The notes under the pieces were generated by a model. It ran no database searches and was not told where the DNA came from. It was given only the letters and a program-made list of their open reading frames with translations. 64,000 nt of DNA from Sphingomonas panacisoli (GTDB taxonomy: Bacteria; Pseudomonadota; Alphaproteobacteria; Sphingomonadales; Sphingomonadaceae): the NCBI RefSeq assembly GCF_007859635.1, contig NZ_CP042306.1, positions 124,001 to 188,000 on the forward strand. Reading direction: 5' to 3'. Shown in pieces: positions 1-64,000 of the stretch; position 1 is the stretch's first letter, and each line of letters starts with the position of its first letter. Made by a program: the position numbers and the translations under genes.

Positions 1-1158
1 GCCCTTCGCGCGCTCGTTCGCGTTTGGATCGAGCCAGCCCATTGCCGCGTCAGGCATCACTGTCTGGCCCATGATCGTGCCGAACCCGACGATCTGCCAC
101 TTCTGCCCGGCCTTCACCGATTGGCGAAGCGCGTGGAACAGCCAGTTCGCTTGCTGCGTCCCCATCATCGTCGCGGCGGGGTCCATCCACGCGCCGTCGC
201 GGAACGCCTTCAGCGCAGCGGCGGGGTCGGCTTCCTTGAACAACGGCGCAATGTCGGGTTGTTCGGTGCGCGCCAGGTCGCGCGTTTCGGTGCGGAACAG
301 CGTCGCGAGCGTGCCGATCTCATAAGTCTTCCACGGCTCGTCGCTGATCGGCATCCATTCGCGATAGGCCTGCAGTGCGGCATTGCGGCGGCTGCTCCAA
401 TCGCCTTCGTCGGGCTGATGGTTCTCCGCGCCGCCTTCCCACGAATCGTTCGCGGATTCGTGGTCGTCCCACTGTACGATCCACGGCACGCGGGCATGGA
501 GTGCCTGAAGATCGGGGTCCGCGCGGTAGCTGGCGTAACGAATGCGATAGTCGATCAGGCGGATCAGTTCGCCGGCCGGCTCGGTCGGGCGGACCTGGTC
601 CTTGAGCGGCGGATAGCCGCCGATTTTATACTCATAGAAATAGTCGCCGAGATGGATCGCGAGGTCGAGATCGTCGCGCGCCGCGGCATGGGCATAGGCG
701 TTGAACCAGCCAAACGGCATGTTCGAACACGAGAAGATCGCCGCCTTGAACGATTTCGCCGGTCCTTCGGGCAGGGTCTTGGTCTGGCCGACCGGCGACA
801 GCGAGCCGTCGGGTCCGACGAAGCGGTAGAAATACCGCGTGCCGGGCTCGAGCCCGCTCACCGTGATCTTGGTCGTCCAGTCGCGCCACGGGCCGGTGAT
901 CGCCGTACCCTTCGCCACGATCCGCGCGAAATCGGCGGTGGGGGACATTTCGGCCATCAGGTGGATCGGCCGCTCGTCGGCGGGGACGAAGCGCGTCCAG
1001 AGCAACATCGAATCGCTTGCCGGCTCGCCCGACGCGACGTTGTGGGTGAACCCGCGCAGGTTGGCGACGCTGCCGGTCTGCGCGAATCCGGGAATCGCAT
1101 AGGCGCCCAATCCCAGCGTTCCGGTCATCAGCAACGAGCGGCGATCGATCCGAAGCAT
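1..1158 (-). CDS. PhoD-like alkaline phosphatase/phosphodiesterase, Tat-exported, 3' end missing
   Basis: Reading leftwards from the ATG at 1158, the frame stays open to the window edge, so about 386 residues are present and the C-terminus is cut off. The product begins with a twin-arginine signal (DRRSLLMTG, residues 5-13) followed by a hydrophobic stretch and an A-x-A-like end near GFAQ. The body has the PhoD pattern: an N-terminal Fn3-like domain (VASGEP, LLWTR), then the metal sites FSCSN, HLGDYFYEY and WDDHE. PhoD enzymes are periplasmic metal-dependent phosphomono- or diesterases used for phosphate scavenging. It is transcribed divergently from the glycan cluster. The family call is firm; the substrate is unknown. 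Confidence 0.9.
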   Translation of the reverse strand, partial: MLRIDRRSLLMTGTLGLGAYAIPGFAQTGSVANLRGFTHNVASGEPASDSMLLWTRFVPADERPIHLMAEMSPTADFARIVAKGTAITGPWRDWTTKITVSGLEPGTRYFYRFVGPDGSLSPVGQTKTLPEGPAKSFKAAIFSCSNMPFGWFNAYAHAAARDDLDLAIHLGDYFYEYKIGGYPPLKDQVRPTEPAGELIRLIDYRIRYASYRADPDLQALHARVPWIVQWDDHESANDSWEGGAENHQPDEGDWSSRRNAALQAYREWMPISDEPWKTYEIGTLATLFRTETRDLARTEQPDIAPLFKEADPAAALKAFRDGAWMDPAATMMGTQQANWLFHALRQSVKAGQKWQIVGFGTIMGQTVMPDAAMGWLDPNANERAKG

Positions 1159-1243
1159 GTCGTTCTCCCTGTTCGCAGCGTGCTTGCGCCCGCTCGATGT
1201 CGCTTTGGTGACAGTCGCCGGCCCGGCTGTTAGGGGCGCGCGC

Positions 1244-2692
1244 GTGACGCCGTCCCTCCGGTCCCTCGAACGATTGCCGCGCTGGGCGATCCTGTTGCTG
1301 GTCGCGATCATCGCGCGCGCCGCGACGTTCGGCAACCCGATCGTGCATGTCGACGAAAGCTTCTATTTCGCGACGGCGCGGTCGATGCTCGACGGTGCGT
1401 TGCCTTATGTCGACGTGTGGGACCGCAAGCCGATCGGCCTGTTCCTGCTCTACGTCCCCGCCGCCCTGTTCGGCCTGCCGCTTGGCATCTGGGTCTATCA
1501 GGCGATGGCGCTGGCGGCGGTCGTCGCGACCGCGTTGCTGATCGCCCGGCTGGCCGATCGCGCGGGCTGGCGGCGCGGTTCGCTGGCGGGAGCGATCGCG
1601 TATATCGTGTGGCTCGATCTGCTCGAGGGGCAGGGGGGGCAGGCGCCAGTCTTCTACAATCTGCTGATGGTCGGAGCGGCCGCGCTGATCGCGTCGAGCG
1701 ACCGTGATCATGATCCGCGGAGCCGTCTGCGGCGCGGGCTCGGCGCGATGCTGTTGGTCGGGGTCGCGCTGCAGATCAAATATTCGGTGGTTTTCGAAGG
1801 ACTGTTCTTCGGGCTGTGGTGGCTGTGGCGCGAGGCGATGCGACGGCGGCACGCGGTGCCGATGCTGGCGGAAGGCGCGTTGCTCGCTGTCGTGGCGCTG
1901 ATCCCGACCGCGCTCGCGTTGGTCTATTATCAGGCGATCGGGCAGGGGGCGGCATACCTCTATGCCAACTTCACTTCGATCGCCGCGCGCCGGCCCGACC
2001 CGATGGGCGAGCAATTCGGCAATCTCGCCCAGATCGTGCTGATCACGTCGCCGTTGTTCGCCGCGGCGATCCTCGCATTGCCCCGCGGGCATTGGGAAGG
2101 GATCCGCGGCTGGTTGTTCGCCTGGCTCGTCGCGGCGGTGTTCGGGCTACTCGTGTTCGGATCGTGGTTCGACCATTATGCGCTGCCGGTTTTGGTCCCC
2201 TTGAGCATTTGCGCCGCCGGATTCGCCGACGATCCCCGCCGCTCGCCCAGGATCACCGCGGCCGTGCTGCTGATCGCGCTGCTAGGCGGCGAGGCCACGG
2301 TGATCGCCAAGCGACTGGGCCGCGGTGGGCCGGGGCAGTTTGCCGATGTCGTCGCGGCCGTGGGGCGCGGTCCGGGCTGCCTGTATGTCTATTCGGGCGA
2401 GCCGATGCTCTATCCGGCGACCGGGCGGTGCCGCCTGAGCCCGTACGTCTTTCCCAGCCATCTCGTCCGCAAGCGCGAGCGTGGCGCGATCGGGGTGGAT
2501 CAGCAGGCCGAGATCGAGCGTATCCTGGCGCTCAAGCCGGCGGTGGTGGTGATGCGCCTGCCGTTCAACGGCGAACGGCCCGAGCTTCGTGCGCTGGTGA
2601 TCGCGCGAATGGCGGCGGGGTATGACCTGAAGGTGCAAAAGCCGTTGGGGCGCGACACCATCTCCGTGTTCGCAGCGCGGCCCGATCGCTAG
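1244..2692 (+). CDS. Polytopic GT-C-type glycosyltransferase (ArnT/PMT-like)
   Basis: The protein has 482 residues if it starts at the GTG at 1244, which has an AGGGG ribosome-binding site about 7 bases upstream. An in-frame ATG at 1157 would add 29 residues but overlaps the start of the divergent phosphatase. It has roughly ten hydrophobic segments. The first extracytoplasmic loop carries the acidic motif HVDESFYFATA (D37 E38), typical of GT-C enzymes that use polyprenyl-phosphate sugars, and there is a soluble C-terminal region. It abuts the next membrane protein, with the stop TAG directly followed by ATG. A role in cell-envelope glycan modification is inferred from context. Confidence 0.75.
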   Translation: MTPSLRSLERLPRWAILLLVAIIARAATFGNPIVHVDESFYFATARSMLDGALPYVDVWDRKPIGLFLLYVPAALFGLPLGIWVYQAMALAAVVATALLIARLADRAGWRRGSLAGAIAYIVWLDLLEGQGGQAPVFYNLLMVGAAALIASSDRDHDPRSRLRRGLGAMLLVGVALQIKYSVVFEGLFFGLWWLWREAMRRRHAVPMLAEGALLAVVALIPTALALVYYQAIGQGAAYLYANFTSIAARRPDPMGEQFGNLAQIVLITSPLFAAAILALPRGHWEGIRGWLFAWLVAAVFGLLVFGSWFDHYALPVLVPLSICAAGFADDPRRSPRITAAVLLIALLGGEATVIAKRLGRGGPGQFADVVAAVGRGPGCLYVYSGEPMLYPATGRCRLSPYVFPSHLVRKRERGAIGVDQQAEIERILALKPAVVVMRLPFNGERPELRALVIARMAAGYDLKVQKPLGRDTISVFAARPDR

Positions 2693-4363
2693 ATGTGGCG
2701 CAGGAGCATGGGGCCGCTGGGTGCCCTTGCCGCCTACCTGTTGTCGATCGGCATCGTGTTCCGCGATACGATCCTGAGCGGTTTCGATCTCGGGTTCGGC
2801 GACCGCACGGATGCGATCATCGAAATCAGCATCCTGGAACATTGGCGGTCGGTCCTGCTGGGCGCGGCGCGCTGGAACCAGCCATTCTATTTCCATCCCT
2901 ACACCGACACGTTGGGCTATAACGACGGATACCTGCTGTCCGGCGTGGTCTATTCGGGATGGCGGCTGTGGTTCGATCCGTTCGTCGCCGACACGATGAC
3001 GGCGTTGACGTACAAGAGCGTCGGGTTCGTCGCGATATTGTGGCTGGTGCGCGGCGTGCTGCGCTGGTCGTGGGGAGCGGCGATCCTGATCGCCACGCTG
3101 GCGACGATCGCGAACAACATGTTCCTGCAATCGATCCACGCACAGATCCAGACATTGGCGCTGTTGCCGATCGTCGCGGGGCTCGCGATCAAGGCCGCTC
3201 GCGCAGAGACCAGCGATCAAGGCCGGACCTATCGGTGGGCAATCGCCGCCGCCGCGATGATGGGGCTGTGGCTCGTCACGTCATTCTATTTCGCCTGGTT
3301 CACGATCTACTTTTCGATCGCCTTCGTCGCCTGCTGGCTGTGGGTGACCGGGCGCTGGCGATCCGCGGAATTGGCGCGGTTGTTTCACGCGCATCGGCGA
3401 ACGGCCGCGGTGTTCGTTGGCGTCTTCGTGCTCGCGGCAATCCCTTTCGTTCTCGTTTACGCGCCCAAGATGCTTGAGACGGGCGGACACGGATTCGTCC
3501 TGTCCTACACCGTCCAGCCGACCGATCTCGTCAATACGGGCGAACGGAATTTGCTGTGGGGATGGCTGGTCCGGGCGTTGGCCGGCATGGTGCATACGGT
3601 GACGCCCGCCGGCAGCCGGCTCGAGAAAGCATGGCTTGGCGGCGAGCACGAGGCGGGTTTTCCGCTATTGCTCTTCGCGCTGACCTGCGCGGCCGCCTAT
3701 CGCCTGGTTCGCCGGCGTGGCGACACGGGGTTCGCGCGCGTGTTCGCGCTGGCGATCGTGATCAGCTGGGCGTTGACGTTGCGGATCTGGCAAGTGTCGC
3801 CGTGGATTCTGGTCCACTATCTGGTCCCGGCGGCGTCCGGCCTGCGCGTCGTGCTGCGCTATCAGCTGTTCCTCGTGCTGCCGGTCCTGCTGTTGGTCGG
3901 AACGGTGTTTCGCCACCGGCTCACGAGGCTTTGGCGACGCCGGCCCGTGCTGGCCGCGGGCTTGATCGCCCTCTTGATCCTCGAGCAGATCAATCTCGCG
4001 CAACCGGCGCAGCTCAGCCGCAAGGCTCAGTTCGCCGCGCTCGATGCCGTGCCCGCCCCACCGACGGAATGCCACGCGTTCTACGTGGTCGTAGTTCGCC
4101 CGGGCGAGCCGATCTATGTCGATCGGCGGCTCAATGCGCTCTATCCGCACAACGTCGATGCGATGTTCCTCGCCGAGCGCTGGCGGTTACCGACGCTGAA
4201 CGGCTTTTCGACCTTCAACCCTCCGGACTGGAACGTCGCGAGTCCCGAAGCGGCCGACTACGACGCGCGCGTCATGGCGTATGCGAGAAAGCACCGGCTT
4301 GCCGGACTGTGCCGGCTCGACATGCGCAGTCCGGCGCCGTGGCGGCGTGTAACGACGATCTGA
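2693..4363 (+). CDS. Large polytopic membrane protein, possible GT-C-like glycosyltransferase
   Basis: This 556-residue protein starts at the base after the previous stop codon, so the two are surely co-transcribed. It has about ten or eleven hydrophobic segments. A conserved-looking first loop (GDRTDAIIEISILEHW, about residues 39-54) is placed where GT-C enzymes carry acidic catalytic residues. The C-terminal 120 residues are soluble and probably extracytoplasmic. It has no clear catalytic signature that I can name, so the glycosyltransferase reading rests on topology and neighbours. Its TGA stop is immediately followed by the stop codon of the convergent GT4 gene, with no spacer. Confidence 0.6.
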   Translation: MWRRSMGPLGALAAYLLSIGIVFRDTILSGFDLGFGDRTDAIIEISILEHWRSVLLGAARWNQPFYFHPYTDTLGYNDGYLLSGVVYSGWRLWFDPFVADTMTALTYKSVGFVAILWLVRGVLRWSWGAAILIATLATIANNMFLQSIHAQIQTLALLPIVAGLAIKAARAETSDQGRTYRWAIAAAAMMGLWLVTSFYFAWFTIYFSIAFVACWLWVTGRWRSAELARLFHAHRRTAAVFVGVFVLAAIPFVLVYAPKMLETGGHGFVLSYTVQPTDLVNTGERNLLWGWLVRALAGMVHTVTPAGSRLEKAWLGGEHEAGFPLLLFALTCAAAYRLVRRRGDTGFARVFALAIVISWALTLRIWQVSPWILVHYLVPAASGLRVVLRYQLFLVLPVLLLVGTVFRHRLTRLWRRRPVLAAGLIALLILEQINLAQPAQLSRKAQFAALDAVPAPPTECHAFYVVVVRPGEPIYVDRRLNALYPHNVDAMFLAERWRLPTLNGFSTFNPPDWNVASPEAADYDARVMAYARKHRLAGLCRLDMRSPAPWRRVTTI

Positions 4364-5557
4364 TCAGGCGACGAGGCGGGCGCGCTGTCCGGCCTTTTCG
4401 GCGATCCGGTCGGCGTAATAGTCCATAAGGTCGACCGTGTGCTCGCGGTCGGTGCGGACGCGGCCCGCGGCGACCCTCGCGGCCTTGCGCAGGATCGCCG
4501 GCTCGCGCGCAAACATCCGCTCGATCGCCAGTGCGGCGTCGGCCGCGTCGCGAGGGGCATATTTCTCGCTCGTCAGCGGATCGGCCGCTTCCGCGCATCC
4601 GCCGGTATTGGGAACGATCAGCGGCAGGCCCGACGCCATCGCTTCGGACGCGACCAATCCGAACGGCTCGGCTTCCGATCCGTGGATCAGCGCATCGCAG
4701 CTCGCCATGATCCGCGCGAGTTCGGGGCGATCATAGACCGGGCGGAACATCTTGATGTGCGGGCTGCCCGCGATCCGCGCCTCGATCCGCTTGCTCTCAG
4801 GACCCGTCCCCAGCAGCATCAGCCCGACCGGCAGCCCCGCGCCGGCGCGTTCGACGGCATCGACGACCATCGGCCAGCGCTTCTCGCCATGATGCCGCCC
4901 CAGCCCGAGCAGCAAATGCCCCTCGGGCGGCAGATCGAGCTGGCGCAGCATCGCCGCACGCAACCGCTCGTCGCGCAAATCGGGGGAGAAATGGCTGCGT
5001 TCGATCCCCAACGTCATCGCGGTGTCGATCCGCACCCCGCGCCGCAGCAACCGCTTCTGCAGCGCCGGGCCGTTGGTCACGACGGTATCGTACATATCGA
5101 GGAAGCGATTCATGTACTGCGCGTAGATGAAACAGGCGTCCTCGATCTGCTCGGGCGGCGCGAGCCCTTCGAGCCAGCGCATCGGATAGGCCGCGATATT
5201 GTCGTTGTGCATGAAGAACGACTTGAGCGCGCGGCCCTGCCATTGGCCGACGATCCAGGCGGGTCGCCAAGGCGACGAGGTTTCGACGACGTCGGGATCG
5301 AGTTCGTCGAGCAATCGCCAGATCGGATCGCGCTTCGAGAACAGCCCGTAATTCTTGTCGAACGGCAGCCCCGGAGACTTGAGATAGATGACCTTCCCGC
5401 CGCCGACCCGCTCGTCGACATATTCCTTGTCGCGGCCGCAGGCGATGCAGATCAGCTCGTGACCCATCTCCGCCATCAGCGCCATCTTGCGGTCGATATA
5501 GGTGCGCACCCCGCCGCCGGTCGGGGAATAGAATTCGTTGACATCGACGATCCGCAT
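4364..5557 (-). CDS. GT4-family glycosyltransferase
   Basis: A 397-residue GT-B fold enzyme. The N-terminal acceptor domain has the glycine-rich loop SPTGGGVRTYI (11-21). The C-terminal nucleotide-sugar domain has GLGRHHGEKRW (218-228) and the GT4 E-x7-E signature in HGSEAEPFGLVASEAMASG (292-310). GT4 enzymes are retaining transferases acting on the cytoplasmic side of envelope glycans. It is downstream of the polytopic protein at 5565-6518 with a 7-base gap, suggesting one transcript. The sugar donor and acceptor are not identifiable. Confidence 0.88.
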   Translation of the reverse strand: MRIVDVNEFYSPTGGGVRTYIDRKMALMAEMGHELICIACGRDKEYVDERVGGGKVIYLKSPGLPFDKNYGLFSKRDPIWRLLDELDPDVVETSSPWRPAWIVGQWQGRALKSFFMHNDNIAAYPMRWLEGLAPPEQIEDACFIYAQYMNRFLDMYDTVVTNGPALQKRLLRRGVRIDTAMTLGIERSHFSPDLRDERLRAAMLRQLDLPPEGHLLLGLGRHHGEKRWPMVVDAVERAGAGLPVGLMLLGTGPESKRIEARIAGSPHIKMFRPVYDRPELARIMASCDALIHGSEAEPFGLVASEAMASGLPLIVPNTGGCAEAADPLTSEKYAPRDAADAALAIERMFAREPAILRKAARVAAGRVRTDREHTVDLMDYYADRIAEKAGQRARLVA

Positions 5558-5564
5558 CGCGGGC

Positions 5565-6518
5565 TCAGACCTCCCGCTTGATCAGGCTCTGCACCGCGAA
5601 GCCTGCGGCGAGCACGACGTGGGTCAGCAGGATCGCGGCGGCGGTGAACGCCATCAGGCTCGATAAGTCGCTATTCTCGCCCAGCAGTGCGATCGTGACG
5701 GTCGAGAACACCAGATCCTTGTTGGGAATGAACGGCAGGCGCGACACCATCATTCGCGTCGCCGACAGGAGCAGCCACGCGCCGATCGCGATGCTGGGCA
5801 GCGCGAAGTGCCACGCGAGCGCGATCAGCACGCTGGTCGCCGCGAGCCGGGCCAGGTGCACCGCGAACACCCACCACAAGGTCTTGCGATCGAGCGAGAA
5901 GACACGCCGAGAGAAAATGAGGAAGGGCAGGCTCATCGCCACCACGACGCCCATGCCGATCAACATCGGCCGGAAATAGAGCGCCGGGAGCCAGGGCAGC
6001 GCCAGCGCGGTCATCGCCAGCGTCATCAAATTGCCGGCCATCGCCGACAGGATCATCACGTCCTTCACCGCGCCGAACGGGGCCGCGACCATCTGCGCGC
6101 GCTGCCGCGCCCAGGCGTAGAAATAGGCCTCGCCCGAATAGCCCAGCACGACCTCGTTCGCGATGCGCTTCTTCATCAGCGCGCCGAGACCTTCGAGCGG
6201 GATGCGCCACAATTTGCGGAAGATGATGTAGTCGGCAACCGGCGGCGCTAGATAGAGCAGGACGAACGCGACGTAGTAGAGCCAGCTGTCGGGTGTCGCC
6301 TGGTCCAGCCCGTGAAGACCCGATTTCAGCAACTGGCGGGCAAGCCCGATGATCATGGCGACGGTCAGCACGCCGGCGATGATCATCGGCCAGCGGCTCT
6401 TGATCGTCTTGACCGGTTCGAGCCCGGCAAGATCCTCGGCGGCGTGCGCTAGATTGGGGGCCAGATTGGCCGCAGGATTGGCCGCAGGATTGGTCGAAGC
6501 CTCGACAAAACTGTTCAT
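5565..6518 (-). CDS. Polytopic inner-membrane protein of unknown function in the glycan cluster
   Basis: The chosen start is the ATG at 6518 (MNSFVEAST), which has GGAG six bases upstream; a longer frame to 6761 runs through the divergent promoter region and is unlikely. The 317-residue product begins with a short Asn/Pro/Ala-rich repeat (NPAANPAANLAPNLA), followed by about eight hydrophobic segments. The overall look recalls flippase-like (UPF0104/lysylphosphatidylglycerol-synthase-type) membrane proteins, but I see no diagnostic motif. Sitting in front of a GT4 gene in the same direction, it may move or polymerise a lipid-linked glycan. That is inference only. Confidence 0.6.
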   Translation of the reverse strand: MNSFVEASTNPAANPAANLAPNLAHAAEDLAGLEPVKTIKSRWPMIIAGVLTVAMIIGLARQLLKSGLHGLDQATPDSWLYYVAFVLLYLAPPVADYIIFRKLWRIPLEGLGALMKKRIANEVVLGYSGEAYFYAWARQRAQMVAAPFGAVKDVMILSAMAGNLMTLAMTALALPWLPALYFRPMLIGMGVVVAMSLPFLIFSRRVFSLDRKTLWWVFAVHLARLAATSVLIALAWHFALPSIAIGAWLLLSATRMMVSRLPFIPNKDLVFSTVTIALLGENSDLSSLMAFTAAAILLTHVVLAAGFAVQSLIKREV

Positions 6519-6783
6519 CGACGCTCCAGAATCTTGCATGTCCACGATGGGACGGTGTCCGATCGACGCCCGATTGCCCGGGAATAATGGCGGCTTAACG
6601 GCAAAGGTTCCGACCTCGCGATGATCGCCCCCTGGTGATCGGCGCGGCATTTGGGGTGGGGCAACGCATTTGGCAAGAGAATGTTGCGCTGCACAACGGT
6701 GAATCGGTGCTTCAGCACGATTTATGTCAGCCTTGCTGCTTGATTGCGAAACTTTTGACACAAATCGCCGTTATCCGGCCCGC

Positions 6784-7881
6784 ATGCTCAGTCCTTACGG
6801 ACCCGTAAGAATCTTCACGTTCGCGAAATCGCTGCATAACGGCGGTGTCGAGCGCGCCTTGCTGCGCTTGATCCACGGGTGGGTCGATGCCGGGCATCGC
6901 GTGACGCTGGCGCTGGGTACGAGCGATGGTCCTCATGCCGGTGAGTTGCCCGCAGGGGTCGAACTGGTTCAGATCGACGGGGCCTATTTCAATTTGATCG
7001 CGGCGCTGCCCGGCTTGGTACGTCGCGCCGACCCCGCGATCGTTTTCTGCCCCGGCAATCATTATTCGGGGGCCGCCGCGTGGTTGAAGGCGCGGCTGGG
7101 GCGGGATTGTCCGCCGATCGTGGCCAAGGTTTCCAACCGGCTCGACCGCGATGACCAGCATTTCCCCGTACGACAGGGCTATCGCGTCTGGCTCCGCGCG
7201 CATCCAGGATTCATCGACCATATGGTGGCGATGACGCCGGCGATGGCGGACGAAACCGTCGCGATGACCGGCATCGGCGCCGATCGCGTCAGTGTCATCG
7301 CCAACCCGCCCGGTCTGTCGGGCAGCGGCGCGCCGACCCCGCCCATCAACGGCAGCGACTATCTGATCGGTATCGGCCGGCTGGCGCCGCAGAAACGCTG
7401 GGACCGGGCGATCGCCGCGCTGGCGGACGTCGCGCGCGCGGATACCAAACTGTTGATCCTCGGCGAGGGCGAGGAACGGCCCGCGCTCGAACGGCAAGTC
7501 GCCGCGCTGGGACTGGACGATCGCGTGCGGTTGCCCGGTTATGCCAGCGATCCGCGGCCGGCCTTGGCCAGCGCCCGCGCGCTGGTGTTGACCTCGGATT
7601 TCGAGGGCGTGCCCGGCGTGCTCCAGGAATCGCTCGCGGTCGGCACGCCGGTGGTGACTACCGATTCGAGCGTCGCGATCCGCGAACTCGTCGCCGACCC
7701 GCGCCATGGCAGCATCGTCCCGACGGGTGACGACCGCGCGCTCGTCGCCGCGCTCGATCATTGGCTGACCCCGGGCCGTCCGCGCCCCGACCCGGTGCCA
7801 GAGCGGGGCCACGATTCGGTCGAGCGCTACGTCCGGTTGTTCGAGGAACTGATACTCGAACGCCGGCTTATGCAGGGCTGA
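6784..7881 (+). CDS. GT4-family glycosyltransferase
   Basis: A GT-B enzyme of 365 residues from ATG 6784; an upstream in-frame ATG at 6724 would add 20 residues, and neither has a clear ribosome-binding site. The N-terminus has FAKSLHNGGVERALLRL, the loop that contacts the acceptor. The C-terminal domain has IGRLAPQKRWDRAI and the E-x7-E motif in SDFEGVPGVLQESLAVG. It reads divergently from the polytopic protein gene and converges with maiA, overlapping it by 14 bases. The likely role is sugar transfer to a surface glycan; specificity is unknown. Confidence 0.85.
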   Translation: MLSPYGPVRIFTFAKSLHNGGVERALLRLIHGWVDAGHRVTLALGTSDGPHAGELPAGVELVQIDGAYFNLIAALPGLVRRADPAIVFCPGNHYSGAAAWLKARLGRDCPPIVAKVSNRLDRDDQHFPVRQGYRVWLRAHPGFIDHMVAMTPAMADETVAMTGIGADRVSVIANPPGLSGSGAPTPPINGSDYLIGIGRLAPQKRWDRAIAALADVARADTKLLILGEGEERPALERQVAALGLDDRVRLPGYASDPRPALASARALVLTSDFEGVPGVLQESLAVGTPVVTTDSSVAIRELVADPRHGSIVPTGDDRALVAALDHWLTPGRPRPDPVPERGHDSVERYVRLFEELILERRLMQG

Positions 7882-8491
7882 ACTTGTCCGGATGCGCGGC
7901 CGCGAAGGCGGGCAGCGCGGTCAGGGCGGCGTCGATCGCGACCAGTTTGGGATAGGCATCGAGCGGCGTTTCCAGCCGCCGTGCATTGTACATCTGCGGC
8001 ACCAGGCAGACGTCCGACAGATCGGGCGCGTCGCCGCCCAGATACGGCCCGTCGCCTGCCAACGCCTCCAGCGCGGCGAATCCTTCGGCGATCCAGTGCC
8101 GATACCACTCGTCGCGCCCAGCCTGATCGATCCCCATCGCGCCGAGCCGCTTGAGGATGCGCAGATTGTTCACCGGATGAATGTCGGCGGCGATCACCAG
8201 CGCGCGCTGCAGCGTATGCGCCCGCGCCAGCGGATCGCGCGGCACCATCGGCGGATCGGGATAGGTCGCGTCGAGATAGTCGATGATCGCGAGACTTTGG
8301 CCGATCGTCTGCCCGTCCACGTCGAGCGTCGGCACGAACCCCTGTGCGTTGCGCGCGCGATTGGCGTCGTCGCCCTGCTCGCCCGCCAGCAGATTCACGT
8401 CGTGGCGTTCATAATCGACATGCTTCATCGCCAGCGCGATGCGGACGCGATAGCTCGCCGAGGAGCGCCAGTAATCGTAGAGCCGGATCAT
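7868..8491 (-). CDS. maiA: Maleylacetoacetate isomerase (zeta-class GST)
   Basis: The protein has 207 residues, as expected for the family. The N-terminal thioredoxin fold carries the zeta-class active-site stretch WRSSASYRVRIAL (8-20), where Ser and Arg bind glutathione. GFVPTLDVDG and the following GQSLAIIDYLD are the glutathione-backbone segment, and the C-terminal half is helical. The enzyme isomerises maleylacetoacetate to fumarylacetoacetate in tyrosine/homogentisate breakdown. Its ATG overlaps the stop of the upstream AI-2E-type transporter (ATGA), so it is the last gene of the pdxJ-acpS-lepB-perM operon. No other homogentisate genes are in the window. Confidence 0.88.
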   Translation of the reverse strand: MIRLYDYWRSSASYRVRIALAMKHVDYERHDVNLLAGEQGDDANRARNAQGFVPTLDVDGQTIGQSLAIIDYLDATYPDPPMVPRDPLARAHTLQRALVIAADIHPVNNLRILKRLGAMGIDQAGRDEWYRHWIAEGFAALEALAGDGPYLGGDAPDLSDVCLVPQMYNARRLETPLDAYPKLVAIDAALTALPAFAAAHPDKFSPA

Positions 8492-9603
8492 GCCTTCTTC
8501 GCTCGCGTTCGCCGTCGTCGCGGCGGGTTGGGGGCGGGGGCGGGTGAGGTTTCCATCGCGCGTTCCGAATTGCGCTCCATCGCGACCTTGATCATCGCGG
8601 TCAGCGGATCGGCGAGCGCCAGGCCGAGGATACCGAACAAGGTCGAAAACAGAATCTGCGTCGACAGCGTCAGCGCCGGCGGCAAATCGACGGTCTTTTT
8701 CGCGACCAGCGGAATCACCACCCAGCCGTCGAATGTCTGCACCCCGAAATAGATCAGGATCGCGAGCAGCCCCTTGTCCATTCCGGCCGAGAACCCGACC
8801 GAGATCATCAGCACGCCGCTGATGAACGCGCCGATATTGGGGATGAAGGCGAGCATGCCGGTGATGATGCCCAGCACCAGCGCCATCGGGATGCCGGCCA
8901 GCGCCAGCGCGAGCCACATGAACAGCCCTTCGAAGGCCATCCCCGCCAGACGGCCGGCGAGCAGGCGGCGCAGCTGCTTCGCCATCCGTTCGAGCGTGAT
9001 GGCGAATTCGGCGCGCTGGTCGCTCGGGACCATCCATTGCAGCCCGCGATCGTAGAGCTTGGGCTCCATCGCGACGAACAAGCCGATCACCATGATCATG
9101 AACAATGTGGTGATCGCGCCCAGTGCGGTGCCGATCCAACTCGTCAGCTTGCCGACCGAGCCCATCGCTTGCTGTGCCAGCCCCTTGAGGTCGTCGGCGC
9201 CCGGCAGGAAACCCTGCGCGGCGGCCCAGTGCGACAGCCGGTCGAACTGCACCGTCAGGGTCGCCTGGAGTTGCTGGAACTGGATGACGATCCCGGCGCC
9301 GGTCTTGTAGACGGTCAGGCCGATGAACAGCACGGTGAGCACCACCACGATCAACAGCCGCCAGCCGCGCCCGATCTTCAGGTAACGCCCGAGCAACCGA
9401 ACCCCGCCGTCGAGCATCGATGCGAATACCAGCCCCGCCAGGATGACCAGGATCGGCTGGATCAGGATCACCACAAGCGCCATCACCGCGGCGAGCCCCA
9501 GCCAGATGCCCGCGCGCCTCAACTCCAGGCGCATTTCCGGATCGCGCAGCTCATGCGGGCTCGGTTCGGTGACCAGGCCGGCGTCGGGCCGCTCGGTGCT
9601 CAC
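8488..9603 (-). CDS. AI-2E/PerM-family membrane transporter
   Basis: The GTG start at 9603 gives 371 residues, normal for the family. It overlaps the stop of the duplicated mini-ORF (GTGA). After a charged N-terminal segment come paired hydrophobic helices (AAVMALVVILIQPILVILAG), a central soluble-looking region, and the conserved C-terminal membrane block with LGIITGMLAFIPNIGAFISG and the LALADPLTAMI end. Family members include the quorum-signal exporter TqsA and putative permeases such as PerM and YdiK; the substrate here is unknown. The N-terminal 40 codons exist twice because of the tandem duplication described separately. Confidence 0.85.
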   Translation of the reverse strand: MSTERPDAGLVTEPSPHELRDPEMRLELRRAGIWLGLAAVMALVVILIQPILVILAGLVFASMLDGGVRLLGRYLKIGRGWRLLIVVVLTVLFIGLTVYKTGAGIVIQFQQLQATLTVQFDRLSHWAAAQGFLPGADDLKGLAQQAMGSVGKLTSWIGTALGAITTLFMIMVIGLFVAMEPKLYDRGLQWMVPSDQRAEFAITLERMAKQLRRLLAGRLAGMAFEGLFMWLALALAGIPMALVLGIITGMLAFIPNIGAFISGVLMISVGFSAGMDKGLLAILIYFGVQTFDGWVVIPLVAKKTVDLPPALTLSTQILFSTLFGILGLALADPLTAMIKVAMERNSERAMETSPAPAPNPPRRRRTRAKKA

Positions 9604-9846
9604 TTGTCGCGCGCCGGATGGAGTGAGGTACCGGCCCGACCGCCGCGCAGGCCGCCCCACCACGTCACCGCGGCGAGCCCCAGCCAGATGCCCGCGCGCC
9701 TCAACTCCAGGCGCATTTCCGGATCGCGCAACTCGTGCGGGCTCGGTTCGGTGACCAGGCCGGCGTCGGGCCGCTCGGTGCTCACTTGTCGCGCGCCGGA
9801 TGCAGCGAGGTACCGGCGCGGCCACCGCGCAGGCCGCCCCACCAGG
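9483..9846. repeat. 182-bp tandem direct duplication spanning the lepB/perM junction
   Basis: Two adjacent copies, about 9483-9664 and 9665-9846, line up with a constant offset of 182 bases. I count only about seven or eight mismatches, roughly 96 percent identity. Each copy contains the last ~20 codons of lepB and the first ~40 codons of perM. The differences show the copies have drifted, so the duplication is not brand new and is unlikely to be an assembly artefact. Confidence 0.9.
9600..9785 (-). pseudogene. Chimeric 61-codon mini-ORF created by tandem duplication (perM start fused to lepB end)
   Basis: A GTG at 9785 overlaps the lepB stop, and this frame closes at 9600-9602, overlapping the true perM start. 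Its first 40 codons repeat the PerM N-terminus and its last 21 repeat the LepB C-terminus (TWWGGLRGGRAGTSLHPARDK is close to identical in both). Both junctions keep the GTGA overlap, so ribosomes could run from lepB through it into perM. It is most simply a by-product of duplication, not a functional gene, although it may be translated. Confidence 0.8.
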
Positions 9847-10726
9847 TCAGCGGATTCCAGGTCGCCTGGCCGTTCTTGCTGAAGGTGATGAACTCGGCGC
9901 GCCCGCCGACATATTCCCACGGCACCGGACCGCCGAGGCCCTGCAACGCGAGCGGTACGCGGCTGTCGGCCGATCGATCGCGATTGTCGCCCATGAGGAA
10001 GATCCGGTCGGCGGGTATCTTGACCGGTCCGTAAAAGTCGCCGTCGGAATAACCCAGGTCGACCGTCTCGTAGCTGCGGCCGTTGGGCAAGGTCTCGCGC
10101 ACCAGCGGCAACTGGCAATACGCCTTGCCATTCACCGTGCGGCGGCCGCCCGGCACGTCGTTGCAGGTCGTGTTGGCGTCGATCGGCACCAGCAGGTTAT
10201 GCATCGGCCCGCGCTTCACCGCCACATTGTTGATCAGCACCGTGCCGCCGCGCACTTCGATCGTATCGCCGGGCAGACCGATGACGCGCTTGATATAATC
10301 CTGGTTGCGCCCCGGCGGCGTCACGATGACGACATCGCCGCGTTCCGGCAGGCGCCCGAACAGCCGCCCCTTCACGAACGGCAATTGCACGCCCCAGCTT
10401 TCCTGCGGCTGCTTGAGCACCAGATCCTTCCACATCGCGACGGGATTGGGCAGCGTGGGGGAGATGAACGACCAACCGTAGGGATATTTGGTCACGACCA
10501 ATTGATCGCCGACCTGCAGGCCCGGCAGCATCGATTCGGACGGGATGTAGAAGGGCTTGGCGACGAAGCTGTGGAACGCCAGCACCGCGAGCACGAGCCA
10601 GAAGATGCCGCGGATTTCGCGCCATACCGCTCTGCCGCTGATCGCGAATCGCCGCTTGCCTGGTGTCGCGGTCTGCTCGGCAGGCCCGCCGATCTGATCG
10701 TCGTTCAACGCCAACTCTTCACTCAT
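9782..10726 (-). CDS. lepB: Signal peptidase I
   Basis: The 314-residue product has a single N-terminal membrane segment (about 39-56) followed by the S26 catalytic boxes. Box B is YIPSESMLP with the nucleophile S65; box D is DYIKRVIGLPGD with the general-base K146; box E is GDNRDRSADSR. It cleaves signal peptides of exported proteins on the periplasmic face of the inner membrane. It starts one base after the acpS stop in the pdxJ-acpS-lepB operon. Its 3' end is duplicated downstream; the copy that closes the intact enzyme is the one ending at 9782. Confidence 0.96.
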   Translation of the reverse strand: MSEELALNDDQIGGPAEQTATPGKRRFAISGRAVWREIRGIFWLVLAVLAFHSFVAKPFYIPSESMLPGLQVGDQLVVTKYPYGWSFISPTLPNPVAMWKDLVLKQPQESWGVQLPFVKGRLFGRLPERGDVVIVTPPGRNQDYIKRVIGLPGDTIEVRGGTVLINNVAVKRGPMHNLLVPIDANTTCNDVPGGRRTVNGKAYCQLPLVRETLPNGRSYETVDLGYSDGDFYGPVKIPADRIFLMGDNRDRSADSRVPLALQGLGGPVPWEYVGGRAEFITFSKNGQATWNPLTWWGGLRGGRAGTSLHPARDK

Positions 10727-10727
10727 A

Positions 10728-11144
10728 CTAGGATCCGGTAGCGGGCGCGGGCAGCGCCTCGATCACGACGAACGCCTGCGCCCAGGGATGATCGTCGGTC
10801 AGGGTGATATGGATGTGCGCCACGTGGCCCGCCGGGGTCATCGCGTCAAGCCGGGCCTTGGCGCCGCCGGTCAAGGCGAGCGTCGGCTTGCCGCTGGGCG
10901 CGTTGACGACGCCGATATCCTTCATGAATACGCCGGCCTTGAATCCGGTGCCGACCGCTTTGGAAAAAGCTTCCTTGGCGGCGAAGCGCTTGGCCAGCGT
11001 TCCCGCCTTGGTGAACGGTCGCCGGTTGCCTTTGGCGCGCTCTGTCTCGGTGAAGACCCGCTGCTCGAACCGCTCGCCGAACCGGTCGAGCGAATTCTGG
11101 ATGCGCTCGATATTGCACAGATCGGAGCCGAGCCCGATGATCAC
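10728..11144 (-). CDS. acpS: Holo-[acyl-carrier-protein] synthase
   Basis: The GTG start at 11144 overlaps the pdxJ stop (GTGA) and gives 138 residues. The N-terminal [12 protein letters not shown] holds the Mg-binding D8, and [15 protein letters not shown] holds the second metal ligand E58 and the CoA-binding lysine. The enzyme transfers 4'-phosphopantetheine from CoA to acyl carrier protein and is essential for fatty-acid synthesis. The pdxJ-acpS-lepB order is common in alphaproteobacteria. Confidence 0.95.
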
Positions 11145-11881
11145 CGCGCCTCGTCCATCAACGCGCGCATCCGCCGCACCACCGGCGCCAAGCCGTCGAA
11201 GATCGCCTCGCCGATCAGGAAGTGGCCGATATTGAGCTCGCGGATCTGCGGAATCGCGGCGATCGGCACGACATTGTCGAAGGTCAGGCCGTGCCCGGCA
11301 TGCGGCTCTATCCCGTTCTTGACCGCCAAAGCGGCGGCGTCGGCGATTCGGCGCAGTTCGGCGGCCTGTTCCTCGCCCGCCAATTCGCAGAAACGGCCGG
11401 TGTGTATCTCGACGACCGGCGCGCCGAGGCTCAGAGCGGCCTCGATCTGGCGCGGATCGGGCTCGATGAACAGCGACACACGGACGTTCGCCTCGCCCAG
11501 CGCGCGAACCATCGGCGCCAGGTGGTTGTGCTGTCCGGCAGCATCGAGCCCGCCCTCGGTCGTACGTTCCTCGCGCTTTTCGGGGACGATACACGCGGCG
11601 TGGGGGCGGTGGCGCAGCGCGATCGCCAGCATCTCTTCGGTCGCCGCCATCTCCAGGTTGAGCGGGATCGGCAGCTCCGCCGACAGCCGTGCGATATCGT
11701 CGTCGGTGATGTGACGGCGGTCCTCGCGCAGATGCGCGGTGATGCCGTCCGCCCCCGCCTCCGCTGCGAGCAGCGCCGCGCGCACCGGATCGGGATAACC
11801 CGACCCACGCGCATTCCGGACGGTCGCGACATGGTCGATATTGACGCCCAGGCGTAACGAGTTGGCGGTGGAAACGCTCAT
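11141..11881 (-). CDS. pdxJ: Pyridoxine 5'-phosphate synthase
   Basis: A 246-residue TIM-barrel protein with the family N-terminus [18 protein letters not shown] and internal blocks [20 protein letters not shown] and GHGLTFDNV. PdxJ condenses 1-deoxyxylulose 5-phosphate with 3-amino-2-oxopropyl phosphate to make pyridoxine 5'-phosphate, the last step of de novo vitamin B6 synthesis. It is the first gene of the minus-strand operon that continues with acpS. The 190 bases upstream are shared with the divergent coxB promoter region. Confidence 0.96.
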
Positions 11882-12073
11882 CGAAGGCGACAGATACGGA
11901 GCCGGTTGAGGCCGCGCAACGTTACCCGCACAGCAAAATGTGCGGCGAGCCTTGATGATCGCGGCGACCGCGGCGTATAGGCCCGGGCGATAGGGGCGAA
12001 ATCCGCCCGAACAACATGGGTATGCGACGCGCCGTGACCATGGCGGGTCGGTTCAACAGGGTGACGCGACACG

Positions 12074-13225
12074 ATGCGCTTTATCGGGCTGAAATCTACG
12101 ATGCTGGCGGTGGGGCTGATGCTCGCCGGCGCCGGCCATGCCGCACCGCAGGCCGCCAACTCGGCCGCCACGGCGACGACGCCATCGACCGCGACCGCGC
12201 CGGCGGCCCCTGCGCAGCCGGTGACGGCCGACGTCAAGCCGGCGGGTACGACACCGGCGGCCGCCGCGACTCCGGCAGCCGATCCCGAGATGCTGGCGCG
12301 CGACGGCGCCCCCGAACTCGCCCCGACCAAGGGCATCGGCGACGCGGTCGACGGCGATATCGGCATCCAGCCGCAGGTCACCAAGAACGGCGAGCGCGCG
12401 AAGCACTTCCACAACGCCATCCTGTTGCCGGTGATCATCGCGATTTCCGTGTTCGTACTGTTCCTGTTGTTGTGGGTCGTCTTCCGCTTCCGCGCGGCCG
12501 CCAATCCGGTGCCGTCGAAGACCGCGCACAACACCACGATCGAAGTCGTCTGGACGCTGGTCCCGGTGCTGATCCTGGTGCTGCTCGCGATCCCGTCGAT
12601 CGGGTTGCTGTCGGCGCAGTTCAAGCCGCCGCCCAAGGACGCCATCACGCTGAAGGTGACGGGCAACCAATGGTATTGGACCTATACCTATCCCGATAAT
12701 GGCGGGTTCGAGATCACGTCGAACCTGTTGAAGGAAAAGGACGAGGTCGCCCCCGGCGAGCGTGCGCGCGAAGAGGCCGACGGCCCCCGCCTGCTTGCGG
12801 TCGACAATCGCGTAGTGCTGCCGGTCGGCGTGCCGATCCGCCTGATCACGACCTCGGCCGACGTCATCCACAGCTGGGCGATCCCGGCGTTCTGGATCAA
12901 GCTCGACGCGGTTCCCGGCCGCCTGAACGAGACTAGTTTCACGATCGAGAAGCCTGGCCTCTATTTCGGCCAATGCTCCGAACTGTGCGGGCCGAAGCAC
13001 GGCTATATGCCGATCGCGGTCCAGGCCGTGCCGCTCGACGTCTATAACCGCTGGGTCGTCGCCAAGGGCGGCACCGTCGCCGGTGCGGCCGTCGCGCCGC
13101 CCGCGTCGGACAATGCCGCGGTTGCAGCGACGACCGGTCCGACCGTCAACGCGACGACCGCCGCGCCGACCTCCAATCAAGCCGCGACCGCGAATCCTGC
13201 GGGCGCCGGCAACCCCGGAAACTGA
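12074..13225 (+). CDS. coxB: Cytochrome c oxidase subunit II
   Basis: This 383-residue protein has a signal peptide ([14 protein letters not shown]), a long Ala/Thr/Pro-rich linker, two transmembrane helices (about 115-137 and 160-180) and a periplasmic cupredoxin domain. The CuA site is intact: [11 protein letters not shown] supplies one histidine and [16 protein letters not shown] supplies Cys, Glu, Cys, His and Met. The C-terminal 45 residues are a low-complexity Ala/Thr/Pro/Asn tail. It accepts electrons from cytochrome c. It opens the cox cluster, two bases before ctaD. Confidence 0.97.
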
Positions 13226-13227
13226 TC

Positions 13228-14937
13228 ATGAGCGACATCGCCCTCACCCCCGAGCGCTTCGAGGCGCATCATGACGATCACGCGCATCACGACGCCGATC
13301 ACAAGCCGGGTTTCTTCGCGCGTTGGTTCATGTCGACCAACCACAAGGATATCGGGACGCTGTACCTGATCTTCGCGATCACCGCGGGGATCATCGGCGG
13401 CGCGATTTCGGGCCTGATGCGGATCGAGCTCGCCTCGCCGCATCTCCAGTATCTCGGCACCTGGGCGAACTACCTCAACCATCTGCGCGGCGGCGGCGAC
13501 GTCAATGTCGACCAGGCCAAGCATCTGTGGAATGTGCTGGTGACGGCACACGGCCTGATCATGGTGTTCTTCATGGTCATGCCGGCGATGATCGGCGGGT
13601 TCGGCAACTGGTTCGTGCCGCTGATGATCGGCGCGCCGGACATGGCGTTCCCGCGCATGAACAACATCTCGTTCTGGCTGCTGGTGCCCAGCTTCTCGCT
13701 GCTGCTGGCGTCGCCGTTCTTCGGCGGTGCGGACGGCGGCGCCGGGACGGGCTGGACGGTCTATGCGCCGCTTTCGACGCAAGAAGCAGGGCCGTCGACC
13801 GACATGGCGATCCTGTCGCTCCACTTGGCGGGCGCGAGTTCGATCCTGGGCGCGATCAACTTCATCACGACGATCTTCAACATGCGCGCGCCGGGCATGA
13901 CGCTGCACAAGATGCCGCTGTTCGTGTGGTCGGTGCTGGTCACCGCCTTCCTGCTGCTGCTCGCGCTGCCGGTGCTCGCGGCGGCGATCACGATGCTGCT
14001 GACAGATCGGAACTTCGGCACGACCTTCTTCCAGGCGGAAGGCGGCGGCGACCCGATCCTGTACCAGCATCTGTTCTGGTTCTTCGGTCACCCCGAAGTG
14101 TACATCATGATCCTGCCGGGCTTCGGCATGATCAGCCAGATCATCGCGACCTTCTCGAAAAAGCCGGTGTTCGGCTATCTCGGCATGGCCTACGCCATGG
14201 TCGCGATCGGCGTGGTCGGGTTCATCGTGTGGGCGCACCACATGTTTACGACGGGTCTGTCGGTGAACACGAAGATGTACTTCACCGCGGCGACGATGGT
14301 CATCGCGGTGCCGACCGGCATCAAGATCTTCTCGTGGATCGCGACGATGTGGGGCGGCTCGATCAGCTTCAAGACTCCGATGGTCTGGGCGATGGGCTTC
14401 ATCTTCATGTTCACCGTCGGCGGCGTGACCGGCGTCGTCCTCGCCAATGGCGGCGTCGACGATTACATGCAGGACACCTACTACGTCGTGGCGCACTTCC
14501 ACTACGTGCTGTCGCTCGGGGCGGTGTTCTCGCTGTTCGCCGGTTTCTACTACTGGTTCCCGAAAATGTCGGGGCGGATGTACAGCGAGTTCCTGGGCCA
14601 GCTGCACTTCTGGGTGTTCTTCGCCGGCGTGAACATCCTGTTCTTCCCGATGCACTTCCTGGGCCTGCAGGGTCAGCCGCGCCGCATGCCCGATTTCCAG
14701 GACGGCCTGGCCTATTGGAACCACATCGCATCGGCCTGGGGCTATTCGATCATGGCGGCGGGGATGGTGATCTTCTTCGTCAACATCCTGTGGTCGCTGT
14801 TTGCGGGCAAGAAGGCGCCCGACAATCCCTGGGGTTCGGGGGCGACGACGCTCGAATGGACGCTGTCGAGCCCGCCGCCGTATCACCAGTTCGAGACGTT
14901 GCCCGTTATAGACGAGGGCGATTCCCATCATCACTGA
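13228..14937 (+). CDS. ctaD: Cytochrome c oxidase subunit I
   Basis: The protein has 569 residues with twelve membrane helices. It shows the haem-copper signature [20 protein letters not shown] (CuB histidine and the cross-linked tyrosine), then WAHHMFTTG (two CuB histidines) and [14 protein letters not shown] (haem ligands). An unusual His/Asp-rich N-terminal stretch ([12 protein letters not shown], about 14-25) precedes the first helix. It holds the haem a and haem a3-CuB centres that reduce oxygen and pump protons. It is followed by a strong terminator before ctaB. Confidence 0.98.
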
Positions 14938-14962
14938 TCGACCCCAGGTCGACACGAACGAG

Positions 14963-14989
14963 CGCCCCGGAGCGATCCGGGGCGTTTTT
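14963..14989 (+). terminator. Intrinsic terminator after ctaD
   Basis: A perfect 9-bp stem (CGCCCCGGA pairing with TCCGGGGCG) with a GCGA loop is followed by five T residues. It lies 26 bases after the ctaD stop and before ctaB, so it may separate the coxB-ctaD transcript from the assembly genes or lower readthrough to them. Confidence 0.9.
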
Positions 14990-15031
14990 CGTTGGAAGGG
15001 ACGGACCTCCCGCTTATAGCGCGCGCATCCC

Positions 15032-15928
15032 ATGACGACCGAGACGATTGCCCTGCCCGCCGACTGGCGCGATTTCCTGGCGCTGACCAAGCCGCGCGTG
15101 ATGACGCTCGTCGTGTTCACCGGGTTGTGCGGCATGCTCGCCGCGCCGGTGACGGTGCATCCGGTGATCGGGTTCACCGCGATCCTGTGCATCGCGCTCG
15201 GCGCCGGGGCGGCGGGGGCGCTCAACCAATGGTATGAGGCGGATCTCGACGCCAAGATGCGGCGGACGGCTGGCCGGCCGCTGCCCGCCGGGCGGATGGA
15301 CAAGCAATCGGCGCTGCATTTCGGCGTCGGGCTTGGCGCGTTTTCGGTGCTGCTGATGGGGCTCGCGGTGAACGTGCTCGCCGGCGGCATCCTCGCGGCC
15401 TCGATCCTGTTCTACGTTTTGGTCTATACCGTGTGGCTCAAGCCCCGCACGCCGCAGAACATCGTCATCGGCGGCGCGGCGGGCGCGTTCCCGCCGCTGA
15501 TCGGCTGGGCGGCGGCGACCGGCGGCCTGGCGCCGTTGCCGGTCTTGCTGTTCGCACTCGTATTCCTGTGGACGCCGCCGCATTTCTGGGCGCTGGCGCT
15601 GTTCGTGAAGACCGACTACGCCAATGCCGGCATCCCGATGTTGCCCGTCGTCGCCGGGGAGCGCGCGACCCGGACGCAGATCGGGCTCTACACGATTCCG
15701 ATGGCGGTGGCAGCGATCGTGCCGTGGCCGCTCAAGCTGACCGGCGCGATCTACGGCGTGGTGGCGATCGTCGCGACCGCGTGGTTCGCGTTGCTGGCGC
15801 TCCGCGTCGCGACGCGATCGACGCAGGAAAGCGACACGATGCGCCCCGAAAAGCGGCTGTTCGCGTTCTCGATCGTCTATCTATTTGTCCTGTTCGGCGC
15901 GGTGGTCGTCGACCGGTGGCTGGCATGA
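15032..15928 (+). CDS. ctaB: Protohaem IX farnesyltransferase (haem O synthase)
   Basis: A 298-residue UbiA-type prenyltransferase with about eight or nine membrane helices. The first aspartate-rich motif lies in [20 protein letters not shown], and the second conserved block is [15 protein letters not shown]. It adds the farnesyl group to haem B, giving haem O, the precursor of haem A for subunit I. It overlaps the small coxF-like ORF by four bases (ATGA). Confidence 0.96.
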
Positions 15929-16059
15929 CGCCTGACGAAGAGGAACGCCGGCTGGCCGCACAGCGGCGCAACGCGCGCGTCATGGCGATCCTGCTCGGGG
16001 CGTTCGTGATCCTGATGTTCGCGGTGTCGATCGCCAAGATCGGGATGCGCCATCCATGA
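15925..16059 (+). CDS. CoxF-like small single-pass membrane protein
   Basis: This 44-residue ORF is coupled on both sides: its ATG overlaps the ctaB stop and its stop overlaps the ctaG start, both as ATGA. It has a charged N-terminus ([15 protein letters not shown]) and one hydrophobic helix ([19 protein letters not shown]), then a short basic end. Alphaproteobacterial cox clusters carry a small protein of this form between ctaB and ctaG, usually called CoxF and assumed to help oxidase assembly. The name rests on position and shape. Confidence 0.75.
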
Positions 16060-16589
16060 CCGGCACGCGGCGCACCGTCCTGTTCCTGGCGCTGGGGGTC
16101 TGCTTCATGAGCGGGCTCGCCTGGGCCAGCGTGCCGCTGTACCGCATGTTCTGCCAGGTTACCGGCCTCAACGGCACCACGGGACGCGGCGTGCGCGCGC
16201 CTGGCGCGGTCGACGGCAAGATTACCGTCGCGTTCGACACCAACGTGTCGCCTCAGCTCAAGTGGAAGTTCAAGCCCGAGGCCGAATCCGAGACGATCGA
16301 CATTGGCGCGCGCGACATGGCGTTCTTCACCGCGACCAACACGTCGAACCGGACGCTGACCGGTACCGCGACGTTCAATGTCACCCCGGCGCAGGCGGGC
16401 GTCTATTTCAAGAAAATCCAGTGCTTCTGCTTCACCCAGCAGACGCTTAAACCCGGCGAGACGCAGCGCATGCCGGTGATCTTCTACGTCGATCCGGCAA
16501 TCCTGAAGGACCCGGATGCGCGCGACATCCAGACCATCACGCTCAGTTACACGTTTTACCCGGTGGATTCCGGCAAAACTCCTAGCTAG
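16056..16589 (+). CDS. ctaG: Cytochrome c oxidase assembly protein CtaG (Cox11 family)
   Basis: The 177-residue protein has one N-terminal membrane helix (about 6-24) and a periplasmic immunoglobulin-like domain. The copper-binding motif is present as KIQCFCFTQQTLKPGE, where the two cysteines bind Cu(I), with the conserved VYFKKIQ before it and MPVIFYVDP after it. Cox11 proteins deliver copper to the CuB site of subunit I. It sits between coxF and coxC. Confidence 0.96.
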   Translation: MTGTRRTVLFLALGVCFMSGLAWASVPLYRMFCQVTGLNGTTGRGVRAPGAVDGKITVAFDTNVSPQLKWKFKPEAESETIDIGARDMAFFTATNTSNRTLTGTATFNVTPAQAGVYFKKIQCFCFTQQTLKPGETQRMPVIFYVDPAILKDPDARDIQTITLSYTFYPVDSGKTPS

Positions 16590-16620
16590 AGCGGTGTGAA
16601 GTAAAGACAGGGAAGCACCC

Positions 16621-17538
16621 ATGGCCGGCGCCAAGAACCACGATTATCACATCCTCCAGCCCGATCCGTGGCCGATCATCGGCGCGTTCTCCGCGTTGAT
16701 CCTCGCGGCCGGCGGGATCATGTGGATGAAGGGCGCGGCGCACGCGCCGGTCGTGTTCGGCCTGGGCGTGATGTGCGTGCTGATCACGATGTATTCGTGG
16801 TGGTCGAACGTCATCAAGGAAGCGCATCAGGGCGATCATACGCCCGTCGTGCAGCTCCACCTGCGCTACGGCATGATCCTGTTCATCGCATCCGAAGTGA
16901 TGTTCTTCGTCGGCTGGTTCTGGGCGTTCTTCGACTTCTCGCTGTTCCCGGCGCCGGTCGTGTGGGACGCAGCGGCCAAGAGCGCGAACCTTGTTACCGA
17001 CGCCGGCGCCAAGGCCGCCGCGGTGTGGCCGCCCAAGGGCATCGAGGTCATCAACGCGTTCCAGTTCCCGCTGCTCAACACGCTGATCCTGCTGCTGTCG
17101 GGTACCACGGTGACCTGGGCGCACCACGCGCTGATCCACAACCAGCGCGGCGGCGCGATGAAGGGCCTGTGGGGCCTGATCGGCGTCGGCGAGAATGACG
17201 GCGTCAAGAAGGGGCTGTGGCTGACGATCGTGCTCGGTCTGCTGTTCAGTTCGATCCAGGCGTACGAATATTCGGAGGCGCCGTTCCCGTTCAAGGGGCT
17301 GAACTATGGCGCGTCGTTCTTCATGGCGACGGGCTTCCACGGTTTCCACGTGCTGATCGGGACGATCTTCCTGATCGTGAACCTGGTCCGCGCGTACAAG
17401 GGCGACTTCACGCCGAAGCAGCATTTCGGGTTCGAAGCGGCCGCCTGGTACTGGCACTTCGTCGACGTGGTGTGGCTGTTCCTGTTCGTCACCATCTATG
17501 TCTGGGGCGGCTGGGGCGCACCGATCCACGCGGGTTGA
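16621..17538 (+). CDS. coxC: Cytochrome c oxidase subunit III
   Basis: A 305-residue, seven-helix subunit. It begins with the family start NHDYHILQPDPWPI and has the signature FIASEVMFFVGWFWAFF and the late block GFHGFHVLIGTIF and WYWHFVDVVWLFLF. Subunit III stabilises the core and supports proton uptake. An insertion-like segment rich in Ala/Lys (about 117-140) lies between helices. The gene is followed two bases later by a SURF1-family gene. Confidence 0.97.
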   Translation: MAGAKNHDYHILQPDPWPIIGAFSALILAAGGIMWMKGAAHAPVVFGLGVMCVLITMYSWWSNVIKEAHQGDHTPVVQLHLRYGMILFIASEVMFFVGWFWAFFDFSLFPAPVVWDAAAKSANLVTDAGAKAAAVWPPKGIEVINAFQFPLLNTLILLLSGTTVTWAHHALIHNQRGGAMKGLWGLIGVGENDGVKKGLWLTIVLGLLFSSIQAYEYSEAPFPFKGLNYGASFFMATGFHGFHVLIGTIFLIVNLVRAYKGDFTPKQHFGFEAAAWYWHFVDVVWLFLFVTIYVWGGWGAPIHAG

Positions 17539-17540
17539 CG

Positions 17541-18182
17541 ATGGATCCGGCGCCGGCCGAGACGGCGGCGCCGCGGCGGCGACTGCCGATCGTCGCCACC
17601 ATCCTGGTGATGGCGGCGGCTGCGGCGATGATCGGGCTTGGTTTCTGGCAGCTCCAACGCCGCACCGAGAAGCTGGCCGCGCTGGCGGTACTCGCCGCCA
17701 ACCCCGCCAAACCGCCGATCGCGATGCCGATCCCCGCGATCGGCGACGATCTGCTGTTTCGCCACGCGGGCGGCATGTGCCTGACGCCGATCAGCTTTTC
17801 GACCGAAGGCGCGGGTAACGCCGGCTATCGCATCATCGCGCATTGCAAGACCGGCGCCGAGGGGCCGGGCTTCGACGTCCAGCTCGGCACGACGCGCGAC
17901 CTGGATTTCAAGCCGCAATGGTCCGGCGGGCACGTCAGCGGAATGCTGAGCCATGCGCCGAGTAATCGGCCGCTGATCGCGGGGCTGTTCGGGAAGGCGC
18001 CGCCCCAGCCGCTGCTGCTCGTCGCCGACACGCCCGCGCCGGGGCTGACGGCGAACACCGTCCCCAGCATCGAATCGATTCCCAACAACCACCTCGCCTA
18101 CGCCGTGCAATGGTTCGCGTTTGCCGCCATCGCGCTGGTCATCTACGGCCTCGCGCTGCGCCGTCGCGCGCAGAGGGGATAG
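17541..18182 (+). CDS. SURF1-family oxidase assembly protein
   Basis: The ATG at 17541 lies two bases after the coxC stop and gives 213 residues. There are two membrane helices, one near the N-terminus (VATILVMAAAAAMIGLGFWQL, ending in the SURF1-typical GFWQLQRR) and one near the C-terminus (AYAVQWFAFAAIALVIYGLAL, with the typical YAxQWF). A periplasmic region lies between them. SURF1 proteins assist haem a insertion into subunit I. The middle is short and poorly conserved compared with model members. It is followed by thrC after three bases. Confidence 0.88.
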   Translation: MDPAPAETAAPRRRLPIVATILVMAAAAAMIGLGFWQLQRRTEKLAALAVLAANPAKPPIAMPIPAIGDDLLFRHAGGMCLTPISFSTEGAGNAGYRIIAHCKTGAEGPGFDVQLGTTRDLDFKPQWSGGHVSGMLSHAPSNRPLIAGLFGKAPPQPLLLVADTPAPGLTANTVPSIESIPNNHLAYAVQWFAFAAIALVIYGLALRRRAQRG

Positions 18183-18185
18183 AAG

Positions 18186-19583
18186 ATGCGCTACGTCAGC
18201 ACGCGCGGCACCGCGCCCGCGCTTGATTTCCGTGAGGTCACGCTGGCCGGGCTGGCGAACGACGGCGGGCTGTATCTGCCCGATGCGTGGCCGAGCCTGA
18301 CGCGCGACGAGATCGCGGCGCTGGCCGGCCTGTCCTATGTCGAAACCGCGGTCCGCGTGATGACGCCGTTCGTAGGCGACGCGCTGAGCGAGGACGAGCT
18401 GCGGTCGCTCTGCACGCAAGCCTATGGTCGCTTCTCCCACGAGGCGGTGACGCCGCTCGTCCAGCTCGACCACCGGCACTGGCTGCTCGAACTGTTCCAC
18501 GGCCCGACGCTGGCGTTCAAGGACGTGGCGCTGCAGCTGCTTGGGCTGCTCTTCGAGAAATTCCTGACCGGCACCGACCGGCCGCTGACCGTGGTCGGCG
18601 CGACCAGCGGCGATACCGGCTCGGCGGCGATCGACGCGCTGGCGGGGCGCGAGCATGTCGAGATCTTCATGCTCCATCCCAAGGGCCGGGTGTCCGACGT
18701 CCAACGCCGCCAGATGACCACGGTGCTCGCGCCCAACGTCCACAACATCGCCATCGAAGGGAGCTTCGACGACGCGCAGGCGATGGTGAAGGCGATGTTC
18801 AACGCCAACGCCGCCGGGACCGGGCCGCTGGGGCATTTGCGGTTGTCGGCGGTCAATTCGATCAACTGGGCGCGGCTGATGGCGCAGGTGGTCTATTATT
18901 TCTACGCCGCCGTGCGGCTCGGCGCGCCGGAACGGGCCGTCGCCTTTTCGGTGCCGACGGGCAATTTCGGCGACGTCTTCGCGGGCTACGTCGCGGCGAA
19001 GATGGGGTTGCCGGTCGCCAAGCTTATCGTCGCGACGAATGTGAATGACATCCTGCATCGTGCGCTGTCGTCGGGTGATTATTCGGCGAAGGGCGTCGTC
19101 GCGACCCCGACGCCGTCGATGGATATCCAGGTCAGTTCGAACTTCGAGCGCCTGCTGTTCGACCTCGGCGGGCGCGACGGAGCGGCAATGCGCGAGCAGA
19201 TGGCGGGGTTCGAAGCGTCGAAGGCCATGCGGCTGACCAACGCGCAGCTGCAGGGCGCGGCCGGCCTGTTCGGCAGCGCGCGCGTCGATCTCGACGACAT
19301 GGCGCTGGCGATGCGCTGGGCGTGCGAGCGCGCCGGGCAAGTGATCGACCCGCACACCGCGATCGGCCTGTCGGCGGCGCGCGCGAGCGACCTCGACGTG
19401 CCGGTGGTGACGCTGGCGACGGCGCACCCCGCCAAGTTCCGCGACGCGGTCGAGCGCGCGACCGGCGCGCGGCCCGCCTTGCCGGCGCGGATCGGCAACC
19501 TGTTCGAGCGCGAGGAAGGGTACGAGACGCTGCCCGCGACGCTGGAGGCGGTGGCCGGATACATCGCCAAGACCGCGGCATGA
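18186..19583 (+). CDS. thrC: Threonine synthase
   Basis: A 465-residue PLP enzyme of the longer (class 2, yeast-like) type. It begins MRYVSTRG and carries the PLP lysine K112 in HGPTLAFKDVAL, then VGATSGDTGSAAID for phosphate binding. VPTGNFGDVFAGYVA is the later glycine-rich cofactor loop. It converts O-phosphohomoserine to threonine. It is placed three bases after the SURF1 gene and overlaps the following methyltransferase by ATGA, an arrangement common in sphingomonads. Confidence 0.96.
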   Translation: MRYVSTRGTAPALDFREVTLAGLANDGGLYLPDAWPSLTRDEIAALAGLSYVETAVRVMTPFVGDALSEDELRSLCTQAYGRFSHEAVTPLVQLDHRHWLLELFHGPTLAFKDVALQLLGLLFEKFLTGTDRPLTVVGATSGDTGSAAIDALAGREHVEIFMLHPKGRVSDVQRRQMTTVLAPNVHNIAIEGSFDDAQAMVKAMFNANAAGTGPLGHLRLSAVNSINWARLMAQVVYYFYAAVRLGAPERAVAFSVPTGNFGDVFAGYVAAKMGLPVAKLIVATNVNDILHRALSSGDYSAKGVVATPTPSMDIQVSSNFERLLFDLGGRDGAAMREQMAGFEASKAMRLTNAQLQGAAGLFGSARVDLDDMALAMRWACERAGQVIDPHTAIGLSAARASDLDVPVVTLATAHPAKFRDAVERATGARPALPARIGNLFEREEGYETLPATLEAVAGYIAKTAA

Positions 19584-20449
19584 AACTCGACACGCTGATC
19601 GGCGAGCCTTGGGCCGATTACGGCCTGATCGACAGCGGGCACGGGCGCAAGCTGGAGCGCTATGGCCGCTTCCGCTTCGTCCGCCCCGAACCGCAGGCGA
19701 TGTGGGCGCCGGCGAGCGCGGACTGGAAGGCCGACGCCGAATTCATCCCCGGCTCCGACGAAGAAGGCGGCGGGCGCTGGGAGTATAGCGGACAAGTGCC
19801 GCGCGACGGCTGGCCGATGAAATGGGACGACGTCGCCTTCACCGCGCAGACCACGCCGTTCCGTCACCTCGGCTTCTTCCCCGACATGGCACCCGTGTGG
19901 TCGTGGATGCGCGAGCGGCTCGACGGGGTGGCGGACGCGGAGGCGCTCAACCTGTTCGGCTATACCGGCGTCGCCACGCTGGCGCTGGCGTCGCAGGGCG
20001 TGAAGATGGTCCATGTCGACGCCTCCAAGAAGTCGGTCGAGGGCGCGCGGGCGAATGCGCGGCTCGCGGGGCTGGACGACCGGCCGGTGCGCTGGATGGT
20101 CGATGATGCGACCAAATTCGCGGCGCGCGAGGTACGCCGCGGGCGCCGCTACGACGGCATCCTGCTCGACCCACCCAAGTTCGGGCGCGGGCCGGAAGGC
20201 GAGGTGTGGCGGCTGGAGGAAGGGCTGCCCGGCCTGATCCAGGATTGCCGCCAATTGCTCGACGAGAATTCACGGTTCCTGTTCCTCACGGTCTACGCCG
20301 TCCGCATGTCGGCGCTGGCGATCGGCGAGCTGGTCAGTCAGGCTTTCGCCGACCTGCCCGGCGCGGTCGAGGCGGGCGAACTCGCGGTCCGAGAGGAAGC
20401 GCGCGGGCTGTTGCTGCCCACGGCGATCTGGGCACGGTGGCGCCGCTAA
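19580..20449 (+). CDS. Class I SAM-dependent methyltransferase (RlmI-like)
   Basis: The ATG at 19580 overlaps the thrC stop (ATGA) and gives 289 residues. The C-terminal Rossmann domain has motif I LNLFGYTGVATLALASQG, an acidic strand end VHVDASKKSVEGARAN, and the catalytic motif ILLDPPKFGRG, all typical of RlmI/RlmK-type rRNA cytosine methyltransferases. The N-terminal half lacks a clear PUA domain. The methylated substrate is probably RNA, but this is not shown. Confidence 0.8.
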   Translation: MKLDTLIGEPWADYGLIDSGHGRKLERYGRFRFVRPEPQAMWAPASADWKADAEFIPGSDEEGGGRWEYSGQVPRDGWPMKWDDVAFTAQTTPFRHLGFFPDMAPVWSWMRERLDGVADAEALNLFGYTGVATLALASQGVKMVHVDASKKSVEGARANARLAGLDDRPVRWMVDDATKFAAREVRRGRRYDGILLDPPKFGRGPEGEVWRLEEGLPGLIQDCRQLLDENSRFLFLTVYAVRMSALAIGELVSQAFADLPGAVEAGELAVREEARGLLLPTAIWARWRR

Positions 20450-20566
20450 GTTGACACTAGGGTGACACTAGCGCGATCGATTTCCCGTTTCGTATCTCTC
20501 TGAACTTAAATGACAAAGCCTCGAATACCGCGCTGACGCTGCCAGGCGAAATCCTACATTGCAACG

Positions 20567-21211
20567 TTAATCGAGACTGGCCCGGATTGCGGCGCCGGCG
20601 ACGAGGGGCGCACCCGCAACGAGCAGCAGGCTGACTGCTGCCAGCAGCTTTAGCGCCCCGGTCCCACCGTCGAGGCTCCCCGCGCCGAAGATCAGCAACG
20701 GGATCGCGAGCGGCAGGATCAGCAGGCCCGCCAGCGCCCCCGCACCGCGCAACGTCGCGGTCAGCGCACCGACCGCCAGCGCGAGCGCGGCGAGGCCGGG
20801 CGTGCCGATCAGCAGGCCGATTTCGACGCGGATCAGGGTGTCGTGCGGTAGGTCGAGCAACGCCGCGGCGAGGAGCACGGCGATCAGGATCGGCGGCGCG
20901 AAGCTCAGCCAGTGCGCGACCAGCTTGGCCAAGGCGATTGTCGCCGCCGATTGCCCGCGCACCAGCAATTGGTCGATCACTCCGCTCGCCAGATCGGGCG
21001 CCACCAGCCGCTCGACCGGGATCAGCGCGGCGAGCAGGGTCGCCGCCCACAACACGCCACCTCCGACGCGCGCGAGCAAGGCGGCATCGGGGCCGACGGC
21101 GAACGGAAACAGGATCGCGACGAGCAGGAAGAACGCGACCGGCAGCAAAGCGCCGCCGCCGATCCAGGCGCGGCGGACGTCGCGGAGGATCAAAGAGCGA
21201 AAGGCCCCCAT
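20567..21211 (-). CDS. ccmB: Haem exporter permease CcmB
   Basis: The ATG at 21211 shares its first base with the last base of the ccmA stop (TGATG) and gives 214 residues; a TTG one codon earlier is less likely. Six hydrophobic segments fit CcmB, with FRSLILRDVRRAW at the N-terminus and LLILPLAIPLLIFGAGSL near the fifth helix. With CcmA and CcmC it moves or releases haem for cytochrome c maturation. The downstream 117 bases (20450-20566) hold two copies of TGACACTAG and no gene. Confidence 0.9.
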   Translation of the reverse strand: MGAFRSLILRDVRRAWIGGGALLPVAFFLLVAILFPFAVGPDAALLARVGGGVLWAATLLAALIPVERLVAPDLASGVIDQLLVRGQSAATIALAKLVAHWLSFAPPILIAVLLAAALLDLPHDTLIRVEIGLLIGTPGLAALALAVGALTATLRGAGALAGLLILPLAIPLLIFGAGSLDGGTGALKLLAAVSLLLVAGAPLVAGAAIRASLD

Positions 21212-21852
21212 CAATCGCTTCCCCGGCGAAGGCCGGGGACCAGTATCGGGCCGGTCGCAACTGGACCCCGGCCTTCGCCGGGGAACGGCAGGTGGATGGG
21301 CTTGGCGTCCGGCAAAGCAATCTGCGTGTGACTAGCGATGAGTACACCGCCGCCATTGGCGCGGTGACGGGCGATGGCGTCCTCCAACCGTGCCAACGCC
21401 GCGCTGTCCAGGCCATTGGCCGGCTCGTCGAGCAACCAGACCGGCGCGCCGCTGGCGACGACGCGTGCGAAGGCGGCGCGGCGGCGTTGGCCGGTCGAGA
21501 GCAAGCGCACCGGCACCTCGGCGAGGTCGCTCAGTGCCGTCTTTATCAGCGCGTCGGCTACCGCGTCAGCGCGACCATCGATCCGCGCCCAGAACCCGAG
21601 CGCCTCGGCCAGCGGCAGTTCCTCGTCGAGCGATGCCACCTCGGTCAGTAAGGCGCGTGGTGCTTCACCCTCGACCGCCCCTGCGGCAGGCCGCAACAGT
21701 CCCGCAGCCACACGGATCAGACTGGACTTGCCCGCGCCATTCGGGCCGGTGACCAGCGCCGCGCCGCCCGGTTCCAGCGCGAACGACAGTCCTTCGAACA
21801 GCACGCGTCCGCCGCGCTCGCACGTGACGTCGCGGAACACGAGCAGGCTCAA
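21211..21852 (-). CDS. ccmA: Haem exporter ATP-binding protein CcmA, with a repeat-derived C-terminal tail
   Basis: The 213-residue ATPase starts with a TTG that overlaps the upstream stop (TTGA). The Walker A is TGPNGAGKSS, the signature LLSTGQRRRAAFARV, and the Walker B APVWLLDEPANGLD, followed by the H-loop SHTQ. It drives CcmB/CcmC in cytochrome c maturation. The last ~25 residues (from LPFPGEGRGP to GLRRGSD) are encoded by a palindromic repeat at 21219-21285, not by normal ccmA sequence. The core fold appears complete before this tail. Confidence 0.92.
   Translation of the reverse strand: MSLLVFRDVTCERGGRVLFEGLSFALEPGGAALVTGPNGAGKSSLIRVAAGLLRPAAGAVEGEAPRALLTEVASLDEELPLAEALGFWARIDGRADAVADALIKTALSDLAEVPVRLLSTGQRRRAAFARVVASGAPVWLLDEPANGLDSAALARLEDAIARHRANGGGVLIASHTQIALPDAKPIHLPFPGEGRGPVATGPILVPGLRRGSD
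21219..21285. repeat. Palindromic repeat element forming the ccmA 3' end
   Basis: Two 23-base arms, about 21219-21241 and 21263-21285, are inverted repeats with one mismatch around a 21-base centre. Each arm is itself a hairpin of the form CCCCGGCGAAGGCCGGGG. The element lies inside the ccmA reading frame and ends just before the stop codon. The arms share their architecture with those at 39183-39255 and in truB. Confidence 0.88.
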
Positions 21853-22247
21853 GCCTCGTCCTCGAGGCCGTGCATGTCGGCGTCCGACAGCCCGAAATGA
21901 TGCCCCACCTCATGGATCACGACATGGCGGACGAGCGTCGCCAGATCCTCGCCGTCTGCCACCCACTCGTCGAGGATTGCGCGGCGATAAAGGTGGATGC
22001 GGTCGGGCGGCGCGCCCGAATCCATCGACGATTTCTCCCCGATCGGGCGGCCGTGATAGACGCCGGTCAGATCGTAGGGATCGTCGATGCCCAGCGCGTC
22101 GAGCGTCTCGTCATCGGCATAATTCTCGACGATCAGCACGACGTTGCCGAGATGCGCGGCGAATTGCGGCGGCAGCGACGCCAGCGTGGCGCGCGCGATC
22201 GCCTCGATCTCCTCAGCGCTCGGCGCGCGTTGCTCTTGCCCGCTCAT
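21849..22247 (-). CDS. Zincin-like metallopeptidase family protein (DUF1025 type)
   Basis: From the ATG at 22247 (an alternative lies four codons upstream at 22259) the product has 132 residues. The C-terminal half carries the zinc-protease motif HEVGHHFGLSD (H112, E113, H116, D122), the minizincin pattern of this family. An earlier conserved block is DLTGVYHGRPIGEKS. Family members are small cytoplasmic putative proteases of unknown target. It precedes ccmA with a TTGA overlap, so the three genes are probably one transcript. Confidence 0.85.
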   Translation of the reverse strand: MSGQEQRAPSAEEIEAIARATLASLPPQFAAHLGNVVLIVENYADDETLDALGIDDPYDLTGVYHGRPIGEKSSMDSGAPPDRIHLYRRAILDEWVADGEDLATLVRHVVIHEVGHHFGLSDADMHGLEDEA

Positions 22248-22300
22248 GCGGCTCGGCATAGTCCGAGCGAAGGACGTGCGGCAAGCAAGGGAGAGCGGCG

Positions 22301-22591
22301 ATGGTCGAGCAATTGAGCGAGGACGAACGCGCCGACGCGCTTGATGAGCTCGACGAATGGGACTATGACGAGGGCCGCGACGCGATCTCGCGCAGCTTCA
22401 CCTTCGCCGATTTCAGCGAAGCGTTCGCGTTCATGACGCGTGTCGCGTTGCTCGCGGAAAAAGCCGATCACCATCCCGAATGGTCGAACGTATGGAACCG
22501 GGTCGATATCGTGCTGACGACGCACGACGCCGGCGGCCTGTCGGCGCGCGACGTCGCCATGGCCGAGGCGATCGATAGTCTGGTGGATTAA
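22301..22591 (+). CDS. phhB: Pterin-4a-carbinolamine dehydratase
   Basis: The 96-residue protein matches the DCoH/PhhB family in length and in the active-site region [18 protein letters not shown], where the two adjacent histidines and the later [12 protein letters not shown] carry the catalytic residues. It dehydrates 4a-hydroxytetrahydrobiopterin so the cofactor of phenylalanine hydroxylase can be recycled. It stands alone, with a large palindromic element directly downstream. Confidence 0.93.
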
Positions 22592-22725
22592 ATCCTCCCC
22601 ATCGCAGATGGGGAGGGGGACCGCGAAGCGGTGGAGGGGACGCGGCATCGCCGCGCTTCGCGCGTCGCCCCTCCACCATCGCTGCGCGATGGTCCCCCTC
22701 CCCACGCTTCGCGCAGGGAGGAATT
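22591..22725. repeat. Long inverted-repeat element between convergent phhB and SDR genes
   Basis: This gene-free stretch is almost wholly an imperfect palindrome of about 135 bases. The left arm begins AATCCTCCCCATCGCAGATG and the right arm mirrors it, ending in CAGGGAGGAATT. Nested hairpins (GGGGAGGGGGACC with GGTCCCCCTCCCC; GGTGGAGGGG with CCCCTCCACC) fill both arms. It lies between two convergent genes and could act as a bidirectional terminator. The SDR stop codon falls at its right edge. Confidence 0.85.
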
Positions 22726-23518
22726 ATTGCGGCGCCGCGATCCCCCGACGCATCTGCTGGCGGATCCGCTTCGGCAGCCATTTCGCCGCGAACTTGAGCC
22801 GAAACGCGGTCTTGCCGACATAGGTGTGGACGTCGTCGCCATGGACCGCGCGCCACGCCGCTTCGGCGACGTCGGCGGCGCTGGTCAGTTCCAGCCCCGC
22901 GCCGGTGACCACCTCACGAATGTTCTGGTTGCTGCCCTCGATCGGCCCCTGCAACAGCGGCGTGTCGATGAAGCCGGGGATCAGGTCGCGGACCTTGATG
23001 CCGTCGCCATACCATTCGCCGTCGAGCCCTTCGGTCAAGGCGCGGACGCCGAACTTGGTCGCCGAATAGACGACCAGCCCGGACGTGCCGTAGATCGCCG
23101 AGGCGCTGGCGGTGTTGAGCAGGCACGATCCGGGCGTCTTCGCGAGATAGGCATGGCCGATCTTCGCGCCGTTCAGCACGCCGCCCAGGTTGATCGACAC
23201 GACGCGGTCCATGTCCTCGAAACTCATCTGCGCGATCGGGCCGCCCGTGCCGATCCCGGCATTGTTAAATAGTACGTCGAGCCGCCCGCCGGACTTGCCG
23301 GTGAAGTCGTCGAGGTTCGCCTTCCATGCGTCGCGGTCGCGGACGTCCATCGTGTAGGTGTCGACCATCCCCGCGGGCAGCATCGCCGCCGTCTCGCGCA
23401 GCCCGCTCGCGTTGACGTCGGCCAGTCCGACGCGCCAGCCTTCGCGCGCAAAGCGTATTGCGACCGCCTGGCCGATGCCCGACCCGCCGCCGGTGATGAA
23501 GATCGCCTTGGTTGCCAT
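22724..23518 (-). CDS. Short-chain dehydrogenase/reductase
   Basis: Starting at MATKAIF (23518) gives 264 residues; a longer frame to 23566 adds an unlikely 16 codons. It is a classical SDR: the cofactor loop TGGGSGIG (9-16), NNAG (85-88), a serine near 138-140, and the catalytic YSATK (Y151, K155). The acidic D34 after the second strand suggests NAD(H) preference. The basic C-terminal extension (KFAAKWLPKRIRQQMRRG) may contact membrane. The substrate is not identifiable. Confidence 0.88.
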   Translation of the reverse strand: MATKAIFITGGGSGIGQAVAIRFAREGWRVGLADVNASGLRETAAMLPAGMVDTYTMDVRDRDAWKANLDDFTGKSGGRLDVLFNNAGIGTGGPIAQMSFEDMDRVVSINLGGVLNGAKIGHAYLAKTPGSCLLNTASASAIYGTSGLVVYSATKFGVRALTEGLDGEWYGDGIKVRDLIPGFIDTPLLQGPIEGSNQNIREVVTGAGLELTSAADVAEAAWRAVHGDDVHTYVGKTAFRLKFAAKWLPKRIRQQMRRGIAAPQ

Positions 23519-23577
23519 TCGCCGGGCCTCCCTGATTGTCTTGTCGTTTGCCCCGTCATCCCGCATCGTCGCGCCGG

Positions 23578-24363
23578 ATGCCAGTGTCTTCGCAAACCGC
23601 CGGCCCTTCGGTGACCCTGAATGGGGTGACCAAGAGCTATGCGGGCGGCACGACGGCCGTCGACAATGTCACGCTACAGGTCGCCGGGGGCAGTTTCGTC
23701 GCCCTGGTCGGCAGTTCGGGGTCGGGCAAATCGACGCTGCTGAAGACGATCAACCGCCTGATCGAACCGAGCGCGGGATCGGTCGCGATCGACGGCGCGG
23801 ACGTGACGGCGGGCGACCCGTTCCGGCTGCGACGGCGGATCGGCTACGTGTTCCAGAATATCGGGCTGTTCCCACACATGACCGTCGCGGAGAATGTCGC
23901 GATCGGCTTGCGGCTGGAGGGGCAGAAGGCGACCGCGGATCGCGTCGCCGAATTGCTGGCGCTGGTCGATCTGCCCGCCGATTTCGCCGCGCGGATGCCG
24001 GATGCCTTGTCGGGCGGGCAGCGCCAGCGGGTCGGGGTGGCGCGGGCGCTGGCGACCGAGCCCAAGCTGCTGCTGATGGACGAGCCGTTCGGGGCGCTCG
24101 ACCCGGTGACGCGCGATCAGCTCGGCACCGCGATCCGCGACCTGCACGATCGGCTCGGGCTGACCACGATCATGGTCACGCACGACATGGCGGAGGCGCT
24201 GATCCTCGCGACCCGCGTGCTGGTGATGGACCAGGGCCGGATCGTCGCCGACGCGACGCCCAAGGCGTTGCTGGCGGGCGAAGGCGGGGAGGCCGCGCAG
24301 GCGCTGGTCGCGGTGCCGCGCGACCAGATGCGGCGATTGTCCGCGCTGGAGGCAGGGGCGTGA
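23578..24363 (+). CDS. ABC transporter ATP-binding protein, osmoprotectant (OpuCA/ProV-like) type
   Basis: From ATG 23578 the ATPase has 261 residues, with no C-terminal CBS domains, so it is shorter than classic OpuCA. Walker A is GSSGSGKST, the signature LSGGQRQRVGVARA, Walker B LLLMDEPFGALD and the H-loop VTHD. The stop overlaps the GTG start of the fused permease/binding protein (GTGA), so the two form a complete importer. Likely ligands are glycine betaine, choline or a related betaine such as ergothioneine. Confidence 0.9.
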   Translation: MPVSSQTAGPSVTLNGVTKSYAGGTTAVDNVTLQVAGGSFVALVGSSGSGKSTLLKTINRLIEPSAGSVAIDGADVTAGDPFRLRRRIGYVFQNIGLFPHMTVAENVAIGLRLEGQKATADRVAELLALVDLPADFAARMPDALSGGQRQRVGVARALATEPKLLLMDEPFGALDPVTRDQLGTAIRDLHDRLGLTTIMVTHDMAEALILATRVLVMDQGRIVADATPKALLAGEGGEAAQALVAVPRDQMRRLSALEAGA

Positions 24364-25889
24364 GCGACTTCCTCGAAGCGCTCGGCCGCGCGCCGGACCT
24401 GCTGGCGCAGCATCTGTTGCTGGCGATGGCGGCGCTGGTGCTGGGCATCGTGTTGAGCCTGCCGCTCGCGGTGCTGTCGGCGCGCGTGCCCGTCGTCGGG
24501 CGGGTGGCGTTGGGGTTCGCCAGCCTGGTCCAGACGATTCCGAGCCTCGCGTTGCTGGCACTGTTCTACCCGCTGCTGCTGTCGCTCTCGACATTGGTGG
24601 GCGGGGGTATTCCGGCGCTCGGTTTCCTGCCGTCGCTGCTTGCGCTGACGTTGTACGCGCTGCTGCCGATCTTGCGGAACGGCGTGACCGGGCTCGCGGG
24701 GATCGATCCGGCGGTGATCGAGGCGGCCGACGGCGTCGGCATGACCGCAGGGCAGAAGCTCCGGCTGGTCGAGGCGCCGTTGGTCGCGCCGGTCCTGATG
24801 GCGGGGATCCGGACGGCGGCGGTGTGGACGATCGGCGCGGCGACGCTCTCCACCACGGTCGGCCAGCCGAGCCTGGGCGACATGATCTTCGCCGGGTTGC
24901 AGACGCAGAATTGGGCGCTGGTACTCGCGGGCTGCTTCGCCGCGGCGGCACTCGCGCTGGCGGTCGATGCGCTGCTCGGCGTGATCGAGCACGGTATCGC
25001 CCAGCGCAAACGCGGTCGCGTGTGGGTCGCGCTCGGATTGCTCGCCGCGGGCATCCTGGTCGCGCTGGCGCCGATGCTGCCGGCGTCGAAACCGACCGTC
25101 GTGATCGGCGCGAAGGGCTTTTCGGAGCAATATATCCTGTCGCGATTGGTCGGGCATCGGCTGGAAGCGGCGGGGTATCACGTCCAGTATAAGGAGGGGC
25201 TGGGGTCGGGCGTGATGTTCGCCGCGCTGACGTCGAGCGATGTCGATGTCGCGATCGACTATACCGGCACGATCTGGACCAACGAGATGAAGCGCGGCGA
25301 CAATGTGCCGCGCGATGCGATGCTGGCGGCGATCGGCGCGTGGGAAGCGAAAAAAGGCCTCAACCTGCTCGGTCGGCTGGGGTTCGAAAATGCCTATTGC
25401 TTCGCGATGCGCGGCGACCGGGCGCGAGCGTTGGGCGTCGTCAGCCTCGACGATCTCGCGGCAAAGGCCGACGATCTGTCGTTCGCGAGCGACCCCGAAT
25501 TCCTCGAACGCCCCGAGTGGAAAGCGGTGAAGGCGGCCTATCCGATCCGCTTCCGCGCGGCGAACGCGTACAGCCCGACCTTCATGTACCGTGCGCTGGC
25601 AGGCGGTCGCGCCGACGTCATTTCCGCCTATACTTCCGATGGGCGGATCGCGGCGGACAAATTGGTCGTGCTGGCCGATCCGAAGCATGCGATCCCGAAC
25701 TACGACGCGATCCTGACGATCTCGCCGCGGTTCGCGAAGAATGCGAAGTTCTTGGCCGTGCTCCGCCCGCTCATCGGCCGCATCGACGTCGCGGCGATGC
25801 GCGAGGCGAACTACATGGTCGATCGCGACACGGCGAAGGCCAGTCCCGATGCGGCCGCGCGCTGGCTGGCGGCTAAGATCGGGCTGTGA
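24360..25889 (+). CDS. Fused permease and substrate-binding protein of an OpuC/EgtU-like ABC importer
   Basis: The GTG start at 24360 overlaps the ATPase stop and gives 509 residues. Residues 1 to about 210 are an OpuCB-like permease with the EAA-type loop [21 protein letters not shown]. After a further helix near 230-250, residues about 255-509 are a QAT-family binding protein ([56 protein letters not shown]). This fusion is known for glycine-betaine and ergothioneine importers; the ligand here cannot be decided by eye. The 3' end overlaps recF by 17 bases on the other strand. Confidence 0.88.
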
Positions 25890-27039
25890 TCCGCCCGTCG
25901 GCGACGTCGTACCAGCTGGCCTGACCGATGCCGTCGAACGGCGAGCGCTCGGTGCCGGTCATCCACACCTGACCGCCGGTCGCGGCCAGCCGATCGAACA
26001 ACGCGGCGCGGCGCGACGGGTCGAGATGCGCGGCGACTTCGTCGAGTAGCAAAACGGGGGCGCGGCCGGTGCGCGCGGCGGTGAGTTCGGCGTGCGCGAG
26101 GACGAGCCCGAGCAACAACGCCTTCTGCTCGCCGGTCGAGCACAGAGCGGCGGGTTGCTGCTTTTCGAGATGCGTAACCGCGAGGTCGCTGCGATGCGGC
26201 CCGGCCAGCGTACGCCCGGCGGCGGCGTCGCGGCGGCGGCCTTGCGCCAGATCGGCGGCGAGCGTGCCGGTGTCGGTCCACCCCTCCAGTGCCAGACCGG
26301 CACGGGCGAACGGCCCGGCCGGTTGATCGGCGAGCCGCTCGCCCAGCCGCGCCACCGTCTCGCGCCGGGCGGCGTCGATCGCCGCGCCATGCTCGGCCAT
26401 CTGCGCCTCGAGCGCGCTCAGCCACGCATCGTCATGCGGTCCGTCCTCGGCAAGCAAGCGGTTGCGCGCGCGCATCGCCGCTTCGTAGCGGTTGGCGTGG
26501 CCCGCATGATCGGGGCGCAGCGCCAGTGTCAGCCGATCGAGGAACCGCCGCCGCTCGCCCGCGGGCTCGACGAACAGCCGGTCCATCGCCGGGGTCAGCC
26601 ACAGCACCGTCAGCCATTCGGCGAGCGCGGTCGCGGCGGCGGTCGCGCCGTTGATGCGGACGATCCGGCGCTCGGGCGCGGTTGCCAGGGTGCCGGTGCC
26701 GACTTGTGACTCCCCCTCCTGCTTGCGGGAGGGGTTGGGGAGGGGTTCCGCCAAGTCCTTAGACGACGGGGCAAAGGACACGCCCTCCCCTAACCCCTCC
26801 CGCAAGCGGGAGGGGAAAAGCGTCGTCGCCACGCCGAACCCGCCCGCGCCGCCCTGCCGTGCCATGTCCGACAGCGGCGCGCGTCGCAGCCCGCGGCCCG
26901 GGGCGAGCAGCGACACCGCCTCCAGCACGTTGGTCTTGCCCGCGCCGTTATCCCCGGTCAGCACGACAAAGCCGCGCCCCGGGTGGAGCACGGCTTCGGC
27001 GTGATTGCGGAAATCGGTCAGGACCAGGCGCGACAGCAT
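25873..27039 (-). CDS. recF: DNA replication and repair protein RecF, with an in-frame repeat insertion
   Basis: From ATG 27039 the protein has 388 residues. It has Walker A GDNGAGKT (29-36), the RecF-type signature [18 protein letters not shown], and Walker [15 protein letters not shown]. RecF helps load RecA at gapped DNA. Residues about 75-112 (FPSRLREG ... NPSRKQEG) are encoded by a palindromic repeat element and look foreign to the family. The insertion lies in the first ATPase lobe, between the strand GFGVATTL and RIVRINGA. The frame is intact, so the protein is probably functional. Confidence 0.93.
26712..26816. repeat. Palindromic repeat element inserted in frame in recF
   Basis: A left arm at about 26712-26745 and a right arm at about 26783-26816 are imperfect inverted repeats (each contains the self-complementary CCCTCCCGCTTGCGGGAGGG theme) around a ~37-base centre. 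The whole element is about 105 bases, a multiple of three, so the recF frame survives. Its motif differs from that of the truB and ccmA elements, so it is a separate repeat family. Confidence 0.88.
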
Positions 27040-27055
27040 CGCGGCGTCTGTAGCG

Positions 27056-27080
27056 GCTGTTTCAGTAAAGCTGAAACAGC
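27056..27080. other. Perfect hairpin between coq4 and recF
   Basis: GCTGTTTCAG and CTGAAACAGC form a perfect 10-bp inverted repeat around a 5-base loop. It lies 28 bases beyond the coq4 stop and just upstream of recF on the minus strand. There is no T tract on either strand, so it is not a classic terminator. It could be an RNA structure or a protein-binding site. Confidence 0.6.
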
Positions 27081-27108
27081 GACGGCCGCGTGAGCGGCGC
27101 AAAGAACG

Positions 27109-27900
27109 TCAGGCCGCGAGTTTCTCCGGCATCGCGGGCGTCTCGACCTTGGGCGCGCTCATGTACGAGGCGAGCTCACCCAGTTCGCGCTGCGCCTTGA
27201 GATAGGCGACCGGTTCACCCAGACCGAGCCGCTGACGCGCGACATCGAGCGGCTCGTGCATCAGGGCTTCGTAATCCTCGCCCGAAATCCACTTGGCCTT
27301 CTTGCCGCGCTGATAGCCTTCCCAGACCGCCTTCATGAACAGGTTATTGCCCGTCACCTTGCGGCTCTTGAGGGCGGCGGCGCCGCCGATGAAGGCCCAG
27401 CCGAGCCCGCCGACCTGCGCATAACTGAACGCGACCAGCGCCGCTTCGCCCATGCTCTCGTCGGCCTTGTAGCCGGTCAGCACGTGCCAGATGTCGTGCG
27501 TGTCGCGCACCCGCCGCCCGAACCAGGCATAAGGGTGGCGCATGTCTTCCTCGTTGTTGATCTTCGACACGTCGGCAAGGCCGTCGGCCGAATAACCCGT
27601 CGATTCGAGGAAGTGATTGTATGCCGCGCCGACGGTGCCGGGCGCGAACTGCTTGGCGTAGCCGGGCTGCGAGAAGACCTGCGCCAGCTCGTGCCGCTCG
27701 TACGCCATCCGCCCGCCCTCGGCCGTGGCGATGAACTTGGCATAGTTCATCGGCGCATTGCCGACGTTGAGCGCGCGCATGATGCGGAACACCTGCGTCG
27801 TGTCGTCGCCGTTCGCGAGCAGCTTCTTGATCGCGTCGAACGCGGTCTTCCAGTCGCGGCGTCCGGTCGTGCCGGGGAAGGGAGGGAGCTTAGCGGCCAT
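27109..27900 (-). CDS. COQ4-family ubiquinone biosynthesis protein
   Basis: A 263-residue protein with the COQ4 core. The zinc motif is H135-D136-x-x-H139 in THDIWHVLTGY, followed by E152, and an earlier conserved block is AEGGRMAYERHELAQVF. In eukaryotes COQ4 organises or catalyses a decarboxylation step on the quinone ring; bacterial homologues occur in alphaproteobacteria. A 24-bp palindrome lies 12 bases upstream of its start, suggesting control by a dimeric repressor. Confidence 0.85.
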   Translation of the reverse strand: MAAKLPPFPGTTGRRDWKTAFDAIKKLLANGDDTTQVFRIMRALNVGNAPMNYAKFIATAEGGRMAYERHELAQVFSQPGYAKQFAPGTVGAAYNHFLESTGYSADGLADVSKINNEEDMRHPYAWFGRRVRDTHDIWHVLTGYKADESMGEAALVAFSYAQVGGLGWAFIGGAAALKSRKVTGNNLFMKAVWEGYQRGKKAKWISGEDYEALMHEPLDVARQRLGLGEPVAYLKAQRELGELASYMSAPKVETPAMPEKLAA

Positions 27901-27911
27901 CGGTCTGATTC

Positions 27912-27935
27912 CTTACTGACATTAATGTTAGTAAG
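27912..27935. promoter_or_regulatory. Palindromic operator upstream of coq4
   Basis: The arms CTTACTGACATT and AATGTTAGTAAG form a 24-bp inverted repeat with one mismatch, centred between 27923 and 27924. It is AT-rich in a GC-rich genome and lies just upstream of the coq4 start, in the promoter position. The form fits a TetR-family operator. No TetR gene is present in the window. Confidence 0.75.
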
Positions 27936-28088
27936 CGAAACGGGAGGTTCGGTCAAGCCCTTCATGCGCAAAACCGCTTAACCCCCGGTTTCTGTCCGAT
28001 TTTTGCAATTGATCTAGGTGATCGTCCGTTACGGCCGCGGGCTGATACAAGTTATTGATCACACCAGCGGACGGAGAACTTTGCGGTA

Positions 28089-29150
28089 ATGGACGACGAC
28101 CGCGCCTTTCTTTCCGGCGATTGGCGCGGGTCGGAACCGGTTCAGCCTGCTGCTGCCCGTCCGCGGCCGGCGTTCGGCAAGGCGCGCGAGCTTCATCTTC
28201 GCGCGCGACCCGCATCGCATCAGGAAGAGCGCGCGCGGGCAATCGCGATCATCGGCGCCGGGCGCGAGGCGATGGCCGAATCGTTCGCGGCGGTGCAGGC
28301 GGGCAAGCCGCTCGAGACGACCGAGCTGGTCGAGATCGTCGATGCCGTGACGGCGTCGCTGGTTCGCGATCCGCTGGCCTTGCCGAGTATCACACGGCTG
28401 CGCGAGCGGCACGAACAGACTTATCTCCATTCGGTCGCGGTGTGCGGCTGGATGATCGCGCTGGCGCAGGAACTGCAGCTCAGCCCGGAACTGGTCCGCG
28501 ACGCGGGGCTGGCCGGCTTGTTGCACGATATCGGCAAGGCGACGTTGCCGCAGGAACTGCTCGAGCGGCGGGGCCGGTTGTCGGCGCAGGACGACGCGCT
28601 GCTGCGGGAGCATCCGCAGCGCGGCTACGACATCCTCAGGGCGATGCCCGACATGCCCGATATCGTGCTCGATGTGTGCCACAACCATCACGAGCGCCCC
28701 GACGGCACCGGCTATCCGCTCGGACTGATCGGCGGATCGATCAGCGTGTACGCGCAGATGGCGGCGGTCAGCGACTTTTACGACAAGGCGACGAACCCGC
28801 CGCCGGGCGGCGAGAAATGGCCGTCGAGCCAGGCGATCGATTATCTGAAGGCCGAGCGCGGCGCGTTCGACGAGCGCGTGGTGCGGGCGTTCGTCCGCGT
28901 GGTCGGGACGTTCCTGCCCGGCGCGCTGGTACGGTTGCGCAGCGACCGGCTGGCGGTGGTGCTGGACGAGACCGATCGCGATCCGCTGCATCCGATGGTC
29001 GCGGTGTTCCGCTATATCGGCGGCGCGCCGGTGCCATTTCAGCGGATGAGCACGAAGGCCGACCCGATCATCGGGATCGAGCGGCCCGAAACCTGGGGAT
29101 TCGAGGATTGGCCGGAATTGCGGCGGAAGCTACTGGCGCTGTCGGAGTAA
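28089..29150 (+). CDS. HD-GYP domain protein, putative cyclic-di-GMP phosphodiesterase
   Basis: The 353-residue protein has an N-terminal region without recognisable domain and an HD-GYP domain over about 100-290. The metal ligands are present: H114, HDIGK (146-150), H175 and HHERPDGTGYP (200-210), so the canonical HHExxDGxGYP motif is intact. HD-GYP proteins hydrolyse cyclic di-GMP. There is no signal peptide or membrane helix, so it is cytoplasmic. It is divergent from coq4 and convergent with dnaN. Confidence 0.92.
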   Translation: MDDDRAFLSGDWRGSEPVQPAAARPRPAFGKARELHLRARPASHQEERARAIAIIGAGREAMAESFAAVQAGKPLETTELVEIVDAVTASLVRDPLALPSITRLRERHEQTYLHSVAVCGWMIALAQELQLSPELVRDAGLAGLLHDIGKATLPQELLERRGRLSAQDDALLREHPQRGYDILRAMPDMPDIVLDVCHNHHERPDGTGYPLGLIGGSISVYAQMAAVSDFYDKATNPPPGGEKWPSSQAIDYLKAERGAFDERVVRAFVRVVGTFLPGALVRLRSDRLAVVLDETDRDPLHPMVAVFRYIGGAPVPFQRMSTKADPIIGIERPETWGFEDWPELRRKLLALSE

Positions 29151-29154
29151 GCAG

Positions 29155-29177
29155 GGCGCGGAAGTGAATTCCGCGCC
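29155..29177. other. Hairpin between convergent HD-GYP and dnaN genes
   Basis: GGCGCGGAA and TTCCGCGCC form a perfect 9-bp stem with a GTGAA loop just after the HD-GYP stop. No T tract follows on either strand. The rest of the 108-base gap is GC-rich with further weak dyads and no gene. It may mark transcript ends. Confidence 0.55.
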
Positions 29178-29258
29178 GTCGGCCGCGGCAGGGCCGCGCC
29201 GGCCGGTCCTTCGCGTGCGCGCCGCGCACCGGCTTGCAAGCCAGCTTGCGCGCCTCGC

Positions 29259-30371
29259 TCAGACCCGCATCGGCATCAGAACGTACAGCGCCGGCGACTT
29301 GTCGTTCTCGCGGATCAGCGTCGGCGCACTCGCGTCGGCGAGATGGACCTCGACCGAATCGCCTTCGATCTGGCCGAGGATGTCGAGCAGGTAGCGGCTG
29401 TTGAAGCCGATCTCGAACCCCTGCGCCGCATAGTCGCCGGGGACCTCTTCGGCCGCGGTGCCGTTTTCCGGGCTGGTCACCGACAGCGTGATCTTGTCGC
29501 GGTCGAGCGCCATCTTCACCGCGCGGGTCTTTTCGGTGGCGATGGTCGACACGCGATCAACGCCTTCCTCGAAGCTGCGCGGGTCGATCTTCAGGATCTT
29601 GTCGTTGCCGGTCGGGATGACGCGGCTGTAATCGGGGAAGGTGCCGTCGATCAGCTTCGACGTCAGTAGCGCCTGGCCCATGTCGAAGCGGATCTTCGAC
29701 CCCGACAGCGACACGCCGACCGATCCGTCGATCTCGTCGAGCAGCTTGCGCAGTTCGGCGACGCACTTCCGCGGGATGATGATGTCGGGCATGCCCTCCG
29801 CGCCGTCGGGGCGCGGCAAGGTGACGCGGGCAAGGCGGTGGCCGTCGGTCGCCGCGGCCTTGAGCACCGGCTGGCCGTCGTCGGCAACGTGCCAGAAGAT
29901 GCCGTTCAGATAGTAACGCGTTTCCTCGGTCGAGATCGCGAAGCGCGTCTTGTCGATGATCTGCTTCAGCGTTTCGGCGGGCAGTTCGAACGACACCGGC
30001 AGCTCGCCCTCGGCAATCACCGGGAAGTCGTCGCGCGGCAGCGTACCGAGCTGGAACCGCGCGCGGCCCGCGACGATCGTCATCTTGCCCTCGGCGGCAG
30101 ACAGGCTGACCTGCGACCCTTCCGGCAACTTGCGCGCGATGTCGAACAGCGTGTGCGCGGAGACGGTGGTCGCGCCCGGCTGATCGACCGCGGCGGCGAC
30201 GCTTTCGTTGATCTGGAGGTCGAGGTCGGTCGCCATCAGCTTCAGCTGGCCGTCGGCGGTGGCATCGATCAGGACGTTCGACAGGATCGGGATGGTGTTG
30301 CGGCGTTCGACCACCGACTGGACATGGCTCAGCCCCTTGAGGAGCGTTGCGCGTTCGATCGTGGCCTTCAT
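29259..30371 (-). CDS. dnaN: DNA polymerase III beta subunit (sliding clamp)
   Basis: The 370-residue protein has the three-fold clamp architecture. It starts MKATIERATLLKGL and ends with the conserved hydrophobic-pocket tail ALYVLMPMRV. The block TAVKMALDRDKITLSVTSPENGTAAEEV is typical of domain 3. It forms the ring that tethers polymerase III to DNA. Unlike in many bacteria, it is not next to dnaA; recF lies about 2.2 kb away on the same strand, separated by coq4 and the HD-GYP gene. Confidence 0.97.
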   Translation of the reverse strand: MKATIERATLLKGLSHVQSVVERRNTIPILSNVLIDATADGQLKLMATDLDLQINESVAAAVDQPGATTVSAHTLFDIARKLPEGSQVSLSAAEGKMTIVAGRARFQLGTLPRDDFPVIAEGELPVSFELPAETLKQIIDKTRFAISTEETRYYLNGIFWHVADDGQPVLKAAATDGHRLARVTLPRPDGAEGMPDIIIPRKCVAELRKLLDEIDGSVGVSLSGSKIRFDMGQALLTSKLIDGTFPDYSRVIPTGNDKILKIDPRSFEEGVDRVSTIATEKTRAVKMALDRDKITLSVTSPENGTAAEEVPGDYAAQGFEIGFNSRYLLDILGQIEGDSVEVHLADASAPTLIRENDKSPALYVLMPMRV

Positions 30372-30457
30372 GAACCTACCCCCGGGCCGGCGCCCATTTC
30401 CTTCCCGCCAGACATACCGAATCCGGGGGCATTTTGCCGTCTTGCTTCCTTAAACGG

Positions 30458-30487
30458 AAAAGGGGCCGGAGCAAGCGCTCCGACCCC
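30458..30487 (-). terminator. Intrinsic terminator after the outer-membrane protein gene
   Basis: On the minus strand an 11-bp stem (arms 30462-30472 and 30477-30487, one G-U pair) is followed by TTTT. It lies 33 bases beyond the stop of the gene at 30520-31188 and upstream of dnaN, so it insulates dnaN from that transcript. Confidence 0.85.
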
Positions 30488-30519
30488 GGTTTCCCACAGC
30501 TTTTGCGGGGATTCACCGC

Positions 30520-31188
30520 TTAGAAGCGGAAGCCCAGCCCGGCCACGATCTGATGCCGGTCGGTATCGACATCGAAGTTGTTGGTGTTGGCACCGTTCGG
30601 ATATTCGAGCCGTGCGTTGCCGTAGTTCGAATAACGGTATTCGAGCTTGGCATAGGTGTTGCGGCCCAGCTTCTGCTCGAGTCCCGCGCCCGCGCGCCAG
30701 CCGTCGAGGTTGAAGTGCTGGCCGGTTTCGGTCGTGCCGTTCGACGCGACCAGATCGAGCCGCTGGTTGGTGTAGCCACCCTTCGCGTAGATCAGCGTGC
30801 GCGGCGCCACCGCATAACCGATGCGGGCGCCGGCATAGAGATCGCGGCCAGCCTTGACCCGGCCATAGCCGAGCGCGCCGGCGGCGGACGGATTGTTCGT
30901 CACCTTGCTCGTCGATCCGGTCACTTCGCCCTCGACGCCGAACACCCAGCGGTTGCTCTGGATGTCGTAGCCGACATCGCCGCCATAGGTCAGACCGCTC
31001 GCCGAATTGCTGTCGTCGATATTCGAATTGGGTACCTTGCCCGGCTGGACGCGATCATAGCCGAGCAGGATGCCGGCACGGGGGCCGCTGAACTCCTGGT
31101 CGGGATCGGACGGGGGACCCGACTGCGCGAAGGCGGGAGTAGCGGCCAGAGCTGCGAGGCTGGCGGCGGCGAGAACGAACTTACGCAT
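30520..31188 (-). CDS. Outer-membrane beta-barrel protein (opacity/Omp25-like porin)
   Basis: A 222-residue secreted protein with a signal peptide ending AATPAFAQ. The mature part has alternating strands such as GPRAGILLGYDRVQ, TYGGDVGYDIQ, WVFGVEGEV and AGARIGYAV, a typical eight-stranded barrel, and ends with a barrel-closing aromatic (HQIVAGLGFRF). This resembles the OmpA-like N-terminal/Omp25 family common in alphaproteobacteria. The function is probably structural. It has its own terminator. Confidence 0.88.
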   Translation of the reverse strand: MRKFVLAAASLAALAATPAFAQSGPPSDPDQEFSGPRAGILLGYDRVQPGKVPNSNIDDSNSASGLTYGGDVGYDIQSNRWVFGVEGEVTGSTSKVTNNPSAAGALGYGRVKAGRDLYAGARIGYAVAPRTLIYAKGGYTNQRLDLVASNGTTETGQHFNLDGWRAGAGLEQKLGRNTYAKLEYRYSNYGNARLEYPNGANTNNFDVDTDRHQIVAGLGFRF

Positions 31189-31323
31189 AAAACAACTCCA
31201 TTAAGTCCACCCGAAACCGTGGGTGGGTTGCGCCAAGCGCGCCAGGGCTCGGGAGGTTGCATGAACCTCAGATAAACGCGGAAATCCGTTGCTTTCGCGC
31301 CACAGGGGGTTGAAACGGGAGCC

Positions 31324-31962
31324 ATGCGAACCAACCGGCGGGGCCGCGATTTCATCGCCCGACACGGCGAGACCGTCTTCAACGCCGCCGGCCGCTTGCA
31401 GGGCGAAGCGCCGCACACGCCGCTGACGCGCGCCGGGTTCGCGCAGGCCGACGAGATGGGGGAGGCGCTGCATCATCTGCTGGGCGACAAGCCGGCGCTG
31501 ACCCTGTGGGCGTCGCCAACCGGGCGCGCGCTCCAGACGCTGGCGGTAATGGCCGAGCATGTCGGGCTCGACTGGCACGACGCGAACACCGATCCGCGGC
31601 TGACCGAGATCGGCATGGGCAGCTGGGGCGGACGCTATTATGCCGACGTGATGGCCGAGGCCGGCGACGTGATCGACCGGCCGAGCGGCCTGTTGCTGTC
31701 GGCGCCCGACGGCGAACTCTATCATGAGATTGCCGAGCGCGTGTCGGGCTGGCTCGCGGAGACCGATGGCGGCGACGGCGATCGTCTGGTCATCATGCAC
31801 GGCATTTCCAGCCGCGTGATGCGCGGCGTGATGACCGGCGCGCCGATCGTCGAGCGGTTCGGCGCACCGGCGGCCGGGCATTTGCCGCAAGGATCGCTCG
31901 TGATGATCGAACGCGGCGTCGAGAGTGTCGTCCATATCGGCGGCGGCGGAGAGCGTGTGTGA
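31324..31962 (+). CDS. Histidine phosphatase family protein (phosphoglycerate-mutase-like)
   Basis: The 212-residue protein has the catalytic RHGET motif at 13-17, ASPTGRALQTL (second arginine), LTEIGMGSWGG and the late catalytic histidine in MHGISSRVMRG. These define the histidine phosphatase superfamily, branch 1, whose members dephosphorylate small molecules or act as mutases. The specific substrate is not predictable. Its stop overlaps the GTG start of the IalB-like gene. Confidence 0.9.
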   Translation: MRTNRRGRDFIARHGETVFNAAGRLQGEAPHTPLTRAGFAQADEMGEALHHLLGDKPALTLWASPTGRALQTLAVMAEHVGLDWHDANTDPRLTEIGMGSWGGRYYADVMAEAGDVIDRPSGLLLSAPDGELYHEIAERVSGWLAETDGGDGDRLVIMHGISSRVMRGVMTGAPIVERFGAPAAGHLPQGSLVMIERGVESVVHIGGGGERV

Positions 31963-32411
31963 GCGCGCTGCTCGCGCTCTTGTTGCTCGGCGCGCGCGAG
32001 ACGATCGGCGTCTATGGCGGCTGGGGTGCGTTCCGCGACGACAGCCCCGCGCGGTGCTTTGCGATCGCGCAGCCGGTCGATCCCACGCAACGCGCGGGAT
32101 CGCTCAGCATCGCGACCTGGCCCGACCGCAACGTGCGTAGCCAGCTCTACGTCCATCTCAGCCGTCCCCGCGCCGGCACCGCACGCGTCACGCTGTCGAT
32201 CGGCGAGCGTCGGTTCGATCTGATCGCGAACGACACCGATGCCTGGGCGCCCGATGCGCGCACCGACGCCGCGATCGTCGCCGCGATGCGATCGAGCCGC
32301 TCGCTCAGCGTCGAAGCGCTCGGCCGCGGCGGCGCGCCGTTCGCCGACACCTACGCGCTGTCCGGCGCCGCCTCCGCGATCGACTCTGCGGCTCTAGCCT
32401 GCCGTCGCTAG
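31959..32411 (+). CDS. Invasion-associated locus B (IalB)-like exported protein
   Basis: The GTG start at 31959 overlaps the upstream stop (GTGA) and gives 150 residues. A short hydrophobic N-terminus (SALLALLLLGA) is probably a signal sequence. The body has the IalB-like pattern: GGWGAFRDDSPARCFAIAQP, then YVHLSRPRAG and a late paired cysteine (ALACRR). IalB proteins are periplasmic or surface proteins of uncertain role outside Bartonella. The 3' end overlaps the convergent LysR gene by 18 bases. Confidence 0.75.
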   Translation: MSALLALLLLGARETIGVYGGWGAFRDDSPARCFAIAQPVDPTQRAGSLSIATWPDRNVRSQLYVHLSRPRAGTARVTLSIGERRFDLIANDTDAWAPDARTDAAIVAAMRSSRSLSVEALGRGGAPFADTYALSGAASAIDSAALACRR

Positions 32412-33281
32412 ATAGGCCTGTAACCCGGCGACAAGCGCATCGAACACGGCGCGGATGGGGGCGGACGTGCGCAGATCCTCATGCATCACGACCCAGGTGT
32501 GGAGGGGGAAACTGACACGATCGGGCAGCAGTCGGACGAGGTCTGGATCGCGCCGGGCGAGCGGCACTTGGCATAGCCCAACACCCACGCCCGCGCGGAT
32601 CGCGGCGACGTGCGCGAGGTCGCTGTCCGATCGGAATGCAAAATCCTTGTCGAGCAGCGGAATGCCTTCGGCCCGTAGGGCGCGAACGACATCGTTGTCG
32701 GTCTCGACTCCGATCAACCCGATCGCCACAGCATCGTCGATCGTCGCCGGGAGCGCGCGGCCGGTGAGGAGATCGGCATGGCCGAACAGGCCGAGCTCGA
32801 TCGCCCCGATCTTCCTGGCGACCAGCGAACCCTGTTGCGGTGCGACCATTCGCACTGCGACGTCGGCCTCCCGCCGGAGCAAGTCCTCGGCACGGTTATT
32901 GGGGCTGAGCGCGACGACCAGGCGCGGATGACGGCGGCGCAGCGCGGCGAGGATCGGCGGCAGTACCTCGACCGCGATCACGTCGCTTGCCGAAACGCGG
33001 ACCGGACCGGCGACTTCCGCCCCTTGCGTCGCGCCGCGCGCGAAAGCGGCGGCGGCGATCTCCATCGCTTCGGCATGTTGGCGCAGACTTAACGCGGCGT
33101 CCGTCGGCACCAGCCCGTCGGGCGCACGCGTGAACAAGGCGACTCCCAATCCGGCTTCGAGGTCGGCGATCCGCCCGCGCACTGTCGGCTGCGCGAGACC
33201 AAGCCGCCGTGCCGCGCCCGATAGGCTGCCTTCGCGCAGGACCGCTAGGAAAGCGCGGTGACGTTCCCAATCTTCGCTCAT
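32394..33281 (-). CDS. LysR-family transcriptional regulator
   Basis: A 295-residue regulator with an N-terminal winged HTH (FLAVLREGSLSGAARRLGLAQPTVRGRIADLE, about 11-42) and a LysR substrate-binding domain (GPVRVSASDVIAVEVLPPIL onward). It is divergent from the NmrA-like gene, with a dyad in the shared 90-base region, so it most likely controls that gene and itself. The inducer is unknown. Confidence 0.93.
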   Translation of the reverse strand: MSEDWERHRAFLAVLREGSLSGAARRLGLAQPTVRGRIADLEAGLGVALFTRAPDGLVPTDAALSLRQHAEAMEIAAAAFARGATQGAEVAGPVRVSASDVIAVEVLPPILAALRRRHPRLVVALSPNNRAEDLLRREADVAVRMVAPQQGSLVARKIGAIELGLFGHADLLTGRALPATIDDAVAIGLIGVETDNDVVRALRAEGIPLLDKDFAFRSDSDLAHVAAIRAGVGVGLCQVPLARRDPDLVRLLPDRVSFPLHTWVVMHEDLRTSAPIRAVFDALVAGLQAYLATAG

Positions 33282-33298
33282 TAATTTCTTATAGGCCG

Positions 33299-33317
33299 AT
33301 TGTCGCTATTCGACAAT
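33299..33317. promoter_or_regulatory. LysR-type operator in the divergent promoter
   Basis: ATTGTCG and CGACAAT form a perfect 7-bp dyad around a 5-base centre. This fits the T-N11-A LysR box and sits between the divergent LysR gene (start 33281) and the NmrA-like gene (start 33372). It is the probable binding site of that regulator. Confidence 0.7.
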
Positions 33318-33371
33318 TTTCTTTAGCCTCTGCCGTGCCGATATCGCCTTCATCGGATGAGGAGACGAACG

Positions 33372-34295
33372 ATGAAAACGGCATTGGTATTGGGCGCGAG
33401 CGGCGGGGTCGGTGGCGAGACCGCGCGAGCGTTGATCGCGCACAGCTGGTCGGTGCGCGGGCTGACCCGAACGCCGCGACAAGGCGAAGGGATCGATTGG
33501 ATCGTCGGCGATGCGATGGACCGCGACGCGGTTCTCGCGGCCGCCAAGGGTGTCGATGCGATTGTCCACGCCGTGAACCCGCCCGGCTATCGCGACTGGG
33601 AAAAGCTGGTGATGCCGATGCTCGCCAATAGCATCGCGGCGGCGCAAGCCAACGACGCCCGCCTGGCGCTGCCCGGCACGATCTACAATTTCGATCCCGC
33701 CACTTCGCCGGTGATCGCGCCCGACAACCCGCAGCGGCCCATGACGAATAAGGGGGCGATCCGCGTCGAGATGGAGCGCGCCATCGAGGCATCGGGGGTG
33801 AAAGCGGTTATCCTGCGCGCCGGCGATTTCTTCGGTCCGCGTCCGGGCAATAGCTGGCTGAGCCAGGGCATGGTCACGCCCGGCAAACCGGTCGGTCGCG
33901 TGATGGTGCCGGGGCGCAAGGGCGTCGGCCATGCCTGGGCCTATCTGCCAGACGTCGGCGAAGCGTTCGCGCGATTGCTCGACAAGGGTGACGATCTGCC
34001 TCGCTTCGTGCGCTATCATTTCGCCGGGGATTGGGATGCCGACGGCACAAGCTTCGCCGCATCGATCGGCCATGCGCTCGACCGTACGGTAAAGACGTGG
34101 CGGATGCCGTGGGCGGTGCTGCCGCTGATCGGCCTGTTCAACCCGACGATGCGCGAAATGGTCGAAATGCGGCCGTTCTGGGAGAACCCCGTGCGGCTCG
34201 ACAACCGGTCGCTGGTCGAGGCCATTGGTGTAGAGCCGCATACCCCGCTCGACGAGGCGATGCGCACCACGCTCGCCGCGCTCGGCTGTCACTAG
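33372..34295 (+). CDS. NAD(P)-binding epimerase/NmrA-like protein
   Basis: Starting at MKTALVLG (33372) gives 307 residues; five codons upstream is a weaker start. The Rossmann loop is LGASGGVGGETA (7-18), followed by a strand end with TRTPRQG that favours NADP. The segments GDAMDRDAVLAAAKGVDAIVHA and VILRAGDFFGP fit the extended/atypical SDR group. The catalytic YxxxK is not obvious, so it may be an NmrA-type sensor or reductase. It is controlled, by inference, by the divergent LysR. Confidence 0.8.
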   Translation: MKTALVLGASGGVGGETARALIAHSWSVRGLTRTPRQGEGIDWIVGDAMDRDAVLAAAKGVDAIVHAVNPPGYRDWEKLVMPMLANSIAAAQANDARLALPGTIYNFDPATSPVIAPDNPQRPMTNKGAIRVEMERAIEASGVKAVILRAGDFFGPRPGNSWLSQGMVTPGKPVGRVMVPGRKGVGHAWAYLPDVGEAFARLLDKGDDLPRFVRYHFAGDWDADGTSFAASIGHALDRTVKTWRMPWAVLPLIGLFNPTMREMVEMRPFWENPVRLDNRSLVEAIGVEPHTPLDEAMRTTLAALGCH

Positions 34296-34328
34296 AAAAG
34301 TCTGCGCTTTTGCCCTATGTGCGCCGCC

Positions 34329-35537
34329 ATGCAGACAGCGTCGTCAGCCCTCATGCCCATTCCCGGGCACATCGATCCCGTGCCCGTCCCGCGCGCCGTG
34401 GTGCCGCGGGCCGATGGGCGCATCGACCTGCTCGGCCTGTCGAAGGACGACCTGCGCATGGCGCTGGAGACGTCGCAGCTCGAGCCCAAGCAGGCCAAGC
34501 TGCGCGCCAAGCAACTCTGGCACTGGATCTACAATCGCGGCGCGACCGACTTTTCGGTGATGACCGACATTTCGAAGACGCTGCACGCCTGGCTCGCCAA
34601 CCGCTTCGTGATCAGCCGGCCGGAGGTGGTCGAGCAGCAGGTCTCGACTGACGGCACGCGCAAGTGGCTGCTGCGCTCGCCCGACGCGCAGGATTACGAG
34701 ATGGTGTTCATCCCTGACGCCGATCGCGGGACCCTGTGCGTGTCGAGCCAGGTCGGCTGCACGCTCAACTGTCGGTTCTGCCATACCGGCACGATGAGGC
34801 TGGTGCGCAACCTGACCCCGGCGGAGATCGTCGGGCAGGTGATGCTGGCGCGCGATTCGCTCGGCGAATGGCCGAGCCAGCCCGAGGGGCGGATGCTTAC
34901 CAACATCGTGATGATGGGGATGGGCGAACCGCTCTATAATTTCGACAATGTACGCGATGCGCTGAAACTGGTGATGGACGGCGACGGCCTCGCGCTGTCG
35001 AAACGGCGGATCACGCTGTCGACCTCGGGCGTGGTGCCGATGATGGCGCGCGCGGGCGAGGAGATCGGGGTGAACCTCGCGGTGTCGCTGCACGCGGTGA
35101 CGAAGGAAATCCGCGACGAGATCGTGCCGCTCAATCGCAAATACGGGATCGAGGAACTGCTTCAGGCGTGCGCCGACTATCCCGGCGCGAACAACGCGCG
35201 GCGCATCACGTTCGAGTATGTGATGCTGAAGGACAAGAACGACAGCGACGAGGATGCGCGCGAACTCGTCCGGCTGATCCGCAAGTACAAGCTGCCCGCC
35301 AAGGTCAACCTGATCCCGTTCAATCCCTGGCCGGGCGCGCCCTACGACACCTCGACGCCGGAGCGGGTGCGGGCGTTTTCCAACATCGTGTTCGAAGCGG
35401 GCATCTCCGCGCCGGTGCGCACGCCACGCGGTCGCGACATCGACGCGGCGTGCGGGCAGCTCAAGACCGCGAGCGAGAAGAAGAGCCGCGCCGAGCTCGA
35501 CCGCCAGGCCGAGGAAAAGCTCGCCGCGCTCGGTTAG
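34329..35537 (+). CDS. rlmN: 23S rRNA (adenine2503-C2)-methyltransferase, radical SAM
   Basis: The radical-SAM cluster motif is [11 protein letters not shown] (CxxxCxxC). Also present are [13 protein letters not shown], the catalytic-cysteine end [11 protein letters not shown], and an N-terminal helical domain with [15 protein letters not shown]. It methylates A2503 of 23S rRNA and tRNA adenine-37. Two start codons exist, 34317 and 34329; the latter (MQTASS) gives 402 residues. The stop overlaps the stop of the convergent lipoprotein gene in the tetranucleotide TTAG. Confidence 0.96.
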
Positions 35538-36580
35538 GTGATCTTGAAGCTATAAGTGTAGCTGGTCTGCGGCGCGCCGGTCACGCCGCTGATCGTCACG
35601 GTATAGGTCACGCCCGACTGCAATCCCGTCACGTGCCATTGCACGCTGTTGGCGACGCCGTAGCCGTCATTGTCGCTGGCGACGTCGGTCACCGTCAGGT
35701 TGCCCGACGGCCCCGTCACGCGGATCGTCGCGCCGGTGAAGTTGATCGATCCGTTCGATCCGAACGCGCCGCCGGTATTGGCGATCGCGGTGAACGACAG
35801 ATAGTCGCCAGCCTGGAAATAGCGCGCCGGATAGTCGCCATAGGGATAGGCGACGAAGCCCGGTACGCCGCTCGGCACCGACACGCCGCCGTTGAAGTTG
35901 AAGACCTTCATCGATGCTGCGCTTGCGCGGCTGCCGTCGCCCAACACGAGCGAGACGCGGCCGTAAGAGACCTTGCCCAGGAAGGGATCGAGGATCCACC
36001 GCCGGTGGCCGATCGACGCGCTGCCGTTTTCGCGCAGCCAGCCGGCGAGATAATCGTCCTCGGTCGAGAAGCCGAGGCCGGTGCCCCAGCCGCCGATCAG
36101 ATTGCTCGATCCCGCCGCGGTCGCGCCGCCTGCCGTGTAGCAAATCCAGGTCGTCGGCGGCGTGTGGCTCAGCGTCTTGTTGACCGCCATCATCAACGAG
36201 GATGCAGCCTCCTGGTCGTCCTCGACCGCCGAATAGGTCACGGCGGCGAGGTTGTGCAGCGCGCGGACGGCGTTGAGTTTGGCGAGGAAATCGGCCTTCA
36301 CCGCGGCCTTCAGTGTTCCGGCGGTGCAGGCCGCGGCGTTGGGCTGGACGTCGTACAGCGCTGCCGCCTGGGCGGCCCAACCGACCGGCGCTGGCGTTGG
36401 CGTCGGTGTGGGCGAGGGCGCGGGCGTTGGGGCCGGCGTTGCGGTCGGGGCGGGCGTCGGGGTCGGCGCGGGGACCACGACGGGTCCGCCATTGCTCGCG
36501 GTCCCGCTACTTCCCCCACCGTCACCGCAGCCAACCAGCAGCGGCAACGCGCCGAATGCCAAGATCAAACCAGCTTTCAT
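35534..36580 (-). CDS. CAP-domain lipoprotein with a Pro/Thr repeat linker
   Basis: From ATG 36580 the product has 348 residues. The lipobox is LLVGC with C18, followed by a Gly/Ser stretch and a Pro-Thr-Ala repeat linker (about 34-65). Residues about 68-230 resemble the CAP/SCP fold ([39 protein letters not shown]). The C-terminus (about 240-348) looks like an Ig-like or pre-peptidase-type beta domain. It is probably anchored in the outer membrane. The function is unknown. Confidence 0.82.
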
Positions 36581-36860
36581 CCAACCCACCCGCACCGAAC
36601 TTGGTATAGAAGTGCTTAAGATCGTGTCGTTTTCCACGCGGAAAGCGGTCAAGCGTCGCGGCAGCGCGCCAAAGCGATGAGCAGCGACAGCCAGCCGCAA
36701 AAATAAAATTTTCGTGACCATGCAACCTTTACGGCACGTTAACGCTTTGCACGCGACGATAACGTCGGCGCGGTCAGGGCTGCGCTGCGCGTTGCATCAA
36801 GCGAAAGCGGTGCTCGACGATGGTCGTGGGCGCGGGCTTTCCAGTAAAAGGGGTTGCGTA

Positions 36861-37535
36861 ATGAAGCGTACTCTGTTCGCGCTGGCGGCGTCCGCCCTGG
36901 CGATCGCGGCAGCAAGTCCGGCATCGGCCGGCATTTTCATCGGCGTTTCGTTCAACGGCGGCCCGATCACGCAAGTGGCGACGGATTCGACGATCGGCTC
37001 CGCCAACTTCAACACGACGTCGAACGGCTTCTTCTTCAACACCAACGGGACGGGTTTCCCGCTCCTGCTCCAGCCCAACCTGCTGACCCAGTCGGTCAAC
37101 ATCCAGCAGGCCGGCAACACCGCCGGGACGTTGAGCATCTATATTACGCAGACCGATCTGGCCGCGTTCAACGGCTTCCTGACCAGCACGTTCACGTCGA
37201 ACACGATCGCGAATGCGAACGTCGTGCTGAGCAGCTATTACAGCGCCGCTAATGCACTGTTCGGCGGTACGCTGCTGCAGTCCGCGACGTTCGGCAGCAC
37301 GGGCGTTTCGAGCGGCACCAACGCGTTGAACCTATCGCTGCCCTATTCGCAGACCGTTCGGTACGACATCACGTTCGGTTCAGGACTGGGCAATTTCAAC
37401 GGCACCGGCAATCTGACCGCGACGACCGCCGTGCCGGAACCGGCGTCGTGGGCGCTGATGATGTTCGGCTTTGCCGGGCTCGGTTATGCCGTGCGCCGCC
37501 GTCCGAAGACGAGCACGCGCATTCGCTTTACCTGA
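36861..37535 (+). CDS. PEP-CTERM sorting-domain protein
   Basis: From ATG 36861 the protein has 224 residues. There is a signal peptide (RTLFALAASALAIAAASPASA), a Thr/Asn/Ser-rich beta body, and a C-terminal sorting signal VPEPASWALMMFGFAGLGYA followed by RRRP. PEP-CTERM proteins are processed by an exosortase and delivered to the surface or matrix. The exosortase is not in the window. The 280-base upstream gap is the divergent promoter region shared with the lipoprotein. Confidence 0.9.
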   Translation: MKRTLFALAASALAIAAASPASAGIFIGVSFNGGPITQVATDSTIGSANFNTTSNGFFFNTNGTGFPLLLQPNLLTQSVNIQQAGNTAGTLSIYITQTDLAAFNGFLTSTFTSNTIANANVVLSSYYSAANALFGGTLLQSATFGSTGVSSGTNALNLSLPYSQTVRYDITFGSGLGNFNGTGNLTATTAVPEPASWALMMFGFAGLGYAVRRRPKTSTRIRFT

Positions 37536-37563
37536 GGGCTCACGCCTTTAGTATTGCGTAAGG

Positions 37564-37594
37564 GAGCCGTCGGCCTTGGGTCGGCGGCTCTTTT
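37564..37594 (+). terminator. Intrinsic terminator after the PEP-CTERM gene
   Basis: A 12-bp stem (37564-37575 with 37579-37590, two G-U pairs) with a 3-base loop is followed by TTTT. It lies 28 bases after the stop codon and just before the TSUP gene start at 37600. Confidence 0.85.
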
Positions 37595-37599
37595 GCATC

Positions 37600-38391
37600 A
37601 TGGACAAAGCACCGCGCGGTCGCGATGAGCGGCTGGTGACGATCGCCTATCTGTTGCTTGCCCTCGCGGCCGGGTTCGTCGGCGGGGCGATGAATGCGCT
37701 TGCGGGTGGCGGGACGTTCGCGACCCTGCCGTCGCTGCTCGCGATCGGGCTGCCCGCGAATATCGCCAACGCGACGAGCAATGTCGCCTTGCTGCCGGGC
37801 GCGGGGACCAGCGCCTGGGCGTTTCGCGACGAGCTCGGGCCGGTCGGCGGGGTCGGCATCCGAACGCTGGCGGCGATCACGTTCGCCGGCGGGCTGGTTG
37901 GCAGCGTGCTGCTGGTGGTGACGCCGAGCAAGGCGTTCGATTTCATCATTCCCTGGCTGGTGCTCTACGCGTTCGTCGTGCTGGCGTTCGGCAAGCGCGC
38001 GTCGGCCTGGTTGCAGCAGCGCGTGACGATCGGGCGCAACACCTTGTTGAGCGTCCAGATGCTGCTCGGCATCTATGGCGGCTATTTCGGCGGCGGGGTC
38101 GGACTGATGACGACCGCTACCTACGGCCTGTTAGCCGGGCACACGCCGCGCGAGCTGTTCGCACCGCGGACGCTGATGCTGGCTATCGCCAACCTAGCGG
38201 CGGCGATCGTGTTCGTTGCTGCCGGCATGGTGCGGTGGACCGCTTGCCTGCCGATGCTGGCCGGCGCGGTCATCGGCGGCTGGGCGGGCGCGCATGTCGG
38301 CAAGCGACTGCCCGCCGAATGGGTGCGCGTCTGGACCCTGCTGGTGACCGGGGTGACGACGATCGTGTTCTTCGCGCGCGCTTACGGTTAG
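37600..38391 (+). CDS. TSUP/TauE-SafE family membrane transporter
   Basis: From ATG 37600 the protein has 263 residues with about eight hydrophobic segments. The family repeat is visible as GGAMNALAGGGTFATLPSLL and, in the second half, GIYGGYFGGGVGLMTTATYGL. TSUP carriers move sulfur-containing or organic anions such as sulfite and sulfoacetate. The ligand is not predictable. Its stop overlaps the stop of the convergent crotonase gene in TTAG. Confidence 0.9.
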   Translation: MDKAPRGRDERLVTIAYLLLALAAGFVGGAMNALAGGGTFATLPSLLAIGLPANIANATSNVALLPGAGTSAWAFRDELGPVGGVGIRTLAAITFAGGLVGSVLLVVTPSKAFDFIIPWLVLYAFVVLAFGKRASAWLQQRVTIGRNTLLSVQMLLGIYGGYFGGGVGLMTTATYGLLAGHTPRELFAPRTLMLAIANLAAAIVFVAAGMVRWTACLPMLAGAVIGGWAGAHVGKRLPAEWVRVWTLLVTGVTTIVFFARAYG

Positions 38392-39167
38392 TCCTGAAAT
38401 ACCGCCGCGCGCTTGCCCATGTTGGCGGCGACCGCTTCCATCATGTTGGGCTTGCCGATGACGGCGACCTGCTCGTCGGTTTCCATTTCGAGCAAAGCGC
38501 GCGGGTCGGCGTCGTGCGCCGCATTGGCAAGGCGTTTGATACCGCGGATCGCGTGCGGGCTGCGCCCGGCGATCGCGGTCGCCAGTTCCATCGCAGCGGC
38601 ATGCGGATCGTCGGCGATGCGCGTGACGAAGCCGTGGGCCAGCGCCTCGTCGGCGTCGAACTCGCGCGCAGTGTAGGCCAATTCGCGCAGCACGTCGTCG
38701 CGCACCAGCCCGCGCCAGATCGGCCAGCCCGCCATGTCGGGGACGAGCCCCCAATAGCTTTCGCGGATCGCGAACCGCGTGCCCGGCGCGACGATGCGGA
38801 TATCGGCGCCCGACATGATCTGGAAGCCGCCGCCGAACGCGACGCCATGCACCGCGGCGATCACCGGCATCGGCAATTGCCGCCAGCCCCAGGTGACGTG
38901 CTGCGGCAGGATCGATCCCTGATCGTTGCGGCCGCGCCCGGTGCCGGAGCCGCCCGCCTGCATGCTCGCCATGTCGAGTCCCGCGCAGAACGCCTTGCCC
39001 TCGCCCGACAGCACGACGCAGCGCACGTCCTTGCGCTCGGTCAGGCTGTCGATCGCTGCCCCGATCGCGGCGAACATCGCCGGATCGATCGCGTTCATCT
39101 TGTCGGCGCGGGTCAGGCGGACGTCGGCGATCTGGTCGGTGACGGTGATCGAAACGCGGTCGTTCAT
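38388..39167 (-). CDS. Enoyl-CoA hydratase/isomerase (crotonase) family protein
   Basis: A 259-residue crotonase. The oxyanion-hole segments are KAFCAGLDMASM and HGVAFGGGFQIMSGADIRI, and the catalytic region is RESYWGLVPDMAGW. Family members hydrate or isomerise enoyl-CoA esters. Placed before an acyl-CoA ligase gene in the same direction, it is likely to act in acyl-CoA degradation. A palindromic repeat element fills the gap between the two genes. Confidence 0.9.
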   Translation of the reverse strand: MNDRVSITVTDQIADVRLTRADKMNAIDPAMFAAIGAAIDSLTERKDVRCVVLSGEGKAFCAGLDMASMQAGGSGTGRGRNDQGSILPQHVTWGWRQLPMPVIAAVHGVAFGGGFQIMSGADIRIVAPGTRFAIRESYWGLVPDMAGWPIWRGLVRDDVLRELAYTAREFDADEALAHGFVTRIADDPHAAAMELATAIAGRSPHAIRGIKRLANAAHDADPRALLEMETDEQVAVIGKPNMMEAVAANMGKRAAVFQD

Positions 39168-39182
39168 TTTAGTCTCCTAAAT

Positions 39183-39255
39183 CGTCACCCCAGCGAACGC
39201 TGGGGTCCCGTGCGGTATTTCCCCACCTGAGATCCCAGCTTTCGCTGGGATGACG
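39183..39255. repeat. Palindromic repeat element between crotonase and acyl-CoA ligase genes
   Basis: The arms at about 39183-39208 and 39231-39255 are inverted repeats, each of them a hairpin (CCCAGCGAACGCTGGG and CCCAGCTTTCGCTGGG) with GTCA/TGAC ends, around a 22-base centre. The arm design matches the element inside truB, so both are copies of one dispersed family. It lies in the 97-base gap between co-directional genes. Confidence 0.9.
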
Positions 39256-39264
39256 CAATGTGTG

Positions 39265-40806
39265 TCATACGATGCGGCTTTCCTTGTTGCCCCAATAGCG
39301 ATCCCGCAGCAGGCGCTTGTAGAGTTTTCCCGTCGGATGGCGGGGCAGTTCGGCGGTGAAGTCGATCTGGCGCGGCATCTTCACGCCCGACAGTTCGGTG
39401 CGGCACCATGCGGTGATCTCGTCCGCGAGCGCCGGCCCGGCTTCTGCCATATCGACCGGTTGCACGACCGCGACGACGCGCTCGCCCATCTCAGGATCGG
39501 GCGCGCCGATCACCGCGACGTCGGCGACGCGCGGATGGGTGATGATGCGGTTTTCGATCTCCTGCGGATAGATGTTCACCCCGCCCGAAATGATCATGAA
39601 GCTCTTGCGGTCGGTCAGATACAGGAACCCGTCCTCGTCCAGCCGCCCGATATCGCCGAGCGTCGACCAGCCGTGCGCGTTGCGTGCCTCCGCGGTCTTG
39701 CCCGGATCGTTGTGATATTCGAACTGCCCGCCGCCCTCGAAATAGATCAGCCCCTCGCTACCCGGCGGCAATTCCTCGCCGTCCTCGCCACAGATATGCG
39801 CGATGCCGTAGGCCGGTTTGCCGACCGATCCCTTGTGCTCGAGCCATTGCGCCGACGTGATCGAGGTAAAGCCATTCCCCTCCGACCCCGCATAATATTC
39901 GTAGATCACCGGCCCCCACCACTCGATCATCGCTTCCTTGACCGGTATCGGGCAGGGCGCGGCGGCGTGGATCGCGGCCTTCATGCTGGAAATGTCATGG
40001 CGCGCACGCATGTCGGGCTCGAGCTTGAGCATGCGGACGAAATGCGTCGGCACCCACTGGCTGCAATTGGCCCGGTAGGTCTCGATCACCGCCAGCGCCG
40101 CGAGCGGATCGAAATGCTGCATCATGATCACCGTCCCGCCGAGCCGATGGACGGTCATCGACCAGCGCAACGGTGCTGCGTGATACATCGGCGCGGGGCT
40201 GAGATAGATGCTGTCGGGTCCGAACCCGTAGAGCCCCGCGGCGAGTTGCATCAGCACATTGCCGGCGGCGGGGTTGGGGTCTTCAGGGAGCGCGACGCGG
40301 ACGCCCTTGGGCCGCCCAGTCGTGCCCGACGAATAGAGCATGTCGATCCCGGCGCGCTCGTCGGCGATCGGCGTGTCGGGCTGGGCGGCGAGCGCGTCTT
40401 CGAGCCGTTCCCATCCGTCGACGTCGCCGCCGAGCACCAGCTTGCCGCGGTCGCCGATCATCGGTCCCAGCCGTTCGGCGACGTGCGACAGAGCGGCCGA
40501 GGCGACGACCAGTTTCGCGCCCGAATCCTCGACGATGTAGTGCGCTTCGGGGGCGGTCAGCTTCGACGAGATGCAGACATAGAACAGCCCGGCTCGCTGC
40601 GCGCCCCAGGTCAGCGCGAAATAATCCGGAACGTTGTCGAGGAAATACGCGACCGTATCGCCGACGGCGAGGTCGCGCGCGCGGAACAGCTGCGCGACGC
40701 GGTTGGCGCGGCGGTCGAGCTCGGCATAGCTCCATGTCTCGCCGGTCTCCGCGACGATCAGCGCGGGCTTGTCGGGATTAGCCTTGGCATGGACGCTCGG
40801 ATGCAC
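39265..40806 (-). CDS. AMP-dependent acyl-CoA synthetase/ligase
   Basis: A 513-residue adenylate-forming enzyme. The P-loop is YSSGTTGRPKG, the A5-like block EYYAGSEGNGFTSI, the A8 hinge GDIGRLDEDGFLYLTDRKSFMIISGG, and the catalytic lysine is near the C-terminus in PRHPTGKLYKRLLRD. It activates a carboxylic acid, probably fatty or aromatic, to its CoA ester. It precedes the crotonase in the same direction and is divergent from two thioesterase genes, a small acyl-CoA gene set. Confidence 0.92.
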   Translation of the reverse strand: MHPSVHAKANPDKPALIVAETGETWSYAELDRRANRVAQLFRARDLAVGDTVAYFLDNVPDYFALTWGAQRAGLFYVCISSKLTAPEAHYIVEDSGAKLVVASAALSHVAERLGPMIGDRGKLVLGGDVDGWERLEDALAAQPDTPIADERAGIDMLYSSGTTGRPKGVRVALPEDPNPAAGNVLMQLAAGLYGFGPDSIYLSPAPMYHAAPLRWSMTVHRLGGTVIMMQHFDPLAALAVIETYRANCSQWVPTHFVRMLKLEPDMRARHDISSMKAAIHAAAPCPIPVKEAMIEWWGPVIYEYYAGSEGNGFTSITSAQWLEHKGSVGKPAYGIAHICGEDGEELPPGSEGLIYFEGGGQFEYHNDPGKTAEARNAHGWSTLGDIGRLDEDGFLYLTDRKSFMIISGGVNIYPQEIENRIITHPRVADVAVIGAPDPEMGERVVAVVQPVDMAEAGPALADEITAWCRTELSGVKMPRQIDFTAELPRHPTGKLYKRLLRDRYWGNKESRIV

Positions 40807-40874
40807 CCGCCCCTCCTTTTTCGGGCACGCTAAGCGGGGTTGGCGGCGCTCGCAACCGTGCTAGGGCGCGGGCG

Positions 40875-41306
40875 ATGACTTTCACCGGTTTCGACCCCGA
40901 ACGCTTCTTCCGTGCCGGCCTCGGCCATGGCGGTGCGCTCGGCATCCAGTATCACGCGCATGGCGCCGACTGGGCCGAGCTGTCCTTGCCCTATGACGGG
41001 AAACTGGTCGGCAACCCCGGTACCGGCGTGATCGCGTCGGGGCCGATCCTGTCGCTGATGGACATGGCGACCAGCATGGGCGTGTGGCTGCGCGCCGATG
41101 CGTTCGTAGCCCACGCGACGCTCGACCTGCGGGTCGATTATCTGCGGCCGGCGACCCCGGGCAAGACGGTGATCGGGCGGGGCGAATGCTATCGGCTGAC
41201 GCGCTCGATCGCGTTCGTGCGGGGCCAAGCGCATGACGGCGATCCCGACGATCCGCTCGCGCACGTCGCCGGTACGTTCATGGCGCCCGAAGGCTATCCG
41301 CGATGA
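40875..41306 (+). CDS. PaaI-family hotdog thioesterase
   Basis: A 143-residue hotdog protein with the PaaI-like segments GPILSLMDMATSMGVW (helix with the catalytic Asp region) and HATLDLRVDYLRPATPGKTV. Such proteins hydrolyse acyl- or aryl-CoA esters. The stop overlaps the start of a second hotdog gene (ATGA), so the two are translated together. It is divergent from the acyl-CoA ligase. Confidence 0.88.
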   Translation: MTFTGFDPERFFRAGLGHGGALGIQYHAHGADWAELSLPYDGKLVGNPGTGVIASGPILSLMDMATSMGVWLRADAFVAHATLDLRVDYLRPATPGKTVIGRGECYRLTRSIAFVRGQAHDGDPDDPLAHVAGTFMAPEGYPR

Positions 41307-41689
41307 TGCGGCTGCCGCCTTATGCCGACCTGCTCGGCCTGGTCGCCGAAACCGGCGACGACGGCGCGCCCGTGCTGATGATGCCGTTCGCGACCCAAGT
41401 GCTCGGCCGTCCCGGCTTCCTTCATGGCGGCGCGATCAGCGGGTTGATGGAGATGGCGGCGATCGTCGCCTTGCATGCCGCGCTGGAGAGCGAGGGCGGG
41501 GGGGAGATCAAGCCGATCAACGTCACGGTCGATTTCATGCGCGGCGGCCGCGACAAGGAAACGCGCAGCCGCGGCGTGGTGACGCGGCTCGGCACGCGTG
41601 TCGCCAATGTCGAGGCGACCGCATGGCAGGACGACCCCGCCAAACCGATCGCGGCGGCGCGCATGAACTACCTGATCGTCAGGTCCTAG
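41303..41689 (+). CDS. PaaI-family hotdog thioesterase, second of a tandem pair
   Basis: The 128-residue protein has the same fold: [21 protein letters not shown], with the HGG motif that supplies the catalytic region, and PINVTVDFMRGGRDKET. It is not a close copy of the first gene and retains a clearer HGG active-site turn than the first. The pair may form a hetero-oligomer. The 3' end overlaps the convergent sugar dehydrogenase by 11 bases. Confidence 0.88.
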   Translation: MMRLPPYADLLGLVAETGDDGAPVLMMPFATQVLGRPGFLHGGAISGLMEMAAIVALHAALESEGGGEIKPINVTVDFMRGGRDKETRSRGVVTRLGTRVANVEATAWQDDPAKPIAAARMNYLIVRS

Positions 41690-42875
41690 GAGTCAGCCGC
41701 ATCAGGCGGCCCTGCGCACCCTGGCCGCCATCCTCGAGCAGCCAGATCGACCCGTCGGGCGCCTGCGCGATGTCCCGCAGCCGCGTGCCGAAGTCCCAGA
41801 AATGCGCCGGGGTTGCGGTGTCGCCGTTGAGCGTGATGTGCGCGAGGCCGGCATCGGACATTGCGCAAATCAGCAGCGACCCTTTCAGCTCGGGGAACAT
41901 CGCCCCCGAATAATAGATCATCCCGCCCGGCGAGATCGACGGGTTCCACCAGAGTTTGGGCGCCTCGAATTCGGGCTTGCTGGGATGATCGGGAATGATC
42001 TGGCCCGAATAATTGTCGCCGTTGCTGACGATCGGCCAGCCGTAATTCTTGGCCGGAAGGATCAGGTTGAGCTCGTCGCCGCCGCGCGGACCCATCTCTT
42101 CTTCCCAAAGGCGCCCGTCGGGCGTGAAGATCATGCCGTACGGGTTGCGATGCCCGGTGGTCCAGGTCATCGCCTCGACCCCGCCCTTATCGAACGACGG
42201 GTTGCCCGGCGCGGCCTTGCCGTCGAGCGTCAGGCGCAGGATCTTGCCGAGCGCCTGGTTCGGATCCTGCGCGGGTGTGAAGCGCTGGCGCTCGCCCGAG
42301 CTCAGGAACAGATACTTACCGTCGGGCGAAAACAGGATGTTGGCGCCGAACTGTCCGCCGGGGCCATTCATGCCCGAGCGCCAGATCACCGCGGTCTTGG
42401 TCAGCGCGTGTGTCGGCTCGTCGAGCGTCGCACGCATCAGCGCCAGTGCGCTGCCGTCCGCGCCGGGTTCCGCATAGCTCAGGTAGATCGTCTTGCTCGT
42501 TGCGAAATCGGGCGCGATCGCGACGTCGAGCAAGCCGCCTTGTCCGGCCTTGGCGACCGGCGGCGCGCCGGTGATGGCCACGACCGTGCCATCGGCCGCG
42601 CGCAGCTTCAGCTGGCCGGCTTTCTCCGTCACCAGCAACCGCCCATCGGGCATGAACGCCATCGCGAACGGTTCGTCGAACCTGCCGATATTGGTGATCG
42701 TGAACGGCGGCTGCGTCGGCGCCAGATTCGCGCGGCCGGTCGTCGCGGGCACATTCTTGATGTCGGGTTCGAGCGGCGAATTACGCGGTACCTTGGTCGA
42801 TGGCTTGGCACTGTCCTGCGGCGCGGCCGAGCAAGCGGTGGCGACCAACAAGCCGAGCAGGGCGAAGCGCAACAT
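41679..42875 (-). CDS. PQQ-dependent aldose sugar dehydrogenase-like lipoprotein
   Basis: From ATG 42875 the product has 398 residues, with a probable lipoprotein signal (ALLGLLVATAC, C15). The six-bladed propeller matches the soluble GDH-B/YliI group: LDVAIAPDF, NILFSPDGKYLFLSSGER, TTGHRNPYGMIF and EMGPRGGDELNLI with KNYGWPIVSNGDNY for PQQ/Ca contact. It would oxidise aldoses in the periplasm. The substrate is not certain. Confidence 0.88.
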   Translation of the reverse strand: MLRFALLGLLVATACSAAPQDSAKPSTKVPRNSPLEPDIKNVPATTGRANLAPTQPPFTITNIGRFDEPFAMAFMPDGRLLVTEKAGQLKLRAADGTVVAITGAPPVAKAGQGGLLDVAIAPDFATSKTIYLSYAEPGADGSALALMRATLDEPTHALTKTAVIWRSGMNGPGGQFGANILFSPDGKYLFLSSGERQRFTPAQDPNQALGKILRLTLDGKAAPGNPSFDKGGVEAMTWTTGHRNPYGMIFTPDGRLWEEEMGPRGGDELNLILPAKNYGWPIVSNGDNYSGQIIPDHPSKPEFEAPKLWWNPSISPGGMIYYSGAMFPELKGSLLICAMSDAGLAHITLNGDTATPAHFWDFGTRLRDIAQAPDGSIWLLEDGGQGAQGRLMRLTPRT

Positions 42876-43049
42876 CCGGTATTCTCCAAACGGTCGATCA
42901 CGACTCACAACGCCGCCGCACGATGCAAGGTTGCCCGCTTGCCAGCGCGCGCCGACCGAACTATATCATCGCCACAATCTCTACATCGCCAGGTGAAGAG
43001 GTCGGAGGCTCCCGCTTCCGGCGCCGAACCTGCTTGCTTACGGAACCAT

Positions 43050-43580
43050 ATGGCGGACATCGCCCGACTGACGCAGTTGATCGAGCCCGAGGCGCAAGCG
43101 CTCGGCTTCGATCTCGTGCGCGTGCGGATGTTCGGCGGCGGCGACGATCTGACGCTGCAGGTGATGGCCGAACGCCCCGACACGCGCCAGCTGACGATCG
43201 ACGATTGCGCCGATCTGTCGCGGCGGATTTCGGACAAGTTCGACGAGATCGATCCGATCGAGGACGCTTATCGCCTCGAAGTGTCGTCGCCCGGGATCGA
43301 CCGGCCGCTGACGCGACTCAAGGATTTCGCGGATTGGGCGGGGCATGAGGCGCGGATCAAGCTGACCGACGAGATCGACGGCCGCAAGCAATTGACCGGC
43401 GACCTCGCCGGGCTCGACGGCGACCGCATCGCGATCGACGTCAAGAAACACGAGCGCATGACGATCGGGTTCGACCAGGTCGCCGACGCCAAGCTGCTCA
43501 TCACCGACAGACTTTTAGCCGCAACTGCACCGCTCTCCGACGAGGGCGCTGACGAATACGAAGAAGAAGGACAGGATTGA
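43050..43580 (+). CDS. rimP: Ribosome maturation factor RimP
   Basis: From ATG 43050 the protein has 176 residues. The N-terminal domain has LTQLIEPEAQALGFDLVRVRM, the central block is DCADLSRRISDKFDEIDPIEDAYRLEVSSPGIDRPL, and the C-terminal SH3-like domain follows with an acidic tail. It assists 30S assembly. The stop overlaps the nusA start (TGATG). A gap of about 170 bases upstream is the divergent promoter region. Confidence 0.96.
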   Translation: MADIARLTQLIEPEAQALGFDLVRVRMFGGGDDLTLQVMAERPDTRQLTIDDCADLSRRISDKFDEIDPIEDAYRLEVSSPGIDRPLTRLKDFADWAGHEARIKLTDEIDGRKQLTGDLAGLDGDRIAIDVKKHERMTIGFDQVADAKLLITDRLLAATAPLSDEGADEYEEEGQD

Positions 43581-45208
43581 TGGCCACCTCGGGTAGCACT
43601 GGCGTTACGGCCAACCGCGCCGAACTGATCGCGATCGCCAATTCGGTCGCGACCGAAAAGATGATCGACAAGGGCATCGTTATCGAGGCGATGGAGGACG
43701 CGATCCAGCGCGCCGCCAAGGCCCGTTATGGTGCGGAGAACGACATCCGCGCGAAGCTCGACCCGAATACCGGCGACCTCCGTTTGTGGCGCGTCGTCGA
43801 GGTGGTCGAACTGGTCGATGACTATTTCAAGCAGGTCGATCTGAAGGGCGCGCAGAAGCTGCAGGCCGACGCCGCGATCGGCGACTTCATCGTCGATCCG
43901 CTGCCCCCGATCGAGTTCGGCCGCATCGCTGCGCAAGCCGCCAAGCAGGTGATCTTCCAGAAGGTCCGCGACGCCGAGCGCGAGCGCCAGTTCGAGGAAT
44001 TCAAGGACCGCATGGGTGAGATCATCACCGGCGTGGTCAAGCGCGTCGAGTTCGGCCATGTCGTGGTCGATCTGGGCCGTGCCGAGGGTGTCATCCGCCG
44101 CGACGCGCAGATCCCGCGCGAAGTCGTGCGCGTCAACGATCGCATTCGCTCGCTGATCCTCAACGTCCGTCGCGAGAATCGCGGGCCGCAGATTTTCCTC
44201 AGCCGCGCACACCCCGACTTCATGAAGAAGCTGTTCGCGCAGGAAGTGCCCGAAATCTACGACGGCATCATCGAGATCAAGGCCGCCGCCCGCGACCCGG
44301 GCAGCCGCGCCAAGATCGGCGTGATTTCGCACGACAGCAGCATCGACCCGGTCGGCGCCTGCGTCGGCATGAAGGGCAGCCGCGTCCAGGCGGTCGTCCA
44401 GGAAATGCAGGGCGAGAAGATCGACATCATCCCCTGGTCGGAAGACACCGCGACCTTCGTCGTCAACGCGCTGCAGCCGGCATCCGTCAGCCGCGTCGTG
44501 ATCGACGAGGAAGAGGACCGGATCGAGGTGGTCGTGCCCGACGATCAGCTGAGCCTCGCGATCGGCCGTCGCGGCCAGAACGTGCGCCTTGCCTCGCAGC
44601 TGACCGCCAAGGCAATCGACATCCTGACCGAGCAGGACGCCAGCGAGAAGCGCCAGAAGGAGTTCCTCGAGCGCACCGAGATGTTCCAGAACGAGCTCGA
44701 CGTCGACGAGACGCTCGCGCAGCTGCTGGTCGCCGAAGGCTTCGGCAGCCTCGAGGAAGTCGCCTATGTCGAGGCCGACGAAATCTCCACAATCGAAGGC
44801 TTCGACGAAGACCTCGCCGCCGAGTTGCAGAGCCGCGCGCAGGAAGCGCTCGATCGCCGCGAAGCCGCCAACCGCGAGGAGCGCATCGCGCTCGGCGTGT
44901 CGGACGACCTCGCCGGGATGCCGTACATGACCGAAGCGATGCTGGTCACGCTGGGCAAGGCCGGGATCAAGGAGCTCGACGATCTCGCCGATCTGGCGAC
45001 CGACGAACTGATCGAGAAGAAGCGCCAGGAACCCCGTCGCCGCGCCGAGGACGCCCCCAAGCGCCCCGAGCACAAGGGCGGCGTGCTGGCCGAATACGGC
45101 CTGACCGAAGAGCAGGGTAACGAGATCATCATGGCCGCGCGCGCGCACTGGTTCGACGACGAACCCGCGTCGGCAGAGGAGGACGCTGATGCGGAATCCT
45201 CACAATGA
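43580..45208 (+). CDS. nusA: Transcription termination/antitermination factor NusA
   Basis: The ATG at 43580 shares its first base with the last base of the rimP stop and gives 542 residues. The domains are an N-terminal polymerase-binding domain, S1 (VVKRVEFGHVVVDLGRAEGVI), and KH1/KH2 (VGACVGMKGSRVQAV, LAIGRRGQNVRLASQL). The C-terminus has two acidic-repeat-like helix-hairpin modules and an acidic end. It controls pausing, termination and antitermination. It sits in the standard rimP-nusA-ylxR-infB order. Confidence 0.97.
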   Translation: MATSGSTGVTANRAELIAIANSVATEKMIDKGIVIEAMEDAIQRAAKARYGAENDIRAKLDPNTGDLRLWRVVEVVELVDDYFKQVDLKGAQKLQADAAIGDFIVDPLPPIEFGRIAAQAAKQVIFQKVRDAERERQFEEFKDRMGEIITGVVKRVEFGHVVVDLGRAEGVIRRDAQIPREVVRVNDRIRSLILNVRRENRGPQIFLSRAHPDFMKKLFAQEVPEIYDGIIEIKAAARDPGSRAKIGVISHDSSIDPVGACVGMKGSRVQAVVQEMQGEKIDIIPWSEDTATFVVNALQPASVSRVVIDEEEDRIEVVVPDDQLSLAIGRRGQNVRLASQLTAKAIDILTEQDASEKRQKEFLERTEMFQNELDVDETLAQLLVAEGFGSLEEVAYVEADEISTIEGFDEDLAAELQSRAQEALDRREAANREERIALGVSDDLAGMPYMTEAMLVTLGKAGIKELDDLADLATDELIEKKRQEPRRRAEDAPKRPEHKGGVLAEYGLTEEQGNEIIMAARAHWFDDEPASAEEDADAESSQ

Positions 45209-45910
45209 TACTGCGCTAGGACCCGAGCGTACCTGCATCCTGTCGCGCGAGCATGGGCCGCGCGAGGGGCTGATCCGTCTGGCGCTCGCGCCGGACGGTC
45301 AGGTGCTGCCCGATATCCGTGCCAAGGCCCCCGGCCGCGGCGCGTGGATCGGCGTGCCGCGTGCCGAGCTCGACATCGCGATCGCTAAGGGCAAGCTAAA
45401 GGGCGCGCTGAGCCGGGCGTTCAAGACCGGCGAACTGACGGTCCCCGTCGATCTGAGCGAGCGGATCGCCGACCAGTTGCAGCGCGCGTTTCTCGACCGG
45501 CTCGGTCTCGAAGCGAAGGCCGGTCACATCACCACCGGTACCGCGAAGATCGACAATGCCGCGCGATCGGGCCAGGTCCACCTGCTGCTTCACGCATCCG
45601 ATGCACGCCCGGACGGCGCCGGCAAGCTCGCCCAGGCGTGGCGGGTCGGGCGCGATCTGGAAGGATCGGGCGAACAGGGCTTGGCACTCCCGGTCCCGCG
45701 CCCCATATTGTCCTTGGCACTTGGCCGCGAAAATGTGGTACATGTCGCCGTGACCGACCCCGCCGCCGCGGACCGCGTGAAGCACGCGCTGGACCGCTGG
45801 CAGCATTTTATCGGCCCTGATTTGACACCCGAGCCTTGCGAAACGGCCTCGCAGGGCGCATCGGCGCTCCGCGCGAGCGTCGGGATGGCCGGCAACGACG
45901 AGGATTTTGA

Positions 45911-45914
<4 letters not shown>
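45189..45914 (+). CDS. YlxR (DUF448) RNA-binding protein fused to an L7Ae-like domain
   Basis: The 241-residue protein overlaps nusA by 20 bases and infB by GTGA. Residues about 10-90 are a DUF448/YlxR domain (GPERTCILSREHGPREGLIRLA, DIRAKAPGRGAWIGV). Residues about 100-205 resemble an L7Ae-type domain (AKAGHITTGTAKIDNAARSGQVHLLLHA). This fusion is usual in alphaproteobacteria. It probably binds RNA or modulates RNase P or translation. Confidence 0.9.
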
Positions 45915-48556
<2,642 letters not shown>

Positions 48557-48565
48557 GGGCGGAGG

Positions 48566-48955
48566 ATGCTCGGCGCTCCCGTCCCGATCCTGCGCAGTTT
48601 CGACGAGGCGCGGACCAAGGATTTCTATCTGAACTTCCTTGGTTTCGAGCTGGTGTTCGAACATCGGTTCGAGGCGTCGGCGCCGCTCTACATGGGCGTG
48701 CGCAAGGGCGATTGCGTGCTGCATCTGTCGGAGCATTATGGCGACGGGGCGCCCGGGTCCGCGATGCGCATCCCGGTCGATGACGTCTCGGCCTATATGG
48801 CGGAACTGCGCGCGAAGCAGCATGGCAATGCGCGTCCGGGCGAGCCGCAGCTCATGCCCTGGGGTTCGCGCGATATCACGATCCACGACCCCGCGCACAA
48901 CCAGCTGACGTTCTTCACGCCCGCACCGACCGAGAGCGACGATGGTGCGGCCTAG
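48566..48955 (+). CDS. VOC/glyoxalase-superfamily protein (bleomycin-resistance-like)
   Basis: The 129-residue protein has the paired betaalphabetabetabeta VOC fold: [31 protein letters not shown] in the first half and [21 protein letters not shown] in the second. This matches the BLMT/BRP-like subgroup that binds drugs or small ligands. It lies between infB and rbfA, 9 bases after infB and overlapping rbfA by 14, so it is co-transcribed with the translation genes. The function is unknown. Confidence 0.82.
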
Positions 48956-49340
48956 CGGTTCAACCGAGGAACGCTCGGTCCGCACGCTGCGCGTGGGCGA
49001 GCAGGTACGGCATATCCTGTCCGACATCCTGCAGCGCGGCGACGTGCACGACGACACGCTGGCGAGCCACATGGTGTCGATCACCGAAGTGCGGATGTCG
49101 CCCGACCTGCGCCACGCGACGGTGTTCGTGAAGCCGCTGCTCGGCAAGGACGAGGAGGCGGTGCTCAAGGCGCTGCGCACCAACACCGCCTATCTCCAGC
49201 GCGAAGTCGCGCACGCGGTGAAGATGAAATACGCCGCGCGTCTGAAGTTCATCGCCGACGAAAGTTTCGACGAGGGCAGCCACATCGACACGCTGCTCCG
49301 CGACCCGCACGTCGCGCAGGATATCGCGTCGGACGACTAG
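48942..49340 (+). CDS. rbfA: 30S ribosome-binding factor RbfA
   Basis: A 132-residue KH-type protein with [38 protein letters not shown] and [28 protein letters not shown], all diagnostic for RbfA. It matures 16S rRNA in cold and normal growth. The stop shares CTAG with the stop of the convergent membrane-protein gene. Confidence 0.96.
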
Positions 49341-49825
49341 CCGCGGCCCTGGCGGACCAGCAGGATACAGCTCGCCCACAGCACTACCGCCGCACCCGCA
49401 CCGGTCGCGCTGGCGCGTTGCTCCGGCGGGAAGAACGACGTCGCGGCCCCGACCGCGATCAGCGCACCCCCGGTGCGGTAATAGAGCGCCACCGGAATCC
49501 ACCGCGCGAGCGGAATGAAATGCAGCCCGACGATGATCGCGATCGCGGGCATGACCAATGTCGGTAGGTGGAGGTTGATCAGCACGTTCGCCGCAACGAA
49601 AATCGCGACACCCTCGATCCCGGTGGCGATGCCGACGACGCGCCCGACATGGCCGCCCTCGACCGGATTGCCGGTGCCGACCGGCTGGCGGCTCGCCCAG
49701 AACAGCAACGCCAGCGAGATCGCGATCGGGATGACGACGAGCCATGTCGGCGCATGCCCGACCATGATGGCGGCCACGCCCCAGACGGCGGCCATGATCG
49801 TGAGCACCCAGATTCCACCGCGCAT
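49337..49825 (-). CDS. Small polytopic membrane protein of unknown function
   Basis: A 162-residue protein with about five hydrophobic segments, including [18 protein letters not shown] and [23 protein letters not shown]. It resembles small uncharacterised inner-membrane proteins; I recognise no catalytic or binding motif. It lies on the minus strand within the otherwise plus-strand translation cluster, between rbfA and tdk. No function is assigned. Confidence 0.75.
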
Positions 49826-49886
49826 CGCATACTCCCTCGTACCAGCCGCATAGACGCGCGGGGCGATCCGTGGCTAGGCTCGCGTC

Positions 49887-50471
49887 ATGGCCAAGCTCTA
49901 TTTCTACTACGCCTCGATGAATGCGGGGAAATCGACCACCCTGCTGCAGGCCGATTTCAACTATCGCGAGCGGGGCATGGCGACGATGCTGTTCACCGCC
50001 GCGATCGACGATCGCTTCGCGACGGGGACGATCACCTCGCGGATCGGGCTCGACCAGTCGGCCACGCCGTTCGATGCGAAGACCGACATTGCCGCGATCG
50101 TCGCGGACAAGCATGCGCACGAGAAAGTGGCGTGCGTGCTGGTCGACGAGGCGCAGTTCCTGACCGCCGCGCAGGTCGATCAGCTCGCGCATCTCGCGGA
50201 CGTGGTGAGCATTCCGGTGCTCGCGTACGGCTTGCGCACCGATTTTCAGGGACAATTGTTCGAAGGGTCGGCGCGATTGCTGGCGCTGGCCGACTCGCTG
50301 GTCGAGCTCAAGTCGGTCTGCGAATGCGGTCGCAAGGCGACGATGAACCTGCGTGTCGATGCCGAGGGCAAGGCGGTCGCGCACGGAGCGCAAACCGAGA
50401 TCGGCGGTAACGACCGCTATGTGGCCTTGTGCCGCAAGCACTTCACCGAGCGTTCAGCCGCCGCGCGCTAA
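49887..50471 (+). CDS. tdk: Thymidine kinase
   Basis: A 194-residue type II thymidine kinase. Walker A is ASMNAGKST (9-17) and the DEAQFL block holds the catalytic glutamate. The C-terminal zinc lasso has CECGRKA and a late CRKHF. It phosphorylates thymidine for salvage. It stands alone, between the membrane-protein gene and a broken secreted-protein gene. Confidence 0.95.
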   Translation: MAKLYFYYASMNAGKSTTLLQADFNYRERGMATMLFTAAIDDRFATGTITSRIGLDQSATPFDAKTDIAAIVADKHAHEKVACVLVDEAQFLTAAQVDQLAHLADVVSIPVLAYGLRTDFQGQLFEGSARLLALADSLVELKSVCECGRKATMNLRVDAEGKAVAHGAQTEIGGNDRYVALCRKHFTERSAAAR

Positions 50472-50492
50472 GGGTCGTCGCGGAGAAAGACG

Positions 50493-50871
50493 ATGATCAG
50501 ACATGCCATTCTGGGTGCGGCAATCCTGGTGTCGACACCCGCGCTCGCCAAGCAGCCGACCTGGCCGGCGGACAAGCTCGGCAAGGAAACGAGCATCCCG
50601 TTTCGGGACGATCGGTATTTACGATTTCGAGGCGCGCGACGATCAGGGTGTCTACCTGCAGGACCAGCAACGACGCTGGTATTATGCGCGCATTTCGGGC
50701 GTGTGCACCGGCTTGCCGTTCGCGAACCGGATCGCGGTCGATACGCGGTTCGGCGGCAGCGAGCTCGACCGCACCGGTACGTTGCTGGTCGACGGCCAAA
50801 GCTGTCACATCGACAGCCTGACTGCGAGCAACGGCCCGCCGCCCAAGCCGAAGAAGGTCAAGAAGGGCTGA
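50493..50871 (+). pseudogene. Frameshifted exported protein gene (DUF6491-like)
   Basis: A signal peptide (RHAILGAAILVSTPALA) and the start KQPTWPADKLGKETSIPF are in one frame. The rest, GIYDFEARDDQGVYLQDQ through RWYYARISGVCTGLPFANRI to the C-terminal KPKKVKKG, is in a second frame. The shift lies near 50601-50607 (TTTCGGG); removing one base joins the halves cleanly. The combined protein of about 125 residues resembles a small family of sphingomonad exported proteins. It may be a true pseudogene, a sequencing error or programmed shift. Confidence 0.75.
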
Positions 50872-50902
50872 CCGCCGCGCGCCGAGCCGCTAGGGCCGCG
50901 CG

Positions 50903-51865
50903 GTGCATGGCTGGATCATCCTCGACAAACCGCTCGAGCTCGGCTCGACGCAAGGCGTGAGCGCGGTCAAGCGTGCGTTGCGTCAAGGTGGGTATAGGAA
51001 GCTAAAAGTCGGGCACGGCGGCACGCTCGATCCGCTGGCGACAGGCGTGCTGCCCATCGCGATCGGCGAGGCGACCAAGCTCGCCGGGCGGATGCTCGAC
51101 AGCGACAAGGTCTACGACTTCACAGTCGCGTTCGGGGTCGAGACGGATACGCTCGATCTGGAGGGAAAGGCGGTCGCGGAGAGCGACGTGCGGCCAAGCA
51201 TGATGGCGATCGATGCCGTCCTACCGCAATTCACCGGCGCGATCGACCAGGTGCCGCCAGCCTATTCGGCGCTGAAGGTCGATGGCGAGCGGGCGTATGA
51301 TCTGGCGAGAGCGGGGGAAGATGTTGAACTGAAGTGCCGCTCAGTAACAGTCTATTCTTTAGTCCGTCACCCCCGCGAAAGCGGGGGCCTATCTCCCGTC
51401 CTGTCCAATGCGCGGCACGGCGACGAGATGGGTCCCCGCTTTCGCGGGGATGACGAGGTTATGGATAGTGTCACCCTCACCGCCCACGTCTCCAAGGGCA
51501 CCTACATCCGCTCCCTCGCCCGCGACATCGCCCGCGCGCTTGGCACCGTCGGCCACGTCACCTATCTCAGGCGCATCAAGGCCGGCCCGTTCGACCTGTC
51601 CCACGCGATATCGCTGGACAAACTGGACGAAGCCGCTAAGGGCCGCACCCTTGAACAACATCTCCTGCCGCTGAGGGCGGGGCTGGACGACATCCCGGCT
51701 CTCGCGCTCGATCCCGACCAGGCAGGGGCGCTCCGTCAGGGGCGCGTTCTGGCCGGGATTGCCGAAGACGATGGCCTGCACTTCGCGACCCTGGGCGACA
51801 CGCCCGTCGCATTGGTGGTGGTCACCAGCGGGGAAGCCCGTGTCGTCCGCGGCTTCAACCTATAG
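50903..51865 (+). CDS. truB: tRNA pseudouridine(55) synthase TruB, with an in-frame repeat insertion
   Basis: The GTG start at 50903 gives 320 residues. The catalytic aspartate D43 is in [16 protein letters not shown], with [29 protein letters not shown] and [14 protein letters not shown] (197-210) following. It makes pseudouridine 55 in tRNA. Residues about 154-187 ([14 protein letters not shown] ... [10 protein letters not shown]) come from a palindromic repeat, inserted in the loop before KGTYIR. The frame is intact. Confidence 0.94.
51366..51454. repeat. Palindromic repeat element inserted in frame in truB
   Basis: The left arm (about 51366-51388, GTCACCCCCGCGAAAGCGGG...) and the right arm (about 51432-51454, ...CCCCGCTTTCGCGGGGATGAC) are inverted repeats around a ~43-base centre. 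Each arm is itself a GAAA- or TTTC-centred hairpin. It matches the design of the copy at 39183-39255. The inserted DNA leaves the truB frame open. Confidence 0.9.
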
Positions 51866-51888
51866 TCCGCGATGTCGAAGGAAACAGA

Positions 51889-52158
51889 ATGTCGATTACG
51901 CCGGAGCGCAAGGAAGCGCTGATCAAGGAACATGCCCGCGCCGAAGGCGACACGGGTTCGCCCGAAGTCCAGGTCGCGATCCTAACCGACCGCATCAAGA
52001 CCCTGACCGAGCATTTCAAGACCCACGCGAAGGACAACCATTCGCGCCGCGGGCTGCTCATGATGGTCAACAAGCGTCGCTCGCTGCTCGACTATCTCCG
52101 CAAGACCGAGGGCGATCGTTATCTCGCTCTCATCGCGAAGCTCGGTCTCCGCAAGTAA
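51889..52158 (+). CDS. rpsO: 30S ribosomal protein S15
   Basis: An 89-residue protein with the full S15 pattern: [61 protein letters not shown] and a basic C-terminus. It binds the central domain of 16S rRNA. It lies 23 bases after truB and precedes pnp, the standard rpsO-pnp arrangement. Confidence 0.98.
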
Positions 52159-52164
52159 TCCAGG

Positions 52165-52187
52165 AACGGCGCCCGCGGGCGCCGTTT
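52165..52187 (+). terminator. Strong GC hairpin between rpsO and pnp (weak terminator or processing site)
   Basis: AACGGCGCCC and GGGCGCCGTT form a perfect 10-bp stem separated by GC, followed by TTT. The short T run suggests partial termination. The remaining 120 bases before pnp contain more short dyads (for example GTCTG with CAGAC) and no gene. In E. coli the rpsO-pnp leader is cut by RNase III to control pnp; a similar role here is inference. Confidence 0.7.
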
Positions 52188-52309
52188 CGCTTATTCGGCC
52201 CCGTACAATTCGGTGCGGGCCGGCGGCGGAACTCTCCGCCACCCGGGTCTGAAGGCAGACCCTATCACAGGCACCGGCAGGCATAGGGCCGCCGGACGAA
52301 GGAAATAAA

Positions 52310-54664
52310 ATGTTCGATACCAAGAAGGTAAGCATCGAGTGGGGCGGCAAGACCCTCACGCTCGAAACGGGCAAGGTTGCCCGCCAGGCCGACGGCGCGA
52401 TCATGGCGACGCTCGGCGAGACCGTCGTTCTGTGCGCGGTCACCGCCGCCAAGTCGGTCAAGGAAGGGCAGGACTTCTTCCCGCTCACCGTCCACTATCA
52501 GGAAAAATATTCCGCGGCCGGCCGCATCCCCGGCGGCTTCTTCAAGCGCGAGCGCGGCGCGACCGAGAAGGAAACTTTGGTTTCCCGCCTTATCGACCGC
52601 CCGATCCGTCCGCTGTTTCCGGAAGGGTTCTACAACGAGATCAACGCGATCGCGCAGGTGCTGTCGTATGACGGCGAGAACGAGCCGGACATCCTCGCGA
52701 TGGTCGCCGCCTCCGCCGCACTGACGATCTCCGGCGTGCCGTTCATGGGCCCGATCGGGGCGGCGCGCGTCGGGTATGTCGACGGTGAGTACATCCTGAA
52801 TCCTACGGATGAGCAGGTTGCCGCGGGCGATCTCGATCTCGTCGTCGCCGCGACCTACGACGCGGTGATGATGGTCGAGTCCGAAGCCAACGAGCTGTCG
52901 GAAGAGGTCATGCTGGGCGCCGTCCTGTTCGCGCACGACGCGTGCAAGGAAATCGTCAAGGCGATCGTGAAGCTCGCCGAAAAGGCCGCCAAGGATCCGT
53001 GGGACATGGCCAAGGGCGACGACACTGCCGCGATCAAGGCCAAGCTGAAGGACCTGATCGGCAAGGACATCGCCGCCGCCTACAAGCTGACCGACAAGTC
53101 GGCCCGCTCGAACGCGCTCAACGAAGCGCGCGCGAAGGCGAAGGCCCAGTTCACCGCCGACGGCCTCAGCCCGCAGGAAGTCATGGCCGGCATCAAGCTC
53201 ACGAAGAAGCTGGAAGCCGACATCGTCCGCGGCGCCATCCTGAAGGACGGCAAGCGCATCGACGGTCGCACCACGACCCAGATCCGCCCGATCGTCGCGG
53301 AAACGCACTTCCTGCCCCGCGCGCACGGCTCGGCCTTGTTCACGCGTGGCGAGACGCAGTCGATCTGCACCACCACGCTCGGCACCAAGGACGCCGAGCA
53401 GATGATCGACGGCCTCAACGGCCTGTCCTACTCCAACTTCATGCTGCACTATAACTTCCCGCCCTATTCGGTCGGTGAAGTCGGCCGCTTCGGCGCCCCC
53501 GGGCGTCGCGAAGTCGGCCACGGCAAGCTCGCCTGGCGCGCGCTGCACCCGGTGCTGCCGTCGAAGGAGGACTTCCCCTACACGATCCGCATCCTGTCGG
53601 ACATCACCGAGTCGAACGGCTCGTCGTCGATGGCGACGGTGTGCGGCGGGTCGCTGTCGATGATGGACGCGGGCGTGCCGCTCAAGCGCCCGGTCAGCGG
53701 CATCGCGATGGGTCTGATCCTCGAAGGCAAGGATTACGCGATCCTGTCCGACATCCTGGGTGACGAAGATCACCTGGGCGACATGGACTTCAAGGTCGCG
53801 GGCACGTCCGAAGGCATCACCACGATGCAGATGGACATCAAGATCGCCGGCATCACCAAGGAGATCTTCGAAGCCGCGCTGAACCAGGCGAAGGAAGGCC
53901 GCGCGCACATCCTGGCCGAGATGAACAAGACGCTCGACCACACGCGCGAAGAACTGTCGGCGCACGCGCCGCGGATCGAAACCTTCTCGATCGACAAGTC
54001 GAAGATCCGCGACGTCATCGGCACCGGCGGCAAGGTCATCCGCGAGATCGTCGCGACGACCGGCGCCAAGGTCGACATCGACGACGAGGGCGTGATCAAG
54101 GTGTCGTCGTCCGACACCGCGCAGATCGAAGCCGCGATCAAGTGGATCAAGGGCATCGTCGAGGAGCCGGAAGTCGGCAAGGTCTATGACGGCAAGGTCG
54201 TCAACCTGGTCGATTTCGGCGCGTTCGTGAACTTCATGGGCGGCAAGGACGGCCTGGTCCACGTCTCCGAAATCAAGAACGAGCGCGTGGAAAAGGTGTC
54301 CGACGTCCTGAGCGAAGGCCAGGAAGTCAAGGTCAAGGTCCTCGAGATCGACCAGCGCGGCAAGGTCCGCCTGTCGATGCGCGTCGTCGACCAGGAAACC
54401 GGCGCCGAGCTGGAAGACACCCGCCCGCCGCGCGAACCGCGTGAAGGCGGCGACCGTGGCCCGCGTGGCGACCGTGGTCCGCGTCGTGATGGCGGTGGCG
54501 GTCGTGACGGGGGCCGTGGCCCGCGTCGCGATGGTGGCGATCGCGGCCCGCGCCGTGACGGCGGCGACCGAGGTCCGCGTCGCGAGCGCTCGGAAGGCGG
54601 CAACGACGACGGCCCCGCGCCCGAGTTTGCGCCGGCGTTCCTGACGGGTGGCAACGACGACTGA
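52310..54664 (+). CDS. pnp: Polyribonucleotide nucleotidyltransferase (PNPase)
   Basis: The 784-residue protein has two RNase PH domains ([27 protein letters not shown] in the first; [22 protein letters not shown] and the active-site region [18 protein letters not shown] in the second). A KH domain ([15 protein letters not shown]) and an S1 domain ([20 protein letters not shown]) follow. The last ~70 residues are a repeated Arg/Gly/Asp tail ([17 protein letters not shown]). PNPase degrades RNA 3' to 5' with phosphate. The tail is unusually long. Confidence 0.98.
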
Positions 54665-54859
54665 GGCGAAGGCGGCCGCCGTTAGTGCCTGGTCGCGAAG
54701 CGAACCAACGCGCTAACGGCGGACTCGCCGCCCGCCCGGCCGGCCTCGCGCAAGCGAGGACCGACGACGCGGATTCATTCCGCGTCGGGTGGGTTGGTCG
54801 AACAGTTCTCGCCGACCGGTATGAATCGGCGGCGGTTCTTTCCGGGAGGGGGAGAGAAG

Positions 54860-54888
54860 GGCCTCGCCGGTACGCCGGGGCCTTTTTT
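54860..54888 (+). terminator. Intrinsic terminator downstream of pnp
   Basis: GGCCTCG (54860-54866) pairs with CGGGGCC (54876-54882, one G-U pair), followed by six T. It ends the plus-strand rpsO-pnp transcript before the convergent arsC gene. The preceding 190 bases hold two other perfect hairpins, at 54744-54759 (GCAA loop) and 54766-54786, and no gene. Confidence 0.8.
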
Positions 54889-54895
54889 GGTGGGT

Positions 54896-55306
54896 CTAGA
54901 GCCGAACCACTTCGCCGTCTTCTTTCGTGAATTCGGTGGGTTTGCGATCCAGAAGATCGAATACCCCTTCAGACGGACGGCAAAGCTTCGCGCCCTTCGG
55001 CGTCACCACGATGGGCCTGTTGACCAGGATCGGGTGAGCAATCATGGCTTCGATAATCGCGTCGTCGGACGCCGATGGATCGAGCAGGCCGAGTTCGGCT
55101 GCTGGCGAGCCCTTGGCCCGCAGAACATCGCGGGGCGTCATTCTCATCGCGGTCAGCAATTCGTCGAGCGTTGCTCGCGTCCAGCCAACGGTGCGATATT
55201 CAACGATCGTCGGCGCATACCCGGCTGCTTCAATCATGCCGAGCGTATTGCGCGACGTGCCGCAGTCCGGATTGTGATAGATCGTGATCGGGAACGCTTC
55301 AGTCAC
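54896..55306 (-). CDS. arsC: Arsenate reductase (glutaredoxin type)
   Basis: The 136-residue protein has the ArsC active-site loop HNPDCGTSRNTL with catalytic C15, then PRDVLRAKGSPAAELGL and the arginine-bearing HPILVNRPIVVTPKGAKLCRPSE. It reduces arsenate to arsenite using glutaredoxin. The start overlaps the end of the aquaporin gene by 8 bases. It is the last gene of arsR-aqpS-arsC. Confidence 0.95.
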   Translation of the reverse strand: MTEAFPITIYHNPDCGTSRNTLGMIEAAGYAPTIVEYRTVGWTRATLDELLTAMRMTPRDVLRAKGSPAAELGLLDPSASDDAIIEAMIAHPILVNRPIVVTPKGAKLCRPSEGVFDLLDRKPTEFTKEDGEVVRL

Positions 55307-55967
55307 TGACGGCTTCCTCTTTCAACAGCCAAGTGAACGCGCCGACTGCGGCTACCATACCGACCAACTGCCCCGCGACGAACAGGGGAACGGAATGCGG
55401 CGCTATCCCGGCGAAGCTGTTCGAAATGCTTCGTGCGATCGTCACGGCGGGGTTCGCGAAGGATGTCGATGCCGTGAACCAATAGGCCGCGGTAATATAG
55501 AGCCCGACCGCGGTGGGCGTGATTTCGGGTCGGCTGCGCTGCGTGCTGAAGATCGTTCCGATCAGGCCAAACGTCGCGACACATTCGGCAAATCCCTGTG
55601 GCAGTCCGTCACGTGCCTTGATCGAGAGTTGCAGGATTGGTTCGGCAAACATCGCATGCGCCGCCCAGACGCCCACGATCGCCCCAATCATCTGGGCGCC
55701 GATGTACCCGATCGTGTCATAGACCGTTGTCTTGCGTTTCAGCAGGACGGCGAGCGTGACAGCCGGGTTAAAGTGCGCACCGGAGATCGGGCCGAAAATG
55801 TGGATGAGAACGATCAGACCGGCCCCGGTGGCTATCGTGTTGCCGAGCAGAGCGATCGCCTCGTTGCCGGCCGCAAGTCGTTCGCCCATGATTCCCGATC
55901 CGACCACGATAGCCAGCAGCATGGCGGTGCCGACAAATTCGGCTGTGACGCGTCGGGTCATCGTCAT
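55299..55967 (-). CDS. aqpS: Aquaglyceroporin of the arsenic operon (AqpS-like)
   Basis: From ATG 55967, whose ATGA overlaps the arsR stop, the protein has 222 residues. It has six membrane helices and two pore NPA motifs, in SGAHFNPAV (67-69) and SFANPAVTIARS (172-174), with the filter arginine R179. In Sinorhizobium meliloti AqpS lets arsenite leave the cell down its gradient; the same position in an arsR-arsC operon supports that role here. Confidence 0.92.
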   Translation of the reverse strand: MTMTRRVTAEFVGTAMLLAIVVGSGIMGERLAAGNEAIALLGNTIATGAGLIVLIHIFGPISGAHFNPAVTLAVLLKRKTTVYDTIGYIGAQMIGAIVGVWAAHAMFAEPILQLSIKARDGLPQGFAECVATFGLIGTIFSTQRSRPEITPTAVGLYITAAYWFTASTSFANPAVTIARSISNSFAGIAPHSVPLFVAGQLVGMVAAVGAFTWLLKEEAVSD

Positions 55968-56305
55968 GGACGGCAATCGGCCTTGCTTGCGAGGTCGCCG
56001 AGTGAACCGCATATCGCCGGTTGTCCGCCGCAGCAGTCGGCGACGAGAAAGCCGAGAAGATCGCGCATTCCGTCATAATCGGCCGAATAGATCACCGAGC
56101 GGCCCTTCCGTTGAGACGTGATCAATCCGGCGCTGCCGAGAATCGTCAGATGTGTGGAAAGCGTGTTGGGAAGTGCGCCGATTTCGCGGGCGATGTCGCC
56201 TGCGGCTACGCCGTCGGCGCCAGCTCGCACGAGGAGCCGGAATGCGGCGAGGCGGCTTGAATGCGCTAGGGCGGATAGTGCCTCTACGGCTGTCGGCAAT
56301 TGCAT
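55964..56305 (-). CDS. arsR: ArsR-family arsenite-responsive repressor
   Basis: From ATG 56305 the protein has 113 residues; a TTG at 56344 would read through the operator and is unlikely. The winged HTH is AAGDIAREIGALPNTLSTHLTILGSAGLIT (about 35-64). Near the C-terminus C91, C92 and C99 (DCCGGQPAIC) form a likely As(III) site, as in the C-terminal-cysteine ArsR type. It represses its own operon until arsenite binds. Confidence 0.9.
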   Translation of the reverse strand: MQLPTAVEALSALAHSSRLAAFRLLVRAGADGVAAGDIAREIGALPNTLSTHLTILGSAGLITSQRKGRSVIYSADYDGMRDLLGFLVADCCGGQPAICGSLGDLASKADCRP

Positions 56306-56307
56306 CA

Positions 56308-56335
56308 CGATATTTCGACTATTCTCGAAATATCG
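56308..56335. promoter_or_regulatory. Perfect palindromic ArsR operator
   Basis: CGATATTTCGA and TCGAAATATCG are perfect 11-bp arms around a 6-base centre. The site ends two bases before the arsR ATG, so it overlaps the probable promoter and start. It would let ArsR shut off arsR-aqpS-arsC. The absence of a ribosome-binding site between operator and ATG suggests a leaderless or near-leaderless mRNA. Confidence 0.85.
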
Positions 56336-56412
56336 ATTCGACAAGATCGTTTTGCTGCTTCCGAGTGGTTGCAGGGCGCTGGCGCGCCGCCGGCCGGCGC
56401 GGCGCTTGATCG

Positions 56413-56431
56413 CGATTTAGCGTCGCTAAAT
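56413..56431. promoter_or_regulatory. Perfect short palindrome upstream of the phage-like genes
   Basis: GATTTAGCG and CGCTAAATC are perfect 9-bp arms around a single T. It lies about 80 bases upstream of the gene at 56512, in the intergenic region shared with arsR. It has the look of a dimer-binding operator. No regulator is assigned; the rest of the 56336-56511 gap shows no gene. Confidence 0.6.
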
Positions 56432-56511
56432 CTTGGCGCCGCGCTTTCCTACAGCCCCCACTTCGACATACGTACCCCGCTTCCCTGTCTCGCATCCCCG
56501 GGAGGCCACCC

Positions 56512-57315
56512 ATGACCCGCAAGACGTCCCCCGCCCGCATCGCGGCGTTCTTTCGCGCGCTCGAAGAGACCGGCAACCAGACGATTGCCGCCGAGGCCGC
56601 GCGAGTGTCGCGGTCGTGGATGTCGCTCCACCGGGCAACCGATCCGGACTTCCGGGCACGGATGGAGGCAGCGATCACGGCGGCGCGGGAAAGGCTGCGC
56701 GCGCAGGCGAACGGAGTCGAGCCTGTTGCGACATGGCGAGCGATCAATGGCGAGGAGTTGGCCGTACGCGGCACTAACGGGCGGCGAACGCAGATCGCGC
56801 GGGCGCGCCTGAACCAATGGACGCCGCGCACGGAAGCGCGCTTCCTGGCGGCGCTCGCGGCGTGCTGCAATGTGGCGGCGGCATGCCGCGCGGTCGGGAT
56901 GAGCCAGGCGGCGGCCTATAACCATTATAACCGGTGGCCCGATTTCGAGCAGCGCTGGGACGCGGCGCTGGCGGAGGGATATCAGGCGCTCGAACTCGCG
57001 CTGATCGAGAATGCCGGGCGTGCCTTCGCGCCGGTCGCGTACGACCAGGATATTCCGATCGAGCCGATGTCGGTCGATCAGGCGATCACCTTGCTCGCCC
57101 AGCACCAGGCGCGCGTGCACAAGATCGGCAAGCGGCCGGGGCGGCCGTTCCGGATGCCGCGCACGTCCGAGGAGGTGTTCGCGAGCATCGCGCACAAGCT
57201 CGATCGGCTCGAGAAGAAGCTGCGCGCGGAGGCCGCGCCCGACCCCGCCGCGGGCCGTCGCGCGCTCGACCGCGGGATGCGGGCGGTGCGGGGGACGGGG
57301 AAGCCGGCACGCTAG
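56512..57315 (+). CDS. Terminase small-subunit-like protein with two HTH-like segments
   Basis: The 267-residue protein has two helix-turn-helix-like repeats: TGNQTIAAEAARVSRSWMSL (about 21-40) and CCNVAAACRAVGMSQAAAYNH (about 122-142). Each is followed by a similar WPDF/DPDF-type acidic motif (DPDFRARMEAAI; WPDFEQRWDAALAEGY). The layout resembles phage terminase small subunits or related DNA-binding proteins of prophages and mobile elements. No terminase large subunit or integrase is present nearby. Confidence 0.55.
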   Translation: MTRKTSPARIAAFFRALEETGNQTIAAEAARVSRSWMSLHRATDPDFRARMEAAITAARERLRAQANGVEPVATWRAINGEELAVRGTNGRRTQIARARLNQWTPRTEARFLAALAACCNVAAACRAVGMSQAAAYNHYNRWPDFEQRWDAALAEGYQALELALIENAGRAFAPVAYDQDIPIEPMSVDQAITLLAQHQARVHKIGKRPGRPFRMPRTSEEVFASIAHKLDRLEKKLRAEAAPDPAAGRRALDRGMRAVRGTGKPAR

Positions 57316-57377
57316 CGGGCGGGGGATCTCCGTGCTACGCGCGACGCCTGTCAGGACCGAGGGCCGCGAACGCGCTT

Positions 57378-58223
57378 ATGCTGAAGAATCTGTTTTCGAA
57401 GGGGTCGCGCGACGACGAGGCCGCGGTCGAGCCGGCTCCCGCCGCTGCCGCGCCGGAACCGGGCGAATCCCGCACCAATACCGTCGGCTGGCTGCTCAAC
57501 AGCGAGAATGCCAGCGTGATCTGGGACACGCCGCGGCCGGTGCGGATGGAATCGCAGAGCAACGATCCGCGCTCGGTCGGGCAATGCCCCTCGGTGCTCG
57601 ATTTCGACCGCAAGCATTTCGTGATCAACTGCCCGATCGATGTGCATCTGCGCGTGAACCTGACCGCGACGGGCATGGACGTCACCAACGTGCTGGCGGA
57701 CAAAAGCCCGATCCGCGCCGACGCGCTGCAGCGCTGGATCGTATTCCAGCCGCGCCACGAATGGCGCAATCCGCAGCGGCCCGTGCTGCAGATGCTGACC
57801 GCGTTCGTGTTCGTTTCCGACGACCCGCTCTACATCAACCAATACCCGCCGATCTTCCACTATACCGGCGATCGGCGGCCGGGCATCCAGATCAGCGGGC
57901 GCTTCCCGATCGATATCTGGCCGCGCGCGCTGCAATGGGCGTTCGAGTGGCACGACACGTCGAAGGACCTGATCCTGCGGCGCGGCGAGCCGTTATTCTA
58001 CGTGCGGTTCGAAGGGGCCGATCCCGCGGCGCCGGTGCGGCTGGTCGAGGCGACCAAGACGCCCGAGCTGGAAAGCTACATGGCGTCGATCACCGGCGTG
58101 ACCGAGATCGTCGGCCAGACCTATTCGCTGTTCAAGACCGCGCGCGAACGGCGGCCGGCCAGGTTGCTGGTCCCCAAGGAGGGCGGCACCGCGTCGTCGT
58201 CGACCGAAGGAGTGTTGCGGTGA
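57378..58223 (+). CDS. Conserved-looking protein of unknown function in the accessory cassette
   Basis: From ATG 57378 the product has 281 residues. After a short Ala/Pro/Glu-rich start, it is compact and Trp/Pro-rich (NTVGWLLNSENASVIWDTP, FVINCPIDVHLRVNL, FPIDIWPRALQWAFEW, LRRGEPLFYVRFE). It has no signal peptide or membrane helix. I do not recognise the family. Its stop overlaps the GTG start of the next gene, so they act together. Confidence 0.65.
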   Translation: MLKNLFSKGSRDDEAAVEPAPAAAAPEPGESRTNTVGWLLNSENASVIWDTPRPVRMESQSNDPRSVGQCPSVLDFDRKHFVINCPIDVHLRVNLTATGMDVTNVLADKSPIRADALQRWIVFQPRHEWRNPQRPVLQMLTAFVFVSDDPLYINQYPPIFHYTGDRRPGIQISGRFPIDIWPRALQWAFEWHDTSKDLILRRGEPLFYVRFEGADPAAPVRLVEATKTPELESYMASITGVTEIVGQTYSLFKTARERRPARLLVPKEGGTASSSTEGVLR

Positions 58224-58582
58224 AGTACGTCCGGGTCGTGCAATGGGCGACGAAGGGCGACACCGTCCAGCTCGAGATGCTGGGCGAGGACGAGCAGACG
58301 CACACGCTGGAGGTCAGCACCGACTGTGCGGGGGCGCTGGTCGCGGCGCTGGCGTCCGAGGCCGAGAAGTTCAATGCGCAAGGCAAGGATCAGCAGATGA
58401 TCCGGCCGACCGGCCTACAGACCGGGAAGACGGCGGACGGCGAACCGGTGATCCTGATGACGTTGAAGGGCGGGACCGAACTGCCCCTGGTGTTCAAGGC
58501 GGAGAGCCTTAGCGTGCTGATATCCGAACTGCAGGGCCTGATGGGGTCGCTGCAACAGGGGTCGCAGATCCGCTGGCAGTAA
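58220..58582 (+). CDS. Small protein of unknown function paired with the upstream gene
   Basis: The GTG at 58220 overlaps the previous stop (GTGA) and gives 120 residues. The sequence is acidic with beta-like segments (KYVRVVQWATKGDTVQLEMLGED, GEPVILMTLKGGTELPLVF) and ends near a helix (LSVLISELQGLMGSLQQGSQI). No motif is recognised. Its 3' end overlaps the convergent DUF535-like gene by 74 bases. Confidence 0.6.
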   Translation: MKYVRVVQWATKGDTVQLEMLGEDEQTHTLEVSTDCAGALVAALASEAEKFNAQGKDQQMIRPTGLQTGKTADGEPVILMTLKGGTELPLVFKAESLSVLISELQGLMGSLQQGSQIRWQ

Positions 58583-59471
58583 CGCGGCGGCGCGCGCCGT
58601 CACCGTCGCGATCGGCGATCGGTTTGCGGGCGGGCGCGGCGGCAGGAGCATCGCGGCCCAGCGCCACCGCCAGCATCCCGATCATCGCGTCGCGAACGGC
58701 GCGCCGCTGCAACCGCCGGCGCCTGGTGCGCGCCTTGTTCTTGCCCGCGACTTCCTTTTCCGCCCCCGACGTCTGCCCGACGGCCACGCAATAATGGCCG
58801 CGACCGTCGTCGATCCCGCCCATGTCGCGCCACAGCGCCGCATAGTCGATCGTCGTCGAGCGCCCGTCGACCGATGTCTGGCTCGCCGCCTGCGCAGTGT
58901 CGGACGTGCCGACGATCGTCGCGATGCCGAGCATTTCGGCGACGGCGTCGATCGCCAGCAACAGCATGGCGAGCGGCGCGATCTCCTGGTTCTTGCGCGC
59001 GGCGTAGCGGATCCGATCCTTGCCGAAGAAGATGCCCTGGACGCCGCCGACGAATATCACCGCCGGCTCGGCCGATCCCACCAGGCCACCCTGCACGATG
59101 CAAAAGGTCAGGGTGAACAGGCGAACGCCGTCGAGCCGGAAGCAGAGTTCGGTTTCCCCCTCCATCGGCGCCGCCCAGGCCGGTTGCAGCACGACGTCGT
59201 GCGTTTTGCCTTCGTCGTCGATCGATTGCCACAGCACCAGGCCGGGCTCAATCCGGACGCCCGTGATCGTGCTTTCCAGGAAGCCATAGTGAAAGGCGAG
59301 TGCGCGATACCGCTCGCCGGGCGACAGGCTGAGTGACAGATAGTCGCCGACATATTTGAGCGGGATCGACGCATCGGCACTGGCATGGCCGCTTTTGCGC
59401 GCGCGGCCCGCGATCCGCTTCAGTCGCAGGGCCGGCCCCGGCCGACGCAGCAACGCTGCCACTTGCCGCAT
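58509..59471 (-). CDS. DUF535 (VirK/YbjX-like) family protein
   Basis: From ATG 59471 the protein has 320 residues; a TTG at 59576 could extend it. The core matches DUF535: YLSLSLSPGERYRALAFHYGFL, ELCFRLDGVRLFTLTFCIV, VIFVGGVQGIFFGKDRIRYA and KNQEIAPLAMLLLAIDAVAE. VirK-like proteins are linked to envelope stress and virulence in enterobacteria; the mechanism is unclear. The Arg/Ala-rich C-terminal extension overlaps the opposite gene by 74 bases and may be non-native. Confidence 0.8.
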   Translation of the reverse strand: MRQVAALLRRPGPALRLKRIAGRARKSGHASADASIPLKYVGDYLSLSLSPGERYRALAFHYGFLESTITGVRIEPGLVLWQSIDDEGKTHDVVLQPAWAAPMEGETELCFRLDGVRLFTLTFCIVQGGLVGSAEPAVIFVGGVQGIFFGKDRIRYAARKNQEIAPLAMLLLAIDAVAEMLGIATIVGTSDTAQAASQTSVDGRSTTIDYAALWRDMGGIDDGRGHYCVAVGQTSGAEKEVAGKNKARTRRRRLQRRAVRDAMIGMLAVALGRDAPAAAPARKPIADRDGDGARRRVTASGSATPVAATPSGPAVRISAR

Positions 59472-59576
59472 GCGTCTGACGACGACGTTCGCTGTCGCGC
59501 GCAGCCCGCGGCGGGATTCGGCCCCCGCGATGCCGCGGCGACCGTCATTTCCCGGAGAAAAATCTTTACTTCTCAA

Positions 59577-59807
59577 GGTGAAGTCCTGAACGCTAAGCTA
59601 AAATCAAGTAACCCCGCTAGTACGAATCGTATTTTTTTCCCTGAGATTACCGTAGCAAATTATTCGTAGAAGGTGGATTCGCAATGTGTACTATTGGGAC
59701 AATCAATGATTGAAATTGATAGTTGATCCAAATCAACCAATATGACCGTTTCACACGGTTATCACCGGGTTGTTGATTATCCGCTCGATTCAGTAACTAT
59801 CTGCAGG
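59577..59807. other. AT-rich intergenic region
   Basis: This ~230-base stretch is clearly AT-rich, with runs such as ATTTTTTTCCC and AATTGATAGTTGATCC, against a GC-rich background. It has no convincing gene; the longest small frame near 59683 is about nine codons. It probably holds the promoter of the DUF535-like gene and may be a scar of transfer or a nucleoid-protein binding site. Confidence 0.7.
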
Positions 59808-60554
59808 TCAGCCTTTTGGCAGCGAACCCGGATCGAAGATGGTGCAATCGGGCGGGGTCGCGATCGAGCGCCATCCGGCCTGAAGCCAAACGTCGGCAAA
59901 TATCGGATGCTGGTAGACGACCCGCAGCTGTCGCGAATCCGCCCGCCACGACGCGCCGACGCGTCGCGCGACCTCGGCCATGATCGGCCGGTCGAACGGG
60001 TGATAGAGAAACAGCAGCACGGGTCCGTCGGGCAGGTCGAATTCGGTCGCGTCGCCATGGATCAGCGTGAACCGCTCCCGGTCGGTGCGCTGTGCGATGT
60101 TACGCCGTGCAATGGCGTCCAGCTCCGCGGCGAATTCGACGCCGATCAGGTGGCGATAGCCACGGTCGGCCGCCATCAGCAACGCGCGCCCCTTGCCCGA
60201 GCCGAGATCCACGAACGTGGTTTGATCGACGGCGACGAAATCCTGTTCGGCGACGGCGAGCGAGGTGGTGAACTCGGCCGGATTGATCGCGATGTGACTG
60301 CTGCCGTGGACTCGGTTGGCGCTGGCGATCGTCAATCCGGGCAGATGCTGGACGCCGCCGGTGTCTGCCTCGGCCGCCTCATCGAACGCGGCGTCGCTCT
60401 TCGCCTTGGCATCGATGAACGATCGATGCGCCTTGCTCGACACGCCGAACGCCGACCGGACCTTGTCGATGATGCGCGCCGCCAACCCGCCGGCGCCGTA
60501 GGTGCGATAGACCGCCCCCATCCGGCGGGCATAACGAGTCACGGTGTTGGCCAT
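59808..60554 (-). CDS. Class I SAM-dependent methyltransferase
   Basis: A 248-residue protein. Residues about 110-200 are a Rossmann domain: motif I VDLGSGKGRALLMAADRGY, then IGVEFAAELDAIARRN, and HGDATEFDLPDGPVLLFLYHPF in the motif IV position. The N-terminal ~100 residues are helical and basic. The substrate is unknown. It is divergent from the TonB receptor, with about 150 bases between them. Confidence 0.8.
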   Translation of the reverse strand: MANTVTRYARRMGAVYRTYGAGGLAARIIDKVRSAFGVSSKAHRSFIDAKAKSDAAFDEAAEADTGGVQHLPGLTIASANRVHGSSHIAINPAEFTTSLAVAEQDFVAVDQTTFVDLGSGKGRALLMAADRGYRHLIGVEFAAELDAIARRNIAQRTDRERFTLIHGDATEFDLPDGPVLLFLYHPFDRPIMAEVARRVGASWRADSRQLRVVYQHPIFADVWLQAGWRSIATPPDCTIFDPGSLPKG

Positions 60555-60707
60555 GCGGAACGTTCGCGAAATCGGACCCGATGATCAACCGCGAAGACGG
60601 CGGAGCGAGGAAGCTTGTCGTAATCCGGTCACAATTCGCGCGCAGAGGCGCCCGCGTATGTTGCGCTGCACCATAAGGGCGGCGTCCATTCGCAAGGGAT
60701 CATCGAC

Positions 60708-63074
60708 ATGAAGTTTCAGAAGTTCGCCGCGCTGCTCCTCGCCGGAGCGGCAACCGCCGCTACGATGCCGATCGCCAGCGCGCAGACCGCCGACACGCCG
60801 GCCGCCGCGCCCGTCACGACCGATGACGGCGCGCCCGACGGCGACATCATCGTCACCGCGAACCGCCGCAGCGAAAACACGTTGAACGTGCCGGTCGCCG
60901 TGTCGGTCGTCCGTTCCGAAACGCTGCGCGATCTGCAGGCTGCCGGTGGCGATACTTTGCTGTCGCTGGCCGGTCGCGTGCCGAGCCTGTACGTCGAATC
61001 GACGACCGGCCGCATCTTCCCGCGCTTCTACATCCGCGGTCTGGGCAACATCGACTTCTACCTCGGCGCGTCGCAGCCGGTGTCGATCATCCAGGACGAT
61101 GTCGTGAAGGAACACGTCGTCCTCAAGTCGAACCCCGCGTTCGACATCGGTCAGGTCGAAGTGCTCAAGGGTCCGCAGGGCTCGCTGTTCGGCCGCAACA
61201 CCACCGCCGGCATCATCAAGTTCGACACCGCCGCGCCGACCGCGAACTTCGAAGGCCAGGGCTCGCTGAGCTATGGCAGCTTCAACAGCGTCAACGCCGA
61301 TGTCGGCGTCGGCGGCCCGCTGACCAAGGACGGTACGATCAGCTTCCGCCTGTCGGGCCTGTACCAGCATCGCGACGACTGGATCAGCAACACCTATACC
61401 GGCCCGTCCGACGACGGCACCGTCCCCGGCAAGAACGTGATGGGCGGCTTCGACGAAAAGGACGTCAAGCTCCAGCTGCTGTTCAAGCCGAGCGATCGCT
61501 TCAGCCTGCGCCTCGCCGGCCACCTGCGCGATTACAACGGCACCGCTTCCATCTTCTATCGCGGCTCGATCAAGGTCGGCACCAACGCCGTGCCGTCGAC
61601 GTTCGACCGCAAGCTCGTCTCGTACGACGAAGCGCAGAACAACACGCAGGCGTACAAGAACCAGGGCGTCTCGCTGAAGGCCGATTACGATTTCGGCGGC
61701 GTCACGTTGACCTCGATCACCGCGTGGGAGCATGCGGCGGGCTTCAGCCGCGGCGACACCGACGGCGGTGCGGCGGCGAACTTCGGCGGTGTCACGCCGA
61801 ACATCTGCGCGGTCGGGTGCGGCCAGTCGCAGGGTCGCTTGCGCGGGCTCGACCAGTGGACGCAGGAAGTCCGCCTCGCCAGCCCGGACACCGGCCCGTT
61901 CAAGTGGCAGATCGGCGGCATCTATTTCGATGCGCGCGACAAGACCGAGTTCGACCAGCGCTCGTTCTTCCTCGTGAACAATTCGCTCGGCACCGCGCCG
62001 AACCCGAACAACTTCGTGCTGCTGCGCAACGTCAACACCAGCTGGGCGGCGTTCGGCCAGGTCAGCTACGACCTGACCGACAAGCTGACCTTCACGGCCG
62101 GCGGTCGCATCACGAAGGACACGAAGAGCACCAATCTGCTGCTCCACCCGAACTTCGCGAACCTGACCGTGCCGGCGGGCGTGCCGACCTCTTCCTACGC
62201 GTGCGGTACCGCGCAATTCTGTCGCCTGTCGGACACGCAGCCAAGCTGGGACGTGAGCTTGCTCTACAAGATCGCGCCCGAGGTCAGCGTGTACGCACGC
62301 TACGCACGCGGCTTCCGCGGGCCGACCGTGCAGGGCCGTTCGGCGGTGTTCAACTCGGCCTACTCGACCGCGAATTCGGAAAAGAACACCAGCTATGAAG
62401 GCGGAATCAAGGGCTCGTTCGCCGATGGTCGCGTCAATTTCAGCGCTGCAGGTTTTTACTATAACATCGACAACATCCAGCTGAACGGCAACGACAGCAA
62501 CGGCAACGGCGTGCTGTTCAACGGCAGCAAGGGCAAGGGCTACGGCGCCGAGTTCGAGATCGAGGCGCGCCCGGTCAACAATTTCCGCGTGACCGCGGGC
62601 CTCAGCCTGCTCCACACGGAAATCAACGCCCCGACCGTGTTCGCGCAGGTCGGTGCGGCGAACGGCGTGATGTCGCAGACCGTGCTCAACCCGACGGTGC
62701 GGATCGGCAACAACTATTACGCCAATATCAACGGCAATCCGTTCCCGAACGCGCCCGACTACAACATCAACGTCAGCGCGCGGTACGACCTGCCGCTGGG
62801 CGGGGACAACAAGCTGTTCGTCGCCGGCGACTTCAACATGCAGGGCAAGACCAACCTGGTCCTGTACCGCAGCGTCGAATATAGTTCGGACGGCAATTAC
62901 GAGCTGGGCGGCAAGGTCGGCTATGCGTTCGGCAAGTATGAGATCGCGGCGTTCGTGCGTAATCTCACCAACCGCAAGAACCTGATCGGCGCGATTGACA
63001 CGTCGAACTACCGCGCCGGCATCTACAACGATCCGCGCGTGTTCGGCGTGATGCTGAGCGGGTCGTTCCGCTAA
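60708..63074 (+). CDS. TonB-dependent outer-membrane receptor
   Basis: The 788-residue protein has a signal peptide (FAALLLAGAATAATMPIASA), a TonB-box-like start (DIIVTANRRSE), a plug domain (NVPVAVSVVRSETLRDLQAAG, GQVEVLKGPQGSLFGRNTTAG) and a large beta barrel ending in VFGVMLSGSFR. Such receptors import scarce ligands such as iron chelates, vitamins or sugars with energy from TonB. The ligand is not evident, and no transport genes are adjacent. Confidence 0.93.
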   Translation: MKFQKFAALLLAGAATAATMPIASAQTADTPAAAPVTTDDGAPDGDIIVTANRRSENTLNVPVAVSVVRSETLRDLQAAGGDTLLSLAGRVPSLYVESTTGRIFPRFYIRGLGNIDFYLGASQPVSIIQDDVVKEHVVLKSNPAFDIGQVEVLKGPQGSLFGRNTTAGIIKFDTAAPTANFEGQGSLSYGSFNSVNADVGVGGPLTKDGTISFRLSGLYQHRDDWISNTYTGPSDDGTVPGKNVMGGFDEKDVKLQLLFKPSDRFSLRLAGHLRDYNGTASIFYRGSIKVGTNAVPSTFDRKLVSYDEAQNNTQAYKNQGVSLKADYDFGGVTLTSITAWEHAAGFSRGDTDGGAAANFGGVTPNICAVGCGQSQGRLRGLDQWTQEVRLASPDTGPFKWQIGGIYFDARDKTEFDQRSFFLVNNSLGTAPNPNNFVLLRNVNTSWAAFGQVSYDLTDKLTFTAGGRITKDTKSTNLLLHPNFANLTVPAGVPTSSYACGTAQFCRLSDTQPSWDVSLLYKIAPEVSVYARYARGFRGPTVQGRSAVFNSAYSTANSEKNTSYEGGIKGSFADGRVNFSAAGFYYNIDNIQLNGNDSNGNGVLFNGSKGKGYGAEFEIEARPVNNFRVTAGLSLLHTEINAPTVFAQVGAANGVMSQTVLNPTVRIGNNYYANINGNPFPNAPDYNINVSARYDLPLGGDNKLFVAGDFNMQGKTNLVLYRSVEYSSDGNYELGGKVGYAFGKYEIAAFVRNLTNRKNLIGAIDTSNYRAGIYNDPRVFGVMLSGSFR

Positions 63075-63102
63075 GCGGCTGATCCGCTATTGATAAGAAA
63101 AG

Positions 63103-63132
63103 GGGCTCGGCGGCGACGCCGGGCCCTTTTTT
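63103..63132 (+). terminator. Intrinsic terminator after the TonB receptor gene
   Basis: GGGCTCGGCG pairs with CGCCGGGCCC (10 bp, one G-U pair) around a GCGA loop, followed by six T. It lies about 30 bases after the receptor stop, directly before the convergent PilZ gene end. Confidence 0.92.
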
Positions 63133-63136
63133 GCGT

Positions 63137-63481
63137 TCAGGGATTCGACCGCGCGATATGGTCGACGATCGCCGGGTGCAGCGGCGTGTCGAACTCGATC
63201 CCGAACCGGCCGTCCTCGTTGCGCCAAACGACCTTGCCGGCGAACGACTGGAAATTGGCGATCGTCACGAACATCCGTGCGCCGACCAGGAACGTGCCGG
63301 GCGCGTTGATCGCGCAGCCGCCGGCCGACAGATTCTCGATCATGCCCGTTTCGCGCCCGCCCTCGCGCGACCGCACGCTGACCGGCGCGCCGAGTTCGAC
63401 GCGTGCGAACTTGCGCTGCTCGACGCGCGGCGATTTCTCCAGCGTGCAGGCGAGATGGAGCATGACACCATGCTGAGGCAT
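63137..63481 (-). CDS. PilZ-domain protein
   Basis: From ATG 63481 the protein has 114 residues and is almost entirely one PilZ domain: EQRKFARVELGAPVSV (the RxxxR part of the cyclic-di-GMP site), then ENLSAGGCAINAP (the D/NxSxxG part). PilZ domains bind cyclic di-GMP and pass the signal to a partner. It could connect with the HD-GYP protein at 28089, but that is only a functional parallel. Confidence 0.9.
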   Translation of the reverse strand: MPQHGVMLHLACTLEKSPRVEQRKFARVELGAPVSVRSREGGRETGMIENLSAGGCAINAPGTFLVGARMFVTIANFQSFAGKVVWRNEDGRFGIEFDTPLHPAIVDHIARSNP

Positions 63482-63549
63482 CACCCGTTACCGATCGGTA
63501 AACGGCCGAGGCCGCCGGCGCTTTCGACCGGCGGCTTCGATGTCGTCGC

Positions 63550-64000
63550 TCAATAGGCGAACCGCACGCGCGGGCTGCGGCGGCGATGACGCATCACGCC
63601 GCCGACCGCGCCGAAGCCCAGGATCATCAGCGACCAGGTCGCCGGTTCCGGCACCGGCGTGATGACCGCCAGCGTCGCGTTTTCGGGCGAGAAGTCGGTG
63701 ATCTGGTTGTTGTTGCCCGTGCCGATCCGCGGCCACAGGTTGAACCCGTAATTTTCGGGCGCGTAACCGGTCGACGGCATCAGCGACGCGGCGATCTTGA
63801 ACGTCAGGATGTTGCCCGCGATCGAGATGTCGGCGGGGTTGAGCGCGATCGCGCCGATCGATCCGGTGCCGTCCTTGCGGATCGTGATCGCCTGGTTGAA
63901 GATCACGTTTTCCTGGCCCAGCGCGGCGAACGGACGCGCGGTGCCGGTACCGGTGTTCACCCCGAACACGTAGAACCCGACCGTCGCCGGATCGATCGCG
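63550..64000 (-). CDS. PEP-CTERM sorting-domain protein, 5' end beyond the window
   Basis: The frame is open to the right edge, so the N-terminus is missing. The visible ~149 residues are a Gly/Asn/Thr-rich beta body and a C-terminal sorting tail VPEPATWSLMILGFGAVGGV followed by MRHRRRSP, the PEP-CTERM pattern. The protein is probably surface-exposed after exosortase processing. It is a second PEP-CTERM protein besides the one at 36861. Confidence 0.88.
   Translation of the reverse strand, partial: AIDPATVGFYVFGVNTGTGTARPFAALGQENVIFNQAITIRKDGTGSIGAIALNPADISIAGNILTFKIAASLMPSTGYAPENYGFNLWPRIGTGNNNQITDFSPENATLAVITPVPEPATWSLMILGFGAVGGVMRHRRRSPRVRFAY

Follow-up and report, generated by a model that had tools for sequence, protein, structure and literature searches.

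The recF gene of Sphingomonas panacisoli carries, in frame, a palindromic doublet that is very probably a gene-less mini copy of a palindromic element, the complete form of which bears a DUF559 gene. Overall, we consider it probable that this is a REPIN-like doublet family having as its partner a homing-type nuclease instead of a RAYT.

An in-frame palindromic doublet in recF

Within the window, that is the whole stretch of 64,000 nt that was analysed (contig NZ_CP042306.1, positions 124,001 to 188,000), the coding region of recF is interrupted by an inverted repeat of 103 nt that has a 22-nt palindrome at either end and arms of 33 nt each that are 88% complementary and spaced by 37 nt (Table 1). 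The first-pass annotation had reported an inverted repeat inside recF at 26712-26816, which proved to be real, its coordinates being 26713-26815 in our analysis. A chance repeat was rejected both by pattern count and by folding against shuffled sequences: the 20-nt palindrome pattern, allowing up to three mismatches, has two matches in the window versus 0.23 expected, a number found in one of 100 shuffles, and the single-stranded doublet folds into a near-perfect hairpin of -45.9 kcal/mol versus a shuffle mean of -21.7 (z-score -9.2, 0 of 200 shuffles).

Table 1. Position of the recF doublet and its parts in the window, and of the five doublets of the genome on the contig.
Feature	Position	Strand	Length	Evidence or remark
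Palindromic doublet (mini-element), in frame in recF	window 26713..26815	.	103 nt	homologous site empty in the close relatives L051 and L053
Left end palindrome CCCCTCCTGCTTGCGGGAGGGG	window 26713..26734	+		pattern match, one mismatch to family
Subterminal arm TTGGGGAGGGG, pairs with 26783-26793	window 26735..26745	+		repeat search, mini comparison, fold
Doublet centre, not common to family copies	window 26746..26782	+		comparison of 18 minis
Subterminal arm CCCTCCCCTAA, pairs with 26735-26745	window 26783..26793	+		repeat search, mini comparison, fold
Right end palindrome CCCCTCCCGCAAGCGGGAGGGG	window 26794..26815	+		pattern match, 0 mismatches
recF; doublet = residues 75-109, between predicted strands 68-74 and 111-118	window 25873..27039	-		TIGR00611 1.5e-70; weak structure model
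recF doublet, mini, no gene	contig 150713-150815		103 bp
Doublet, mini, no gene	contig 559654-559749		96 bp
Doublet with one ORF, DUF559	contig 1371829-1372228		400 bp
Doublet, mini, no gene	contig 2200258-2200387		130 bp
Doublet with one ORF, DUF559	contig 3386078-3386493		416 bp

The recF ORF, read from 27039 to 25873, stays open across the doublet, and in comparison with the nearest empty RecF among the genus loci compared (L051, 95% and 90% identical in its two halves) the net gain is 99 nt, or 33 residues. The earlier estimate of about 35 residues added with the frame kept thus stands, at 33-35 residues. The stretches that we take to be the Walker A, signature and Walker B motifs are intact in the insert-bearing protein. 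In the structure model the insert is a coil (pLDDT 25-41) between the two predicted strands; the N-terminal half of RecF is poorly modelled (mean pLDDT 64.8), so that the placement of the loop rests mainly on the alignment.

Two further candidates were set aside. The insert does not belong to a known RNA family, given that its 27 Rfam matches (26 miRNA hairpin models and one sX5) were all below the gathering scores, and an intein or intron was rejected, the insert having 35 residues only, no intein family appearing in the Pfam matches of RecF and no Rfam family reaching its gathering score.

Inserts in the RecF loop of other genomes

Comparison of recF loci, also proposed on first inspection, revealed that most RecF proteins examined lack an insert, and conservation of the segment across RecF was not observed. 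In the genus set, which comprises the 30 best-scoring of 60 genomes and favours insert carriers, an insert is present in the RecF loop at 7 of the 29 evaluable loci and a short linker at the other 22 (L054 was not evaluable). Among public records, where the best 80 of 568 loci were taken and L426 was not evaluable, inserts of 87-198 extra nt, every length being a multiple of 3, were found at 24 of 79 recF loci, and the remaining 55 have a short linker of 12-27 nt (4-9 residues); some of these genomes also belong to the genus set. A palindrome was detected in 22 of the 24 inserts and fell below the threshold in L381 and L425, the latter of which may be something other than a palindromic element. 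Because the inserts differ in their arm types (CCCCTCCCGC, CCCCTCCCCTTC, CCCCTCCCAC and CCCCTCCTCTTC) and in their centres, the RecF loop has very likely been hit at least four separate times. RecF most likely tolerates an extra loop at this position.

Two observations on individual records are worth mentioning. In Sphingomonas pruni (L362) a further palindromic stretch is apparently nested in the recF insert and is absent from the very similar insert of L367, and a record titled Arthrobacter sp. TPD3018 (L428) contains a Sphingomonas-type recF and is probably mislabelled or mixed.

Copies of the doublet in the genome and in the genus

In the genome, a single contig of 3,403,025 bp, the palindrome pattern at 0-1 mismatch has ten matches, all of them paired, forming five inverted doublets (Table 1); the next matches are four at three mismatches, versus three for the backward-read control. 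The count of arms proposed in the first-pass annotation thus shows that the element is not confined to recF, and the recF doublet is the sole intragenic one of the five by ORF reading, as distinct from gene calling. The further claim that the recF arm differs from that of a repeat in truB also holds, since the two are distinct sequences. Our data thus support the recF repeat being an insertion, in frame, from a dispersed family distinct from that of truB.

The arm pattern (at most one mismatch) occurs in 41 of 61 genus genomes, in 0-162 copies per genome, and its backward-read control has no match in any of the 61. From the arm listing of two genomes (G047 and G033), 20 of 23 grouped arm stretches were examined. 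They contained 15 minis, between 96 and 111 bp long, along with two complete elements bearing DUF559 and four palindromes that stood singly. Across 18 minis, including the three of our genome, the outer 33 nt have a mean identity of 0.88, and the centres one of 0.53 versus 0.49 in shuffled sequences. By eye, the complete elements L234 and L245 agree with the two mini types in their subterminal sequences. Since minis and complete copies share their ends and subterminal sequence, the DUF559 gene is placed centrally in an inverted repeat common to both, and it is well supported that mini and DUF559-bearing copies are one palindrome-ended unit.

Homologous places without the element were found for the 559-kb doublet in three relatives (86-91% identity), for the dnaG-yqeY element in L157 (79% identity) and for the nadB-side element in eight relatives (79-83% identity). 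At these junctions, which cover all doublets outside recF except the 2200-kb one (3 of 4), comparison with the empty sites revealed by eye no target-site duplication, within the view that 9-21% divergence allows.

Palindromes on both sides of DUF559 genes

The ORFs inside the 400- and 416-bp doublets are DUF559 genes (Pfam PF04480 at 1e-37 and 2e-34). The genome has eight DUF559 matches in all, and the eight genes have palindromes of several sequence types on both sides. We extended the analysis to 133 loci drawn phylum-wide from the best-scoring listed hits, counting palindromes with a stem of at least 8 and a loop no larger than 6 that lie up to 300 nt from the DUF559 gene, and using stretches 400-700 nt out as control. 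Palindromes are present on both sides at 89 of 133 loci versus 0 of 132 control stretches: 54 of 65 in Sphingomonadaceae (our eight included), 14 of 32 in other families of the class and 21 of 36 in other classes, against 0 of 64, 0 of 32 and 0 of 36, respectively. At least one side has a palindrome at 128 loci (65/65, 29/32 and 34/36 by group), and 44 of the 133 lack one on one or both sides under this rule. Inverted repeats of at least 12 nt between the left and right flanks were found at 92 of 133 loci (56, 19 and 17 by group) versus 4 of 132 controls (1, 0 and 3). The flanks of recF loci, taken as a further control, have palindromes on both sides at 0 of 29 and inverted repeats at 2 of 29.

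When the left flank of one DUF559 locus was paired with the right flank of another, an inverted repeat was still found in 30 of 102 cases, because arm types are common to several loci, as compared with 30 of 34 true pairs (this control covered 34 of 37 DUF559 loci and 29 of 30 recF loci, the three DUF559 loci set aside being irregular and the one recF locus short). A later set of 27 loci, 20 of them new, has palindromes on both sides at 23.

The analysis of arm classes took in 89 of the 133 loci, namely those flanked by palindromes left and right and having a domain longer than 80 aa. Left and right arms are of the same class and in inverted orientation at 45 of 54 DUF559 loci, and the nearest DUF559 protein neighbour has the same arm class in 37 of 54 cases versus 17.9 expected; arm and protein distances are correlated with a Mantel r of 0.32, the permutation maximum being 0.31 (n=54). 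Arm type tracks DUF559 relatedness, as is expected if gene and arms travel as a unit.

Five homologous sites account for most DUF559 loci (48 of 65, generally the single best hit of each genome). One of these sites, the gap between dnaG and yqeY (site S2, neighbours identified by Pfam), is a repeated DUF559 home, with 17-18 loci including L038, L118 and L308, and its DUF559 proteins belong to several clades in a tree of few columns and weak resolution; the shared sites are compatible with vertical descent. Where two DUF559 proteins share 65% identity or more, their flanks are homologous on both sides in 45 of 48 pairs, which indicates that the complete form rarely hops, and we dropped the idea of complete elements hopping freely on these grounds. 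The complete form looks long-lived in place and the minis look scattered. RAYTs are likewise mostly vertically inherited.

Predicted nuclease fold of the DUF559 proteins

Foldseek comparison of a DUF559 structure model (26 sequences, pLDDT 87.6) retrieved 3hrl (8.8e-08), the homing endonuclease I-Bth0305I (1.3e-05) and Vsr (1.2e-03). Residues E17, D46, D59, H63 and D70 are invariant in all 26 sequences and lie at positions regarded as catalytic, an assignment taken from the available sections of PMC12907096 and from general knowledge. By this model the DUF559 partner has a Vsr/EDxHD nuclease fold and is a predicted nuclease. In Caulobacter, the DUF559 protein VsrA is required for the SOS response seen in the absence of the methylase ScmA, and its authors proposed a mismatch-repair nuclease, according to the same sections of PMC12907096. 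The VsrA result fits a nicking enzyme and says nothing on palindromes. Should the mechanism that we favor be correct, DUF559 genes, one of which has already been proposed as a repair nuclease there, would have a second possible role. As to defence functions, two DUF559 proteins gave no match in PADLOC, and a known defence protein was rejected for these two.

Arm abundance and cognate DUF559 genes

Twenty or more arms are present in 19 genus genomes. Among these, an examined DUF559 gene has matching arms on both sides in 10 at up to one mismatch, in 9 at no mismatch and in 12 at up to two, the last count including a neighbouring arm type (G004). For the seven without a matching DUF559 at two mismatches, the DUF559 genes were partly examined in six, and in G015 both of two were examined. 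Genome G006 has 12 arms, yet no DUF559 at E<=1e-5. A RecF insert with CCCCTCCCCTTC arms would be expected to go with a DUF559 gene having such arms. Genome G051 fits this expectation in 2 of 7 DUF559 genes examined (L443 and L446, the second being of the same type), the 22-nt arm of its recF insert being found exactly at the L443 gene; G053 has none with arms of this type among four examined, and in eight other genomes they occur at 1 of 16 DUF559 genes.

Origin and spread of the doublets

The best available mechanism, which we favor to a modest degree, is that the DUF559 nuclease moves the doublets. Its targets would be the palindromes, which single-stranded or supercoiled DNA probably extrudes as hairpins; the enzyme would nick or cut there, and host repair would then copy or join the doublet elsewhere, with no target-site duplication arising. 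Since related DUF559 genes are mostly at a common chromosomal site, the nuclease would act in trans on the dispersed minis, as RAYTs supposedly do on REPINs. In recF, the doublet would have landed between two predicted strands, in a loop that would let only in-frame and stop-free insertions survive, such an insertion being possible because the doublet arms are stop-poor.

Alternatively, the DUF559 gene could be the sole mobile part, homing into palindromic doublets or fixed intergenic sites, so that the minis are empty sites or deletion scars that spread otherwise. The predicted fold is indeed that of a homing endonuclease, I-Bth0305I, the inverted repeat of complete copies has the gene at its centre, and the dnaG-yqeY site holds several clades in the tree of few columns; however, occupancy of the same site also fits vertical descent, and allelic homing does not explain gene-less doublets at many sites, with up to 162 arms per genome, and we regard this explanation as unlikely.

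Less likely still, the doublets could be moved by a RAYT or another transposase, with the DUF559 genes as passengers. The doublets are built much like REP dimers, and RAYTs have been proposed for the latter (PMC3733652, available sections), but a search with the Y1_Tnp profile (PF01797) gave no RAYT match at E<=1 in the genome, the sole gene between the arms of its five doublets is DUF559, the association of DUF559 with palindromes extends to several classes, and the junctions compared have no target-site duplication.

It is very improbable that the doublet is instead an adaptive protein segment or a regulatory RNA hairpin selected in recF: the same RecF loop is filled in several lineages, but the arms occur elsewhere genome-wide, most examined RecF proteins have no insert, the inserts vary in arm type, length and centre, and no Rfam family reaches its gathering score. 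That the palindromes are terminators or operators of DUF559 itself, unrelated to the recF copy, is hardly credible: they do lie close to the gene ends, but they are of the same type and inverted on the two sides, recur with the same ends in gene-less copies elsewhere, and are absent as pairs from both distal and recF-flank controls.

The truB repeat and GIY-YIG genes

At 51363-51461 of the window, a palindrome doublet of a different family lies in frame inside truB (ORF 50903-51865). It has CGTC at both outer ends (CGTCACCCCC), which is the tag of the REPs described in the available sections of PMC3733652. In the genome, small GIY-YIG genes have palindromes of broadly this kind on their flanks. 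Four of its five small GIY-YIG genes (L281-L285) have left/right inverted repeats of 21-30 nt and the fifth has palindromes on both sides; at L286, which its length suggests to be UvrC, no inverted repeat reaches 12 nt. At 19 other GIY-YIG loci, inverted repeats of at least 12 nt were found at 11 and palindromes on both sides at 9 (distal control 0 of 20), and in a further set at 18 and 5 of 28, respectively (distal control 0 of 28). These loci (L251-L280, L287-L300 and L281-L285) came from the best-scoring listed hits; two of 30 were left out of the 28-locus set, and L279 is the same gene as L281. The GIY-YIG loci have at least three repeat types, and the exact truB arm is at none of the GIY-YIG genes examined.

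Two other repeats were observed in the window. An inverted pair of TTCCCCGGCGAAGGCCGGGGACCAGT and its reverse complement lies at 21219-21285, and its 20-nt core is the same as that of the arm at the GIY-YIG locus L281; at 9483-9846 there are two tandem 182-nt copies that are 96% identical.

In a joint reading of both repeat classes, which we put forward tentatively, a large fraction of the palindromic repeats of bacteria would be driven, in place of RAYTs, by small single-domain nucleases with homing-endonuclease folds: DUF559 proteins would serve CCCTCCC/CCCTCTCCC palindromes, and GIY-YIG proteins those of the CGTC-tagged, ATGCTGAAC and CTTCGACAAGCTCAG types. The inserts in recF and truB would then be gene-less passengers of two such systems, and the hypervariable apex of the doublet a scar of repeated cutting and rejoining. 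For palindromic repeats without a RAYT, no engine is described in the available sections of the papers covered, and this reading, if true, would account for the extra in-frame loops acquired by core genes, recF and truB among them. As each of the two repeat classes surrounds a one-domain protein of nuclease fold amenable to expression and assay, the question of the engine is directly testable.

Comparison with known systems

Within the open-access papers searched, none links DUF559 or GIY-YIG genes to palindromic repeats, and the nuclease partner looks to be the new part; intragenic REP dimers, including some in repair genes, were already known (PMC3733652, available sections). Like the REPINs or REP dimers that go with a RAYT, the recF doublet consists of two inverted palindromes able to form one hairpin, and like the GTAG-tagged REPs and REPINs it belongs to a family that is short, dispersed, mostly intergenic and sometimes inside genes, repair genes among them (PMC3733652, same sections). 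It differs from REPINs in having no GTAG tag at either end, in a genome without a PF01797 match, and in that the gene between cognate arms encodes a predicted Vsr-fold protein.

In the same sections of PMC3733652, the CGTC-tagged REPs are mostly alphaproteobacterial, form head-to-head palindrome dimers that are likewise also intragenic, and apparently have no dedicated transposase. Their stem of 8-9 bp and loop of 4-5 nt contrast with the 10-bp stem and 2-nt loop of the recF family arm, and the ends of the recF doublet have no CGTC. Rickettsia palindromic elements (RPE), compared here by their in-frame habit, are likewise palindromic DNA inside core protein genes (PMC3733652, available sections, and general knowledge).

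MITEs are also short inverted-repeat elements with a longer gene-bearing relative, whereas in the present family no target-site duplication was seen, the long copies have no transposase gene and the ends are themselves palindromes. Finally, the DUF559 partner resembles EDxHD homing endonucleases such as I-Bth0305I, and E. coli Vsr, in its predicted fold and in the residues at catalytic positions, and is distinguished from them by the position of its gene between palindromes.
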